Shown in pieces: positions 1 through 45,629 of a stretch of 45,629 nucleotides of DNA. Position numbers and translations under genes: made by a program. The notes under the pieces were generated by a model. It saw only the letters and a program-made list of their open reading frames with translations, was not told where the DNA came from and did not search any database. Each line of letters starts with the position of its first letter. Positions within the stretch are counted from its first letter, which is position 1. Origin of the DNA: Sphingobacteriales bacterium (lineage in GTDB: Bacteria; Bacteroidota; Bacteroidia; Chitinophagales; CAIOSU01); assembly GCA_027486795.1 (NCBI GenBank), contig JAIXOI010000057.1:90896-136524 (forward strand). Reading direction: 5' to 3'.

Positions 1-161
1 GTGCTGGCAGCGATTTGCTAGAGTTGGGCAAACTATTGAAAAACAAATGCGGCGTAGGTGGCAATGTGAAAGAAGGGGTAGTGTTGATTCAAGGCGATCA
101 TAAGCAAAAAATAGCCAGCATCTTGCAAGATGCTGGCTACAAAATAAAGTTAAAAGGCTAA
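1..161 (+). CDS. SUI1/YciH-family translation factor, C-terminal fragment
   Basis: The window opens inside this gene; reading from base 3 gives 52 residues to a TAA at 159-161. The visible part has the signature end of the SUI1/eIF1 fold as in bacterial Yci[15 protein letters not shown], then [11 protein letters not shown] and a closing GYKIKLKG. The family binds the small ribosomal subunit and in eukaryotes and archaea monitors start-codon selection; the bacterial role is poorly defined. The N-terminal part lies outside the window, so the start and full length are unknown. It is convergent with the next gene, with only 3 bp between the two stop codons. Confidence 0.85.
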
Positions 162-164
162 TTC

Positions 165-467
165 TTAAGCCTCAGATTCTTGAGCGTGTTTCACAAAAAT
201 AACTTGGTGGTTGCCGGCACGGTATTTACGTTCCAACAATCCTTTGGTCTCCAAATCGTTCTGTACTGCTTTGGTTAATGCAACTGCATCTCCCTTTACT
301 TTGCCACTTAACTCATTAAACGACAAGCGGGTAAGTTCAGGCATGCTCAGCGCTTGGTGCGTCTCCATTATAGTTAGCACGGTTTCTCTCACCACGGTAT
401 AGTCATCTGGGCTCATTTCCATGCCTTGCTGACCTGAGGGGTGCTTTGTTGTAATGTGATTTGACAT
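165..467 (-). CDS. Conserved hypothetical, winged-helix-like small protein
   Basis: This 100-residue soluble protein has no signal peptide or membrane segment. A Pro/Gly-rich head (about residues 8-20) is followed by an amphipathic region rich in alpha-helix formers (24-80). The part from about 42 to 85, with SMPELTRLSFNEL followed by a second helix and then GLLERKYRAGNHQVIFVK, looks like a helix-turn-helix plus a beta-wing. That suggests a small winged-helix domain; this is inference from the pattern, not a family match I can name with certainty. The ATG at 465-467 is used because no upstream in-frame start is better. It is divergent from lysA across a 253-bp spacer. Function unknown. Confidence 0.7.
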   Translation of the reverse strand: MSNHITTKHPSGQQGMEMSPDDYTVVRETVLTIMETHQALSMPELTRLSFNELSGKVKGDAVALTKAVQNDLETKGLLERKYRAGNHQVIFVKHAQESEA

Positions 468-691
468 AAGTAAAAGATTTATTTGTGTATATGCATAACA
501 GTAAAAAATACTGTTTTAGTTCCGTAAACCTAGTTTATTGAGGCGAAGTGAACTAAGTTAATGAAAAATGCGGGTATTGCGAATTTTTATTTTGGTTTGA
601 GCCATGTTTCAATCAATTTGCTTTGTTTCGGTAACAAATTGCACCTACAGTCAATTATTAGTATTTATTATACAGCATCGCTCAAATGCCC

Positions 692-699
692 TATCTTTG
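692..699 (+). promoter_or_regulatory. Bacteroidota-type -7 element upstream of lysA
   Basis: The octamer TATCTTTG matches the TAnnTTTG -7 consensus of Bacteroidota sigma-ABfr promoters and sits 21 bp before the lysA ATG. No clear -33 TTTG lies at the expected distance, so this rests on the -7 element and position. The leader would be very short. Confidence 0.5.
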
Positions 700-720
700 C
701 CCGCTAAAATTTAACCGAAC

Positions 721-1959
721 ATGCCACTTAAACTTAGTGAAGGCGCCTACTCGTTGCGCGGCATAAAAGTAGCCGACCTGTGCGAGCAATATGGTACACC
801 CGTGTATGTGTACGATACCGAAACCATTAAAGATCAATACGAACTATTGATAAAATCGTTTAAGGGAGCCAACATTAAGTTGAAGTATGCATGCAAGGCA
901 TTAACCAACCCCAACATCCTTCGCTATATTAAAAGCCTAGGTGCAGGGTTGGATACCGTGAGCATTCAAGAGGTGCAAATTGGTCTTGCGGCTGGTTTTG
1001 AACCTAGCGATATCATTTATACCCCCAACAACGTAAGCCTCGATGAGATAAAGCAGGCCGTTGATTTGGGCGTGCACATCAACATTGACAACATAAGTAT
1101 ACTGGAGCAGTTTGGCAACTATTATGGTAGCAAGGTGCCAGTGTGCATTCGCGTCAATCCGCACATTATGGCGGGCGGCAACGTTAAGATTAGTACTGGG
1201 CATATTGATAGCAAATTCGGTATCAGTATATATCAATTGAGGCACGTAGAGCGGGTGGTAAAAACCACTGGTATAAGGGTTCAGGGCGTGCATATGCACA
1301 CCGGTTCCGATATTTTGGACGTAGGCGTATTTAGCCGCGGTGCTGAGATGTTGTTCGACGTGGCACGTGATTTTAAAGACTTAGAGTTTTTGGATTTCGG
1401 CAGCGGATTTAAAATACCCTACAAGCCCGGCGATATGGGCACCGATGTGCAAGAGTTGGGCAAAACCCTTTCGGTACGCTTTAATGAGTTTTGTAAGGAG
1501 TATGGTCGCGATTTGGAGCTTTGGTTTGAGCCAGGCAAGTTTATCGTGAGCGAAGCGGGTTACTTCTTTGCGAAAGTAAACGTCATCAAACAAACCACGG
1601 CAACCGTGTTTGTGGGCATTGATACGGGTTTGAACCACCTGATACGCCCTATGTTTTACGATGCCTACCACCACATTATAAATGTAAGCAACCCAACCGG
1701 TACCGAGCGCATATATACCGTAGCAGGCTATATTTGCGAGACCGATACTTTTGCTTGGGACCGCAAGATAAACGAAGTGCGCGAAGGTGATATACTGGCC
1801 TTTTACAATGCAGGTGCTTATGGGTTTACCATGGCAAGCAACTATAACAGCCGCCCACGCCCTGCCGAGGTAATGATTTACAACGGCAAAGACTATCTTA
1901 TACGCAAGCGCGAAACGCTGGAAGATTTGAACAGGAATGTGGTGGAAGTGGAGATGTAA
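721..1959 (+). CDS. lysA: Diaminopimelate decarboxylase
   Basis: This enzyme converts meso-diaminopimelate to L-lysine and CO2, the last step of lysine synthesis, using pyridoxal phosphate in the cytoplasm. The 412-residue length is normal for LysA. The PLP lysine is K59 in KYACKA; the alanine-racemase-fold barrel follows with the HTGSDI motif (about 198-203). The C-terminal half carries EPGKFIVSEAG, the substrate and dimer motif CETDTFAWD, and the closing NAGAYGFTMASNYN stretch. The ATG at 721 starts a protein that aligns with the usual LysA N-terminus and lies just behind a good -7 element. It stands alone: no other lysine gene is adjacent in the window. Confidence 0.95.
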   Translation: MPLKLSEGAYSLRGIKVADLCEQYGTPVYVYDTETIKDQYELLIKSFKGANIKLKYACKALTNPNILRYIKSLGAGLDTVSIQEVQIGLAAGFEPSDIIYTPNNVSLDEIKQAVDLGVHINIDNISILEQFGNYYGSKVPVCIRVNPHIMAGGNVKISTGHIDSKFGISIYQLRHVERVVKTTGIRVQGVHMHTGSDILDVGVFSRGAEMLFDVARDFKDLEFLDFGSGFKIPYKPGDMGTDVQELGKTLSVRFNEFCKEYGRDLELWFEPGKFIVSEAGYFFAKVNVIKQTTATVFVGIDTGLNHLIRPMFYDAYHHIINVSNPTGTERIYTVAGYICETDTFAWDRKINEVREGDILAFYNAGAYGFTMASNYNSRPRPAEVMIYNGKDYLIRKRETLEDLNRNVVEVEM

Positions 1960-2442
1960 CATTTTGGGTTTTGGATGCTTGCTTTACTTGCATTGGTATA
2001 CCTAATTTACGGTATAATGGCAGTGTTGAAAAATAGACTGCGCTTAGGTTTTTTGGCGTTGAAGTTAAATTCTGAAGAATGCTAGCAGCCTGACTGGTTA
2101 TTACTTTTGATAATAACAAAATCATTCAAAAACAAGGCTTTGTATGAAATTGCAGTTCGCCTTACGTCCAAAAACTATGTCTATTACAGTTCATCTGGTC
2201 CAAAAATAACGTCCGTGAAAAAAAATAATATTTTGTTGCGCTTTATGCTTTTTTGGCCTTTTTTTCACTATATTCATGGCATGGTTGAAGGGCAATCTTC
2301 CATACTTCCGTACAGGTAAATTCCCACGGAAAAGTCAATAGAAATTCGATTTTTTTTTAAAATAATTTTTGCTGAACTTCACACCCCCTTGAAAAAGGGG
2401 TGCGAATAATAAAGCCTTTAACCTTTTTAATAAAAACAGTTT
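1960..2442. other. Intergenic region lysA-dnaA with two hairpins
   Basis: No convincing gene is present. There are two inverted repeats: GTTATTA/TAATAAC at 2097-2117, and CACCCC/GGGGTG at 2382-2402, the latter about 40 bp before dnaA in the probable dnaA leader. The stretch 2337-2372 is very A+T rich. I looked for DnaA boxes (TTATNCACA) on both strands and saw none, so there is no support here for a replication origin. Confidence 0.5.
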
Positions 2443-3885
2443 ATGTACATGGAAACAACCTATGAAGATGTATGGAAAAACTGTCTAAAAATTATTCGGG
2501 ATAATGTTAGCTTGCAATCGTTTAAGACTTGGTTTGAGCCTATTAAGCCAGTAAGGCTTGAGAATAGCGTGCTTACCATTCAAGTGCCCAGCCAGTTCTT
2601 TTACGAATGGCTAGAAGAGCACTATGTAGGTTTGCTGCGCAAAACTATAAAGCGCGAACTTGGCATTGATGCACGATTGGAGTACCGTATTGTAGTAGAT
2701 AATAGTGCAGGCAATGCTAAACCGTTCACGGTAAACTATCCAAACTACAACACGGGCAACAACAAAAACCCTGAAGTAGCTGCACCATTAGTTATGGGTA
2801 ACTCAATTAAAAACCCGTTCATCATTCCGGGATTGAAGAAGGTGAACATCGAATCGCAATTGTCGCCTGCTTACAACTTCGACAATTTCGTGGAAGGTGA
2901 TTGCAACCGTTTGGCCCGCTCTGCTGGTTTTGCCGTGGCTACCAAGCCTCCAGGCACTACGGCCTTCAATCCTTTAGTGGTTTATGGTGGGGTTGGTTTG
3001 GGTAAAACCCATTTGGTGCAAGCTATCGGAAATCAGTTTAAGCAACATTTCCCGAACAAGACAGTTTTGTACGTTTCATCTGAGAAATTTACAAACCAAT
3101 TTATCGAGGCATTAAAAAATAATGCCGTTAACGACTTTATCCATTTCTATCATCTTATTGATGTGTTGATTGTGGACGATATCCAGTTTTTTGCCAACAA
3201 AGACAAAACCCAGGACATATTCTTCCACATTTTCAACCACTTGCACCAAGGTGGCAAGCAATTGATATTGACCAGCGACCGCAGCCCGCGCGACCTAGAA
3301 GGTATGGAAGAGCGTTTATTGAGCCGCTTTAAGTGGGGGCTATCTGCCGATTTGCAAGTGCCTGATTTCGAGACCCGAATCGCCATCCTTGAGAAGAAGA
3401 TGTATGCCGATGGTATTGAATTGCCACGCGAAGTAGTTGAGTTTGTAGCGTACAACATCAATACCAACATCCGTGAGCTGGAAGGTGCCTTGATTTCGCT
3501 TTTGGCCCAAGCATCTCTGAACAAAAAGGAGATTGACATTGAGCTAGCGAAGAAAATCATCAAGAACTTTGTGAAGAGCATTAGCCGCGAGGTATCTATT
3601 GAGTACATACAGAAAACCGTATGCGAGCACTTTGAGATACCCATGGATAAGCTTAAAGAAAAGACCCGCAAACGTGCTATCGTTCAAGCGCGCCAGCTAT
3701 CTATGTTCTTGGCCAAAAACTTCACTAAGAATTCACTTAAAGTTATTGGTAAGCATTTCGGTGGACGCGACCACAGCACCGTAATACACTCTTGCCAAGC
3801 CGTGCAGAATTTGATTGATACCGATGGCGAGTTCCGCGACAGTGTTAAGGAAATCCAGAAAAAAATCCAATTGAGCATTACCTAA
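2443..3885 (+). CDS. dnaA: Chromosomal replication initiator DnaA
   Basis: DnaA binds origin DnaA boxes, forms an ATP-dependent filament and opens the duplex to start replication. All four domains are visible in 480 residues: domain I with the DnaB-interacting region (about 1-82), a short Asn-rich linker (88-135), the AAA+ core with Walker A GGVGLGKT (182-189) and Walker B VLIVDDIQFF (241-250), and the C-terminal DNA-binding domain with the signature GGRDHSTVIHS near residues 443-453. Two in-frame ATGs occur, at 2443 and 2449; either could be used. The gene is followed by a strong terminator and is monocistronic. The usual dnaN partner is not adjacent. Confidence 0.97.
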   Translation: MYMETTYEDVWKNCLKIIRDNVSLQSFKTWFEPIKPVRLENSVLTIQVPSQFFYEWLEEHYVGLLRKTIKRELGIDARLEYRIVVDNSAGNAKPFTVNYPNYNTGNNKNPEVAAPLVMGNSIKNPFIIPGLKKVNIESQLSPAYNFDNFVEGDCNRLARSAGFAVATKPPGTTAFNPLVVYGGVGLGKTHLVQAIGNQFKQHFPNKTVLYVSSEKFTNQFIEALKNNAVNDFIHFYHLIDVLIVDDIQFFANKDKTQDIFFHIFNHLHQGGKQLILTSDRSPRDLEGMEERLLSRFKWGLSADLQVPDFETRIAILEKKMYADGIELPREVVEFVAYNINTNIRELEGALISLLAQASLNKKEIDIELAKKIIKNFVKSISREVSIEYIQKTVCEHFEIPMDKLKEKTRKRAIVQARQLSMFLAKNFTKNSLKVIGKHFGGRDHSTVIHSCQAVQNLIDTDGEFRDSVKEIQKKIQLSIT

Positions 3886-3921
3886 ACACAACCAAACAAC
3901 CAACAATCCAGAACTAATATG

Positions 3922-3950
3922 GGGCTAGTACGAAAGTACTGGCCCTTTTT
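3922..3950 (+). terminator. Rho-independent terminator of dnaA
   Basis: A 10-bp stem, GGGCTAGTAC pairing with GTACTGGCCC through one G-U pair, is closed by a GAAA tetraloop and followed by five Ts. It lies 36 bp after the dnaA stop. Confidence 0.9.
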
Positions 3951-4139
3951 ATTATTCGGGGCAATCATAGGCGTAGTAAAGCAATGCAATATGAACATGT
4001 GCTGTACCGTTATTGCTACAAAGAGGTTATTATGAGCCTCCAATCTGTGGAAACTACCTAAAACCAACCCCGATATTGATATTAACTTTACTATTCGGAA
4101 TTGCGTGAAAATTCCACAAACGCTGATAATAACTTAAAT

Positions 4140-4835
4140 ATGGGATTGACAACTTTGTTGCTTCAAGTGGATTCAACAGCTGATAGCGCGATAATACAGA
4201 GCACGGGCGGCGATTCTTTTGTCTCTTACTTGGAATTTATGATGAAGGGTGGGGTAATGATTATCCCTATTTTTATCCTGCTTTTCCTGTGCTTCTATAT
4301 CATTATCGAAAGGTTGCTTACCATCACCAAGATGGCCAAGCACGACCCAAAACTTATTGATGAGCTAGTGCGCGAGCTTAAAGCCGGCAAACTAGAAGAG
4401 GCCATAAGAATTTGCGAGCGCTCGCCAAACTCCCAAAGCAATATATTAAAGAGCGCTGTAAGCGTTATTGGTGCACCCATACACGAGATTGAACTGGTGA
4501 TGGAACGCGCTATGAATATCGAGATTGCTCGAATGGAGAAAGGCTTAGGCTATTTGGGTCTAATTGCCAGTATCGCCCCTATTTTAGGGTTTATCGGCAC
4601 CATCCTCGGTGTAATCAACATCTTTTATTCCATCTCCATTACCGAAGACATAAGCATCGGCAGTATTTCTGGCGGTCTTTACGAGAAAATGATAAGCAGC
4701 GGCGCTGGCCTAGTAGTAGCCGTGGTGGCTTATTCAGGCTACCACCTATTTAACATCAAGATTGACAACTTCTCGCTTAAGGCCCAACAACAAGCGCTTA
4801 GCTTTATACATACCATTTTAAAGCCCGGACAATGA
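4140..4835 (+). CDS. exbB: MotA/TolQ/ExbB proton channel family protein
   Basis: ExbB/TolQ proteins form the pentameric part of inner-membrane motors that use proton flow to energise TonB (outer-membrane uptake) or Tol (envelope upkeep). The protein has an N-terminal membrane segment (about 32-54), a cytoplasmic domain, and two C-terminal membrane segments; the conserved TolQ/ExbB region GLIASIAPILGFIGTILGVI is clear. I start at the ATG at 4140 (231 residues), which gives an N-terminus like other Bacteroidota ExbB proteins; a TTG at 4101 would add 13 unlikely residues. Its stop overlaps the exbD start in an ATGA. Which motor it serves cannot be decided, as no tonB or tolA is adjacent. Confidence 0.9.
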   Translation: MGLTTLLLQVDSTADSAIIQSTGGDSFVSYLEFMMKGGVMIIPIFILLFLCFYIIIERLLTITKMAKHDPKLIDELVRELKAGKLEEAIRICERSPNSQSNILKSAVSVIGAPIHEIELVMERAMNIEIARMEKGLGYLGLIASIAPILGFIGTILGVINIFYSISITEDISIGSISGGLYEKMISSGAGLVVAVVAYSGYHLFNIKIDNFSLKAQQQALSFIHTILKPGQ

Positions 4836-5227
4836 AAGCTAGAAGGAACAAACGCTTCGCGATGGAAATCCCCACGGGATCGCTGAGCGACATCATGTTT
4901 TTTTTGCTGCTATTCTTCCTCATAATCTCTACGCTGGCCAACCCCAACGTTATTAAGCTCTCTTTGCCCAAAGCCTCTACCTCCGACCAAACGAACAAGA
5001 GCCACATAACCTTGGCCGTAACGGATGACAAGCGGTATTTTATAGACAAAACCGAGGTAGGAATTGATCAGTTGGAGAGCTCCTTGGCCAATGTAACCAG
5101 CGGTACCGACGACAAAACCATCATCCTACGCATACCATACAATCTACAAGTACAGGATATGGTTGATGTGCTGCAAATAGGCTCAAAGCTAGGCCTGAAC
5201 TTTGTGATTGCTACGGATAAGAAGTAG
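4832..5227 (+). CDS. exbD: ExbD/TolR biopolymer transport protein
   Basis: ExbD/TolR is the single-span partner of ExbB/TolQ; its membrane Asp carries the protons. Here that residue is D20 in GSLSDIMFFLLLFFLI, followed by a periplasmic domain of about 85 residues. The length of 131 residues fits the family. The start overlaps the exbB stop by four bases (ATGA), so the two proteins are probably translationally coupled. Many Bacteroidota operons have two exbD genes and a tonB; here there is only one exbD and no tonB. Confidence 0.92.
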   Translation: MKARRNKRFAMEIPTGSLSDIMFFLLLFFLIISTLANPNVIKLSLPKASTSDQTNKSHITLAVTDDKRYFIDKTEVGIDQLESSLANVTSGTDDKTIILRIPYNLQVQDMVDVLQIGSKLGLNFVIATDKK

Positions 5228-5605
5228 GAGTTGTTAAAGTAATCTACTTCTGTTTAAAGGTGAAGCCCTCAACGTGCATGGTGAGCGCAGTCGAAGCATC
5301 TGTAACATAGGTGGCATTGTGCGCTTTCTATCTTTTACTTATAATGATATAGCGTTACCGTATTTCCGATAGTTTGACTACCCTTACTATGACCCATAAT
5401 TTAATGTCGTTTGAGGATTGAACGCTTGCCTTTGTTCAATATTAACAAGTTGAATACAATAGTTTGCCACATCAATCAGCCAAAAATCACCCCTTTACAA
5501 CTCCACCAATAAATAGTATCTTTGCACCCTTGTACAATTGGGAAACCAATCCGTTGGGTTTGGTGTTCTTATTCTTGCTTATAAAAGATAAAATTAAGTA
5601 TAACC
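5228..5605. other. Intergenic region exbD-tig
   Basis: No gene is supported. An 8-bp inverted repeat (AGAAGTAG at 5220-5227, CTACTTCT at 5244-5251) spans the exbD stop and could form a weak terminator. A fragment at 5279-5300 (GGTGAGCGCAGTCGAAGCAT) resembles the short repeats built on a GTCGAAG core that are scattered in the second half of the window. The tig promoter is at the right end. Confidence 0.5.
5494..5524 (+). promoter_or_regulatory. Promoter of the tig-clpP-clpX operon
   Basis: A -7 element TATCTTTG at 5517-5524, followed by CACC, is preceded at 19-nt spacing by TTTA (5494-5497), close to the TTTG -33 consensus of Bacteroidota. It lies about 80 bp before the tig start. Confidence 0.65.
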
Positions 5606-6979
5606 GTGAACGTAACTGCAACATCTGGCGAACAACATACCGCCATCCTCTCTATCAAAATTGAGCAAGCTGACTACCAGCCACGTATTGAAGAAGCACT
5701 AAAGAACCTACGCAAAAAGGTTGACCTTAAGGGTTTCCGTAAAGGCATGGTGCCTCCAGGTTTGGTTAAAAAAATGTATGGCACAGGAGTATTGGCCGAA
5801 GAGCTGGACAAAATGATTAACGAGCAGCTTGATAAGCACATTAAGGACAATAACATAAACATGTTGGGCCAACCGCTACCAAAGCACGCCGACCAGCAGA
5901 ATATCGACATTAATAGCCTTGGCGACTTTGAATTTGCTTTTGAGATTGGCATGGCACCAGCATTTGAGTTGCCTTACATTTCTAAAAAAACGGTAGCTAC
6001 CCGCTATAAAATTGCCGTTGACAATGTTATTGTTAACGAAGAGGTAGACGCTTTGCGCAAACGTTTTGGCACCACCACCAACCCTGAGGATGGTGCTGTA
6101 GAAGAAACCGATGTGATTGTAGTAAAACTACAAGAGCTTGAAGGCAAGAAGGTTAAAGAAGGTGGCATTGAGAACAGCACCGCCATTGGTGTTGATATGC
6201 TTACCGATGAAGCTAAAAAAGAAGTGGTTGGTCTTACCCTTGGTGCTAGTGCCGATGTAAACATCTTCAACTTCTTGACTGGTAAAACCCAAGAAGAGGC
6301 TGCTAAACACCTTTTGAATGTAACAGAAGGCTACCCTGAAGGTGCAGGAGATAAATACCGTGTAACGTTGGAAAAAATCAATCGCCAAGCACCAGGCGAA
6401 TTGAACCAAGAGTTGTTTGACCAAGTATTTGGCCCCGGCGCTGTAGAAGGCGAAGCCGCATTTTTGGACAAACTGCGCGAGGAAATTGAAAAATCGTTTG
6501 ACCACGAGGCGGAGCAAAAATTTGGATATGACCTATTGGAGCAACTGCTTGACCAAACTGAAATTTCATTACCAGATGATTTCTTGAAACGCTGGATTAA
6601 GCACAGCAACGAGAAGCCAGTAAGCGATGAGCAGATTGCCGAAGAGTTTGATGCTTTTGCCCGCAGCCTGCGCTACCAGCTTATTGTAAACAAAATAAGC
6701 AAGGACAACGATATCAAGGTTTCTCAAGAAGAGGTTAAAGAACGCACCCGCCAGCAAATATATGCCCAGTATGCACAGTACTTTGGTGGTATGGACGTGG
6801 ATAAGGTATTGGATGAGTGGGCCGACGGTATGCTTAAAAAGCGCGAGCATGTAGAGAAAACCTACCAACAAGTGCTTGACGAAAAATTGATTGCTTTCAT
6901 CAAAGAACAAGTATCTATTGATGAAAAAACTGTATCATTGGAAGAATTCAAAAACTTGAACAAGCCAGAAACCGTATGA
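5606..6979 (+). CDS. tig: Trigger factor
   Basis: Trigger factor is the ribosome-bound chaperone that meets nascent chains at the exit tunnel. The N-terminal ribosome-binding domain carries the signature loop GFRKGMVP (residues 43-50), which docks on protein L23. A middle PPIase-like domain and a long helical C-terminal chaperone domain follow, for 457 residues. The start is a GTG at 5606; the resulting MNVT head matches Bacteroidota trigger factors, and a clear promoter precedes it. The stop overlaps clpP by ATGA. The middle region is divergent from the E. coli type and may not be an active prolyl isomerase; this is inference from sequence. Confidence 0.95.
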   Translation: MNVTATSGEQHTAILSIKIEQADYQPRIEEALKNLRKKVDLKGFRKGMVPPGLVKKMYGTGVLAEELDKMINEQLDKHIKDNNINMLGQPLPKHADQQNIDINSLGDFEFAFEIGMAPAFELPYISKKTVATRYKIAVDNVIVNEEVDALRKRFGTTTNPEDGAVEETDVIVVKLQELEGKKVKEGGIENSTAIGVDMLTDEAKKEVVGLTLGASADVNIFNFLTGKTQEEAAKHLLNVTEGYPEGAGDKYRVTLEKINRQAPGELNQELFDQVFGPGAVEGEAAFLDKLREEIEKSFDHEAEQKFGYDLLEQLLDQTEISLPDDFLKRWIKHSNEKPVSDEQIAEEFDAFARSLRYQLIVNKISKDNDIKVSQEEVKERTRQQIYAQYAQYFGGMDVDKVLDEWADGMLKKREHVEKTYQQVLDEKLIAFIKEQVSIDEKTVSLEEFKNLNKPETV

Positions 6980-7653
6980 ACCACTATAAAGAGTTCATGA
7001 GCTACGCGGTTAAAGACCGTCAGCTTAGTAGTATGCACGTTGAAAGCGCGCTGAAAAGACAATTTACCAACCTTACTCCATACATCATTGAAGAGCGTCA
7101 ATTGAACATCGCCCAAATGGACGTTTTCAGTCGCTTGATGATGGACCGTATCTTATTTTTAGGTAGCGGTGTGGACGATTATGTGGCCAGCGTGCTGCAA
7201 GCCCAATTGTTGTTCCTAGAGAGTACCGACCCTAAGAGCGACATCCAAATCTACATCAACAGCCCTGGTGGTATGGTGTATGCTGGTTTGGGTATTTACG
7301 ATACCATGCAGTACATTAGCCCCGATGTGGCAACTATTTGCACTGGTATTGCTGCTAGCATGGCTGCCGTATTGTTGTGTGCTGGTGCCGAAGGTAAGCG
7401 CACTGCATTGAAACATAGCCGTGTAATGATCCACCAACCACTAGGTGGTGCAGGTGGTCAAGCCAGCGATGTGGAGATTACAGCAAACGAAATATTGAAG
7501 TTGCGCGTAGAGCTTTATGATATTATTGCGAAACATTCAGGCCAAACTTTCGAAAAAGTGGAGCAGGATAGCGATCGTGATTACTGGATGAAGGCTGATG
7601 AAGCACTTGCATACGGCATGATTGATGAAGTGCTAGAGCGTAAAAAGCCTTAA
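6976..7653 (+). CDS. clpP: ATP-dependent Clp protease proteolytic subunit ClpP
   Basis: ClpP forms the tetradecameric serine-protease chamber fed by ClpX. The catalytic triad is visible: S128 in GIAASMA, H153 in MIHQP, and D202 in SDRDYWM. The 225-residue length is slightly longer than E. coli ClpP (207) because of the N-terminal stretch. The ATG overlaps the tig stop by four bases, so it is translationally coupled, and clpX follows 15 bp later. The tig-clpP-clpX order is the standard bacterial arrangement, linking nascent-chain handling with degradation. Confidence 0.97.
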   Translation: MNHYKEFMSYAVKDRQLSSMHVESALKRQFTNLTPYIIEERQLNIAQMDVFSRLMMDRILFLGSGVDDYVASVLQAQLLFLESTDPKSDIQIYINSPGGMVYAGLGIYDTMQYISPDVATICTGIAASMAAVLLCAGAEGKRTALKHSRVMIHQPLGGAGGQASDVEITANEILKLRVELYDIIAKHSGQTFEKVEQDSDRDYWMKADEALAYGMIDEVLERKKP

Positions 7654-7668
7654 TTAAAATTGCAACAG

Positions 7669-8904
7669 ATGAAGCGGGATAAAGGTTACAAGTGTTCTTT
7701 TTGTGGACGCAACAAAGAGGAGACCATGATCCTCATTGCGGGCCTAGAAGGGCATATATGTGAAAACTGTGTGGCCCAAGCCCAGCAGATTATTGATGAA
7801 GAGCTATATCAGCAAGATCAGAAGTTTCAGTTCAGTTTGGCCAAGTCAATAAAGCCAAAGGATATTTTCAGTTTTCTGAACCAGTACGTTATTGGTCAGG
7901 ATGATGCCAAAAAATTTCTTGCAGTTGCCGTATACAACCACTATAAGCGCTTAAACCAAAAGCACGACGACGATGTAGAAATCGAAAAGTCGAACATTGT
8001 GATGGTAGGGCAAACCGGCACCGGTAAAACCCTTTTGGCGCGAACCATTGCCCGTTTCCTTAACGTTCCGTTTACGATTGTTGATGCCACGGTATTTACC
8101 GAGGCAGGCTATGTGGGCGAAGACGTGGAGAGCATCCTTAGCCGCCTATTGCAGGTGTGCAACTATGATGTAAAGCTTGCCGAGAAAGGTATTATTTATA
8201 TCGATGAGATTGATAAGGTGGCCCGCAAAAGCGACAACCCATCCATTACTCGCGATGTAAGTGGCGAAGGCGTGCAGCAATCGCTATTGAAGCTATTAGA
8301 AGGCAGCGATGTGCAAGTGCCACCGCAAGGCGGCCGCAAGCACCCTGAGCAGAAAATGGTGAAAATTAATACCCAGAACATTCTATTCCTTTGCGGCGGT
8401 GCGTTTGATGGTATTGAGCGCATTATTGGTAAGCGCATGAACCAACAAGCTATCGGTTTCAAATCAAGAGAGAAGGATAAGGAAGTTGTAGACCGTGACA
8501 ACCTGTTGCAGTACATTAGCCCGGCCGATTTGAAAACGTTTGGTTTAATACCGGAGTTGATAGGTCGCTTGCCAGTATTGGTGCACCTTGACCCGCTCGA
8601 CCAAGCTACGCTTCGCGCCATCCTTACCGAACCTAAGAATGCGCTGATTAAGCAATACCAGAAGCTATTTAAATTGGAAGGTATTGAGCTGGAGTTTGCC
8701 GATGATGCCCTTGATTTTATTGTAACCAAAGCCGACGAGTTTAAGCTTGGCGCGCGTGGCTTGCGCTCTATTTGCGAGGCAATTATGACCGATGCCATGT
8801 TTGATATGCCATCGCAAGAAGGTTTGAGGCACTTTATCGTTACTGAAGAGTATTGTAAAGAGAAACTGCGCCACGAGATAATGAATAAATTGAAGGTGGC
8901 GTAA
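7669..8904 (+). CDS. clpX: ATP-dependent Clp protease ATP-binding subunit ClpX
   Basis: ClpX is the AAA+ unfoldase that recognises tagged substrates and threads them into ClpP. Seen from the ATG at 7669 (411 residues): zinc-binding domain with C9, C12, C31 and C34; Walker A GQTGTGKT (114-121); pore loop GYVGED (147-152); Walker B IIYIDEID (175-182); and the CGGAFDGIERII region. The C-terminal small AAA domain ends normally. A TTG at 7660 is also in frame but would add only three residues; the ATG gives the usual head just before the zinc finger. Last gene of the operon; a terminator follows. Confidence 0.97.
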   Translation: MKRDKGYKCSFCGRNKEETMILIAGLEGHICENCVAQAQQIIDEELYQQDQKFQFSLAKSIKPKDIFSFLNQYVIGQDDAKKFLAVAVYNHYKRLNQKHDDDVEIEKSNIVMVGQTGTGKTLLARTIARFLNVPFTIVDATVFTEAGYVGEDVESILSRLLQVCNYDVKLAEKGIIYIDEIDKVARKSDNPSITRDVSGEGVQQSLLKLLEGSDVQVPPQGGRKHPEQKMVKINTQNILFLCGGAFDGIERIIGKRMNQQAIGFKSREKDKEVVDRDNLLQYISPADLKTFGLIPELIGRLPVLVHLDPLDQATLRAILTEPKNALIKQYQKLFKLEGIELEFADDALDFIVTKADEFKLGARGLRSICEAIMTDAMFDMPSQEGLRHFIVTEEYCKEKLRHEIMNKLKVA

Positions 8905-8960
8905 GATTTCAGTTACGAGTTATCAGTTACGGGTTACGAGTTGACTCTTTAAAGTATATA

Positions 8961-8996
8961 ACGGGTTGGTTGCTGACGGCAGCCGACCCGTTTTTT
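8961..8996 (+). terminator. Rho-independent terminator of the tig-clpP-clpX operon
   Basis: ACGGGTTGGTTGCT (8961-8974) pairs with GGCAGCCGACCCGT (8978-8991) with G-U pairs and a 3-nt loop, and runs into a T tract ending at 8996. It is 56 bp after the clpX stop. Confidence 0.9.
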
Positions 8997-9138
8997 GTTT
9001 GGGCAAGCTTATTTGGGCTTGGAAATATAATCGGCTTAACTGTTAGGTTAGGTTAAAATGCTAAACCTTCCGTTTGGCAACATTGGTTAATATACTACGA
9101 ATATCTATTTTGCGTTCAATCGTTACAAACTACCACCA

Positions 9139-10476
9139 ATGGAAAAACCATCCTTTTTAGAGCGCGCCAATAATTGGGTTCGCAACTCGGTTACGCTTCG
9201 CTTAGTTACCATGGGTATTCTTATTCTGTTGCTATTAATACCTGTAAATATGGTGGAAAGCCTGATAAGGGAGCGCGAATACCGCAAGGAGGATGCAGTG
9301 AAGGAAGTAAGTGGCAAATGGGGCAATGAGCAAATAGTGGCAGGCCCTGTGCTTACAGTGCCTTATCTTGAGTACAATAAGCAATATAACAACGATACGA
9401 AAGAATGTATACTGGTGCCTACCCGCAGGTATGCCCATTTTTTACCTGAGGCCTTAAACATTGATGGCGAAATTCTGCCCGAAATTCGGTACCGTGGCAT
9501 ATACAAAGTAGTGGTTTACAAGGCCGCCCTCAAACTAACAGGCACCTTTAATAGGCCCAATTTTGAGGAATGGAAAATATCTGACAGCGATGTACTTTGG
9601 GGCGAATCGTTTGTATCGCTGGGCCTTACCGACCTAAGAGGCATACAACAAAACGTGGATTTAGGCTGGAACAACCAAACATACTCTTTTAACCCTGGTG
9701 TAGAAACAAATGAAGTGATTACAACCGGCATAAGTGCCATATTGCCCATTGATACATCAAAAGTGGGCAATACGTACAGCCTAAGTTTAAACTTTAATGG
9801 TAGCAGCTTGCTTGAGTTTATGCCGTTGGGTAAAACCACTACCGTAAACATTACCTCGCCGTGGGCAACGCCTAGCTTCGATGGAGCATTCTTACCCGAC
9901 GAGCGCAACATAACAGACGATGGTTTTACGGCCATGTGGGATGTGCTACACCTCAATCGCCCATACCCTCAAAGCTTTAGAGGTGGAACAACGGGGTTAG
10001 ATGGTTCGGCATTTGGTGTTAAGCTAATTCTGCCCGTTGATGAGTACCAAAAGAGTATGCGATCGGCCAAATATGCTGTTATGTTTATTGTGCTCACGTT
10101 CATTATCATTTTCTTTGTGCAAATAATGTACAAGGTGCGCGTGCACCCAATACAATACATTATTGTAGGCTTGGCGCTATGTGTGTTCTATACCTTGCTC
10201 ATTGGCCTGTCAGAATATATTCCGTTTGCTTACAGCTATTTAATCTCTAGTGTGGGCATTATTACCTTGATAACCCTCTACAGCCAGACCATTTTTCATG
10301 TTAAGCGCATTACCACTCTTATAGGCTTGCTACTAACGGTGCTTTACCTATTCATCTTCACCATCGTTCAGATGGAAGATTTTGCCTTGCTGATGGGTAG
10401 TATCGGCCTATTTATAGTATTGGCTACCATTATGTACCTATCGCGCAAAATCAATTGGTATAATATTGAGAAGTAG
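9139..10476 (+). CDS. creD: CreD family inner-membrane protein
   Basis: CreD is an inner-membrane protein of unknown biochemical role; in E. coli it is under CreBC control and affects colicin tolerance and envelope properties. The family layout is intact in 445 residues: one N-terminal membrane segment (about 22-40), a large periplasmic domain beginning with the conserved REREYRKEDAVKEVSGKWG region, and a C-terminal block of about six membrane segments from roughly 312 to 438. No CreBC two-component pair is nearby, so regulation is probably different here. The ATG at 9139 is preceded by a TATTTTG that may be a -7 element (9106-9112). Confidence 0.9.
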   Translation: MEKPSFLERANNWVRNSVTLRLVTMGILILLLLIPVNMVESLIREREYRKEDAVKEVSGKWGNEQIVAGPVLTVPYLEYNKQYNNDTKECILVPTRRYAHFLPEALNIDGEILPEIRYRGIYKVVVYKAALKLTGTFNRPNFEEWKISDSDVLWGESFVSLGLTDLRGIQQNVDLGWNNQTYSFNPGVETNEVITTGISAILPIDTSKVGNTYSLSLNFNGSSLLEFMPLGKTTTVNITSPWATPSFDGAFLPDERNITDDGFTAMWDVLHLNRPYPQSFRGGTTGLDGSAFGVKLILPVDEYQKSMRSAKYAVMFIVLTFIIIFFVQIMYKVRVHPIQYIIVGLALCVFYTLLIGLSEYIPFAYSYLISSVGIITLITLYSQTIFHVKRITTLIGLLLTVLYLFIFTIVQMEDFALLMGSIGLFIVLATIMYLSRKINWYNIEK

Positions 10477-10517
10477 GAAATGTGATAGTAAAACGGTAAA
10501 AAAACCATCTTAACCTA

Positions 10518-10970
10518 ATGCCACAATCCCTGTCCTGTAATTATCTCCATGTGGTTTTTAGTACCAAATACCGTCAGCCGCTAATTGATGAAAACATTGA
10601 GACAGAACTACATGCTTATTTAGGGGGTATTTGCAACGAAATGGATTGCCTGCCCATTAAAATTGGCGGCTATTACGACCATATCCATATCCTTTTCAAC
10701 CTATCTCGTAAACATGCATTAATGAAGGTTATGGAAGAGGTAAAAGGCCACTCTAGCAAATGGATAAAAACAAGGGGCGAACAATATGCTAACTTCTATT
10801 GGCAAGATGGTTATGGTGCCTTTTCTGTCAGTCCTTCGCACTTAGATGCGGTGGTTAATTATATTGCCAACCAACATAAACACCATGACGAACTTTCGTT
10901 TATGGATGAATGCAGGGGGTTGTACAAAAAATACAAAACGGATTACGATGAGCGGTATGTGTGGGATTAA
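10518..10970 (+). CDS. tnpA: IS200/IS605-type (Y1) transposase, RAYT-like
   Basis: This single-strand DNA transposase belongs to the HUH Y1 family (Transposase_17). It has the family layout in 150 residues: N-terminal HVVFSTKYRQPL, the metal-binding HUH motif DHIHILF with H55 and H57, the helix with GHSSKWIKT, FYWQDGYGAFSVS, and then NYIANQ, where Y115 is the expected nucleophile and Q119 the third metal ligand. All catalytic positions are present, so it may be active. No accessory tnpB is adjacent. A long palindrome follows just after the stop. Either a minimal IS200-type element or a domesticated REP-associated transposase; the missing left-end structure leaves this open. Confidence 0.88.
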   Translation: MPQSLSCNYLHVVFSTKYRQPLIDENIETELHAYLGGICNEMDCLPIKIGGYYDHIHILFNLSRKHALMKVMEEVKGHSSKWIKTRGEQYANFYWQDGYGAFSVSPSHLDAVVNYIANQHKHHDELSFMDECRGLYKKYKTDYDERYVWD

Positions 10971-10985
10971 TTCTATTATGTGGAA

Positions 10986-11077
10986 GGGCGGTGCCCTTTG
11001 CTAATATCTAGTGCCCCTTTGGGGCGTATGCGTTTTCGCCCCAAAGAGGCATAATAGGTTAGCCAAGGGCAAAGCCC
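10986..11077. repeat. 92-bp nested palindrome behind the transposase
   Basis: Outer arms 10986-11004 and 11059-11077 pair over 19 positions with three mismatches. Inner arms 11013-11026 (GCCCCTTTGGGGCG) and 11037-11050 (CGCCCCAAAGAGGC) pair over 14 with one mismatch, around a 10-nt loop. The whole could form a long cruciform or RNA hairpin. Confidence 0.85.
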
Positions 11078-11189
11078 TATGGCAATAGGGTAAGTACCTC
11101 CGCCATTTTGTCATAATCCACCCCATGGCACGGGCTTTGATTTGCCCATACTACATACCCATTTTCATTAACCAATAACTGCTATAACA

Positions 11190-13079
11190 ATGACCCTAGA
11201 GACCGGACACATACAGGTACAGACCGAAAACATCTTCCCAATAATAAAGAAATTCCTGTATTCTGACCACGAGATTTTCTTGCGCGAATTGGTGAGCAAC
11301 GCTGTGGATGCTACCGAAAAATTAAAAAAGCTATCATCGCTGGGGCAAATATCGGGCGAGCTTGGTAGCGTCAATGTTTCTATCAGCATCGATGAGGCTG
11401 CCAAAACCCTCACCATTAGCGACCGTGGCATTGGCATGACGGGCGAAGAAGTGAAAAAGTACATCAACCAAATTGCCTTCAGCAGCGCTACCGAGTTTTT
11501 GGATAAATTCAAAGAAGCCGATGCGGGTGACAAAACCAACATCATCGGTCATTTTGGCTTGGGCTTTTACAGTGCCTTTATGGTGGCCGACCAAGTAGAG
11601 ATTATTACCCGCAGCTATAAAGAGGGCAGCACTCCCGTAAAATGGACCTGCGATGGCAGCCCCAACTATACCCTCGAAGAAACCGAGAAAGCAGAACGAG
11701 GCACTGACATAATACTGCACATCAATGAAGAGAACAAGGAATACTTAGAGCAAATTCGCATTGAAACGCTCTTGAACAAGTATTGCAAGTTTTTGCCCGT
11801 GCCCATTCAGTTTGGTACCAACGAGCATACCGAGAAAGTGGGGGAGGGCGATGATGCCAAGGAGGAAACCATCGTTACCCCAAACATCATCAACAATACC
11901 AACCCGGCCTGGATTCACCAACCTAGCGAGTTAAAGGACGAAGACTACCAAGCCTTTTACAAAGAACTATACCCATATAGCGAACCGCCGCTATTCTGGA
12001 TTCATTTAAATGTCGATTTTCCGTTTAACCTTACCGGTATTTTATACTTCCCTAAGGTGGGCAACAATTTTGAGATGCAACGCAACAAGATTCAGTTGTA
12101 CAGCAACCAAGTATTTGTAACCGATGCAGTAGAGAACATTGTGCCCGAGTTTTTGATGCACCTGCACGGTGTTATCGATTCGCCAGATATCCCACTCAAC
12201 GTATCGCGTAGCTATTTGCAAAGCGACCCGAACGTGAAGAAGATTAATGCCCACATTACCAAAAAAGTTGCCGATAAGCTGAATGAGCTGTTTAACAACA
12301 GCCGCGAAGATTTTGAAACCAAATGGGATCAAATTGAGCTGTTTGTGAAATTTGGCATGATAAGCGACGACAAGTTTTATGACCGTGCCAAAGGCTTTTG
12401 CCTGTTGAAAAACACCGAGGGCAAGCACTTCACTTTTGAAGAGTATACGGAGCACATTAAGGCCACCCAAACCGACAAAAACGGACAGGCTGTAATTTTG
12501 TATGCCACTAACACCGAAGACCAAGACGCTTTTGTGCAGGCGGCCAAAACCCGCGGCTACGATGTGCTGGTGCTAAGCAACCTGCTTGATAACCACTTTA
12601 TTAACCAATTGGAAGGTAAGCTGGAGAAAACAAGCTTTAAGCGCGTGGATGCCGATACCATGAGCAATTTGATTGAGAAGGACGAAAAGCAAGAATCGGT
12701 GCTGAGTAAAGAAGAAGAAGATAAGGTGCAGCACATTTTTACCGATGCCATTAGCGATGTACACGTAACTGTGGTTACTAAAGCGCTTAGCCCCGACGAC
12801 CAACCGATATTGATAACCAAGCCCGAGTGGATGCGCCGTATGAAAGACATGGCCGCTGTAAGTGGTGGTGGCGGCATGGGATTCGGTAACTTGCCCGATC
12901 AGCTGAACTTGGTGATAAATACCAACCATCCGCTAATTGGCAAAGTACTGAGTGCGGAAGGCGATGAGCAAGGCAAACTCACTACCCAGCTTTACGATTT
13001 GGCCCTACTAAGCCAAAACCTATTGCGCGGCCAAAAACTCACTGAGTTTATTAAGCGCAGCGTTGGTTTGATGAATTAA
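11190..13079 (+). CDS. htpG: Molecular chaperone HtpG (Hsp90)
   Basis: HtpG is the bacterial Hsp90, an ATP-driven dimeric chaperone. The GHKL ATPase domain is at the N-terminus: FLRELVSNAVDATEK with E33 as the general base, DRGIGM (78-83), and the ATP lid GHFGLGFYSAFM (120-131). Middle and C-terminal dimerisation domains follow, total 629 residues against 624 in E. coli. A slightly acidic insert (about 212-226) is seen in the middle domain. The ATG at 11190 is used. It is monocistronic, with a terminator 28 bp after the stop. Confidence 0.97.
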   Translation: MTLETGHIQVQTENIFPIIKKFLYSDHEIFLRELVSNAVDATEKLKKLSSLGQISGELGSVNVSISIDEAAKTLTISDRGIGMTGEEVKKYINQIAFSSATEFLDKFKEADAGDKTNIIGHFGLGFYSAFMVADQVEIITRSYKEGSTPVKWTCDGSPNYTLEETEKAERGTDIILHINEENKEYLEQIRIETLLNKYCKFLPVPIQFGTNEHTEKVGEGDDAKEETIVTPNIINNTNPAWIHQPSELKDEDYQAFYKELYPYSEPPLFWIHLNVDFPFNLTGILYFPKVGNNFEMQRNKIQLYSNQVFVTDAVENIVPEFLMHLHGVIDSPDIPLNVSRSYLQSDPNVKKINAHITKKVADKLNELFNNSREDFETKWDQIELFVKFGMISDDKFYDRAKGFCLLKNTEGKHFTFEEYTEHIKATQTDKNGQAVILYATNTEDQDAFVQAAKTRGYDVLVLSNLLDNHFINQLEGKLEKTSFKRVDADTMSNLIEKDEKQESVLSKEEEDKVQHIFTDAISDVHVTVVTKALSPDDQPILITKPEWMRRMKDMAAVSGGGGMGFGNLPDQLNLVINTNHPLIGKVLSAEGDEQGKLTTQLYDLALLSQNLLRGQKLTEFIKRSVGLMN

Positions 13080-13107
13080 TTTTTATTATTGAGAGATGAA
13101 TAGAAAG

Positions 13108-13133
13108 GGCCGCCCAATGGGTGGCCTTTTTTT
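13108..13133 (+). terminator. Rho-independent terminator of htpG
   Basis: GGCCGCCC (13108-13115) and GGGTGGCC (13119-13126) form an 8-bp stem with a 3-nt loop, followed by seven Ts. Confidence 0.9.
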
Positions 13134-13278
13134 ATTATTCGAAGAAAAAACAAACCGATTAAATGTACAAATTGGGTACAAATGGAAATTTAAAAAGGGT
13201 TGATGTTTTTTCTGGTTTTTTATTGGCGATAAAGTGTTATTGGCCCAGCTAATGGAGCCAAATGCGAGACTGTTGGGC

Positions 13279-13313
13279 AAAAAAAAGGCCGTCCTGAATA
13301 ATCAGGACAGCCT
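13279..13313 (-). terminator. Terminator of the small lipoprotein gene
   Basis: AGGC plus GTCCTGA (13286-13297) pairs with TCAGGAC plus GCCT (13302-13313), with one mismatch and a 4-nt loop. Read on the - strand the stem is followed by a run of Ts (As at 13279-13286 on the + strand). It ends the gene at 13334-13555. Confidence 0.85.
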
Positions 13314-13333
13314 TTTCGTTTTTCGTTCAGGGA

Positions 13334-13555
13334 TTACTGAGCTACAGTTGAATCAACAGTGCTAGCAGCAGCTGCAGTGTCAACAGGAGCAGTTTCAGTT
13401 ACAACTGGCTCTTCCACAACTGGTGTAGTTACAGCAGTAGTGTCAGTAGTAGTAGTTTCACCTTCACCTTCGCCAGCGGCGCAAGATACGATCATGCTTG
13501 AAGCAGAGATCAAAAGGGCAAAAAGCAAGGTTTTGCCGAATGAATTGGTTTTCAT
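13334..13555 (-). CDS. Small Thr/Val/Ala-rich lipoprotein
   Basis: From the ATG at 13555 this is 73 residues: a basic head, a hydrophobic stretch and the lipobox SMIVSC with Cys at about residue 24, so it is probably a lipoprotein. The mature part of some 50 residues is low-complexity, acidic and rich in Thr, Val, Pro and Ala (TTTTDTTAVTTPVVEEP), with no domain visible. An upstream in-frame start at 13579 would put eight extra residues before the signal and is less likely. A strong terminator follows. Function unknown; similar short tethered disordered lipoproteins are common in Bacteroidota. Confidence 0.75.
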   Translation of the reverse strand: MKTNSFGKTLLFALLISASSMIVSCAAGEGEGETTTTDTTAVTTPVVEEPVVTETAPVDTAAAASTVDSTVAQ

Positions 13556-13747
13556 ATTCTTAGGAGATTTGAACCACAAATTTACGATGAATTTTTCATC
13601 AGTAGTATGAGGTAGTTAAAAATTTTATTCGTTTGATAATCAAGCTATTATATCGAAGTTGCTAAAATTGGAGTTATTACCTCCAATAATTATTGCAAAG
13701 TTCTCTCAAAAAGATGGCCTACACAAGCAAACGCCAATTTTATTCTC

Positions 13748-15262
13748 TCAAAACTGTAAATAAATGAACGGGACCATATCGGCGGATACCGATTGGTAGA
13801 TTACAATCACCACAAACACACAAAATGCCACCTGCAAGGGCATAGGTGCATCAATAAATGTTTGCTCTCCTTTGGCTTTCCAACTGTATGGCAACCAATG
13901 CAAAATCATACCCAGTGTGGCCACTGCAAACACGCCCTTATATGCCCAAAGCACTTTGGGTATATACTCCCATGCAAAATTGTGGGCAACTTGGTCAAAA
14001 AACACCCGCACGCCTTCCATCGTATCGGCCCTGAAAAAGATACGGGTGAATGTAATGAACGTAAACGTGAGCATTACACGCCAAGCTATTACCATCCAGT
14101 TTTTGGAGTTTTCGTAGGGGCTTACTTTTTTCCAAAACTTGTATACTACTAGCCCAAGGCCGTTGAGCCCGCCCCAGATAACAAACTGCCAACTAGCACC
14201 ATGCCATAAGCCACCCAATAGCATAGTAAGCAGCAGGTTTACTTCGGTGCGCACGGCACCGTGCCGGTTTCCGCCAAGGGGTATGTACAAGTAATCTTTC
14301 AAAAATGACGATAGAGAGATGTGCCATCTGCGCCAAAACTCGGCCACGCTTACGGCCTTGTAGGGTGAGTTGAAATTGTCTTTGAGTACAAAGCCCATGA
14401 GCACTGCCAAACCAATAGCTATATCGGTATAGCCCGAAAAGTCGCAATAGATTTGCACTGAGTAGCTAAAAATGGCCGCTACATGCTCAAAGCCGGTGTA
14501 GGTGTGGGGGTTGTCGAATACCCTATCGATAAAGTTGACCGTTAAATAATCGGCAATGAACATTTTTTTGAACAGCCCTTTCAATATCATCCATATACCA
14601 TGGCCAAATTGCTGGCGGGTAACCAGGGTGGGTTGGTACAGTTGCGGCAGAAAATCTTTGGCACGGGTAATGGGGCCCATAATCAAGCTCGGAAAAAAAG
14701 CAAGGTACAGGCCATAATCAAAAATGTTTTTGGCCGGCTCCAGCTCCTTTCGGTATATATCTACCAGGTAAGAGATGATTTTGAAGGTAAAGAACGAAAT
14801 ACCCAACGGTAGCAGTATATCAGTAACATTGAAACTTTGCTCGCCTTTAAGCTGGTTGGCAAATGCTGCAAAGTGATCGAAAACTTTAAACGAGGTGCCG
14901 AAAATATCGTTGATGCTGTTTACTACAAAGTATGAGTACTTGTAGTACCCCAATATAAATAGGTGGAAGGTAATACCTGTGGCTACCGATGCTTTGCGAA
15001 CTATTGCGTTGCTTGAGCTATGAATTACCTGCCCCAGCAAGTAGCTAACAAGCGTAGATAGCATAAGCAAGGCCACAAAGCTGCCGCCTGTTTTGTAATA
15101 AAAAAACCACGATGCAGCTAGCAAATAAAGCGTGCGCATTGTTTTGAAACGATTGATAGCCGCAAACCCAATGTAAACAAGGAGGAAAAAAATCCAGAAA
15201 TCGGCACCGGTAAATACGAGCGCCAACGATTTGAAAGAGAGCAGGTCGGTAAGGCGTTCCAT
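13748..15262 (-). CDS. MBOAT family O-acyltransferase (AlgI-like)
   Basis: Membrane-bound O-acyltransferase that moves an acyl group, usually acetyl, across the inner membrane for transfer to an extracellular polymer. The AlgI/DltB-type core is complete: CDFSGYTDIAIGLA (about 273-286), FWRRWHISLSSFLKDYLYIP (309-328), GGNRHG, and the invariant His H354 in GGLWHGASW. It has about ten membrane segments in 504 residues. It is the last gene of a three-gene - strand operon; its ATG overlaps the stop of the SGNH gene by one base (TAATG). The partners suggest O-acetylation of a polysaccharide or cell-wall glycan; the substrate is unknown. Confidence 0.92.
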   Translation of the reverse strand: MERLTDLLSFKSLALVFTGADFWIFFLLVYIGFAAINRFKTMRTLYLLAASWFFYYKTGGSFVALLMLSTLVSYLLGQVIHSSSNAIVRKASVATGITFHLFILGYYKYSYFVVNSINDIFGTSFKVFDHFAAFANQLKGEQSFNVTDILLPLGISFFTFKIISYLVDIYRKELEPAKNIFDYGLYLAFFPSLIMGPITRAKDFLPQLYQPTLVTRQQFGHGIWMILKGLFKKMFIADYLTVNFIDRVFDNPHTYTGFEHVAAIFSYSVQIYCDFSGYTDIAIGLAVLMGFVLKDNFNSPYKAVSVAEFWRRWHISLSSFLKDYLYIPLGGNRHGAVRTEVNLLLTMLLGGLWHGASWQFVIWGGLNGLGLVVYKFWKKVSPYENSKNWMVIAWRVMLTFTFITFTRIFFRADTMEGVRVFFDQVAHNFAWEYIPKVLWAYKGVFAVATLGMILHWLPYSWKAKGEQTFIDAPMPLQVAFCVFVVIVIYQSVSADMVPFIYLQF

Positions 15263-16602
15263 TAGCGTTTATTAGCGGGGATTGCGGTTTTACTATCGAG
15301 GTAGTTTTGGTATAAGCGCTTAAACGCATCCCAGAAAAGTTCGCCCTTTAATATGTACCCGTTGTAAGTAAAATGTATCAAGTCCTTTTTCATCATGCCC
15401 GCTAGGTTCCATTTTTTTGACGAGCGCAGGCCGCCCATTATCTTGTAGCAATCCCACACCAAAGCGTTGTGTTTTACGGCAAGTTTATAAATAGCGCTTT
15501 CAATTTTGGCTGTATTCAGGTTAGGGTACTTGCGTTTATAGTAGCTATCGTTGGGCACGGTAAATATAAATTGGGCATCGCTGTTTACAGCCCTTATCAT
15601 TTGTATAAAGGTATCATACTTAGCCATAAAACCATCCTCGGTAAAGTCGCCTTCAAAGCTATCGTTGGTGCCAATGGAGATGATTACCAAATCGGGATTG
15701 ATTTCAACCAAATGCTGCTCAAACAGGGCGCATCTAAAATTGCTCTTAAAGCTTGAGCCATTTGCACCTATGGAGTGGTAGGCTATACCTGGCTCATCGT
15801 TTTCCATGATAATGCCATACAGCTCAAAAGGCGCAGGGTTGGTAGTATCCGTTTTGGTTATTACCAAATGCATGCTATCGGTGGGTTGTTTTAGCTTGAA
15901 TTTGTAGTAGCCCAAAGATAGGTGCTGCTCAATAACCATAATATTTTCTTTGGGTAGCAACTCTACGGTATAGCTGCTGGCCGTGTCGCATAGCACTTTT
16001 ACTTCGGTAAACGGGGTGCTGGCGCAGCTTTCGCGTACTTTTAAGCTAATGGTGGCCAATGTATCAAGGGTGCTGGCGGTTATACCGGTTATGCCCCAAG
16101 TGCCAGTATGGTAGCTTACCGCAGCGCGGTGGCCCTGCCAAGTGCCAGTATAACTTACTCTATAGTTGGCTGGGTTGTTAGTATTAATAATAGAAAACGG
16201 AAATACTAGGCCCCTTGGCCCTGCCATGCTTGCATTCATGCTTTGCAGGCTATCGCGCAGCAGGTTGCTGTAAACATCGGCTTGTATGTGCGAGCCACCA
16301 AAGTGCAAAACGTTTATCCTAAAGTTTTGGTGTGCCTTTAAGCTGTCTAGCAGCGGCCAAAAACCAAACGATGCCCCTCGGCTGCTGTCAAAACCCAGCA
16401 TAATGTTGTACTCCTGCTCTACGTAAGGATATATGGAAGCATCGAAAGGGGCAATTTTTTTTATAAAGGTATCCACTTCGGTCAGCGGGCCATCAATGGT
16501 GCTCACATTATCGGTATCGGGTATCAAATCGCCATCTGAATCGGTTACCTCTTGGGCTACCAATCCGTTGGCAAAAAACAAAAGCACTATCCAAACCCTC
16601 AT
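15262..16602 (-). CDS. Secreted SGNH/GDSL-family protein (AlgJ/AlgX-like role)
   Basis: A 446-residue exported protein: signal peptide about 1-16 ending at AQ. SGNH blocks are visible: GGSH (102-105) with the nucleophile S104, the block II Gly in SIGANGSSF (about 279), GTND (311-314) with N313, and D407-x-x-H410. The family covers esterases and O-acetyltransferases; beside an MBOAT protein the latter role is likely (inference). Just after the signal peptide is DSDGDLIPDTDN, which resembles a thrombospondin type 3 calcium-binding repeat. It overlaps both neighbours by one base, so translation is probably coupled through the operon. Confidence 0.85.
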   Translation of the reverse strand: MRVWIVLLFFANGLVAQEVTDSDGDLIPDTDNVSTIDGPLTEVDTFIKKIAPFDASIYPYVEQEYNIMLGFDSSRGASFGFWPLLDSLKAHQNFRINVLHFGGSHIQADVYSNLLRDSLQSMNASMAGPRGLVFPFSIINTNNPANYRVSYTGTWQGHRAAVSYHTGTWGITGITASTLDTLATISLKVRESCASTPFTEVKVLCDTASSYTVELLPKENIMVIEQHLSLGYYKFKLKQPTDSMHLVITKTDTTNPAPFELYGIIMENDEPGIAYHSIGANGSSFKSNFRCALFEQHLVEINPDLVIISIGTNDSFEGDFTEDGFMAKYDTFIQMIRAVNSDAQFIFTVPNDSYYKRKYPNLNTAKIESAIYKLAVKHNALVWDCYKIMGGLRSSKKWNLAGMMKKDLIHFTYNGYILKGELFWDAFKRLYQNYLDSKTAIPANKR

Positions 16603-18173
16603 TACAAACGCTCCTTCTTTAGCGATGCACGATACTTGTAGTAGCTATCGTACAGGGCATTATAAAACAATTCGGCTACTATCCTCGCACCGCGCGGCGA
16701 AAAGTGGATGTAGTCTTGCACAGCCAGTGGCGGGTCGGCGGCTACCCATGTGGGCATACTTTGTGCGCCGCCCATAGCGGCATACATATCCCAATATACA
16801 AAACCGGCCTCGTGGGTGGCTTTGCGCATTTCGTTTACCAATACAGGCAAAAAAGGATAAGTTTTGTAGGTGTCGCCATCCTTATAGCTCATATCCGATG
16901 GGCCGATAACGATAATGCCTATTCCCGGTTTTGCCTTTTTTACAATCATCAATTGGCGGGCAAAGTACTTGCCATATTGCACACACTCTGCCGTGTCTTT
17001 CAGGTATGGCACGCTGTTGCCGCCAAACTGCATAATAGCCAAAGTGCTGTTCATATCCTTCAACATACCACTCAGTACTTCAAAATCGGTGCGGGTATAC
17101 AGGGTACCGCTGCTGCCGCGCATGGCCACATTGTCTACCGTTACCCCTTCTGGGGTATCCAAATTGATGCCATAAATATCGGGTCCGTGCAGGCTTTCAA
17201 AATGAATAGTTAGGTCGTGCTCGGCACGGCTAACCCTAAGGGTGTATTTGTTCAGGGTCCTGATGCCTTTTAGGGTATCTATGTCCAAGGTATCGGTACC
17301 TTCAATCACTTTTATTACACAAGGCTTGTCGGCAGGGCCGTAGTATAGCGTTAGGTGGTCAAAAGGGCGTGCCGATTTGTACATGCCTTTTGAGGTATTC
17401 AATTGGCACGATGCGGTATACGGCACAGTTCGGGTGCTGTCGGGCACCAATGGGGTAAACCTAGAGAATGCACCCATTGCGCCATATCGTTTATGGTTGG
17501 GCTCTACCTCGTTGGTGCCGAAAAGGGTATATCGTTTCCAGTTGCCTGTTACGGTTTGCTTTACCGATGCCTGGTTGTAGGCAGGTATTAATGATACAAG
17601 GCCGGGGCCGCTGCCACCAAACTGGTTTTGCAGTCTATCCCTAAAGTATCCGCTCATGCGGTCGCCTTCCAGTTGCGAGTCGCCGAAATGGGTTATGTGT
17701 ATGCCTTGGCCTTGTCTTGCGGCATCTAGGCTGGCAAAAAAGCCATACAGTGCTCTGGGTTCGCATTCAGAAAACTCAAGTGGGTGGGCAACCTTTTTTG
17801 CCAAAAGTATCGAGTCCATTTTGAGGGTGCCTGTGTCGCTTAACGCAAGTAAAGCTTCATTCGCTTTTTTGGCTTCATCGGTATTAGCTCCCGATTCGTT
17901 TTCCTCCTCTAAAAATTCTGCCGAACTTTCATCGGCCTCTAGCACAAAATCAGGTAAAGGGGTATAGGCAGCTTCTTTGGCCGGGCTCCAGAATTTTTGC
18001 CAACTCGGGAATTTGACCATAAAATTGGGGCTTACTTTAAATCCTTCCTCTGGAAAAAACCACATAACACTGCCCAAGCAAGCGGCTGTAATGGCAACAA
18101 ACAGTAAAATCTTGAAGGGGCTCAAGGATTGTGGCGGTTTTATAACTGGGTTAGTGAAGCGACGGGAACACAA
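16602..18173 (-). CDS. Membrane-anchored SGNH/GDSL-family protein
   Basis: First gene of the acylation operon, 523 residues. A single membrane segment near residues 20-40 anchors it; an acidic spacer (about 78-105) leads to the SGNH domain with GDSQLEGD (164-171, nucleophile S166), block III GGNS, and DYIHFS close to the C-terminus (catalytic Asp and His). The only plausible start is a TTG at 18171-18173; no in-frame ATG precedes the membrane segment. It is the second SGNH protein in the operon, as in alginate-type systems where two related proteins assist the MBOAT channel. Which one transfers the acyl group cannot be told. Confidence 0.8.
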   Translation of the reverse strand: MCSRRFTNPVIKPPQSLSPFKILLFVAITAACLGSVMWFFPEEGFKVSPNFMVKFPSWQKFWSPAKEAAYTPLPDFVLEADESSAEFLEEENESGANTDEAKKANEALLALSDTGTLKMDSILLAKKVAHPLEFSECEPRALYGFFASLDAARQGQGIHITHFGDSQLEGDRMSGYFRDRLQNQFGGSGPGLVSLIPAYNQASVKQTVTGNWKRYTLFGTNEVEPNHKRYGAMGAFSRFTPLVPDSTRTVPYTASCQLNTSKGMYKSARPFDHLTLYYGPADKPCVIKVIEGTDTLDIDTLKGIRTLNKYTLRVSRAEHDLTIHFESLHGPDIYGINLDTPEGVTVDNVAMRGSSGTLYTRTDFEVLSGMLKDMNSTLAIMQFGGNSVPYLKDTAECVQYGKYFARQLMIVKKAKPGIGIIVIGPSDMSYKDGDTYKTYPFLPVLVNEMRKATHEAGFVYWDMYAAMGGAQSMPTWVAADPPLAVQDYIHFSPRGARIVAELFYNALYDSYYKYRASLKKERL

Positions 18174-18384
18174 TATACGGTTGCAAATTTAACAAAATCA
18201 ATGCGTTGCCCTATTTTGACTTTTGCACGGAGTTGTTAACATTGGCCATCTATTATCCCGAAAAACGCACGTAACATTAAGTTTATTAGCTGAGTAGAAT
18301 TAAAGGTAGGCAAAGTGAACAAACGGGCATTAATAATTGTATTTTAACCAACTCGATGAAAACAATAACCAACAATCAGATACC

Positions 18385-18900
18385 ATGAAACCAGATAGCG
18401 TAACCCTAGGCGGCAAGCCAGCACAACTGAGTGGTAAAGTACTTCAAGTGGGTGATACGGCCCCTGAATTTACTTTTGTAAGTGAAAAACTAGAAGAGCT
18501 TAGCAGCTACAATCTCAACCATAAGGCCTTAGTAATTATTGCAGTGCCCAGTTTAGATACGGGCGTATGCGCCAAAGAAACCCGCCACTTTAATGAGGTT
18601 TTGGCATCAAAAGAGGGTGTGGTGGGCGTAACCATGTCGCTTGATTTGCCTTTTGCCATGAAACGTTTTTGCGAGCTAGAAGGCATTAAGAACATTATAG
18701 CTGGCACCGATTTTCGTTACCATGAGTTTGCCAAGGCCTTTAACGTAGATATTACCGAAGGACCATTTAAAGGCCTGTTGGCCCGCGCTGTGTTTGTGGT
18801 TGATGCTGATAACGTTATCCGCTACAGCGAACTGGTACCTGAGATTGGACAAGAGCCTAATTATGACCAAGTATTGGCTTCTGTGGACTCGCTAATTTGA
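18385..18900 (+). CDS. tpx: Thiol peroxidase (Tpx, atypical 2-Cys peroxiredoxin)
   Basis: Tpx reduces hydrogen peroxide and organic peroxides with electrons from thioredoxin. From the ATG at 18385 it has 171 residues, close to the usual 168. The peroxidatic Cys is C62 in DTGVCAKET and the resolving Cys is C96 in KRFCELEG, matching E. coli C61 and C95. The head VTLGGKPAQLSG is typical. A TTG at 18337 in the same frame would add 16 residues unlike any Tpx and is rejected. It stands alone between two - strand operons. Confidence 0.96.
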   Translation: MKPDSVTLGGKPAQLSGKVLQVGDTAPEFTFVSEKLEELSSYNLNHKALVIIAVPSLDTGVCAKETRHFNEVLASKEGVVGVTMSLDLPFAMKRFCELEGIKNIIAGTDFRYHEFAKAFNVDITEGPFKGLLARAVFVVDADNVIRYSELVPEIGQEPNYDQVLASVDSLI

Positions 18901-18979
18901 AAATTTGGGAAAGTGCAAATCGGGAATGGGTATAAATAGTATCCATTGTAAAGTTCTGATGCGACGCTGCTTCTAAAAT

Positions 18980-20590
18980 CTACTGCACCTCCAACAAATA
19001 CCGTTCTTGCAACTTACTAGCTCTGGTAGCTGGGTTTATAAACGCCCAGGTAAGGGCTGTAACTTTGTAATGCGGGTAGGTTTTAAGTAATGAAAAACCA
19101 ATGCCGTTGTTTTGAAGTTCTTGTAACCCTTCTGGATTGGTATATATTATAGTGCCCGCAGGAAATTGTTTAGGTGCGTATTTAAGGTTCTGTCCTTGAT
19201 GCAGCGCATAGAATTCGAGCGCGTTGCCGCGAGCGTAAACCGAAAAAAAGTTGGTAGGCTTCAATGCAGTGATGTCCTTGCCCGCCACGCTCGTAGATTG
19301 ATATTGCATTAACTTAGGGTATACCCCTGCATTTAACAAAAGATTGGCACCCAGCATGGCAAAAAGACATGCAACCAGCCATTGCTTGCTATCAAGCATA
19401 TGGTATATTGCGAGCAAAGACAGGATTGCGAAGGCAACCCAAAGTAGCATGCTAGTAATAGGGAAAGCCCACAAACCCAGTACCAAAGCAAATACCAATA
19501 ACAATGCTAGTAACACAGTATGAGCTATGCGCCAAGCTGAAATATGCGCTTGCAGGTTTACGGCAAAATTGGAAGCCAAAATAGCAGTGAATGGTAGCAC
19601 TACATATATGTAGTGAGGTAGCTTGTAGTCAGAAAAAGAAAGGGCTATAAAAGGCAAAATAAAGCCCCATAGTGTTATTACCTCGTTGGTAGCTGCAACC
19701 CGGAAAGCGTTTTTGAAAAATATACTGGCACTGCTCCATAAGCCCCCAAAGGCCAATGCGCTCCAAGGCAAAAACGACCATAAAATGGTATGCACAAAAA
19801 AGAGCGGGGAAGGTGGCTGATTGCCCAACCCAGAGTTGATAAACGGATTGTCGCCGGTGAGCCTGCCAAAACTTTGTGCCCAAAAGTAAAAGTATGGGCC
19901 AAAGCTACCATGTTGAAGATATAAGCCATGGAGCATTGGCCAAAGAAATACGCTTACCAGCAATATAACGACGAGCCATTGCCAGCGGAAAAAATTGCGC
20001 CATTGGCCTTTAAATGCCCAGTCGCTGCCGAAAGCCAATACGGGCACCATCAACCCAATTGGGCCTTTGGCAAGCATTGCCAAGGCTATGCCTACTGCTG
20101 TACCTATTAAGTTTATGGCACGGCCGGTTTGAAGGTAGTCGGCTATTTGCCAAATAGCGAATATAACCGCACCGACTAACATAGTATCGGTGCGTACATC
20201 ATTGTTAATGAGGAACAGTGCTTGGCATGATGCCAACATTAGGGCGCTCCATACCGCAACTTGGTTGCTATAGTATAATTTGGCGAAACGGTAGGTACTG
20301 TAAGCGCCCAATATGGAAAAAAGCAACGAGAATAATTTATAACTCCAGTTGTGTACCCCGAACAGCTTAAAAGCCAAGGCACTGGTCCAGAAGAGTAGGG
20401 GCGGTTTGTCTAAATAGTCTTGACCCAAATGCTGAACTTGCAAATACTTTCCGTTTTGCAACATCTCTAACGCTATAGAGGCATATTGTGAAGCATCAAT
20501 ATCCATTACATCTACCTGCAAGCCAACAATGTAAATGGCAGCTAATGCAACCATGGCGATGATAAACGATATGGGGTGGGGCAATTGCAT
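18980..20590 (-). CDS. GT39/ArnT-like membrane glycosyltransferase
   Basis: A GT-C fold glycosyltransferase of the PMT/ArnT type, using a lipid-linked sugar on the outer side of the inner membrane. Typical features are the first periplasmic loop with the acidic DIDASQYASIALEML (30-44), YLDKPPLLFW shortly after, and about 11-12 membrane segments, 536 residues in all. Such proteins modify lipid A, other lipids or proteins; the acceptor is unknown. The ATG is 4 bp after the stop of the upstream permease gene, so the two are very likely co-transcribed. Confidence 0.85.
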   Translation of the reverse strand: MQLPHPISFIIAMVALAAIYIVGLQVDVMDIDASQYASIALEMLQNGKYLQVQHLGQDYLDKPPLLFWTSALAFKLFGVHNWSYKLFSLLFSILGAYSTYRFAKLYYSNQVAVWSALMLASCQALFLINNDVRTDTMLVGAVIFAIWQIADYLQTGRAINLIGTAVGIALAMLAKGPIGLMVPVLAFGSDWAFKGQWRNFFRWQWLVVILLVSVFLWPMLHGLYLQHGSFGPYFYFWAQSFGRLTGDNPFINSGLGNQPPSPLFFVHTILWSFLPWSALAFGGLWSSASIFFKNAFRVAATNEVITLWGFILPFIALSFSDYKLPHYIYVVLPFTAILASNFAVNLQAHISAWRIAHTVLLALLLVFALVLGLWAFPITSMLLWVAFAILSLLAIYHMLDSKQWLVACLFAMLGANLLLNAGVYPKLMQYQSTSVAGKDITALKPTNFFSVYARGNALEFYALHQGQNLKYAPKQFPAGTIIYTNPEGLQELQNNGIGFSLLKTYPHYKVTALTWAFINPATRASKLQERYLLEVQ

Positions 20591-20594
20591 AGGG

Positions 20595-22079
20595 TTATTG
20601 GCCAGCTGCTAGGTCATTTCCGTCATCGCCGGTTACTCCTTCGGCTATGGCGCGCTTGTTCCAGAAATAGTAGAACGGAATGCCGGCTGCAATCAAAACT
20701 AGGCCCATACCTGCTTCGCGTGGCATCTCGATACAAGTGTTAACTACCAATACTGCACAGAAGATAATGAATAGCAAAGGTACTACCGGATAACCAATAA
20801 CCTTGTAAGGGCGTGGCGCATCTTTCATTTTTCGCCTCAATACAAATACCCCAAAGGCACCCGCCCCGTAGAAGATGAACGCGGCAAATATGAGCATATC
20901 AGTAAGTTGGTCGAAATTGCCCGAAAGAACTAATATGGAAGACCAAACTGCCCCGAACACAATGGCGGTGCTAGGGGTGTGGAACTTAGGGTGTACCTTG
21001 GCCACGCTGCGGAAAAACAATCCATCTTTGGCCATGGCAAAAAATACCCGTGGTGCGGTGAGTATGGTGCTGTTAGTGCAGTTGAAGGTGGCCACAATTA
21101 TCAAAATCGCTATCGCCAAACCCCCATAGGAGCCCATTATTTTTTCGGCCACGCCTACGGCTGCTATACTATTGGGGTCTGCAGCTTTGTTAGCAATAAT
21201 CTCTGATACTGGAGACACGTACAGGTACACAAAGTTGATGGTAAGGTACGTGAACATAACGAGGATAACCCCGAAGGTAAGCGCCAGAGGTATGTTGCGT
21301 TTTGGATTCTTTACTTCGGCACCGATAAAACCAATACTATTCCACCCTTCGTAGGCCCAAAAGGCGCTAAGCATGGCCGCGAATAGGGCACTAAACAGGC
21401 TGGTGTTTACGGCCTCGGTATCAACGGTTTCATTTAAGTTGTCTACTGAGCCAGCAGCGCTTGCAAGCCCTGCAATAGCCAAACCAAAAATGGCAATTAC
21501 CACCGTTGATGCCAAGATGTTGGCAATGAAGCCGCCGTATTTTACACCCCTATAATTTACCACGCTCAGTAGTGTTATCAAGCCTATGGTAAGCACTTTG
21601 ATGCCTGCATCCTTAAATGGAGAGAACACATACGCTACATCGCCATCTGCGGTAGTGTATTTTAAGAACTGGATGTTTTGCCAATCTGCAGAAAGCTCAG
21701 GCAAAGGCCAAATGGAATGCACCGAGCCAGCAAATACATAGGCCACCGAAGCTATTGTAGCACATTGGATAACCGAGAACGATGCCCAGCCATAGAGGAA
21801 GGCAAAAAACTTGCCATACATTCTTTTAAAATACACATACTGTCCACCCGAATCGGCAATAAGGCCCGCTACCTCGGCATTGGTTAGGGCGCCCATTAAG
21901 GTTACTAACCCTGCCAAAAACCAACACAGTAGTACCAGCGATGGCGAGCCTAGGGCTTCGCTCATGGGTGCCACTTTCTTGAACACGCCAGATCCTATAA
22001 TGGCACTTATAACCAGTAATACGACGGTAATCAATCCGAGCGTTGGCTCCAGTTTCGGAGCATTGGCATTTTGTTTCAT
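20595..22079 (-). CDS. APC-superfamily amino acid permease
   Basis: A secondary transporter for amino acids of the APC (LAT-like) family with about 12-13 membrane segments in 494 residues. The TM1 motif SAIIGSGVFKK (22-32), with its unwound Gly-rich core, and the TM6 region FWAYEGWNSIGFIGAE are clear. Some residues point to the CAT/LAT branch but the substrate cannot be assigned. It starts at the ATG at 22077-22079 and is followed after 4 bp by the GT39 gene; this pairing of an amino acid transporter and a lipid-linked-sugar glycosyltransferase has no obvious metabolic logic. Confidence 0.9.
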   Translation of the reverse strand: MKQNANAPKLEPTLGLITVVLLVISAIIGSGVFKKVAPMSEALGSPSLVLLCWFLAGLVTLMGALTNAEVAGLIADSGGQYVYFKRMYGKFFAFLYGWASFSVIQCATIASVAYVFAGSVHSIWPLPELSADWQNIQFLKYTTADGDVAYVFSPFKDAGIKVLTIGLITLLSVVNYRGVKYGGFIANILASTVVIAIFGLAIAGLASAAGSVDNLNETVDTEAVNTSLFSALFAAMLSAFWAYEGWNSIGFIGAEVKNPKRNIPLALTFGVILVMFTYLTINFVYLYVSPVSEIIANKAADPNSIAAVGVAEKIMGSYGGLAIAILIIVATFNCTNSTILTAPRVFFAMAKDGLFFRSVAKVHPKFHTPSTAIVFGAVWSSILVLSGNFDQLTDMLIFAAFIFYGAGAFGVFVLRRKMKDAPRPYKVIGYPVVPLLFIIFCAVLVVNTCIEMPREAGMGLVLIAAGIPFYYFWNKRAIAEGVTGDDGNDLAAGQ

Positions 22080-22172
22080 CAGCTGCTGGCTATGGGTTAA
22101 GCCATAAAGGTATAAAATTTGTTGCTAGTTGCGGTCAATGCTCATTAGTTGCGAAACCACCGCTAGAGGAGC

Positions 22173-22886
22173 CTATTGCTTTCCCTTGGGCATTTGCTCC
22201 AATATCTGTTGTATTAGCGCTACCTGTACTTCTTGTATTTCCATCAGGCGCTGGCCTTGTTTCAGTATCAAGTGGTCTACTTTTTGATGTAGTTGCTGTA
22301 TTTCCAATTCGGCCTTTAGGTTTATTTGGTAATCGTGCTCTGAACGCAAGCGATCTTTGGCTTCTTGGCGGTTTTGGCTCATCATTATCACGGGTGCCTG
22401 CAAAGCCGCTACACAACTTAGTATGAGATTGAGCAATATAAACGGATAGGGGTCGAAAGGCTGGGTAACTAATATAAACGCATTGATAAATATCCAAACA
22501 ACCAGAAAACCCAAGAAGCTGAGTATAAAAGTCCAACTGCCGCCAAACTCAGCAATATGGTCAGCTATTTTTTGGCCAAAGGTAAGCTTAACTGCCACAT
22601 CATCCTCTATGTTATGCGAAAACAGTTCTGATGCGCGCAGCTTTTTCAGCACTTCTTGGTCAATCAATCTAAGTTCGCCGTTTTCGTCTTTCAACAGTTG
22701 CTCCACTTGCCTGTAGCGGTATTGGTTTGCCAAATCTTTGCTCACATAGCCTTTGATATCCATGTCAGGGTGGTCTTGCAGCAACAGTTGCAGCACCGTT
22801 TCTTGAAGGGCGCTTAGAGGTACCAAGTCGCCTGTAGGCATTGTTTTACCGCTTACTTGGCAAGTATGTTGGGTTGTTGTGGTCAT
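22173..22886 (-). CDS. DUF1003 family membrane protein
   Basis: A 237-residue protein from the ATG at 22884-22886, chosen because it gives the usual head of this family, CQVSGKTMPTGDLVPL. An N-terminal soluble part (1-110) precedes the DUF1003 core: FGQKIADHIAEFGGSWTFI, two membrane segments, FDPYPFILLNLILS, and the very conserved QAPVIMMSQNRQEAKDR. A C-terminal coiled-coil-like helix follows (about 195-235). Function of the family is unknown. It is divergent from the lipoprotein gene at 23039, with 152 bp between them. Confidence 0.9.
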   Translation of the reverse strand: MTTTTQHTCQVSGKTMPTGDLVPLSALQETVLQLLLQDHPDMDIKGYVSKDLANQYRYRQVEQLLKDENGELRLIDQEVLKKLRASELFSHNIEDDVAVKLTFGQKIADHIAEFGGSWTFILSFLGFLVVWIFINAFILVTQPFDPYPFILLNLILSCVAALQAPVIMMSQNRQEAKDRLRSEHDYQINLKAELEIQQLHQKVDHLILKQGQRLMEIQEVQVALIQQILEQMPKGKQ

Positions 22887-22943
22887 GGCGAGTAATTTTA
22901 GTCGTATGAATTTACAATAGTTGGCGCACAAGTGCATGGTTTC

Positions 22944-23041
22944 ACCGTTTACAAAGCCAAACGTGCCATTCACAAATGAGATTTGACAGGCACGCGTCAT
23001 TGTATGTATTTTGCGCATTCATAAAAAGCACAACTACCATG
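22944..23041 (+). promoter_or_regulatory. Duplicated 98-bp upstream block with promoter (copy A)
   Basis: This block ends with the lipoprotein ATG. It matches the reverse complement of 40076-40173, in front of the paralogue, over 98 bp with 11 differences and no gap. It holds TTTG at 22982-22985 and, 21 nt later, TATTTTG at 23007-23013, a plausible Bacteroidota -33/-7 pair kept in both copies (TAATTTG in the other). Confidence 0.7.
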
Positions 23042-24028
23042 AAAAACTTAACAGCAATAATGATTTTATGCATGCTTGTATTTGCAAGCTGCCAAAAAGA
23101 ACCAGCGCTAACCAACGCCAAAGACATAAGCTACTCCGAAAGCGATTTTGTGGACAATGAGGTCATTAATCCGAATGCGAATAAAGACGGCGTGCGCCGG
23201 AGCAACATGAAAGTGGTTATAAGGCAGGTAAACAATGCCGTAAATACTTACCGCTTGGTACTTAAGGTTGATTCGGTTAATTTGAACACTACGGCAGCTG
23301 AATTGGATCCTAAGTATGAGCCTATTTATTCGCTTGATGTTGTGGTTTATGCTGGCCTATCAGTAACCGACCCTAACAATCCTGACCTTGACCAAGCCAT
23401 TTTTACCAAAGAGCAAATGGTGTTTAGGAAACAGAGCGAAAACGGCTATTTTGTATACGTTAGCGACCCTTTTACTACAGATATAAAGTTCGATTATGAG
23501 CTAGTGGGCATTGATTATACCATAAAAATACAGAGCAATAGTCTGCCTATTGAGGTAAGTGCCAAGAGCCAATACTTTATTTTGCCTAGCGGTAAAAGCG
23601 TTGAGCAAGCGCCAGATATTGCCAAAATAAAGCTAAGTGGCCCAGGCCGCAGCGGTGCTGGTGCAAGTGCTGTTTTTGGTAAGCTAAAGGTTACAACCTT
23701 CGATGACCCAATTGGTGCGGTTACTCAAATCATATTTAAAGGTACCGTTACTGGTACTAGTAATAAGAGTAAAGAAGATAAGACCGTACCGCTGGAGACC
23801 ATACTCGCAACGCAAGATGTAAACAGGACGGTTGGCGTCAACACTTGGACCAACAACACCTGTATCAACTTTTTTGATCCTGAAACCAAGGAGTGGAAAT
23901 GCGAAGATGCATTGTCGTCTTTATACACTAACCTGAGGGATGCTAAGGGTACGTTTTATTTGCTAGACCGTGATGGAAGGGAAATAGCCTCAAAGACAAT
24001 TCCATTTTACACTGTAACGGTGGAGTAA
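23039..24028 (+). CDS. Lipoprotein of unknown function, paralogue of 39095-40078
   Basis: From the ATG at 23039 the protein has 329 residues with a lipoprotein signal (lipobox VFASC, C18) and then QKEPAL. The mature part is mainly beta-rich by appearance, with the strongly conserved KVVIRQVNNAVNTYRLVLKV (about 59-78). No known domain is recognised. It resembles the protein encoded on the - strand at 39095-40078 throughout, and the 98 bp upstream are also conserved, so the pair arose by a fairly recent duplication that carried the promoter. A longer reading from 22976 is in frame but lies inside the conserved promoter block. A strong terminator follows. Confidence 0.85.
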   Translation: MKNLTAIMILCMLVFASCQKEPALTNAKDISYSESDFVDNEVINPNANKDGVRRSNMKVVIRQVNNAVNTYRLVLKVDSVNLNTTAAELDPKYEPIYSLDVVVYAGLSVTDPNNPDLDQAIFTKEQMVFRKQSENGYFVYVSDPFTTDIKFDYELVGIDYTIKIQSNSLPIEVSAKSQYFILPSGKSVEQAPDIAKIKLSGPGRSGAGASAVFGKLKVTTFDDPIGAVTQIIFKGTVTGTSNKSKEDKTVPLETILATQDVNRTVGVNTWTNNTCINFFDPETKEWKCEDALSSLYTNLRDAKGTFYLLDRDGREIASKTIPFYTVTVE

Positions 24029-24058
24029 GCTTACCCCAACATAACTGCCAACCATTAA

Positions 24059-24091
24059 ATGCCGGTGCACAGGTGCACTGGCATTTTTTTT
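24059..24091 (+). terminator. Rho-independent terminator of the lipoprotein gene
   Basis: ATGCCGGTGCAC (24059-24070) and GTGCACTGGCAT (24073-24084) form a 12-bp stem with one G-T pair, followed by seven Ts. Confidence 0.92.
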
Positions 24092-24144
24092 ATGTGCGCA
24101 TCCGCTCCCGCAACGGCTGGCCACGCTATGTTGCTGGGGGGGGG

Positions 24145-24546
24145 CTAAAAGTAGGTTAAGGTCAATAAAAACACCATGGTCCAGGCTAAGGTGCGAGCTG
24201 TGTTTACTTTTTTGAGCATACGGGCAATGTTTTCCGTATCGGGACTATCGGCTATTTGGTTGTGCAGCGGCACCGCCTGCAAAAAGGTACTTACCCATAT
24301 ACCCGCCACCAGCGCAAAAGTAGTTATCGATACATTATCGGGGTGCCAAACCAGTAGCATGCCATGCAACAATAGTTGCCCAATCATGAGCGGTATTACC
24401 AGCATGCTTATGCGCTTGGTATATAGTACATGCCAGCGTTTTAGGTCGCTGGGGGCATAGTAAGCAAAGCTCGGGTACACTACCAACTGAACCATCCAGG
24501 CCAACACCACCAACCCGAAATCAAAAAGCAGTATCGAAATATTCAT
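24145..24546 (-). CDS. Small four-helix membrane protein of unknown function
   Basis: From the ATG at 24544-24546 it has 133 residues with four predicted membrane segments (about 4-22, 45-65, 72-93 and 112-131). The motif AVPLHNQI between helices three and four recalls DUF1772-like proteins, but this is a loose resemblance. A start at 24570 adds eight residues including two Cys and cannot be excluded. It is convergent with the lipoprotein gene, beyond the terminator. Function unknown. Confidence 0.65.
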   Translation of the reverse strand: MNISILLFDFGLVVLAWMVQLVVYPSFAYYAPSDLKRWHVLYTKRISMLVIPLMIGQLLLHGMLLVWHPDNVSITTFALVAGIWVSTFLQAVPLHNQIADSPDTENIARMLKKVNTARTLAWTMVFLLTLTYF

Positions 24547-24570
24547 ACAATCAAAACAGTTGGCCACCAT

Positions 24571-25044
24571 TTTAGTTTAGCCGTATGCAGCGCACACCGT
24601 TGTTTGCCTTTAACTAATCCATATTCTTTTAGGCGAGGAGTTTTGTCGTGTACTTTTATATAGTGTTGGTGAGGTTTTGGGCGTTTTGGGTCATTGCCAA
24701 AAGCGGCTGTTTGGTAAGCCCAAAAATGCGCTAGGCCATTTAGTTGGGTAGGTAAATGCTTTAGCTTCGGTTAATAAATTATATTATAGTATAAATAGCT
24801 TAAAATAAGTTGTTTGCACACGACAAAACCCTGTTTTGATGCAAAATGAGTTGTGCATGATTATCATGTTTTAGAAGCGGTTGGTAATAGTGTAGAAAAG
24901 TGGACTTAGCCTACCGCTGCACGTTGCGCAACGGGCTGAAGTGGCCTTTTATATATTGGCGGCTAAACATTACCATTTAATTGCTTTGTTAAACAATATT
25001 GTTACGCGGTAATCGTCTGTTAAGGTAAAGTCCCAATTATATTT
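24571..25044. other. 474-bp intergenic region with a spaced 12-bp inverted repeat
   Basis: No gene seen. GTTTTGTCGTGT at 24640-24651 and its exact complement ACACGACAAAAC at 24818-24829 lie 166 bp apart. Near the right end there is TTGCGCAA (24925-24932). None matches a feature I recognise. Confidence 0.5.
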
Positions 25045-25866
25045 ATGGCAAAAACCATCGTAATAACCGGTGCCAGCAGCGGTATTGGCAAGGCAACCGC
25101 AAAATTTTTCCACCAAAAGGGCTGGAACGTGCTAGCAACTATGCGCCATCCAGCAGGAGAAAAAGACTTAAAAGAAGACTCCAGACTCAAACTGCTCCGG
25201 TTAGACGTGGAGGACAAGCCCAGCATTGATGAGGCCGTCGAGGCATCTATTCGCCATTTTGGCAAGGTAGATGTATGGCTCAATAATGCAGGATATGGGG
25301 CTTACGGACCATTAGAGGCAGGCACTGATGATGAAATACGCCGCCAATATGACGTTAACTTTTTTGGTGTTATCGATTGCATCAAGGCAATATTGCCGCA
25401 CTTTAAGGCCAATAAATCGGGTACCATCATCAATGTTACTTCTATCGGGGGGCTTATGACGTTGCCCCTCTTTGGCGTATACAATAGCAGTAAATTCGCA
25501 TTGGAGGGCTTATCAGAAGGTCTTTGGTTCGATTTGCAACCGTTGGGCATCCAAGTGAAGGTAATTGAGCCAGGCGGCATACAAACTGATTTTGCGGGTA
25601 GGTCGCTTACCCAGTTCAATCTCAGCCAGTTTCCCGAATACCACGCTTATAGCAAGAGCATTGTTGAGAAATTTACAGACCCGAAATACGCCAAAAACTT
25701 TGGTACTCCCGAAATGGTTGCCGAAGTTATATATACAGCCGCAACCGATGGCAAAGATACCTTGCGCTACTTGGCCGGAAAAGACGCTAAGCAGTTTTGG
25801 TTTGCCCGCCGTTGGTTTGGTCACCGCTTTCAAATGGCACAGGTAAAGAAGTATTTTGGTATTTGA
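25045..25866 (+). CDS. Short-chain dehydrogenase/reductase
   Basis: A classical SDR oxidoreductase using NAD(P)H, 273 residues. The nucleotide-binding TGASSGIG is at 8-15, D54 follows in LRLDVED, NNAG is at 80-83, and the catalytic residues are S133, Y146 and K150 (VYNSSK). The short segment after beta-2, with R34 in ATMRHP, favours NADPH; this is inference. The substrate is not predictable. The C-terminal tail (about 240-273) has many Arg and Phe. It is monocistronic and followed by repeat-filled spacer. Confidence 0.93.
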   Translation: MAKTIVITGASSGIGKATAKFFHQKGWNVLATMRHPAGEKDLKEDSRLKLLRLDVEDKPSIDEAVEASIRHFGKVDVWLNNAGYGAYGPLEAGTDDEIRRQYDVNFFGVIDCIKAILPHFKANKSGTIINVTSIGGLMTLPLFGVYNSSKFALEGLSEGLWFDLQPLGIQVKVIEPGGIQTDFAGRSLTQFNLSQFPEYHAYSKSIVEKFTDPKYAKNFGTPEMVAEVIYTAATDGKDTLRYLAGKDAKQFWFARRWFGHRFQMAQVKKYFGI

Positions 25867-25949
25867 TGGTTTTAGTCTAGGCTTCGCCCTATAATTGTAT
25901 AGTTTAGCCATGCCCCTACCTTATTTGAGTGCTTTCTGCAATAGCAAGT

Positions 25950-26032
25950 TATCCTGAGTCTCGTTTCGAATGAGATTGACGGGTGTGTCATCCTGTCTCG
26001 GTTGAAACGAGATCGAAGGGTGCTTGCGCTGG
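25950..26032 (+). repeat. Dispersed palindromic repeat X, two tandem copies
   Basis: A degenerate copy (25950-25984) is followed by a better one (25987-26032) with the palindromic core TCTCGGTTGAAACGAGA and then TCGAAGGGTGC. The same unit recurs at 29221, 34306, 36467 and 37451. Confidence 0.75.
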
Positions 26033-26194
26033 CCTCGCTCTCGCCTTGGGCGAGACGAGGCAAACTTCACGTGTTCCAGCTTAGGCGGAAGATAGCGCCT
26101 TAGAAACGAATAGTAAATTGCATGTTCATAAAAAGAAGATAAACTAAGTTAGCGTCCCATAGATTCGCGCCCTTGGCAAAAGCATACAAACAAA

Positions 26195-26220
26195 AGGCTG
26201 CCCCCGTTGGGAGGCAGCCT
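26195..26220 (-). terminator. Terminator of the T9SS-cargo gene
   Basis: AGGCTGCC (26195-26202) pairs with GGCAGCCT (26213-26220). Read on the - strand the stem is followed by TTTTGTTTG. It ends the gene whose stop is at 26247. The rest of 25867-26246 holds repeat X and no gene. Confidence 0.8.
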
Positions 26221-26246
26221 CTTATCATCGCATATTAGGGTTATGC

Positions 26247-27644
26247 TTATTTCTTAATCAGTTTGCCCTTCAAGGTGCTGCCTGCAGTGCTCAGCTCGTA
26301 AAAATACATGCCCGATTGTAGGTCGGCGGTATTGAATACTAGCGTGTTGTTGCCAGCAATGGTTTGCAGTTGGTGAGTAGCTACCTGTTTGCCAGTAATG
26401 TCGTACAGGCTAAAGGTGGCATTTTCAGCCGTAGTAGCGTTAAACTCAATGTTTATGCTGCCCTCAAAAGGGTTAGGGTAAACCTTAGCCTCTTTGGTGG
26501 TGGCCAATGGGCCTGATATACCTACATATTCAAAGCTTTCGTAGTAGTAAAAAGTACGGCTGTTTCCTACCCATGCAGCACCGTCCCAAGTAGAATAACC
26601 GATAACATCGTAATTGAGATTGCTGTCGTAAGTGTATTCATACCTGTAGTCGTTTACCCATAAAGCGCCATCCCAATTTTGTATCAAGTAGATATCGTAG
26701 CTATAGCCACTTACATAGGTTATCACCTGCCTGTTATCTTTCTCCCACGCCCCAGCTACCCAGTACTCCAGCACGCTAGCTTCCATATTGCCAGAGCTGT
26801 TATACGTATAGCTATAGCGGTAGTTGTTTTCCCATGCACCTGCTATCCATTCCCTTCCTAGATATATGGTATTATAGCCGTTAGCATCATATTGGTTGGT
26901 GTACTCAAAGTAATTTTCCCAAGCCCCACCGCTCCAAATTTGAGCAAGGGTAAGGCTTATCAAACCCTCTGTATTGTATGTGTATACTTCACGCCTGTTA
27001 TTCTCCCAAGCACCTCCTACCCAGTTTTGGTTTAGCCTAGATTCTTGCTTTCCGGCTAAATCGTAGGTAATTACAGTGCGCCTAGTATTTTCCCAAACTG
27101 AGGTGCCAGTGTTAAAACTTTGCTCGGTATCAGATATTAAACCATTAGCATCATAGGTTGATAAGTTGCGTGTTTGACCCACCCAAACAGCACCGTCCCA
27201 GGTTGAGTAAGTATAACTGGTTTCGCGGTTTTGGGCATCATATTCGTAGGCATATAGCGTGCTGTTCACAAAAAGGGTACCATCGTAGGTTTGGTAGGTT
27301 CTGGTAAGCGGGTAGTACTGGGCATTGTAGGTGGTTAAATCCCTAGTAGCAGGGACATAGGCCGATGTGCCGGTGTTATAGTTGCTTTTGGTAATTGAAG
27401 AAGTATAACTGAGTGTATCATACAAATAGATAGTGGTATCGTATTCTTGCCAATTTCCACCGGTGAAGGTTTCTACATTGGTAGATGCAACACGCCAATA
27501 GATAGCGCTTTCCTTGTTTGCCTCAGTTAGCGTTCTTTTCTGTTTTTCTAATATTTGCTTTGTAATGGCATCCATGCTCGGCTGGTTGCGCTGCGCCATT
27601 AGCCCAAATGGCAACAATAGCAGTAATAAGTATATCTTTTTCAT
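26247..27644 (-). CDS. T9SS cargo protein with ten 29-residue repeats
   Basis: A secreted 465-residue protein. The signal peptide is about 1-17, ending in AQ. From about 74 to 368 there are ten repeats of about 29 residues with the pattern TYDxxG followed some 14 residues later by WxGGAWEN; YD/YN positions at 75, 106, 135, 164, 194, 223, 252, 281, 310 and 339 show the period. The C-terminus (387-465), starting VYPNPFEGSINIEF and ending LKGKLIKK, is a type A sorting domain of the type IX secretion system, so the protein is exported across the outer membrane and probably tethered. The repeats look like a beta-solenoid or adhesin-like array; function is inferred only. Confidence 0.88.
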   Translation of the reverse strand: MKKIYLLLLLLPFGLMAQRNQPSMDAITKQILEKQKRTLTEANKESAIYWRVASTNVETFTGGNWQEYDTTIYLYDTLSYTSSITKSNYNTGTSAYVPATRDLTTYNAQYYPLTRTYQTYDGTLFVNSTLYAYEYDAQNRETSYTYSTWDGAVWVGQTRNLSTYDANGLISDTEQSFNTGTSVWENTRRTVITYDLAGKQESRLNQNWVGGAWENNRREVYTYNTEGLISLTLAQIWSGGAWENYFEYTNQYDANGYNTIYLGREWIAGAWENNYRYSYTYNSSGNMEASVLEYWVAGAWEKDNRQVITYVSGYSYDIYLIQNWDGALWVNDYRYEYTYDSNLNYDVIGYSTWDGAAWVGNSRTFYYYESFEYVGISGPLATTKEAKVYPNPFEGSINIEFNATTAENATFSLYDITGKQVATHQLQTIAGNNTLVFNTADLQSGMYFYELSTAGSTLKGKLIKK

Positions 27645-27935
27645 AGTTATGGTTTTGCTGGTAAAAGTACAAATTATTTTTATTGATAAAGGTTAATTGT
27701 ACTTGATTTATATCAGCGGTAGCCGCGGTAGAAATCAGGCACGAACTGCAGCCAAGTAAGTATCGTTTGAGTCTTGCTTTGGGCGGGAAAAGGCGTGTTA
27801 TACTGGGTCTCGTTTGAAATGAGGCTTACCAAGCAAAGATGAGCTGTGTGCCGAATTGGGGTGTGTGCTCGATGGGATTTTATAGATTAGTTTAGCAAAT
27901 AAAATTGAGTTATTTTAGACCTCAAAATTGAGAAA

Positions 27936-29072
27936 ATGCGTATATGTCTATGGGGTTTATTGCTGCAGGTATCTATTACCGTGGCAGCGCAAACATATAA
28001 GGCTGGGCACGGTTTCGGATTATTAATACCAGATTCCTTGCACGCAATGGCCAACCTTGGACATTGGAAACTCAACGGGCCAGTAAAACAAGTGGTGGTA
28101 AAAACCTTCCAAAATACCAACGAACAAACAAATGACAGGGTCACGCTAGCCACAAACGAGCTGGGTGAAAGCATTAACGATACTTTCCGATTCTCTGAAA
28201 AAGGCGCGTTGCAGTATTTATACCATGCAGATGGAAATGGCAATATTAAAACGCCAACCTTCACCTATGGCAAAAACTTCCCAAAACTTCCTTTAACCAT
28301 TATGGAGGGGGATGAGATATACAAATACCAATACAACAAAGAAGGTAAGCTTTTGCAAAAGGAATTGTGGTATACTTTTTCGGAAGTATTTTTTCAAAGG
28401 TTCTATTTCGAATACCCTGATGCCCTCACTACCTTGGTGAAAATGGAGTATTATTACCCGCAAATACCTGCCAAGCACACCTCAGCCTTTTATAACAATG
28501 ATGGCTTGGTAACCAAGGCAATAAAGCACCACGAAACCTTTGTCACCATTGCCAAGCTCACGAATGAGTATTTGCCAGCTGATTCTTTTAACACCGTTAC
28601 CGACTATTACTACAACGCTGATAAAAAACCAGTGTTGGAAAAACATTATCAGCTCAGCCTTCTATCGGGCACCAAGCAAGATTACGTTACCAACTTTACC
28701 CAATACATCGACAGCACTATTACTGCTTATACCTACAATAGCCTTAACCAGTTAAGCCAAAAACAGCAGACCATTTACCGTGGGTTTCCGGTAAGCCGCT
28801 TGCTGGAGGAAGGGTTGGACACTAGTAAAGTTACCCAAATTACCACCACCTACGAGTACGATACCAATGGCCAAGTGACGAAAGAGACCATTTTTGAAGC
28901 AAAGAAAAATGCTCAGCCAAAACTTCTGGCCCTTAAAGAATATAGCTATCAATACGATCAGCACAATAACCCAACGCGCATCCAATTTATCTGGCAACAG
29001 CCCAATTTGGGTGGTACGTTGCTTATCCTACAATCGGAAGTGCAGTTGGTGGAGTATGGGTATTATAAGTGA
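27936..29072 (+). CDS. Secreted protein with weak YD-like repeats
   Basis: A 378-residue protein with a signal peptide (about 1-19, ending AAQ). The mature part contains scattered units such as FRFSEKGALQYLYHADGNGN, YQYNKEGKLLQKELW, YTYNSLNQLSQKQ, YEYDTNGQVTKETIF and YQYDQHNNPTRIQF, which look like RHS/YD repeats in a loose, irregular array. No C-terminal sorting domain or lipobox is present, so it is probably periplasmic or secreted by another route. It is divergent from the T9SS-cargo gene, which has comparable repeats. Function unknown. Confidence 0.75.
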   Translation: MRICLWGLLLQVSITVAAQTYKAGHGFGLLIPDSLHAMANLGHWKLNGPVKQVVVKTFQNTNEQTNDRVTLATNELGESINDTFRFSEKGALQYLYHADGNGNIKTPTFTYGKNFPKLPLTIMEGDEIYKYQYNKEGKLLQKELWYTFSEVFFQRFYFEYPDALTTLVKMEYYYPQIPAKHTSAFYNNDGLVTKAIKHHETFVTIAKLTNEYLPADSFNTVTDYYYNADKKPVLEKHYQLSLLSGTKQDYVTNFTQYIDSTITAYTYNSLNQLSQKQQTIYRGFPVSRLLEEGLDTSKVTQITTTYEYDTNGQVTKETIFEAKKNAQPKLLALKEYSYQYDQHNNPTRIQFIWQQPNLGGTLLILQSEVQLVEYGYYK

Positions 29073-29088
29073 GGGGAGTCCTATCCCC

Positions 29089-29138
29089 CCAATCGTCCTC
29101 GTCTTCCTTTTGACGAGGATGTAACGGACACAGCGTCT
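29089..29138 (+). repeat. Repeat Z, copy 1
   Basis: CCAATCGTCCTCGTCTT is followed by GACGAGGATG; TCCTCGTC and GACGAGGA form an 8-bp stem. A second copy is at 36311-36360. Confidence 0.7.
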
Positions 29139-29220
29139 CCAGCCTGTCCCGCCTCAGGCGGGGACGCAAGTAAAGCCGTGTTAATAGCCAAGGAATGATT
29201 CCTTACCTCTCGTCTCAACA

Positions 29221-29275
29221 GCCCGCGCGCGCACCCTTCGATCTCGTTTCAGACGAGACTCACCAAGACATGCCC
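29221..29275 (-). repeat. Repeat X, reverse copy
   Basis: GCGCGCGCACCCTTCGA followed by TCTCGTTTCAGACGAGA, the palindromic core of family X, in the opposite orientation to the 34306 copy. Confidence 0.75.
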
Positions 29276-29359
29276 TTTATCGCCCAAGGCAAAACACCAA
29301 AAAAACTTTTTTCATTCGCCCTCAAGCACTTGCATTGTTAATTAAAAATAAACAGAGTT

Positions 29360-29367
29360 TATATTTG
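29360..29367 (+). promoter_or_regulatory. -7 element before the BrnT-type toxin gene
   Basis: TATATTTG matches the TAnnTTTG consensus. TTG at 29335-29337 could be part of a -33 element. The leader to the toxin ATG would be about 125 nt. Confidence 0.45.
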
Positions 29368-29499
29368 CAAAGAATAAAACCGCTGGTTAACTTAGTATTC
29401 ATCAAAGCAACAGCATCGTGCGCATCGGTGGCCTACGTAAGGGAGTGGAGGCAGTGCATTGCAGCAATCAATACTTAAAGCAAGGAAGCAGGTAGCGAG

Positions 29500-29778
29500 A
29501 TGTCAAAAAAATTTCAGTGGGACAGGGGAAACTTGCAGAAAAACCTGCTGAAACATGGCATTACCAATGAGGAAGCGGAAAGCGTGTTTGACGACGAGCT
29601 TAGAATTATTACATCGGATTTGAAACACAGCGAGGAAGAAATACGTTATATTTGTGTAGGTAAGAGCAAATTTGACCGGGTATTGTACGTCTCTTTTACC
29701 ATAAGAAAGAAGAAATACAGAATTATTAGTTGTAGGCCAGCAAACAAGAAAAACAGGCAGACATATGAAGAACAATAA
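29500..29778 (+). CDS. brnT: BrnT-family toxin (RelE-fold ribonuclease)
   Basis: BrnT toxins are small RelE-like ribonucleases held in check by a BrnA antitoxin. The 92-residue protein has the family pattern: FQWDRGN (5-11), NLLKHG (15-20), EEAESVFDDE (24-33), the central beta-strand VLYVSFTIR (61-69), and the terminal YRIISCRPAN (73-82) followed by a Tyr near the end. It is the first gene of a pair; the next ORF starts inside its last codons. The upstream spacer carries a promoter-like element and repeats, suggesting the module arrived or moved with the island. Confidence 0.85.
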   Translation: MSKKFQWDRGNLQKNLLKHGITNEEAESVFDDELRIITSDLKHSEEEIRYICVGKSKFDRVLYVSFTIRKKKYRIISCRPANKKNRQTYEEQ

Positions 29779-29914
29779 AAAACATCCGTTGGCTTTTGTG
29801 AAAGAAATGCCTGAAAGCGAAGAGGTTAATATTTCTAGAGCCACGCGGGTATCTCATGAGGAAATAGAGAAGCTACTTCAAGCACCGAAACCGAAACAAA
29901 AAGCAAAGAAGTAA
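29765..29914 (+). CDS. Short putative antitoxin partner of BrnT
   Basis: A 49-residue, Lys-rich ORF starting 14 bp before the end of the toxin gene, in another frame. Its sequence begins [18 protein letters not shown]; the centre has [13 protein letters not shown], and the tail is strongly basic. It is shorter than typical BrnA (about 80-100 residues) and I see no clear ribbon-helix-helix domain, though the central segment could form one helix of it. Overlap and order (toxin first, partner second) are as expected for brnTA. Assignment as antitoxin is from context. Confidence 0.55.
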
Positions 29915-30006
29915 TTGCTTTTGGGAAATTTGGCTGGTGCCACCTAGATTTCCCTCCCCACCGCATTTTCCTTAAATTCACGCTTAGAAACCAGCGAAGC
30001 GAGAAA

Positions 30007-33000
30007 ATGCAAGACGCCACCCCATACACCCCCCAGCACCACATACGCATAGTAACCGCGGCGAGCCTTTTTGATGGGCACGATGCGGCCATCAACATCA
30101 TGCGCCGCATCATTCAGGCCACCGGCGTGGAGGTCATACACCTCGGCCACGACCGCAGCGTGCTGGAAATTGTGGATTGCGCCATACAGGAAGATGTGCA
30201 GGGCATTGCCATTACCAGTTACCAGGGCGGCCACGTGGAGTACCTCAAATATATGTTCGACCTGCTGCAGGAGCGAGGCGCGGGCCACATCCGCATCTTC
30301 GCCGGCGGCGGCGGCACCATCCTCCCCACCGAAATAGAAGAGCTACATGCCCACGGCATCGCGCGGATTTTCAGTCCGGACGATGGCCGCAGCATGGGCC
30401 TGCAGGGCATGATAAACCTACTGGTGCAAGAGTGTGATTTCCCTACGGGTAAAAACCTTAACGGGGCATTATCGCTTCTCAGCAACAACGACCCCAAAGC
30501 CATCGGCGCGCTCATTTCCGCAGCGGAAAACTTCCCCGAGGAGAACGCCACCGTGCTGGACACCCTGCGCCAACAGGCCAAGGGCATCAGCACGCCCGTG
30601 CTGGGTATTACCGGCACCGGCGGCGCGGGCAAGAGCAGCTTGGTTGATGAGCTGGTACGCCGCTTTCTGCTGGACTTTACCGATCACACCATCGCCATCA
30701 TTTCCGTGGACCCGAGCAAGCGCAAAACGGGCGGCGCCCTGCTGGGCGACCGTATCCGTATGAACGCCATCAGCAACCCGCGGGTATATATGCGGTCGCT
30801 GGCCACGCGGCAGGCCAACTTGGCGCTGAGCCGCCACGTGCGCGACGCGGTGGACATTGTGAAAGTAGCGGGCTTCGACCTGATCATCCTCGAAACCAGC
30901 GGCATCGGCCAAAGCGATACCGAAATTGTGGACCACAGCGACGTGAGCATGTACGTAATGACACCGGAATACGGCGCCGCCACTCAGCTCGAGAAGATTG
31001 ACATGCTCGACTTTGCCGACATTGTGGTGCTGAATAAAGGCGACAAACGCGGCGCCGAAGATGCCCTTCGAGACGTAAAGAAGCAGTACAAGCGCAACCA
31101 CAAGCTGTTTGATATGCCCGATAGCGACGTGCCGGTGTTTGCCACCATCGCCAGCCAGTTTAACGATGCGGGCACCAACGAGCTATACAGCGCGCTGATG
31201 CGCACCATCACCACCAAAACGGGCAAGGATTTCAATAGCAATTTTACTACGCAAGCCGAGCAAGAGGGTAAGATATACATCATCCCGCCGAGCCGGGTGC
31301 GCTACCTGAGCGAGATAACAACTGCCAACCGCGACTATAACAAGCGTGTGGCTGAGCAAGCCAGCATAGCCGAGCGCCTGCATGGCCTCAAGCTTAGCCA
31401 AGAAACCCTGCAACAAGATGGTGCCGAACGTGCCATTTTGGATGCGCTGCAAGCCGCCAGCGATAAGCTGGGCCGCAAGCTAGAGCCCGAGAACCTAGTA
31501 ATACTGGAGCAATGGCCCGCCCGCAAAGCGGCCTATGCGCAAGACGAATATACCTACTACGTGCGTGACAAGGCCATAAAGGTGCAAACCTATACCGAGA
31601 GCCTGAGCCACAGCAAAATACCGAAGATTTCCCTGCCACAATACACGGGCTGGGGCGATGTGCTGCGCTGGAACCTGCTAGAGAATGTCCCGGGCGAGTT
31701 TCCGTATGCGGCGGGGGTGTTCCCGTTTAAGCGAGAAGGGGAGGACCCTACCCGCATGTTTGCCGGCGAGGGCGGCCCCGAGCGCACCAACAGGCGTTTC
31801 CACTACCTGAGCCTGGGCATGCCCGCGGCTAGGTTGAGTACCGCTTTTGATAGCGTAACCCTCTATGGACGAGACCCGCACCATAGGCCCGATATCTTTG
31901 GCAAGGTGGGCAACAGCGGCGTGAGCATTTGCTGTTTGGATGATGCCAAGCGGTTGTACAGTGGCTTTAACCTGTGCGAGGCGAGCACGTCCGTTTCCAT
32001 GACCATCAATGGTCCCGCGGCGATATTGACCGGGTTTTTTATGAACGCGGCTATCGATCAGCAATGCGAGCTGTATATTAAGGAGCATGGTTTGGTGGAA
32101 GAGGTTGAGCAGAAGATTGCAGCCATCTATAAAGCCAAAGGAGCTGACCGCCCAAAATACCGTGGCACGCTACCCGAAGGCAACAACGGCCTAGGCTTGA
32201 TGCTACTGGGTGTTACCGGCGACCAAGTGCTGCCACTGGATGTGTACAACAAAATAAAAGCCTACACCCTTAGCCAAGTGCGCGGTACGGTGCAGGCCGA
32301 CATATTGAAGGAAGACCAGGCGCAGAACACCTGCATCTTCAGCACCGAGTTTAGCCTCAAGCTGATGGGCGACGTGCAGGAGTACTTCACCATCAACAAG
32401 GTGCGCAACTTCTACTCCGTGAGTATCAGCGGGTACCACATTGCCGAGGCGGGCGCCAACCCCATCAGTCAGCTGGCGTTTACGCTGGCCAACGGCTTTA
32501 CGTACGTGGAGTATTACCTCAGTCGCGGCCTCAATATCGATGATTTTGCGCCCAACCTATCGTTCTTCTTTAGCAACGGCATCGACCCGGAGTATGCCGT
32601 TATCGGCCGAGTGGCGCGCATTGTTTGGGCCAAGGCCATGAAGTATAAGTATGGCGCCAACGACCGCAGCCAAAAACTGAAATACCACATACAAACCAGC
32701 GGCCGCAGCCTGCACGCGCAAGAGATATCGTTCAACGACATCCGCACCACGCTACAGGCGCTCTACGCCATATACGACAACTGCAACAGCCTGCACACCA
32801 ACGCCTACGACGAGGCCATCACCACGCCCACCGAGGAGAGCGTGCGCAGGGCCGTGGCCATACAGCTCATCATCAACCACGAACTGGGGCTGGCCAAAAA
32901 CCAAAACCCGTTACAGGGCAGCTTTATCATTGAGGAACTGACCGCACTGGTGGAAGAGGCCGTATACGCCGAGTTCGACCGCATCACCGGGCGCGGCGGC

Positions 33001-33381
33001 GTGCTCGGCGCCATGGAAACCATGTACCAGCGCGGCAAGATACAGGAAGAAAGCCTGCACTACGAGACCCTAAAGCACACCGGCGAGTTCCCCATCATCG
33101 GCGTGAACACGTACCTGAGCAAAGAGGGCTCGCCCACCATGCTACCCAAAGAGGTTATCCGCAGCACCAACGACGAGAAGGAGGCCCAGATAACCGCCGT
33201 AGAAGCCCAGTGGAAGCGCCACGCCGCCGAAACCGGCCAACTGCTAAAAGACATACAGCAAGCCAGCCTCCACAACCAAAACATCTTCGCCGCCCTCATG
33301 GAAGCCACCAAATATTGCTCCCTAGGGCAGATTACGGAAGGGATGTTCGAGGTGGGCGGGCAGTATAGGAGGAATATGTAG
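30007..33381 (+). CDS. icmF: Fused isobutyryl-CoA mutase IcmF
   Basis: A single 1124-residue polypeptide combining a cobalamin-binding domain (about 10-140; B12 motif DGHDAA with D23 and H25), a P-loop GTPase chaperone (Walker A GTGGAGKS at 203-210), and the TIM-barrel mutase (from about 550). IcmF interconverts isobutyryl-CoA and n-butyryl-CoA with adenosylcobalamin; the GTPase part protects and reloads the cofactor. The active-site segment [15 protein letters not shown] has F572 where methylmalonyl-CoA mutases have Tyr, and QAQNT (Gln 773) where they have Arg, which supports isobutyryl-CoA over methylmalonyl-CoA. The gene is clearly more G+C rich than its neighbours, especially in the first half. 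Confidence 0.93.
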
Positions 33382-33440
33382 GTGCCAATTTGAAAATGTG
33401 CTAATTTGAAAATTTGAAAATGCTTCATAATGCGGTAGCT

Positions 33441-33461
33441 CCTCCCCATTTTAGGGGGAGG
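33441..33461. repeat. CCTCCCC hairpin after icmF
   Basis: CCTCCCC (33441-33447) pairs with GGGGAGG (33455-33461) around a short loop. The spacer 33382-33597 also has the short reiterations AATTTGAAAATG around 33389-33422. There is no T tract, so it is noted as a repeat rather than a terminator. Confidence 0.5.
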
Positions 33462-33597
33462 TTGGGAGGGGGTTGTTGGGGTGAGCAGTAAGTTTGCAAT
33501 ATCCTAGTGCACCTGCCTACTGCAATTTTCTGCCCATATATGGCCATCGAACCTATTTTTGGGAAAATTGCTTATATTTAGATAGCTTTATTGTACT

Positions 33598-33801
33598 ATG
33601 GAAATTGAACGCACTAATAATCAAATCATCATCAGGCTCCCCGCCAATGTTGATACCGATGGCTTGCAAAAGCTTATCGACTATTTGACCTACAAAGAGG
33701 TGACTGCCAGTTCAGTAGCCAAGCAGAGCGATGTAGATAAGCTTGCCAAGGAAAGCAAAAAGGGCTGGTGGGATAAGAATAGGTCAAGGTTTATCAAATA
33801 G
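33598..33801 (+). CDS. Antitoxin of a PIN-domain toxin-antitoxin pair
   Basis: A 67-residue protein placed 8 bp ahead of a PIN-domain gene. It starts IERTNNQIIIRLPANVD, a beta-strand plus turn like those of small DNA-binding antitoxins, followed by a helical stretch GLQKLIDYLTYKE and a basic, Trp-containing tail GWWDKNRSRF that may bind the toxin. I cannot name its DNA-binding fold with confidence. Its role is inferred from size, spacing and partner. Such pairs usually repress their own promoter. Confidence 0.7.
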   Translation: MEIERTNNQIIIRLPANVDTDGLQKLIDYLTYKEVTASSVAKQSDVDKLAKESKKGWWDKNRSRFIK

Positions 33802-33809
33802 GTATTGGT

Positions 33810-34280
33810 ATGCCCGTAACAAGAAGGCCTAAGCCTATCAAAATTGTTGTTGACACCAATATCGTATTTAGCGCATTGCTTAACTCCACGGGCTCGATAG
33901 GCGAATTGTTGTTCAACACTAGCGGCATCTTTCAGTTTTATAGCTGCAACTTTATGCGGTTCGAAATAGAAAAGCACCGCAAAAAGCTATTGAGAATATC
34001 CAAATTACAACCTGCTGAATTGGATGAGTCTCAATATCAAGTTTTCTCTACTATTCAATTCATCAATGAAGAGTTAGTCCCAGAGGAAATTTGGCAACAG
34101 TCAGAGGACCTGTGTAAAGATGTTGATGTTGATGACACCCCCTTTGTAGCTTTAAATACTTTTCTAAAAGGCTTTCTTTGGACAGGCGATAAGGAGCTAT
34201 ACAACGGTTTGAAAAGCAAAAAATACAAGAAAGTATACAACACACAGGATCTGCTAAAAGTGTGGCAGTTAAAACAATAA
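33810..34280 (+). CDS. PIN-domain toxin (VapC-like ribonuclease)
   Basis: A 156-residue PIN-domain protein of the COG1569 type (putative toxin). Acidic catalytic residues are seen: D15 in VVDTNIV, E52 or E54 in RFEIEKH, the acidic cluster DVDVDDTPFVAL (D106-D109), and D127 in LWTGDKELY. These coordinate Mg2+ and cut RNA in the family. It is preceded after 8 bp by a 67-residue antitoxin gene. Together they form a type II toxin-antitoxin module next to the repeat cluster that borders the DUF262-HEPN cassette. Confidence 0.88.
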   Translation: MPVTRRPKPIKIVVDTNIVFSALLNSTGSIGELLFNTSGIFQFYSCNFMRFEIEKHRKKLLRISKLQPAELDESQYQVFSTIQFINEELVPEEIWQQSEDLCKDVDVDDTPFVALNTFLKGFLWTGDKELYNGLKSKKYKKVYNTQDLLKVWQLKQ

Positions 34281-34305
34281 ATTCAAAAATGGCGGAAACG
34301 GTGTG

Positions 34306-34352
34306 TCATCCTGTCTCGTTTGAAACGAGATCGAAGGGTGCGCGCGCGGGCT
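34306..34352 (+). repeat. Repeat X, copy left of the DUF262-HEPN cassette
   Basis: TCATCCTGTCTCGTTTGAAA begins the copy, followed by CGAGATCGAAGGGTGC and a GC-alternating run. The core TCTCGTTTGAAACGAGA is a near-perfect palindrome. The inverted partner lies at 36467-36539. Confidence 0.85.
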
Positions 34353-34406
34353 GTTGGTGTGAATTGTGAAGTTGCTTTTACCCAAATTAATTTTAAAGGT
34401 ATTTCT

Positions 34407-34433
34407 TTTGTACGTAATTTATTATTTATATTG
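34407..34433 (+). promoter_or_regulatory. Promoter candidate of the DUF262-HEPN operon
   Basis: TTTG (34407-34410), 16 nt, then TATATTG (34427-34433). This is close to the TTTG/TAnnTTTG arrangement and 83 bp before the DUF262 start. Confidence 0.5.
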
Positions 34434-34448
34434 CAGCTACTTGTTAAT

Positions 34449-34472
34449 CGCGTGTTTCCGCTAAGGCAGGAA
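34449..34472 (-). repeat. Repeat Y, partial reverse copy
   Basis: CGCGTGTTTCCGCTAAGGCA followed by GGAA is the reverse complement, with a 2-nt insertion, of the start of repeat Y at 36235. TTTCCGC and GCAGGAA form an imperfect hairpin. Confidence 0.6.
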
Positions 34473-34516
34473 GTAAGCGGGTATTATTGTGTAATTAGGA
34501 ATAAAATAAAAGCTAA

Positions 34517-35596
34517 ATGACATTACAAACAGAAACTTTAGATGTTGAAAGAGAAGACGAACAGGATAACGAAGTCTTAGTCGAATATGACATAACAACA
34601 TACCCATCAGATTTCACATTAAGCGGTCTCGCTAAAATGTGGAAAGACGGAGATATAACTATTCCTGATTATCAGCGAGAGTTTGTTTGGACAATAAAAC
34701 AATCCACTCTCTTAATTGAATCTTTCCTTATTGGGTTGCCTGTTCCCCCTGTTTTCTTTTATATAGATGAGGATAATAAAAATTTAGTAGTTGACGGACA
34801 ACAAAGGCTTCTTAGTATTTTTTTTTATCTCGAAGGTTACTTTGGTAATGAGAATGAGAAAGGCAAACGACAAATCTTTCGTCTGACCGGACTGAATCCA
34901 AAAAATCCATTTTACAATAAAAGGTTTATCGACCTTGACGAAAGGGATAGAAGAAAATTGGAAACATCCGTGTTGAGAGCTATTAATATTAGACAGTTAG
35001 CACCGAAAGACCAAAGTACAAGCGTTTACCACATTTTTGAACGTCTAAATACCGGTGGAACTCCACTCAAACCGCAAGAGATAAGGAATTGCGTTTTCAG
35101 GGGTGACTTCTTAAATAAGCTGAGAGAGTTAAATGAAAATAAGAGCTGGCGTAATATTTTAGGTAAAAAGCTAATTGATAAACATCAAAATGATGTAGAA
35201 CTTCTTTTAAGGGCATTTGGTCTTTGCCATCACTTGGAGGAATATGAAAAACCAATGAAGGAGTTTCTTAGTAAGGTTGCGAAGAGATATCAAAATATAA
35301 CAACTGGTAAAGTGGAAAAATTTGTAACTGACTTTGAAAAAGCAACGAAAGTTATTGAAGAAAAATTAAGACCAAAACCATTTTCTGTTCGAGGCCCGTT
35401 AAATACATCTTTGTTTGATTCTATTTTTTGCACTATAGTCAACAATGTAAGGCACTTACCTATTGACCTGAGTGATAGGTATGAAAAGCTACTAATGGAT
35501 GAGAAGTTCATTGAATATACAACACTTGCAACAACAGATGAAAAAATTCTTAAAGAAAGATTTGAATACGTTAAAGAGCATTTAATCGGCAAATAG
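34517..35596 (+). CDS. DUF262 (ParB/Srx-fold) protein
   Basis: A 359-residue soluble protein with the DUF262 signature: IPDYQREFVW (49-58), VDGQQRLLS (92-100, the DGQQR catalytic-type motif) and ERLNTGGTPLKPQEIRN (175-191). DUF262 forms the N-terminal nucleotide-hydrolysing half of GmrSD-type type IV restriction enzymes and of BrxU; the usual C-terminal DUF1524 HNH nuclease is absent here, and the remaining 165 residues are helical with no HNH motif. It is followed after 8 bp by a HEPN-family gene, so the two are probably one operon and may act together. G+C is low compared with the flanks. An antiviral role is inference from family and context. Confidence 0.85.
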   Translation: MTLQTETLDVEREDEQDNEVLVEYDITTYPSDFTLSGLAKMWKDGDITIPDYQREFVWTIKQSTLLIESFLIGLPVPPVFFYIDEDNKNLVVDGQQRLLSIFFYLEGYFGNENEKGKRQIFRLTGLNPKNPFYNKRFIDLDERDRRKLETSVLRAINIRQLAPKDQSTSVYHIFERLNTGGTPLKPQEIRNCVFRGDFLNKLRELNENKSWRNILGKKLIDKHQNDVELLLRAFGLCHHLEEYEKPMKEFLSKVAKRYQNITTGKVEKFVTDFEKATKVIEEKLRPKPFSVRGPLNTSLFDSIFCTIVNNVRHLPIDLSDRYEKLLMDEKFIEYTTLATTDEKILKERFEYVKEHLIGK

Positions 35597-35604
35597 TTTT
35601 TCGC

Positions 35605-36105
35605 ATGGCTTATCAGGATAGATTTGTTACAACTGATAATTTGATAGCACATTTGTCTCCTATTGTTATAGGATTAACTGATACGGCAGTCAAATCAAAT
35701 TATGCAGGCTTTTTGTCTGTAAGTGCTGTTACAGTTTATGAGCTTGCCATTAAGGATATTTTTGCGGAATTTGCTACAAAAAAAAATATTGTATTTGGAA
35801 ATTTTATTGAAGAGCATTTCGCCAGTATCAATGGAAGGATAAAGCTGGCCGATTTGAAAGGCCAGCATATTAGACCGTTTGGGTCTAAATACCTCGACAA
35901 ATTTGAAAAAAAATTAGGACGAAGAGAACGGATAGTTTTTTCTACTTTACGTAAAAATGTTCGTTCTGATTATTCCAACTTGATAATATGCAGACATAAA
36001 TATGTGCATGCAGGTAATTCGACATTAACATTTCAGGAAGTGTTAGACAGTTATCAAACTGGGAAAGAGGTTATACATTCGCTGTATGAAACAATGCAGA
36101 GATAG
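35605..36105 (+). CDS. HEPN-family protein, probable ribonuclease partner of DUF262
   Basis: A 166-residue all-helical protein with the HEPN active-site motif RX4H: R130-HKYV-H135 in ICRHKYVHAG, which in the family (for example the MAE_28990-like group) cuts RNA. Upstream helices carry FLSVSAVTVYELAIKDIF with E46, a frequent third polar residue. It has no signal or membrane segment. The start at 35605 lies 8 bp behind the DUF262 stop. The spacer behind it has two hairpins, the second with a T tract (36219-36238). I infer a toxin/effector role, with DUF262 as sensor or regulator. Confidence 0.75.
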   Translation: MAYQDRFVTTDNLIAHLSPIVIGLTDTAVKSNYAGFLSVSAVTVYELAIKDIFAEFATKKNIVFGNFIEEHFASINGRIKLADLKGQHIRPFGSKYLDKFEKKLGRRERIVFSTLRKNVRSDYSNLIICRHKYVHAGNSTLTFQEVLDSYQTGKEVIHSLYETMQR

Positions 36106-36218
36106 AAGAATGGTAACTACATGTCATTAAAAATTTTATTTGAAGCAGTATAAATTTTATTTGTTTTGCACCTCAAAAGCCCTGCCCCTTCGGATGTTCC
36201 ATCCGAATGACCGAGCCT

Positions 36219-36238
36219 AGGGATTTGCAATCCCTTTT
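36219..36238 (+). terminator. Probable terminator of the DUF262-HEPN operon
   Basis: AGGGATT (36219-36225) pairs with AATCCCT (36229-36235) around TGC, followed by TTT. It comes 114 bp after the HEPN stop and directly behind another hairpin. Confidence 0.5.
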
Positions 36239-36307
36239 CTGCCTTAGCGGAAACGCGTGTGGGCAGTGCATTTACAACTACGATAATACTTTAAGCAGGC
36301 ATTGCAC
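36235..36307 (+). repeat. Repeat Y, copy 1
   Basis: 73 bp that recur in the same orientation at 36371-36443 with 10 differences and no gap. Both begin with a GCCTTAGCGGAAA hairpin arm and end GCAGGCATTGCAC. Confidence 0.85.
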
Positions 36308-36310
36308 TAA

Positions 36311-36360
36311 CCAATCGTCCTCGTCTTTTTTTGACGAGGATGGAACGTACCCTGCGTCTC
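36311..36360 (+). repeat. Repeat Z, copy 2
   Basis: CCAATCGTCCTCGTC, a T run, then GACGAGGATGGAACG; same unit as 29089-29138. Confidence 0.75.
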
Positions 36361-36370
36361 TGACGCCCTT

Positions 36371-36443
36371 TTTTCCGCCTTAGCGGAAATAAGTGTGGGC
36401 GGTGAATTTACAACGACAAGAATATTTTAAGCAGGCATTGCAC
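36371..36443 (+). repeat. Repeat Y, copy 2
   Basis: Second direct copy of the 73-bp unit. Its start TTTCCGC-CTTA-GCGGAAA is a perfect 7-bp stem-loop (36372-36389). Confidence 0.85.
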
Positions 36444-36466
36444 TTCACCACGCGCATCAGCGGCCC

Positions 36467-36539
36467 GCGCGCGCACCCTTCGACAAGCTCAGGATGACAT
36501 GCCCTTCGATCTCTTTTCAAACGAGACAGGATGACATGC
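36467..36539 (-). repeat. Repeat X, long reverse copy 1
   Basis: 73 bp identical to 37451-37523 except for two bases. It joins a CCCTTCGACAAGCTCAGGAT unit and the TCTCTTTTCAAACGAGA core. It is inverted relative to the copy at 34306. Confidence 0.9.
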
Positions 36540-36687
36540 TGACTCGACTACGCGTTGGCATGACACGATGGCTTCCGCATACAAAGCCAAATTACAGTCC
36601 CCCTTATCAGTTGCAAGCAAACATATAACCGCTTAAATGACGGGATATATAAAATATTAAGCGTAGCTTACTATCAAACGCGGCATC

Positions 36688-37395
36688 ATGGCAAGGCTCA
36701 CAATCGACAACTACTTAGATAGCCACTATATACACCGCAGCAATTGGCTGCGGGCGGCGGTATTGGGGGCCAATGATGGCATTATCTCCATTTCGAGCCT
36801 AGCCATAGGGGTGGCCGCGGCAAGCACTACAAGAGACCCTATCGTACTGGCCACTGCGGCGGGGCTGGTGGCAGGGGCACTGTCAATGGCGGCTGGCGAA
36901 TACGTATCCGTTAGCTCGCAAACCGATATTGAGCGGGCCGACATTGAGCGCGAAAAGAAGGAACTGGCCGAGATGCCCGCCGAGGAACTGCAAATTTTGG
37001 CGGAGATATATGAGAAAAGGGGACTGAAAAAGGAAACCGCCATGCAGGTAGCTGTGGAGCTGACTGAAAAAGATGCACTGGCAACCCATGTGCGCGATGA
37101 GTTGGGCATTAATGAATTAAGCCAGGCAAAACCAATTCAAGCAGCTTTGGCTTCTTGCGCATCGTTTGCGGTGGGTGGCGTTTTGCCGCTTTTAGTAGTG
37201 CTTTTTGCGCCAATAAAAGGCCTAGAATACTGGCTTTATGGGTTCACTATCGTATTCCTGATTATTTTGGGAGCCATATCTGCAAAAACAGGGGGTTCAA
37301 GTATTACAAAAGCCATTTTGCGCATTACCGTTTGGGGTACGGTAGCTATGGTGCTTTCTGCATTGGTGGGCTATATATTTGGGGTTAATGTCTAG
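36688..37395 (+). CDS. VIT1/CCC1-family Fe2+/Mn2+ transporter
   Basis: Members move Fe2+ or Mn2+ out of the cytoplasm in exchange for protons. The layout is complete in 235 residues: N-terminal RAAVLGANDGIISISSLAIG, then AAGLVAGALSMAAGEYVSVS containing conserved Gly and Glu residues, a cytoplasmic metal-binding helical domain (about 80-150) rich in Glu (IEREKKELAEMPAEEL), and three further membrane segments to the end. The gene sits between two nearly identical direct copies of repeat X, so it could be lost by recombination. No obvious promoter seen. Confidence 0.92.
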   Translation: MARLTIDNYLDSHYIHRSNWLRAAVLGANDGIISISSLAIGVAAASTTRDPIVLATAAGLVAGALSMAAGEYVSVSSQTDIERADIEREKKELAEMPAEELQILAEIYEKRGLKKETAMQVAVELTEKDALATHVRDELGINELSQAKPIQAALASCASFAVGGVLPLLVVLFAPIKGLEYWLYGFTIVFLIILGAISAKTGGSSITKAILRITVWGTVAMVLSALVGYIFGVNV

Positions 37396-37450
37396 TCACT
37401 TGAAGCATCTGTTTGCCTCCCCCGCACATCACCATGCGCCCTAGCAGCCA

Positions 37451-37523
37451 GCGCGCGCACCCTTCGACAAGCTCAGGATGACATGCCCTTCGATCTCGTT
37501 TCGAACGAGACAGGATGACATGC
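37451..37523 (-). repeat. Repeat X, long reverse copy 2
   Basis: Second 73-bp copy, two bases different from 36467-36539 and in the same orientation. It contains CCCTTCGACAAGCTCAGGAT followed by TCTCGTTTCGAACGAGA. Confidence 0.9.
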
Positions 37524-37597
37524 CCTCCTAAAGCCTACCCGAAAGAGGAGATACGCTTTCTTTAAAGTTGATTACCTTTATGTAGCAATTCTTCGTT

Positions 37598-38362
37598 ATG
37601 GAACTATTATTTATCCCCACTATTATCATCATTGCTGTATTGCTATCGGGTATCCGTATAGCACAGGAGTATCAGCGCGCTATTGTTTTCCGGTTAGGAA
37701 GGTTTACTGGCATCAGGGGGCCGGGTTTATACTGGATAATACCCGTAATTGAGCGCCAACAAACCATTGATATGCGCACTCGCACGGTAGACCTTGAGCA
37801 ACAAGAAACAATTACTAAAGATAGCGTAACCATAAAAGTGAATGCGGTGCTATGGTTTAAGGTTACCGACCCCGCAAAGGCCATTATCTCGGTTGCCAAT
37901 TACAACCAAGCGGTTTACCAGTTTTCTGTAACTGCGCTTCGAAACATAATTGGGCAGCATCAGCTTGACGAAGTGCTGAAAGGCAGAGAGCAAATAAACA
38001 TGACGCTGCAGAAAATTGTAGATGCGGCTACCGACCCATGGGGCATACAGATAGAAATGGTGGAGATGAAAGATGTGGAGATACCCGAATCGATGCAGCG
38101 CGCAATGGCACGTGAAGCAGAGGCTATAAGAGAGAAACGTGCCCGTATAATAAAAGCCGAAGCCGAACTGGAAGCATCCATAAAACTTACCCAAGGCGCT
38201 AAGCAAATGGAGGAAAGCCCTATAGCGCTTGAATTGCGCAGAATGCAAATGCTATCGGAAATAGGAATTGATAACAACACCACTACTGTGATATTGATGC
38301 CAGCTGAGTTTCAGAATGCTGCCAAGGCGTTTGCCGAAGTGGCGGCGCGTAACAAAGGATGA
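37598..38362 (+). CDS. Slipin (stomatin-like SPFH protein)
   Basis: A 254-residue SPFH/band-7 protein that forms membrane-anchored ring scaffolds affecting lipid domains and partner proteins. It has an N-terminal membrane segment (about 2-20), then EYQRAIVFRLGRF and GPGLYWIIPVIE, the SPFH core (30-180) with DMRTRTVDLEQQETITKDSV, and a coiled-coil tail (about 170-210) rich in Ala, Glu and Arg. Many slipins are next to an NfeD protease gene; none is present here. It is alone, with only weak promoter features (TACCTTTA at 37573-37580). Confidence 0.93.
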   Translation: MELLFIPTIIIIAVLLSGIRIAQEYQRAIVFRLGRFTGIRGPGLYWIIPVIERQQTIDMRTRTVDLEQQETITKDSVTIKVNAVLWFKVTDPAKAIISVANYNQAVYQFSVTALRNIIGQHQLDEVLKGREQINMTLQKIVDAATDPWGIQIEMVEMKDVEIPESMQRAMAREAEAIREKRARIIKAEAELEASIKLTQGAKQMEESPIALELRRMQMLSEIGIDNNTTTVILMPAEFQNAAKAFAEVAARNKG

Positions 38363-38588
38363 TAAAAACCTGGTGCGCGTAAGGTTGGCTTTCAATCACA
38401 GTCACTGAAGTTAAGCTATTTCCCACCCATCTTGGGTAGGTATATGCTTGTATGTGGCGTCATGATTCATCATACTACAGTTAAAATACAGTTCCTTTAA
38501 CGACCGGTATGATTAAGTTCATCTTTTACCAGCATCTTAATGGCTAACTTTACCATAGTGTTGAGTTTGGCTTTTAAATTGAATTGGT

Positions 38589-38912
38589 ATGCGTAAGTTG
38601 ATTTATCCCGTATTGTTTGGTGCAGCACTAATGCTCACGTTGTTTTCTGCTTGCAAAAAGTATAGCCCGCAATGCGATGGTTCAAGCCCCACCTACAATG
38701 CCGATGTGAAAAGCATCATTAACGCTAATTGCACCAGTAGTGGTTGCCATCCAAGCATTAGCAGCTATAATGGGCTTCGAACCTACTTGAATAATGGAAG
38801 TTTTTCGAAAGAGGTATTGGAAAATCAATCGATGCCGAAAGGTAGCAGCCTATCCAATGGCGAGCTCGACCTATTACAATGCTGGCATGACAATGGCTAC
38901 CCCGAGAGCTAA
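38589..38912 (+). CDS. Lipoprotein with cytochrome c-like haem motif
   Basis: A 107-residue protein with a lipoprotein signal (about 1-21, lipobox FSAC at C22). The mature part has SIINANCTSSGCHPS, a C-x4-CH motif like a lengthened haem c site, and near the C-terminus NQSMPKGSSLSNGELDLLQCWHDNGYP, which looks like the axial Met and last helix of small class I cytochromes. Such proteins in Bacteroidota are annotated as cytochrome c or hypothetical. Haem binding is inference. It is isolated, with no electron-transport gene beside it. Confidence 0.7.
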   Translation: MRKLIYPVLFGAALMLTLFSACKKYSPQCDGSSPTYNADVKSIINANCTSSGCHPSISSYNGLRTYLNNGSFSKEVLENQSMPKGSSLSNGELDLLQCWHDNGYPES

Positions 38913-39043
38913 GCACTCTTCAGTAGCTGTGTATTCTTTGTCAAAATAACTTATCGGTTTACGCCACATAGGGCGCAGAGGATTTTAAGCTATAGATAGA
39001 AGTGTTTGTAGCTATTGTAAGTTGTCCGGCCAATCATTATCAC

Positions 39044-39072
39044 AAAAAAGGCCAGCACTTTCGCGCTGACCT
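39044..39072 (-). terminator. Terminator of the second lipoprotein paralogue
   Basis: AGGCCAGC (39049-39056) and GCTGACCT (39065-39072) form an 8-bp stem with one G-T pair. On the - strand a T run follows (As at 39044-39049). Confidence 0.8.
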
Positions 39073-39094
39073 TTGGTTGGTAGTTGGTTGTAGG

Positions 39095-40078
39095 TTAAAA
39101 GTAGCCGGTTTCGCCCTGCCAGTCATCTACGAAGTGAACAGTAGCGGCGGTAGTCCTTACTCGGTTATAAAGGGTGAGGGCACCAGATAGGGTGCCAGTG
39201 CTGCTCAATTTACCATCGTAGGCATCTAGGCATCTCCACTCTTTTGTGGCTTCGTTGTAGTAACTTAGGCAGCCTAAGTTGCTCCAAGCACTCACCCCAA
39301 TAGCACTGCTTACGGTTTTTGTAAGGTCGCCTTGCAGTTGTATTGTTACTGGTTTTTGGTTAACGTCAATGGCTGCAAGGCTACCCTTGAAAGTCACTTT
39401 ATCAATCTGGTCAGCTGGGTCGTTAGCTAGCACAAAACCGACTTTTACAGCCTTGCTACCTGCCAGCAAGTTAATCCTTGGTGGCTTCAGCCTAGCAACC
39501 TCTGGGGCTTGTTCAATGCTTCTGCCGCCGGGTAATATAAAAAAATCGGCTTTGTCGGTTATTACCAGCGGTTGGCCGTTATGCTTAAGTTCAAGAGTGT
39601 AATCGACACCTACCAGTTCATAGTCGAAATTTACATCGGTTTCAAACGGGTCGCTTACGAACACAAAGTATCCGTTTTCGTTAGTTTTTCTGAATACCAA
39701 TTGATTTTTAGTAAAAATGGCTTGGTCTAGGTCAGGGTTGGTTGGGTTGGGTATTGTAAGGCCTGCTAATATATTGTTCATAGAACCCATAGCATCTATA
39801 CCTATCGGATTTTCTGTAGCAACAACGCTGTTAAGCTGCACCGAGTCCACCTTCAATACCAAGCGGTACGTATTCACCGCATTGCTTACTTTGCGGATAA
39901 CGACTTTTAGGTCGCTCTTGCGGTCTCCGTCTTTTTCTGCACCGGGCACTATGGCCTCGTTGTTCACAAAATCAGCTTGAGTGTAGTTAATGTCTTTACC
40001 GTTGTTTAGCGCTGGTTCTTTTTGGCAGCTCGAAAACAAAACAATGGCTAAAATAATTATTGGTGTTAAGTGTTTCAT
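39095..40078 (-). CDS. Lipoprotein of unknown function, paralogue of 23039-24028
   Basis: From the ATG at 40076-40078 it is 327 residues with the lipobox LFSSC (C18) and QKEPAL straight after. It matches the + strand protein at 23039-24028 along most of its length, with a very similar first half (KVVIRKVSNAVNTYRLVLKV) and a more variable second half, where it has a block with LAGSKAVKVGFVLANDPADQ. No known domain is recognised. The 98 bp upstream are shared with the other copy. Confidence 0.85.
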   Translation of the reverse strand: MKHLTPIIILAIVLFSSCQKEPALNNGKDINYTQADFVNNEAIVPGAEKDGDRKSDLKVVIRKVSNAVNTYRLVLKVDSVQLNSVVATENPIGIDAMGSMNNILAGLTIPNPTNPDLDQAIFTKNQLVFRKTNENGYFVFVSDPFETDVNFDYELVGVDYTLELKHNGQPLVITDKADFFILPGGRSIEQAPEVARLKPPRINLLAGSKAVKVGFVLANDPADQIDKVTFKGSLAAIDVNQKPVTIQLQGDLTKTVSSAIGVSAWSNLGCLSYYNEATKEWRCLDAYDGKLSSTGTLSGALTLYNRVRTTAATVHFVDDWQGETGYF

Positions 40079-40173
40079 GGTATTTGTGCTTTTTATGAGT
40101 GTACAAATTACATATAGTGTCGCGTGCTTGTCAAATCCCATTTGTGAATGGCACGTTTGGCTTTGTGAACGGT
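40076..40173 (-). promoter_or_regulatory. Duplicated 98-bp upstream block with promoter (copy B)
   Basis: Reverse-strand equivalent of 22944-23041. It ends at the ATG of the second paralogue, with the same TTTG to TAATTTG spacing. Confidence 0.7.
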
Positions 40174-40291
40174 AAGAAAGCTATTTGTTGGCTGAGTGTT
40201 ATAGTTGCATTGCACCACTAATGGTTTTGTTAGAGCATGAAAAAACAAATGGAAAGCTAGCACGCTCCCTATACTTTTCCCTATAAACACT

Positions 40292-40299
40292 TATATTTG
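40292..40299 (+). promoter_or_regulatory. -7 element before the flavin monooxygenase
   Basis: TATATTTG is a perfect TAnnTTTG, 18 bp before the ATG at 40317. The -33 part is weak. Confidence 0.6.
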
Positions 40300-40316
40300 G
40301 TTACAACCCAACCGAT

Positions 40317-41780
40317 ATGAGTACTAAACCTAATGGCGTTCCTTTTTATGATGTAATCGTGGTAGGCGCAGGCCTATCGGGTATTGGGGCGGGCTACCAT
40401 TTGCAAAACGCATGTCCCGATAAGTCTTTTGCCATATTGGAAAGCCGCGCCAGCATGGGTGGTACATGGGATTTGTTTAAATACCCCGGCATACGCTCCG
40501 ATTCGGATATGTACACGCTCGGGTTTCCGTTCAACCCTTGGAAAAGCGATAAAACCTTGGCAGATGGCCCGGCTATATTGCAATACATAAAAGATACGGC
40601 TGCCAAATTCGGCATCGATAAAAAAATACAGTACCACCATAAAGTAACCGATGCTTCTTGGAGCGATGCCGAGAAGCGGTGGACCATTTCCCTAGCACCC
40701 AACGAGCAGGTGCCTTATACGCAGTTGCAATGCCGTTTTTTGACCATGTGCAGCGGCTACTATGATTACAAAAGCGGTTACCTGCCTGAGTTTGTGGGTA
40801 AGGATACGTTCGAAGGGCAAATTGTTCATCCGCAGCAGTGGACACCAGACGTAGACTATGCCAACAAAAAGGTAATTGTAATAGGCAGCGGTGCTACAGC
40901 GGTAACCTTGGTACCTGAGTTGGCCAAAAAAGCAGCCCATGTAACCATGTTGCAGCGCACGCCTACTTATATTGCAGCCGTGCCTGGCACCGATAATATA
41001 GCCAGCGCACTTAAGAAGGTATTGCCAGAAAAGGTGGCTTACAGTATGATTAGGTGGAAGAACATTATGCTAGCTATTGGCGTGTTCAATTTTTCGAAAA
41101 GGTGGCCCCAAACCATGAGGAGGTTGATTCAGAAAGGCGCGGAAAAGAGCATTGGTAAAGCTTATGAGCAAAAGCACTTCGACCCACCATACAACCCCTG
41201 GGACCAGCGCATGTGCCTCATACCCGATGCAGATTTATTCAGCGCTATCCGTGAGGGCAGTGCCAATATTGTAACCGATCAGATAGAACGGTTTACGCCG
41301 AAAGGTATACTGTTGAAATCGGGTGAGGAATTGGACGCTGACTTAATAGTAACCGCCACAGGGCTAAAAGTGCAATTGCTGGGCGGCATGACCATGCACC
41401 GGAATGGTGCGTTGGTTGACCCTGGCAAAACCCACGCATACCGCGGCGTAATGTTTAGCGATATACCCAACTTTGCCTTTACTGTAGGCTACACCAACGC
41501 TTCGTGGACGCTGAAGTGCGACCTGAGCTTGCAGTTTGTAACCAAAGTGCTGCGCTATATGGCGGCTCACAATCATGAGGTAGTAACACCGCGATTTGAT
41601 AGCAATGCCTTTACTTCGGAGCCGCTATTGGATTTTAGCGCGGGATATGTGCTGCGCGCGGCCGATATGCTACCTAAGCAAGGCTCAAAGCACCCTTGGA
41701 AAGTATACCAAAACTATGTTCGCGATTTAATGTCGCTTAAATGGAGCGGCGTAAACGATAAATACCTAGAGTATAGGTAG
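40317..41780 (+). CDS. Flavin-dependent monooxygenase, Baeyer-Villiger type
   Basis: A 487-residue class B flavoprotein monooxygenase that uses NADPH and FAD to insert oxygen into ketones or related substrates. The FAD Rossmann motif is VVGAGLSGIG (15-24); GTWDLFKYPGIRSDSDMY (49-66) and the NADPH motif IGSGATAV (189-196) follow; the BVMO fingerprint FxGxxxHxxxW is FEGQIVHPQQW (165-175), here followed by TP instead of P. The length is at the lower end of the family (about 500-550). The substrate is not predictable. It faces an alpha/beta hydrolase 23 bp away on the other strand, a combination seen in ketone degradation (ester formed, then hydrolysed), though the two are convergent. Confidence 0.92.
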   Translation: MSTKPNGVPFYDVIVVGAGLSGIGAGYHLQNACPDKSFAILESRASMGGTWDLFKYPGIRSDSDMYTLGFPFNPWKSDKTLADGPAILQYIKDTAAKFGIDKKIQYHHKVTDASWSDAEKRWTISLAPNEQVPYTQLQCRFLTMCSGYYDYKSGYLPEFVGKDTFEGQIVHPQQWTPDVDYANKKVIVIGSGATAVTLVPELAKKAAHVTMLQRTPTYIAAVPGTDNIASALKKVLPEKVAYSMIRWKNIMLAIGVFNFSKRWPQTMRRLIQKGAEKSIGKAYEQKHFDPPYNPWDQRMCLIPDADLFSAIREGSANIVTDQIERFTPKGILLKSGEELDADLIVTATGLKVQLLGGMTMHRNGALVDPGKTHAYRGVMFSDIPNFAFTVGYTNASWTLKCDLSLQFVTKVLRYMAAHNHEVVTPRFDSNAFTSEPLLDFSAGYVLRAADMLPKQGSKHPWKVYQNYVRDLMSLKWSGVNDKYLEYR

Positions 41781-41803
41781 GGTTTGGGATAAAGCCTTCA
41801 TAA

Positions 41804-42745
41804 TTATTGAGCCGATAGAAACGTTTCAATGTCATTGGCCACGCGGTGCGGGTATTCAATTTGCGGTATATGGCCGCAAGTATCGTACACTAGGGCCAAG
41901 GCATTGGGTATATCGCGTGTAAATTTGGCCACATGCTCTACCGGTACTATTATGTCGTATTTGCCCCAAATAACTAGGGTGGGGCATTGTATGGTGGTTA
42001 ATTTGGCCGTATCGGGTGTTATGCCGCTGTTAGCCAACGTAATCATGTTGCCAAGGTTTCCTTCACGGTTTAGCAGGGCGTTGTTTACGGCCACACCAGC
42101 CGGATTCGGGGTTTCCCATTTCGTCATTAATCGTTGGGCGTTTTTCATGGATAGCGATACGGGCAAACCCCGCTCAGCCAATTTTCGCGCGAAGGCATTG
42201 TCCAGCAAATCCATACGGCCAATATTGCTCTTTACCTTTTCTAGCTCATATCCAGCACTATTCAGCAATACGAGTCCTTTTACCTTATCGGGCTTGTTGG
42301 CGGCCAGTTCCCAGCTCATCCATCCGCCAAGGCTATTGCCCACTGCATATAGGCTATCAATATGCAAGGTATCGATTAAGTCACTTAAGAAATCGCGGTA
42401 CAATGTCGTTAACGAATCGTTTTGCTCGGGCAAATCAGATAGTCCAAAGCCAGGCAAGTCAACCCTAATTACGCGGTACTTGGCCTTCATGATGCTGGCT
42501 AATGTATCAAAGTTGGTAAAGTTGCCGCCGAAGCCATGTATCATCAATACAGGAACGCCCTGGCCTTCGTCGGTATAGTGCACCTCAGTATCGCGCCATT
42601 GCATAAAATGCGAGGCTGCAGTGCTGTATTTTGCTTTAGCCTCTGCCTTGCTTAGTACTAAGTTTTCGCGGAAAAACAAGGCATACGATGTGGTACCCAA
42701 CACAAGCATGACCACAACGCCCAAAACAATCAAAACTTTTTTCAC
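41804..42745 (-). CDS. Alpha/beta hydrolase
   Basis: A 313-residue alpha/beta-hydrolase-fold protein. The N-terminus (about 3-24) is a hydrophobic segment, so it is membrane-anchored or exported. The oxyanion motif HGFGG is at 70-74; the nucleophile elbow GNSLGG (136-141) has S138; D264 in WGKYD and H292 in CGHIPQIE complete the triad. A cap domain lies between about 160 and 240. Substrate unknown: esterase, lipase or epoxide hydrolase-like activity is possible. It converges with the monooxygenase gene with 23 bp between stops. Confidence 0.9.
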   Translation of the reverse strand: MKKVLIVLGVVVMLVLGTTSYALFFRENLVLSKAEAKAKYSTAASHFMQWRDTEVHYTDEGQGVPVLMIHGFGGNFTNFDTLASIMKAKYRVIRVDLPGFGLSDLPEQNDSLTTLYRDFLSDLIDTLHIDSLYAVGNSLGGWMSWELAANKPDKVKGLVLLNSAGYELEKVKSNIGRMDLLDNAFARKLAERGLPVSLSMKNAQRLMTKWETPNPAGVAVNNALLNREGNLGNMITLANSGITPDTAKLTTIQCPTLVIWGKYDIIVPVEHVAKFTRDIPNALALVYDTCGHIPQIEYPHRVANDIETFLSAQ

Positions 42746-43013
42746 GGTATTTTACTTTGCCCACAAGTTACTGAGTAATTGCGCAAATGTTGGCCTTAGG
42801 GCCTATAAACTCTTGTTTTTTTGGTTTTTTAGTGTCTTAAAAGGTAGTTGGGGCATATTTGTCGAAAAGTAAATGGCAGGTAATAATTGACGGAACAAAA
42901 TGCAATTGTTTGCGGTTTTTACCAGCAGTATTAACAAATAAGGCATACTTTTTGACGGCGAAAAGATGAACTTTGCACCCTTAATATCTCGGTGGTTACA
43001 AACCAAGCATAAC

Positions 43014-43652
43014 ATGAAATTGAACATACCCAAAGCAGCGAGCCAGTTATTGTTTGCCTTGCTTTTAACTTTACCTATTTTGGCTTCGGGCCAAGTATCG
43101 GGTTGGAAACAGACAACTGCCAAAAACGGCAAAGTACATTTAAAGTATAAGGTTGAAGCGCTGCAAGGCAATGAAGATGCCGTGATGGCCGAATATTGGG
43201 TGAAAGGAACGGTAAATGTTAGGCTTGACAAGGCAGAGAAGTTTTTGAGAAGCTCGGGCAATTATAAAACCTTTTTGGATAATACGGTAGTATCTAAAAC
43301 CGTTAGCACCATCTCCGCAAGCGAGTGGATCATTTATTTATTTATGGATGTGCCTTGGCCTATGCCCAATGCCGATTGTGTGCAGCAGGTGAGCGTTTCG
43401 AGAACCGCAAAGGAATTGGTAATAACTGCTACAGCTAAACCCAATGCCTACCCCTTGCAAGGCGAGGAGCGAATGAGTATTAGCGATTCAAAGTATCATT
43501 TTGTTGAAAATGCGGCGGGTGTTGTTGAGCTTACCATTACTGGTAAGTTTTCGCCGAAAGGTCCCATTACAAAGTTTATGCTCGAAACTTGGTTTCCTGC
43601 TGGCCCTGTGCAGTTAATGGATCGATTGGTGCAACAGATTAATGCCCAGTAG
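43014..43652 (+). CDS. Secreted START/SRPBCC-like protein
   Basis: From the ATG at 43014 it is 212 residues with a signal peptide (about 1-26, ending ASG). The mature part has a START/SRPBCC-like layout: VSGWKQTTAKNGKVHLKYKV at the head, AEYWVKGTVNVRLDKAEKFL, SASEWIIYLFMDVPWPMPNAD, strongly hydrophobic beta-strands, and the C-terminal helix PVQLMDRLVQQINAQ. Such proteins bind lipids or hydrophobic ligands; function here is inferred. The longer reading from 42966 would put 16 residues before the signal peptide, and its region carries promoter-like CTTTGCACCC, so the shorter start is preferred. Confidence 0.78.
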   Translation: MKLNIPKAASQLLFALLLTLPILASGQVSGWKQTTAKNGKVHLKYKVEALQGNEDAVMAEYWVKGTVNVRLDKAEKFLRSSGNYKTFLDNTVVSKTVSTISASEWIIYLFMDVPWPMPNADCVQQVSVSRTAKELVITATAKPNAYPLQGEERMSISDSKYHFVENAAGVVELTITGKFSPKGPITKFMLETWFPAGPVQLMDRLVQQINAQ

Positions 43653-43690
43653 TATGGTGGCCGATGCTATGGTGGTAGTGGCCGAGTTTT

Positions 43691-43813
43691 TTACAATTGA
43701 CCGAAGATAAGGAAACCGCTAACCAAGAACAATCCTACAAATCCTTCCCAACCAATATTGGTAAGAAAATATCCGCTAATTGCTTTTCCGTTTTGTGCTA
43801 TTGCCTTTGTCAT
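43691..43813 (-). CDS. Putative 40-residue membrane microprotein
   Basis: The - strand ATG at 43811-43813 opens a 40-residue frame ending in TAA at 43691-43693. It begins MTKAIAQNGKAISGYF and continues with a hydrophobic C-terminal half (EGFVGLFLVSGFLIFG), consistent with one membrane helix. AGG lies just before the ATG. It is not linked to a neighbour in the same direction apart from the distant lipid pair upstream, which has its own terminator. A real gene is possible but not proven. Confidence 0.35.
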   Translation of the reverse strand: MTKAIAQNGKAISGYFLTNIGWEGFVGLFLVSGFLIFGQL

Positions 43814-44011
43814 CCTTCAGTGATTTAAGCGTTACAAGGGTCAATATATACCAAGGCAGAAAGGGTGTCAAGAAAAAAGTTACGTTTTGGGGCAACTTTT
43901 TTTTACTTTTTTTCAAAACCCTTGTACAAAGCGGATTTGCGACGGCATTTTATTTGCTAGAAAATATTGTTTGGTGCCAATTTAGCACCCGATGCTTGCA
44001 GTAGAGGATAC

Positions 44012-44047
44012 AAAAAAAGGGGAAACCAGACAAACTGGCTTCCCCTT
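44012..44047 (-). terminator. Terminator of the desaturase-CFA synthase operon
   Basis: AAGGGGAAACCAG (44017-44029) and CTGGCTTCCCCTT (44035-44047) pair over 13 positions with one wobble. The - strand T tract is formed from the As at 44012-44018. It lies 23 bp after the CFA synthase stop. Confidence 0.9.
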
Positions 44048-44069
44048 CTTATATAAATAGGATATGTTA

Positions 44070-45266
44070 TTATGCGTTATCGGTCGCAAAAGCGGGAGCC
44101 ACGTTTGCGTTTTTCTTAAAGTTGCTCAATTCGCCAAACTGCGTGGCACCAACAAAACGCTCGCGGTTGTAGTTGTCCACGTTTTTGTTGCATACAATTT
44201 GGTAAGCCGTAGAGCTACCTTGACGGGCAATCTCAACCGACCAGCCCAAGAAAATCTGGTACATACGGAAGGTTTCCAAGCCGTATTTAGCCATTGCTTT
44301 TTCTTCATTGCGCATCCAGTTTTGATACCAATGATCAATAGTGCGGCTGTAGTGAATGCCCACGTTCTCCACGCTGTGCACCTCAAAGCCAACTGATTCA
44401 AGGCGTTTCAAATCCCAGTTAAGGGGCATGCTGGCATCGGCACCACTAAAAATGTATTTGTTCATAAACAAGCCCCAAACAATGTCTTCCATGTTCGGGC
44501 CCCAAAGTGGGCTGCTGCGCTCGCGCAGGGCGGCTATTTGTAGGTAAAACAAACCGTCGTCTTTCAACAATCCGTATATCTGCTCCATAAACGTGGAGAA
44601 GTTTTTGATACCTACGTGTTCCGCCATCTCAAGGCAAGTAATCTTGTCGTATTTCGCGTGCGGTATATCACGATAGTCCATGCGCATAATACGGGCCTTA
44701 TCTTGCACGTTGTTTGCTTTTATCTGCTCGTTGCCCCAGTCGGCTCCAGCTTGTGCAATAGTTACTCCGGTAGCGTTCATGCCATAGTGCTTGGCAGCAT
44801 GCATTACAAAAGTGCCCCAACCGCAACCAATATCAAGCATGGTTTCGCCTGGTTTAAATTGTAGTTTCTGCGCAATCAGGTCCATTTTGTTGTCCTGTGC
44901 TTCCTCTAGTTCTTCTTGGCCGTTTTTATAAAAGCCGGTAGTATATACCATGCGTGGGCCCAAAAACCAATTGAAAAGGTCGTTTTTGTTATCGTAGTGT
45001 GTGCGCACAATACGCTCGTCTTGGCTCTTGGTGTGCATAGCCACTTCCGGAATGAAGCGGGTAAAAAAGAACTTCCAGTGGTCGCCCGTAAAATCGTATT
45101 CCCACACTTCGTTCTTGTGCTTCATTAGGTCTTTAAAATCGCCCACCACATCAATGTGGCCAGCCATATAATCTTCAATAAAATGACCGGCAGAGACTTT
45201 CTTTTTAGAGTAACGAGCCGAAAGGCTGCTCTTTTTTACGGCAACAAAATCTGAAATCTTCATCAT
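44070..45266 (-). CDS. cfa: Cyclopropane-fatty-acyl-phospholipid synthase
   Basis: This SAM-dependent methyltransferase adds a methylene bridge across cis double bonds of membrane phospholipid acyl chains. In 398 residues it shows THYDNKNDLFNWFLGPRMVY (89-108, a family signature), the SAM motif MLDIGCGWG (143-151), GVTIAQAGADWGNEQ, and CLEMAEHVG with the active-site Glu. Start choice between the adjacent ATGs at 45266 and 45263 is open. It sits 36 bp behind a desaturase gene, which would supply the double bonds; the operon ends in a strong terminator. Confidence 0.93.
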   Translation of the reverse strand: MMKISDFVAVKKSSLSARYSKKKVSAGHFIEDYMAGHIDVVGDFKDLMKHKNEVWEYDFTGDHWKFFFTRFIPEVAMHTKSQDERIVRTHYDNKNDLFNWFLGPRMVYTTGFYKNGQEELEEAQDNKMDLIAQKLQFKPGETMLDIGCGWGTFVMHAAKHYGMNATGVTIAQAGADWGNEQIKANNVQDKARIMRMDYRDIPHAKYDKITCLEMAEHVGIKNFSTFMEQIYGLLKDDGLFYLQIAALRERSSPLWGPNMEDIVWGLFMNKYIFSGADASMPLNWDLKRLESVGFEVHSVENVGIHYSRTIDHWYQNWMRNEEKAMAKYGLETFRMYQIFLGWSVEIARQGSSTAYQIVCNKNVDNYNRERFVGATQFGELSNFKKNANVAPAFATDNA

Positions 45267-45302
45267 GTAGGTAATAGCTTTAGTTGGTGGTTAGGGGAGT
45301 AA

Positions 45303-45629
45303 CTATGCATTGGCAGTTGCAGGCTGCTGCTGTTGGCGTTTTATCCTGTCTACTCGCATAGAGCGAGTACGAAACGACGGTATAAAAATGCCTAATATGT
45401 ATGTGCTAAATAAGAACCACCAAAAGCTGTTTACCTTTAATGAGTCATCAATTTCATGTTCAATTTTGGCGTGTGCTTCGGGCAATAGGCTCCAGTGCAA
45501 GGCCGCATTTTGATGGTGCACGGTATGCAGCCCGTTGTTGAACATAAAGAAGTTGAGCGAGCCGATAATATTGCGAGAGTGGTTCCATTTCGATTCCTCG
45601 TCGGCATGCACGTGCTGTATGTAGTTGAA
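45303..45629 (-). CDS. Fatty acid desaturase, C-terminal fragment
   Basis: The gene runs off the right edge of the window. The visible 108 residues read FNYIQHVHADEESKWNHSRN at the edge, then NNGLHTVHHQNAALHWSLLPE, where HTVHH is the third His box (HxxHH) of membrane di-iron desaturases, and one membrane segment (SFWWFLFSTYILGIFIPSF). The first two His boxes and the start are outside. It is followed after 36 bp by cyclopropane-fatty-acid synthase, so this is a lipid-modification pair: desaturation followed by ring formation. Confidence 0.88.
   Translation of the reverse strand, partial: FNYIQHVHADEESKWNHSRNIIGSLNFFMFNNGLHTVHHQNAALHWSLLPEAHAKIEHEIDDSLKVNSFWWFLFSTYILGIFIPSFRTRSMRVDRIKRQQQQPATANA

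Follow-up and report, generated by a model that had tools for sequence, protein, structure and literature searches.

The stretch of DNA analyzed here, which we refer to as the window (45.6 kb of a Sphingobacteriales genome), carries a gene for a Y1 HUH transposase and, behind it, a long double palindrome (Table 1). The preceding open reading frame (ORF) ends at 10476, with 41 nt from there to the start codon of the transposase gene, and the next one begins at 11190, beyond both gene and palindrome. Judged from translations only, without a family search, these neighbors read as a CreD-like inner-membrane protein and an HtpG-like protein, respectively. No TnpB was recognized when the translations of the neighboring ORFs were read, a model search not being part of this inspection. 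Further along the window (13748-16602, minus strand), an ORF labeled in the same manner as an MBOAT-like O-acyltransferase adjoins an SGNH-hydrolase-like ORF.

Table 1. Features of the transposase locus, in window coordinates.
Feature	Position	Strand	Basis
Y1 HUH transposase, 150 aa, TnpA-Y1 subclass 1.2 type	10518..10970	+	DHIH, WQ, YIANQHKHH, ~30-aa C-terminal tail
Repeat unit 1, family A, head closest to the gene	10980..11030	+	Covariance model R1, 53.6 bits, E 2.0e-10
Unit 1 head hairpin, AAGGGC-GGT-GCCCTT	10984..10998	+	Sequence
Unit 1 tag, CTA on the plus strand (reads TAG, 5' of the head, on the complementary strand)	11001..11003	-	Sequence and cross-locus tag rule
Unit 1 tail hairpin, GCCCC-TTT-GGGGC	11013..11025	+	Sequence
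Repeat unit 2, family A, inverted, its tail facing that of unit 1	11033..11083	-	R1, 49.9 bits, E 1.8e-9
Unit 2 tail hairpin, GCCCC-AAA-GAGGC, one mismatch	11038..11050	-	Sequence
Unit 2 tag, TAG	11060..11062	+	Sequence
Unit 2 head hairpin, core AGGGC-AAA-GCCCT at 11066-11078	11063..11082	+	Sequence
Stretch absent at the matching site of genome G003	10481..11098		618 nt here, 33 nt in G003

The window protein scores 96.6 bits against Pfam Y1_Tnp and meets the Y1 transposase domain criterion of the IS200/IS605 family. It passes the NCBIfam model transpos_IS200 (76.4 bits, cut-off 55) and stays below the cut-off of REP_Tyr_transpos (21.8 bits, cut-off 80). The residues H55, H57, Y115 and Q119, on which a preliminary description of the locus had based its view of an intact transposase, are all present, and together with D54, W95, Q96, H122 and H123 they are invariant across 16 aligned relatives. 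The tyrosine motif reads YIANQHKHH, and the pattern Y---Q--HH occurs in all 16 aligned sequences. A search of solved structures with a profile of this alignment returned eight matches, the best being 2xm3 (E 1.9e-15); among the eight are what we take to be the TnpA proteins of ISDra2 and ISHp608.

The survey of Quentin et al. 2018 (PMC6006769) defines subclass 1.2 and supplies the class motifs Y---Q--HH and Y---NP; members of the subclass share DH[IV]H, WQ and Y---Q--HH, a length of ~148 aa with a ~30-aa C-terminal tail, low copy number and high diversity within a genome (~36% identity). All of these features are met here, the genome holding three Y1 genes, of which the other two are only 36-40% identical to that of the window; no further full-length copy of the window gene was found in its own genome. 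By sequence, the protein fits TnpA-Y1 subclass 1.2 and is not a RAYT. An identity as a known class-2 RAYT was rejected because the Y---NP motif is not met and because of the REP_Tyr_transpos score. An ordinary IS200 element, for which several near-identical whole copies would be the criterion, was rejected because no other whole copies were found; such copies were also what the preliminary description had named as grounds for abandoning its own view.

Fourteen nucleotides separate the stop codon from the palindrome (10985-11078), which consists of two 42-nt arms (10985-11026 and 11037-11078) that are 79% complementary and 10 nt apart. Folded as single-stranded DNA, the segment 10966-11100 reaches -32.2 kcal/mol (z -5.8), a value equaled by none of 200 dinucleotide shuffles. 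The long nested palindrome reported earlier is thereby borne out, and each of its arms is itself a two-hairpin unit of ~45 nt, ordered as head hairpin, CTA (TAG on the opposite strand), AT-rich spacer and tail hairpin. A covariance model of the unit (R1, built from 14 copies that include both window units) finds these two copies beside the gene and no others in the window at E 0.001. Left of the gene there is no comparable palindrome or hairpin, as had been observed before, and the IS200/IS605 criterion of hairpins at both ends is not met. The tags of the window units, read 5' of the head, are TAG preceded by T or A (GTTAG, ATTAG). They do not meet the RAYT criterion of a GT[AG]G tag at the hairpin foot; across loci the tag is YAG.

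Dispersed units in the genome and the genus

A DNA search with the palindrome returns short matches elsewhere in the same genome. The aligned copies, which we call family A, share the head hairpin, GCTA, the AT-rich spacer and the tail hairpin GCCCC-TTT-GGGGC. R1 detects 22 units in this 3.9-Mb genome at E <= 0.0034, eight of them absent from the 14 that built the model; two lie beside the window gene and 20 away from it. A genome search with the palindrome arms had been proposed earlier as the way to tell a REP/RAYT system from an insertion sequence, and the outcome is the REP/RAYT-like one.

Across 40 genomes including its own, R1 finds 22, 64, 28, 28 and 47 units in the five genomes of the genus and two in G017, which belongs to another family of the order; both of the latter lie within ~200 nt of a Y1 gene whose product is 67% identical to the window protein. 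None was detected by R1 in the remaining 34 genomes. In G001, two-hairpin units flank a 73%-identical homolog on both sides. G004 contains 47 family-A units, yet no Y1 gene at E 1e-10 in an assembly that is 78% complete; the units may persist after loss of the gene, or the gene may be missing from the assembly. G005 holds a 57-aa C-terminal fragment of a 67%-identical Y1 protein with AGGGCT/AGCCCT-type hairpins on both sides (L086, G005:C27:84605-87775), and despite this fragment the R1 search returned no family-A units there.

Positions are available for 153 of the 189 units of the genus, and 69 of these 153 lie within 150 nt of another unit. Seventeen pairs are arranged head to head, 14 of them with a gap of 27-28 nt, giving a doublet of ~132 nt; 12 pairs are tail to tail with varied gaps and nine run in the same direction. 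Family A meets the REPIN criterion of inverted pairs with a preferred spacing. Unlike the fixed head-to-head doublet, the window pair is of the tail-to-tail type, and we therefore read it as the joint between neighboring doublets. The 92-bp palindrome is best explained as two units joined by their tails, one oriented as units downstream of the gene usually are, plus an additional one.

Most inspected unit sites (28 of 33, some of them orthologous) lie outside ORFs of at least 80 aa. Among 84 distinct unit rows, 92.6% of the cells in the two helices are paired, with 133 double-change cells against 38 after shuffling, and none of 500 shuffles matched the observed count. This covariation figure leans towards structure, because the alignment was fitted to the model and includes orthologous copies. 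A separate alignment of units chosen for perfect stems gave 100% pairing, which is uninformative and was left unused.

The second Y1 gene of the genome (L002, G000:C44:100223-103654, gene at 1501-1932) encodes a protein 40% identical to that of the window and sits between two direct copies of a four-hairpin element of ~185 nt, unlike family A in sequence. This element (family B; types AACCGTT..AACGGTT and CCATGGTT..AACCATGG) recurs, often partially, in at least seven further places in the genome. The third Y1 gene (L003, G000:C39:34982-38407, gene at 1501-1926; 36% identity) has hairpin pairs on both sides, and a search of its own genome with this flank (family C) gave only one weak match besides itself, which rules it out as a dispersed family; its repeats perhaps belong to a young or dead one. 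Two of the three Y1 genes thus have separate repeat families, and the RAYT criterion of dispersed cognate palindromes with one family per gene is met for A and B, with C nearly undispersed.

Comparison of matching sites displays differences in both genes and units. The close relatives G003 and G002, whose HtpG proteins are 97% identical to that of the window genome, lack the window gene at the matching site. In G002 the site measures 58 nt against 589 nt here, and a lone related head hairpin persists in that intergenic spot. Conversely, G003 has its own 69%-identical Y1 gene with units, in 969 nt where the window genome has 56, and G002 carries the same locus, cut by a contig end. Gain and loss are not settled for these differences. 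The position of the window gene is not conserved between close species, and each type of gene is present in a single copy. Of the earlier suggestion of a domesticated unit, single copy number speaks in favor and the lack of a conserved position against.

For 13 unit sites of the window genome, one flank piece each was searched in the relatives, and it was found for 12 sites in G003, 12 in G002, seven in G001 and eight in G004. A unit lies within ~600 nt of the matched flank for 11 sites in G003, 10 in G002 and at least two in G004, and for none in G001 among the matches listed. Length differences at family-A sites amount to 86 vs 6 nt and 129 vs 42 nt in comparison with G004; against the window genome, G002 displays 234 vs 69 nt and G003 272 vs 72 nt. 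For family B, we observed insertions of 172 vs 13 nt relative to both G002 and G003, 202 vs 17 nt relative to G003 and 206 vs 6 nt relative to G002. Several other comparisons were unclean or concerned sites common to both genomes. Most family-A sites of the window genome are shared with G002 and G003, and recent movement is therefore demonstrated mainly for family B. No target duplication is evident by eye at the inspected junctions, and no sharp target-site sequence can be named, the junctions being too diverged around the inserts.

Related loci across phyla and the Acido-Lenti-1 motif

A profile search yielded at least 577 related loci, of which the best 80, many from metagenome bins, were compared. 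They stem from records titled Bacteroidota, Verrucomicrobia, Planctomycetes, Acidobacteria, Chloroflexi and others, and the Y---Q--HH signature was found at 72 and missed, as searched, at eight. Strong hairpins are enriched in the intergenic segments adjacent to the gene (46 of 105, vs 19 of 110 other intergenic segments, p 2.7e-5); this intergenic control is fairer than a mostly coding one and gives a smaller figure.

From viewing 10 of the 80 loci, we set a strict rule for the unit: tail hairpin, 4-18 nt, TAG or CAG, head hairpin. At the remaining 70 loci, this rule finds 41 units in the flanks of 26 loci (0.87/kb), as against six units at four loci in 246.5 kb of control stretches from the same loci (0.024/kb; controls mostly coding) and a single unit in 20 shuffled sets altogether. 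One of the 70 is the G017 gene (L166), which had been seen beforehand and has no unit by the strict rule. Over all 80 loci, the head points towards the gene in 43 of 58 units, and no unit is found by the rule at 46. Ordinary IS200/IS605 loci have a unit in none of eight cases. A crude TnpB motif was found at none of the 80 loci, a result that is uninformative because only one of the eight IS200/IS605 controls was recovered, while annotation places a TnpB adjacent to six of them and a "transposase" beside a seventh.

We examined 10 of the 53 plasmid records with a match. A plasmid member from Persicobacter, found separately, has an inward-facing unit on each side of the gene. The member on the Bernardetia sp. 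plasmid NZ_CP147018.1 (L312, gene at 3001-3468, subclass-1.2 type) has no unit by the rule. The inverted GCTGCGTAGCTGCG-type repeats on either side of it differ in shape from the unit, so there may be several types of repeat within the subclass.

The window has no match to Rfam at the cut-off, and a known RNA was rejected there on that ground. Its two units nevertheless align end to end with RF01687 (Acido-Lenti-1) at 18.1 and 11.9 bits, under the gathering cut-off of 37 bits, and the whole genome has one match (E 7e-4). The order of parts is the same in both, with a large hairpin, CTA, an AT-rich spacer and a 5-bp hairpin; they differ in that Acido-Lenti-1 is catalogued as an RNA from Acidobacteria and Lentisphaerae, whereas the unit flanks a transposase gene and its window copies score below the cut-off. 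The repeat of the window genome is related to Acido-Lenti-1, more loosely than elsewhere. Above the cut-off, 29 matches occur at 16 of the 80 loci (64 have none), and 25 of the 29 are no more than 300 nt away from the gene (p 1.8e-20, assuming an even spread).

In a phylum survey of 296 genomes (E 1e-3 for RF01687, E 1e-25 for the subclass-1.2 gene), 43 have both, 18 the motif only, 89 the gene only and 146 neither; the Fisher p of 5.8e-6 is overstated because the genomes are related. Put differently, 18 of 61 genomes with RF01687 lack the gene, 10 of them from one genus (g77), and 89 of 132 genomes with the gene lack RF01687. Both searches drew one genome set, among the matches listed, and counts of RF01687 per genome are lower bounds because 20 candidates were scored for each. 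No RF01687 match occurs in 14 control genomes. Starting from RF01687 instead, the gene signature lies within 1.5 kb at one of the 10 best-scoring loci, which is as expected for dispersed repeats, yet gives no support for the link.

Weinberg et al. 2010 (PMC2864571) rate the motif as "probably" RNA, from Acidobacteria and Lentisphaerae. A 2026 paper (PMC13298647) states that little is known of its function and reports motifs downstream of Tannerella KLIKK protease genes, guessed there to be regulatory; these could instead be dispersed repeats of a REP-like kind. A Vibrio paper (PMC10059132) lists further copies. In the parts of the literature open to us, which exclude subscription papers and preprints, we found none that joins Acido-Lenti-1 with a transposase or with subclass 1.2.

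A REP-like reading and its alternatives

The anatomy of the units, their dispersal, doublet spacing, the separate families of two of the three Y1 genes, co-distribution with the gene, presence or absence at matching sites and flanking position across phyla are observed directly. They very probably reflect a system of the REP/REPIN-like type in which the HUH transposase is of the IS200 class (TnpA-Y1 subclass 1.2) and the repeat is of the Acido-Lenti-1 kind, with mobilization, binding and cutting inferred. The REP/REPIN-RAYT systems of E. coli and P. fluorescens likewise combine an HUH Y1 enzyme, one copy per repeat family, with cognate short palindromes that are dispersed between genes, often as inverted doublets, carry a tag at the hairpin foot and flank the gene (for TnpA-REP substrates and REPINs, PMC8266576 and PMC3116915; for GTAG repeats, PMC3733652). 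They differ in their class-2 enzyme (Y---NP), against class 1 (Y---Q--HH) in the window, and the window unit has two hairpins with a spacer and a YAG in place of a GTAG tag. The label RAYT-like given to the locus earlier is hence apt for the apparent way of working, and fails by sequence, where the IS200 model and Y---Q--HH apply. In the 2018 survey (PMC6006769), the REP column reads "no" for subclass 1.2, whose members generally lack IS200 end structures and come mostly from Cyanobacteria and Bacteroidetes, whereas we find repeats beside the window gene and its relatives, and related loci in several more phyla by record title.

An ordinary IS200-type insertion sequence with a decayed left end, the palindrome being its right-end hairpin, would account for the NCBIfam equivalog above cut-off, for ISDra2 and ISHp608 TnpA as closest solved structures and for a gene at a polymorphic site. 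IS200/IS605 elements such as IS608 and ISDra2 also share hairpins near the gene and a presumed single-stranded DNA chemistry, though in the window the hairpins are one-sided. We nevertheless consider an insertion sequence of this type highly improbable: no second full copy was found in the genome, 20 of the 22 units are gene-less and remote from the gene, and the two-hairpin units on both sides of the G001 homolog have no counterpart at any of the eight ordinary loci. Scarcely credible, too, are MITE-like miniature elements moved by another transposase with the Y1 gene as a passenger. Short, gene-less units and the G004 genome, with units and no detected Y1, would suit such elements, but two of the three Y1 genes each adjoin a distinct dispersed family, the unit anatomy recurs beside subclass-1.2 genes in several phyla, and no target duplication was seen by eye.

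The palindromes might also be transcription terminators or structured RNAs that lie near the transposase only since both gather in intergenic space. Rfam types RF01687 as an sRNA, the 2010 study rates it "probably" RNA, and 12 of the 33 inspected unit sites lie between convergent genes, as terminators would. This, however, appears very unlikely, since the hairpin enrichment in the flanks survives the intergenic control, the RF01687 matches cluster within 300 nt of the gene, family A follows the transposase lineage even into another family (G017), and the fixed doublet spacing and insertion polymorphism fit a mobile repeat.

Within the REP-like reading, the enzyme is most likely what moves the repeats; this is an inference, as are binding, cleavage and a single-stranded DNA intermediate, made without binding or cutting data. 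The proposed unit would consist of a tail hairpin, a short spacer, the YAG tag and the head hairpin, and two inverted units with heads inward would form the ~132-nt doublet, probably the dispersing form. By analogy with the TnpA proteins of IS608 and ISDra2 and with E. coli TnpA-REP, the enzyme may bind the folded, single-stranded head hairpin, with the YAG at its foot serving as guide and Y115 cutting. Doublets would then travel in single-stranded form to new intergenic positions while the DNA is being replicated, without duplicating the target, and one gene copy would be kept per repeat family, beside its own units.

It is probable, with less assurance than for the REP-like system itself, that the Acido-Lenti-1 "RNA" is in the first place the single-stranded DNA repeat on which subclass 1.2 acts as its substrate, rather than an RNA. 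REP-type systems would thus have two or more origins, one involving class-2 RAYTs and another an IS200-class enzyme, the second type extending, by record titles, over Bacteroidota, Verrucomicrobia, Planctomycetes, Acidobacteria, Chloroflexi and Deltaproteobacteria. This would join two orphans, a subclass left in 2018 without REPs or IS features and a structured motif on record since 2010, and would provide subclass 1.2 with a testable substrate. It also cautions that mobile DNA repeats may hide among annotated "ncRNAs", and it would offer a second and separate instance in which to ask why bacteria retain single-copy transposases alongside families of very small palindromes.
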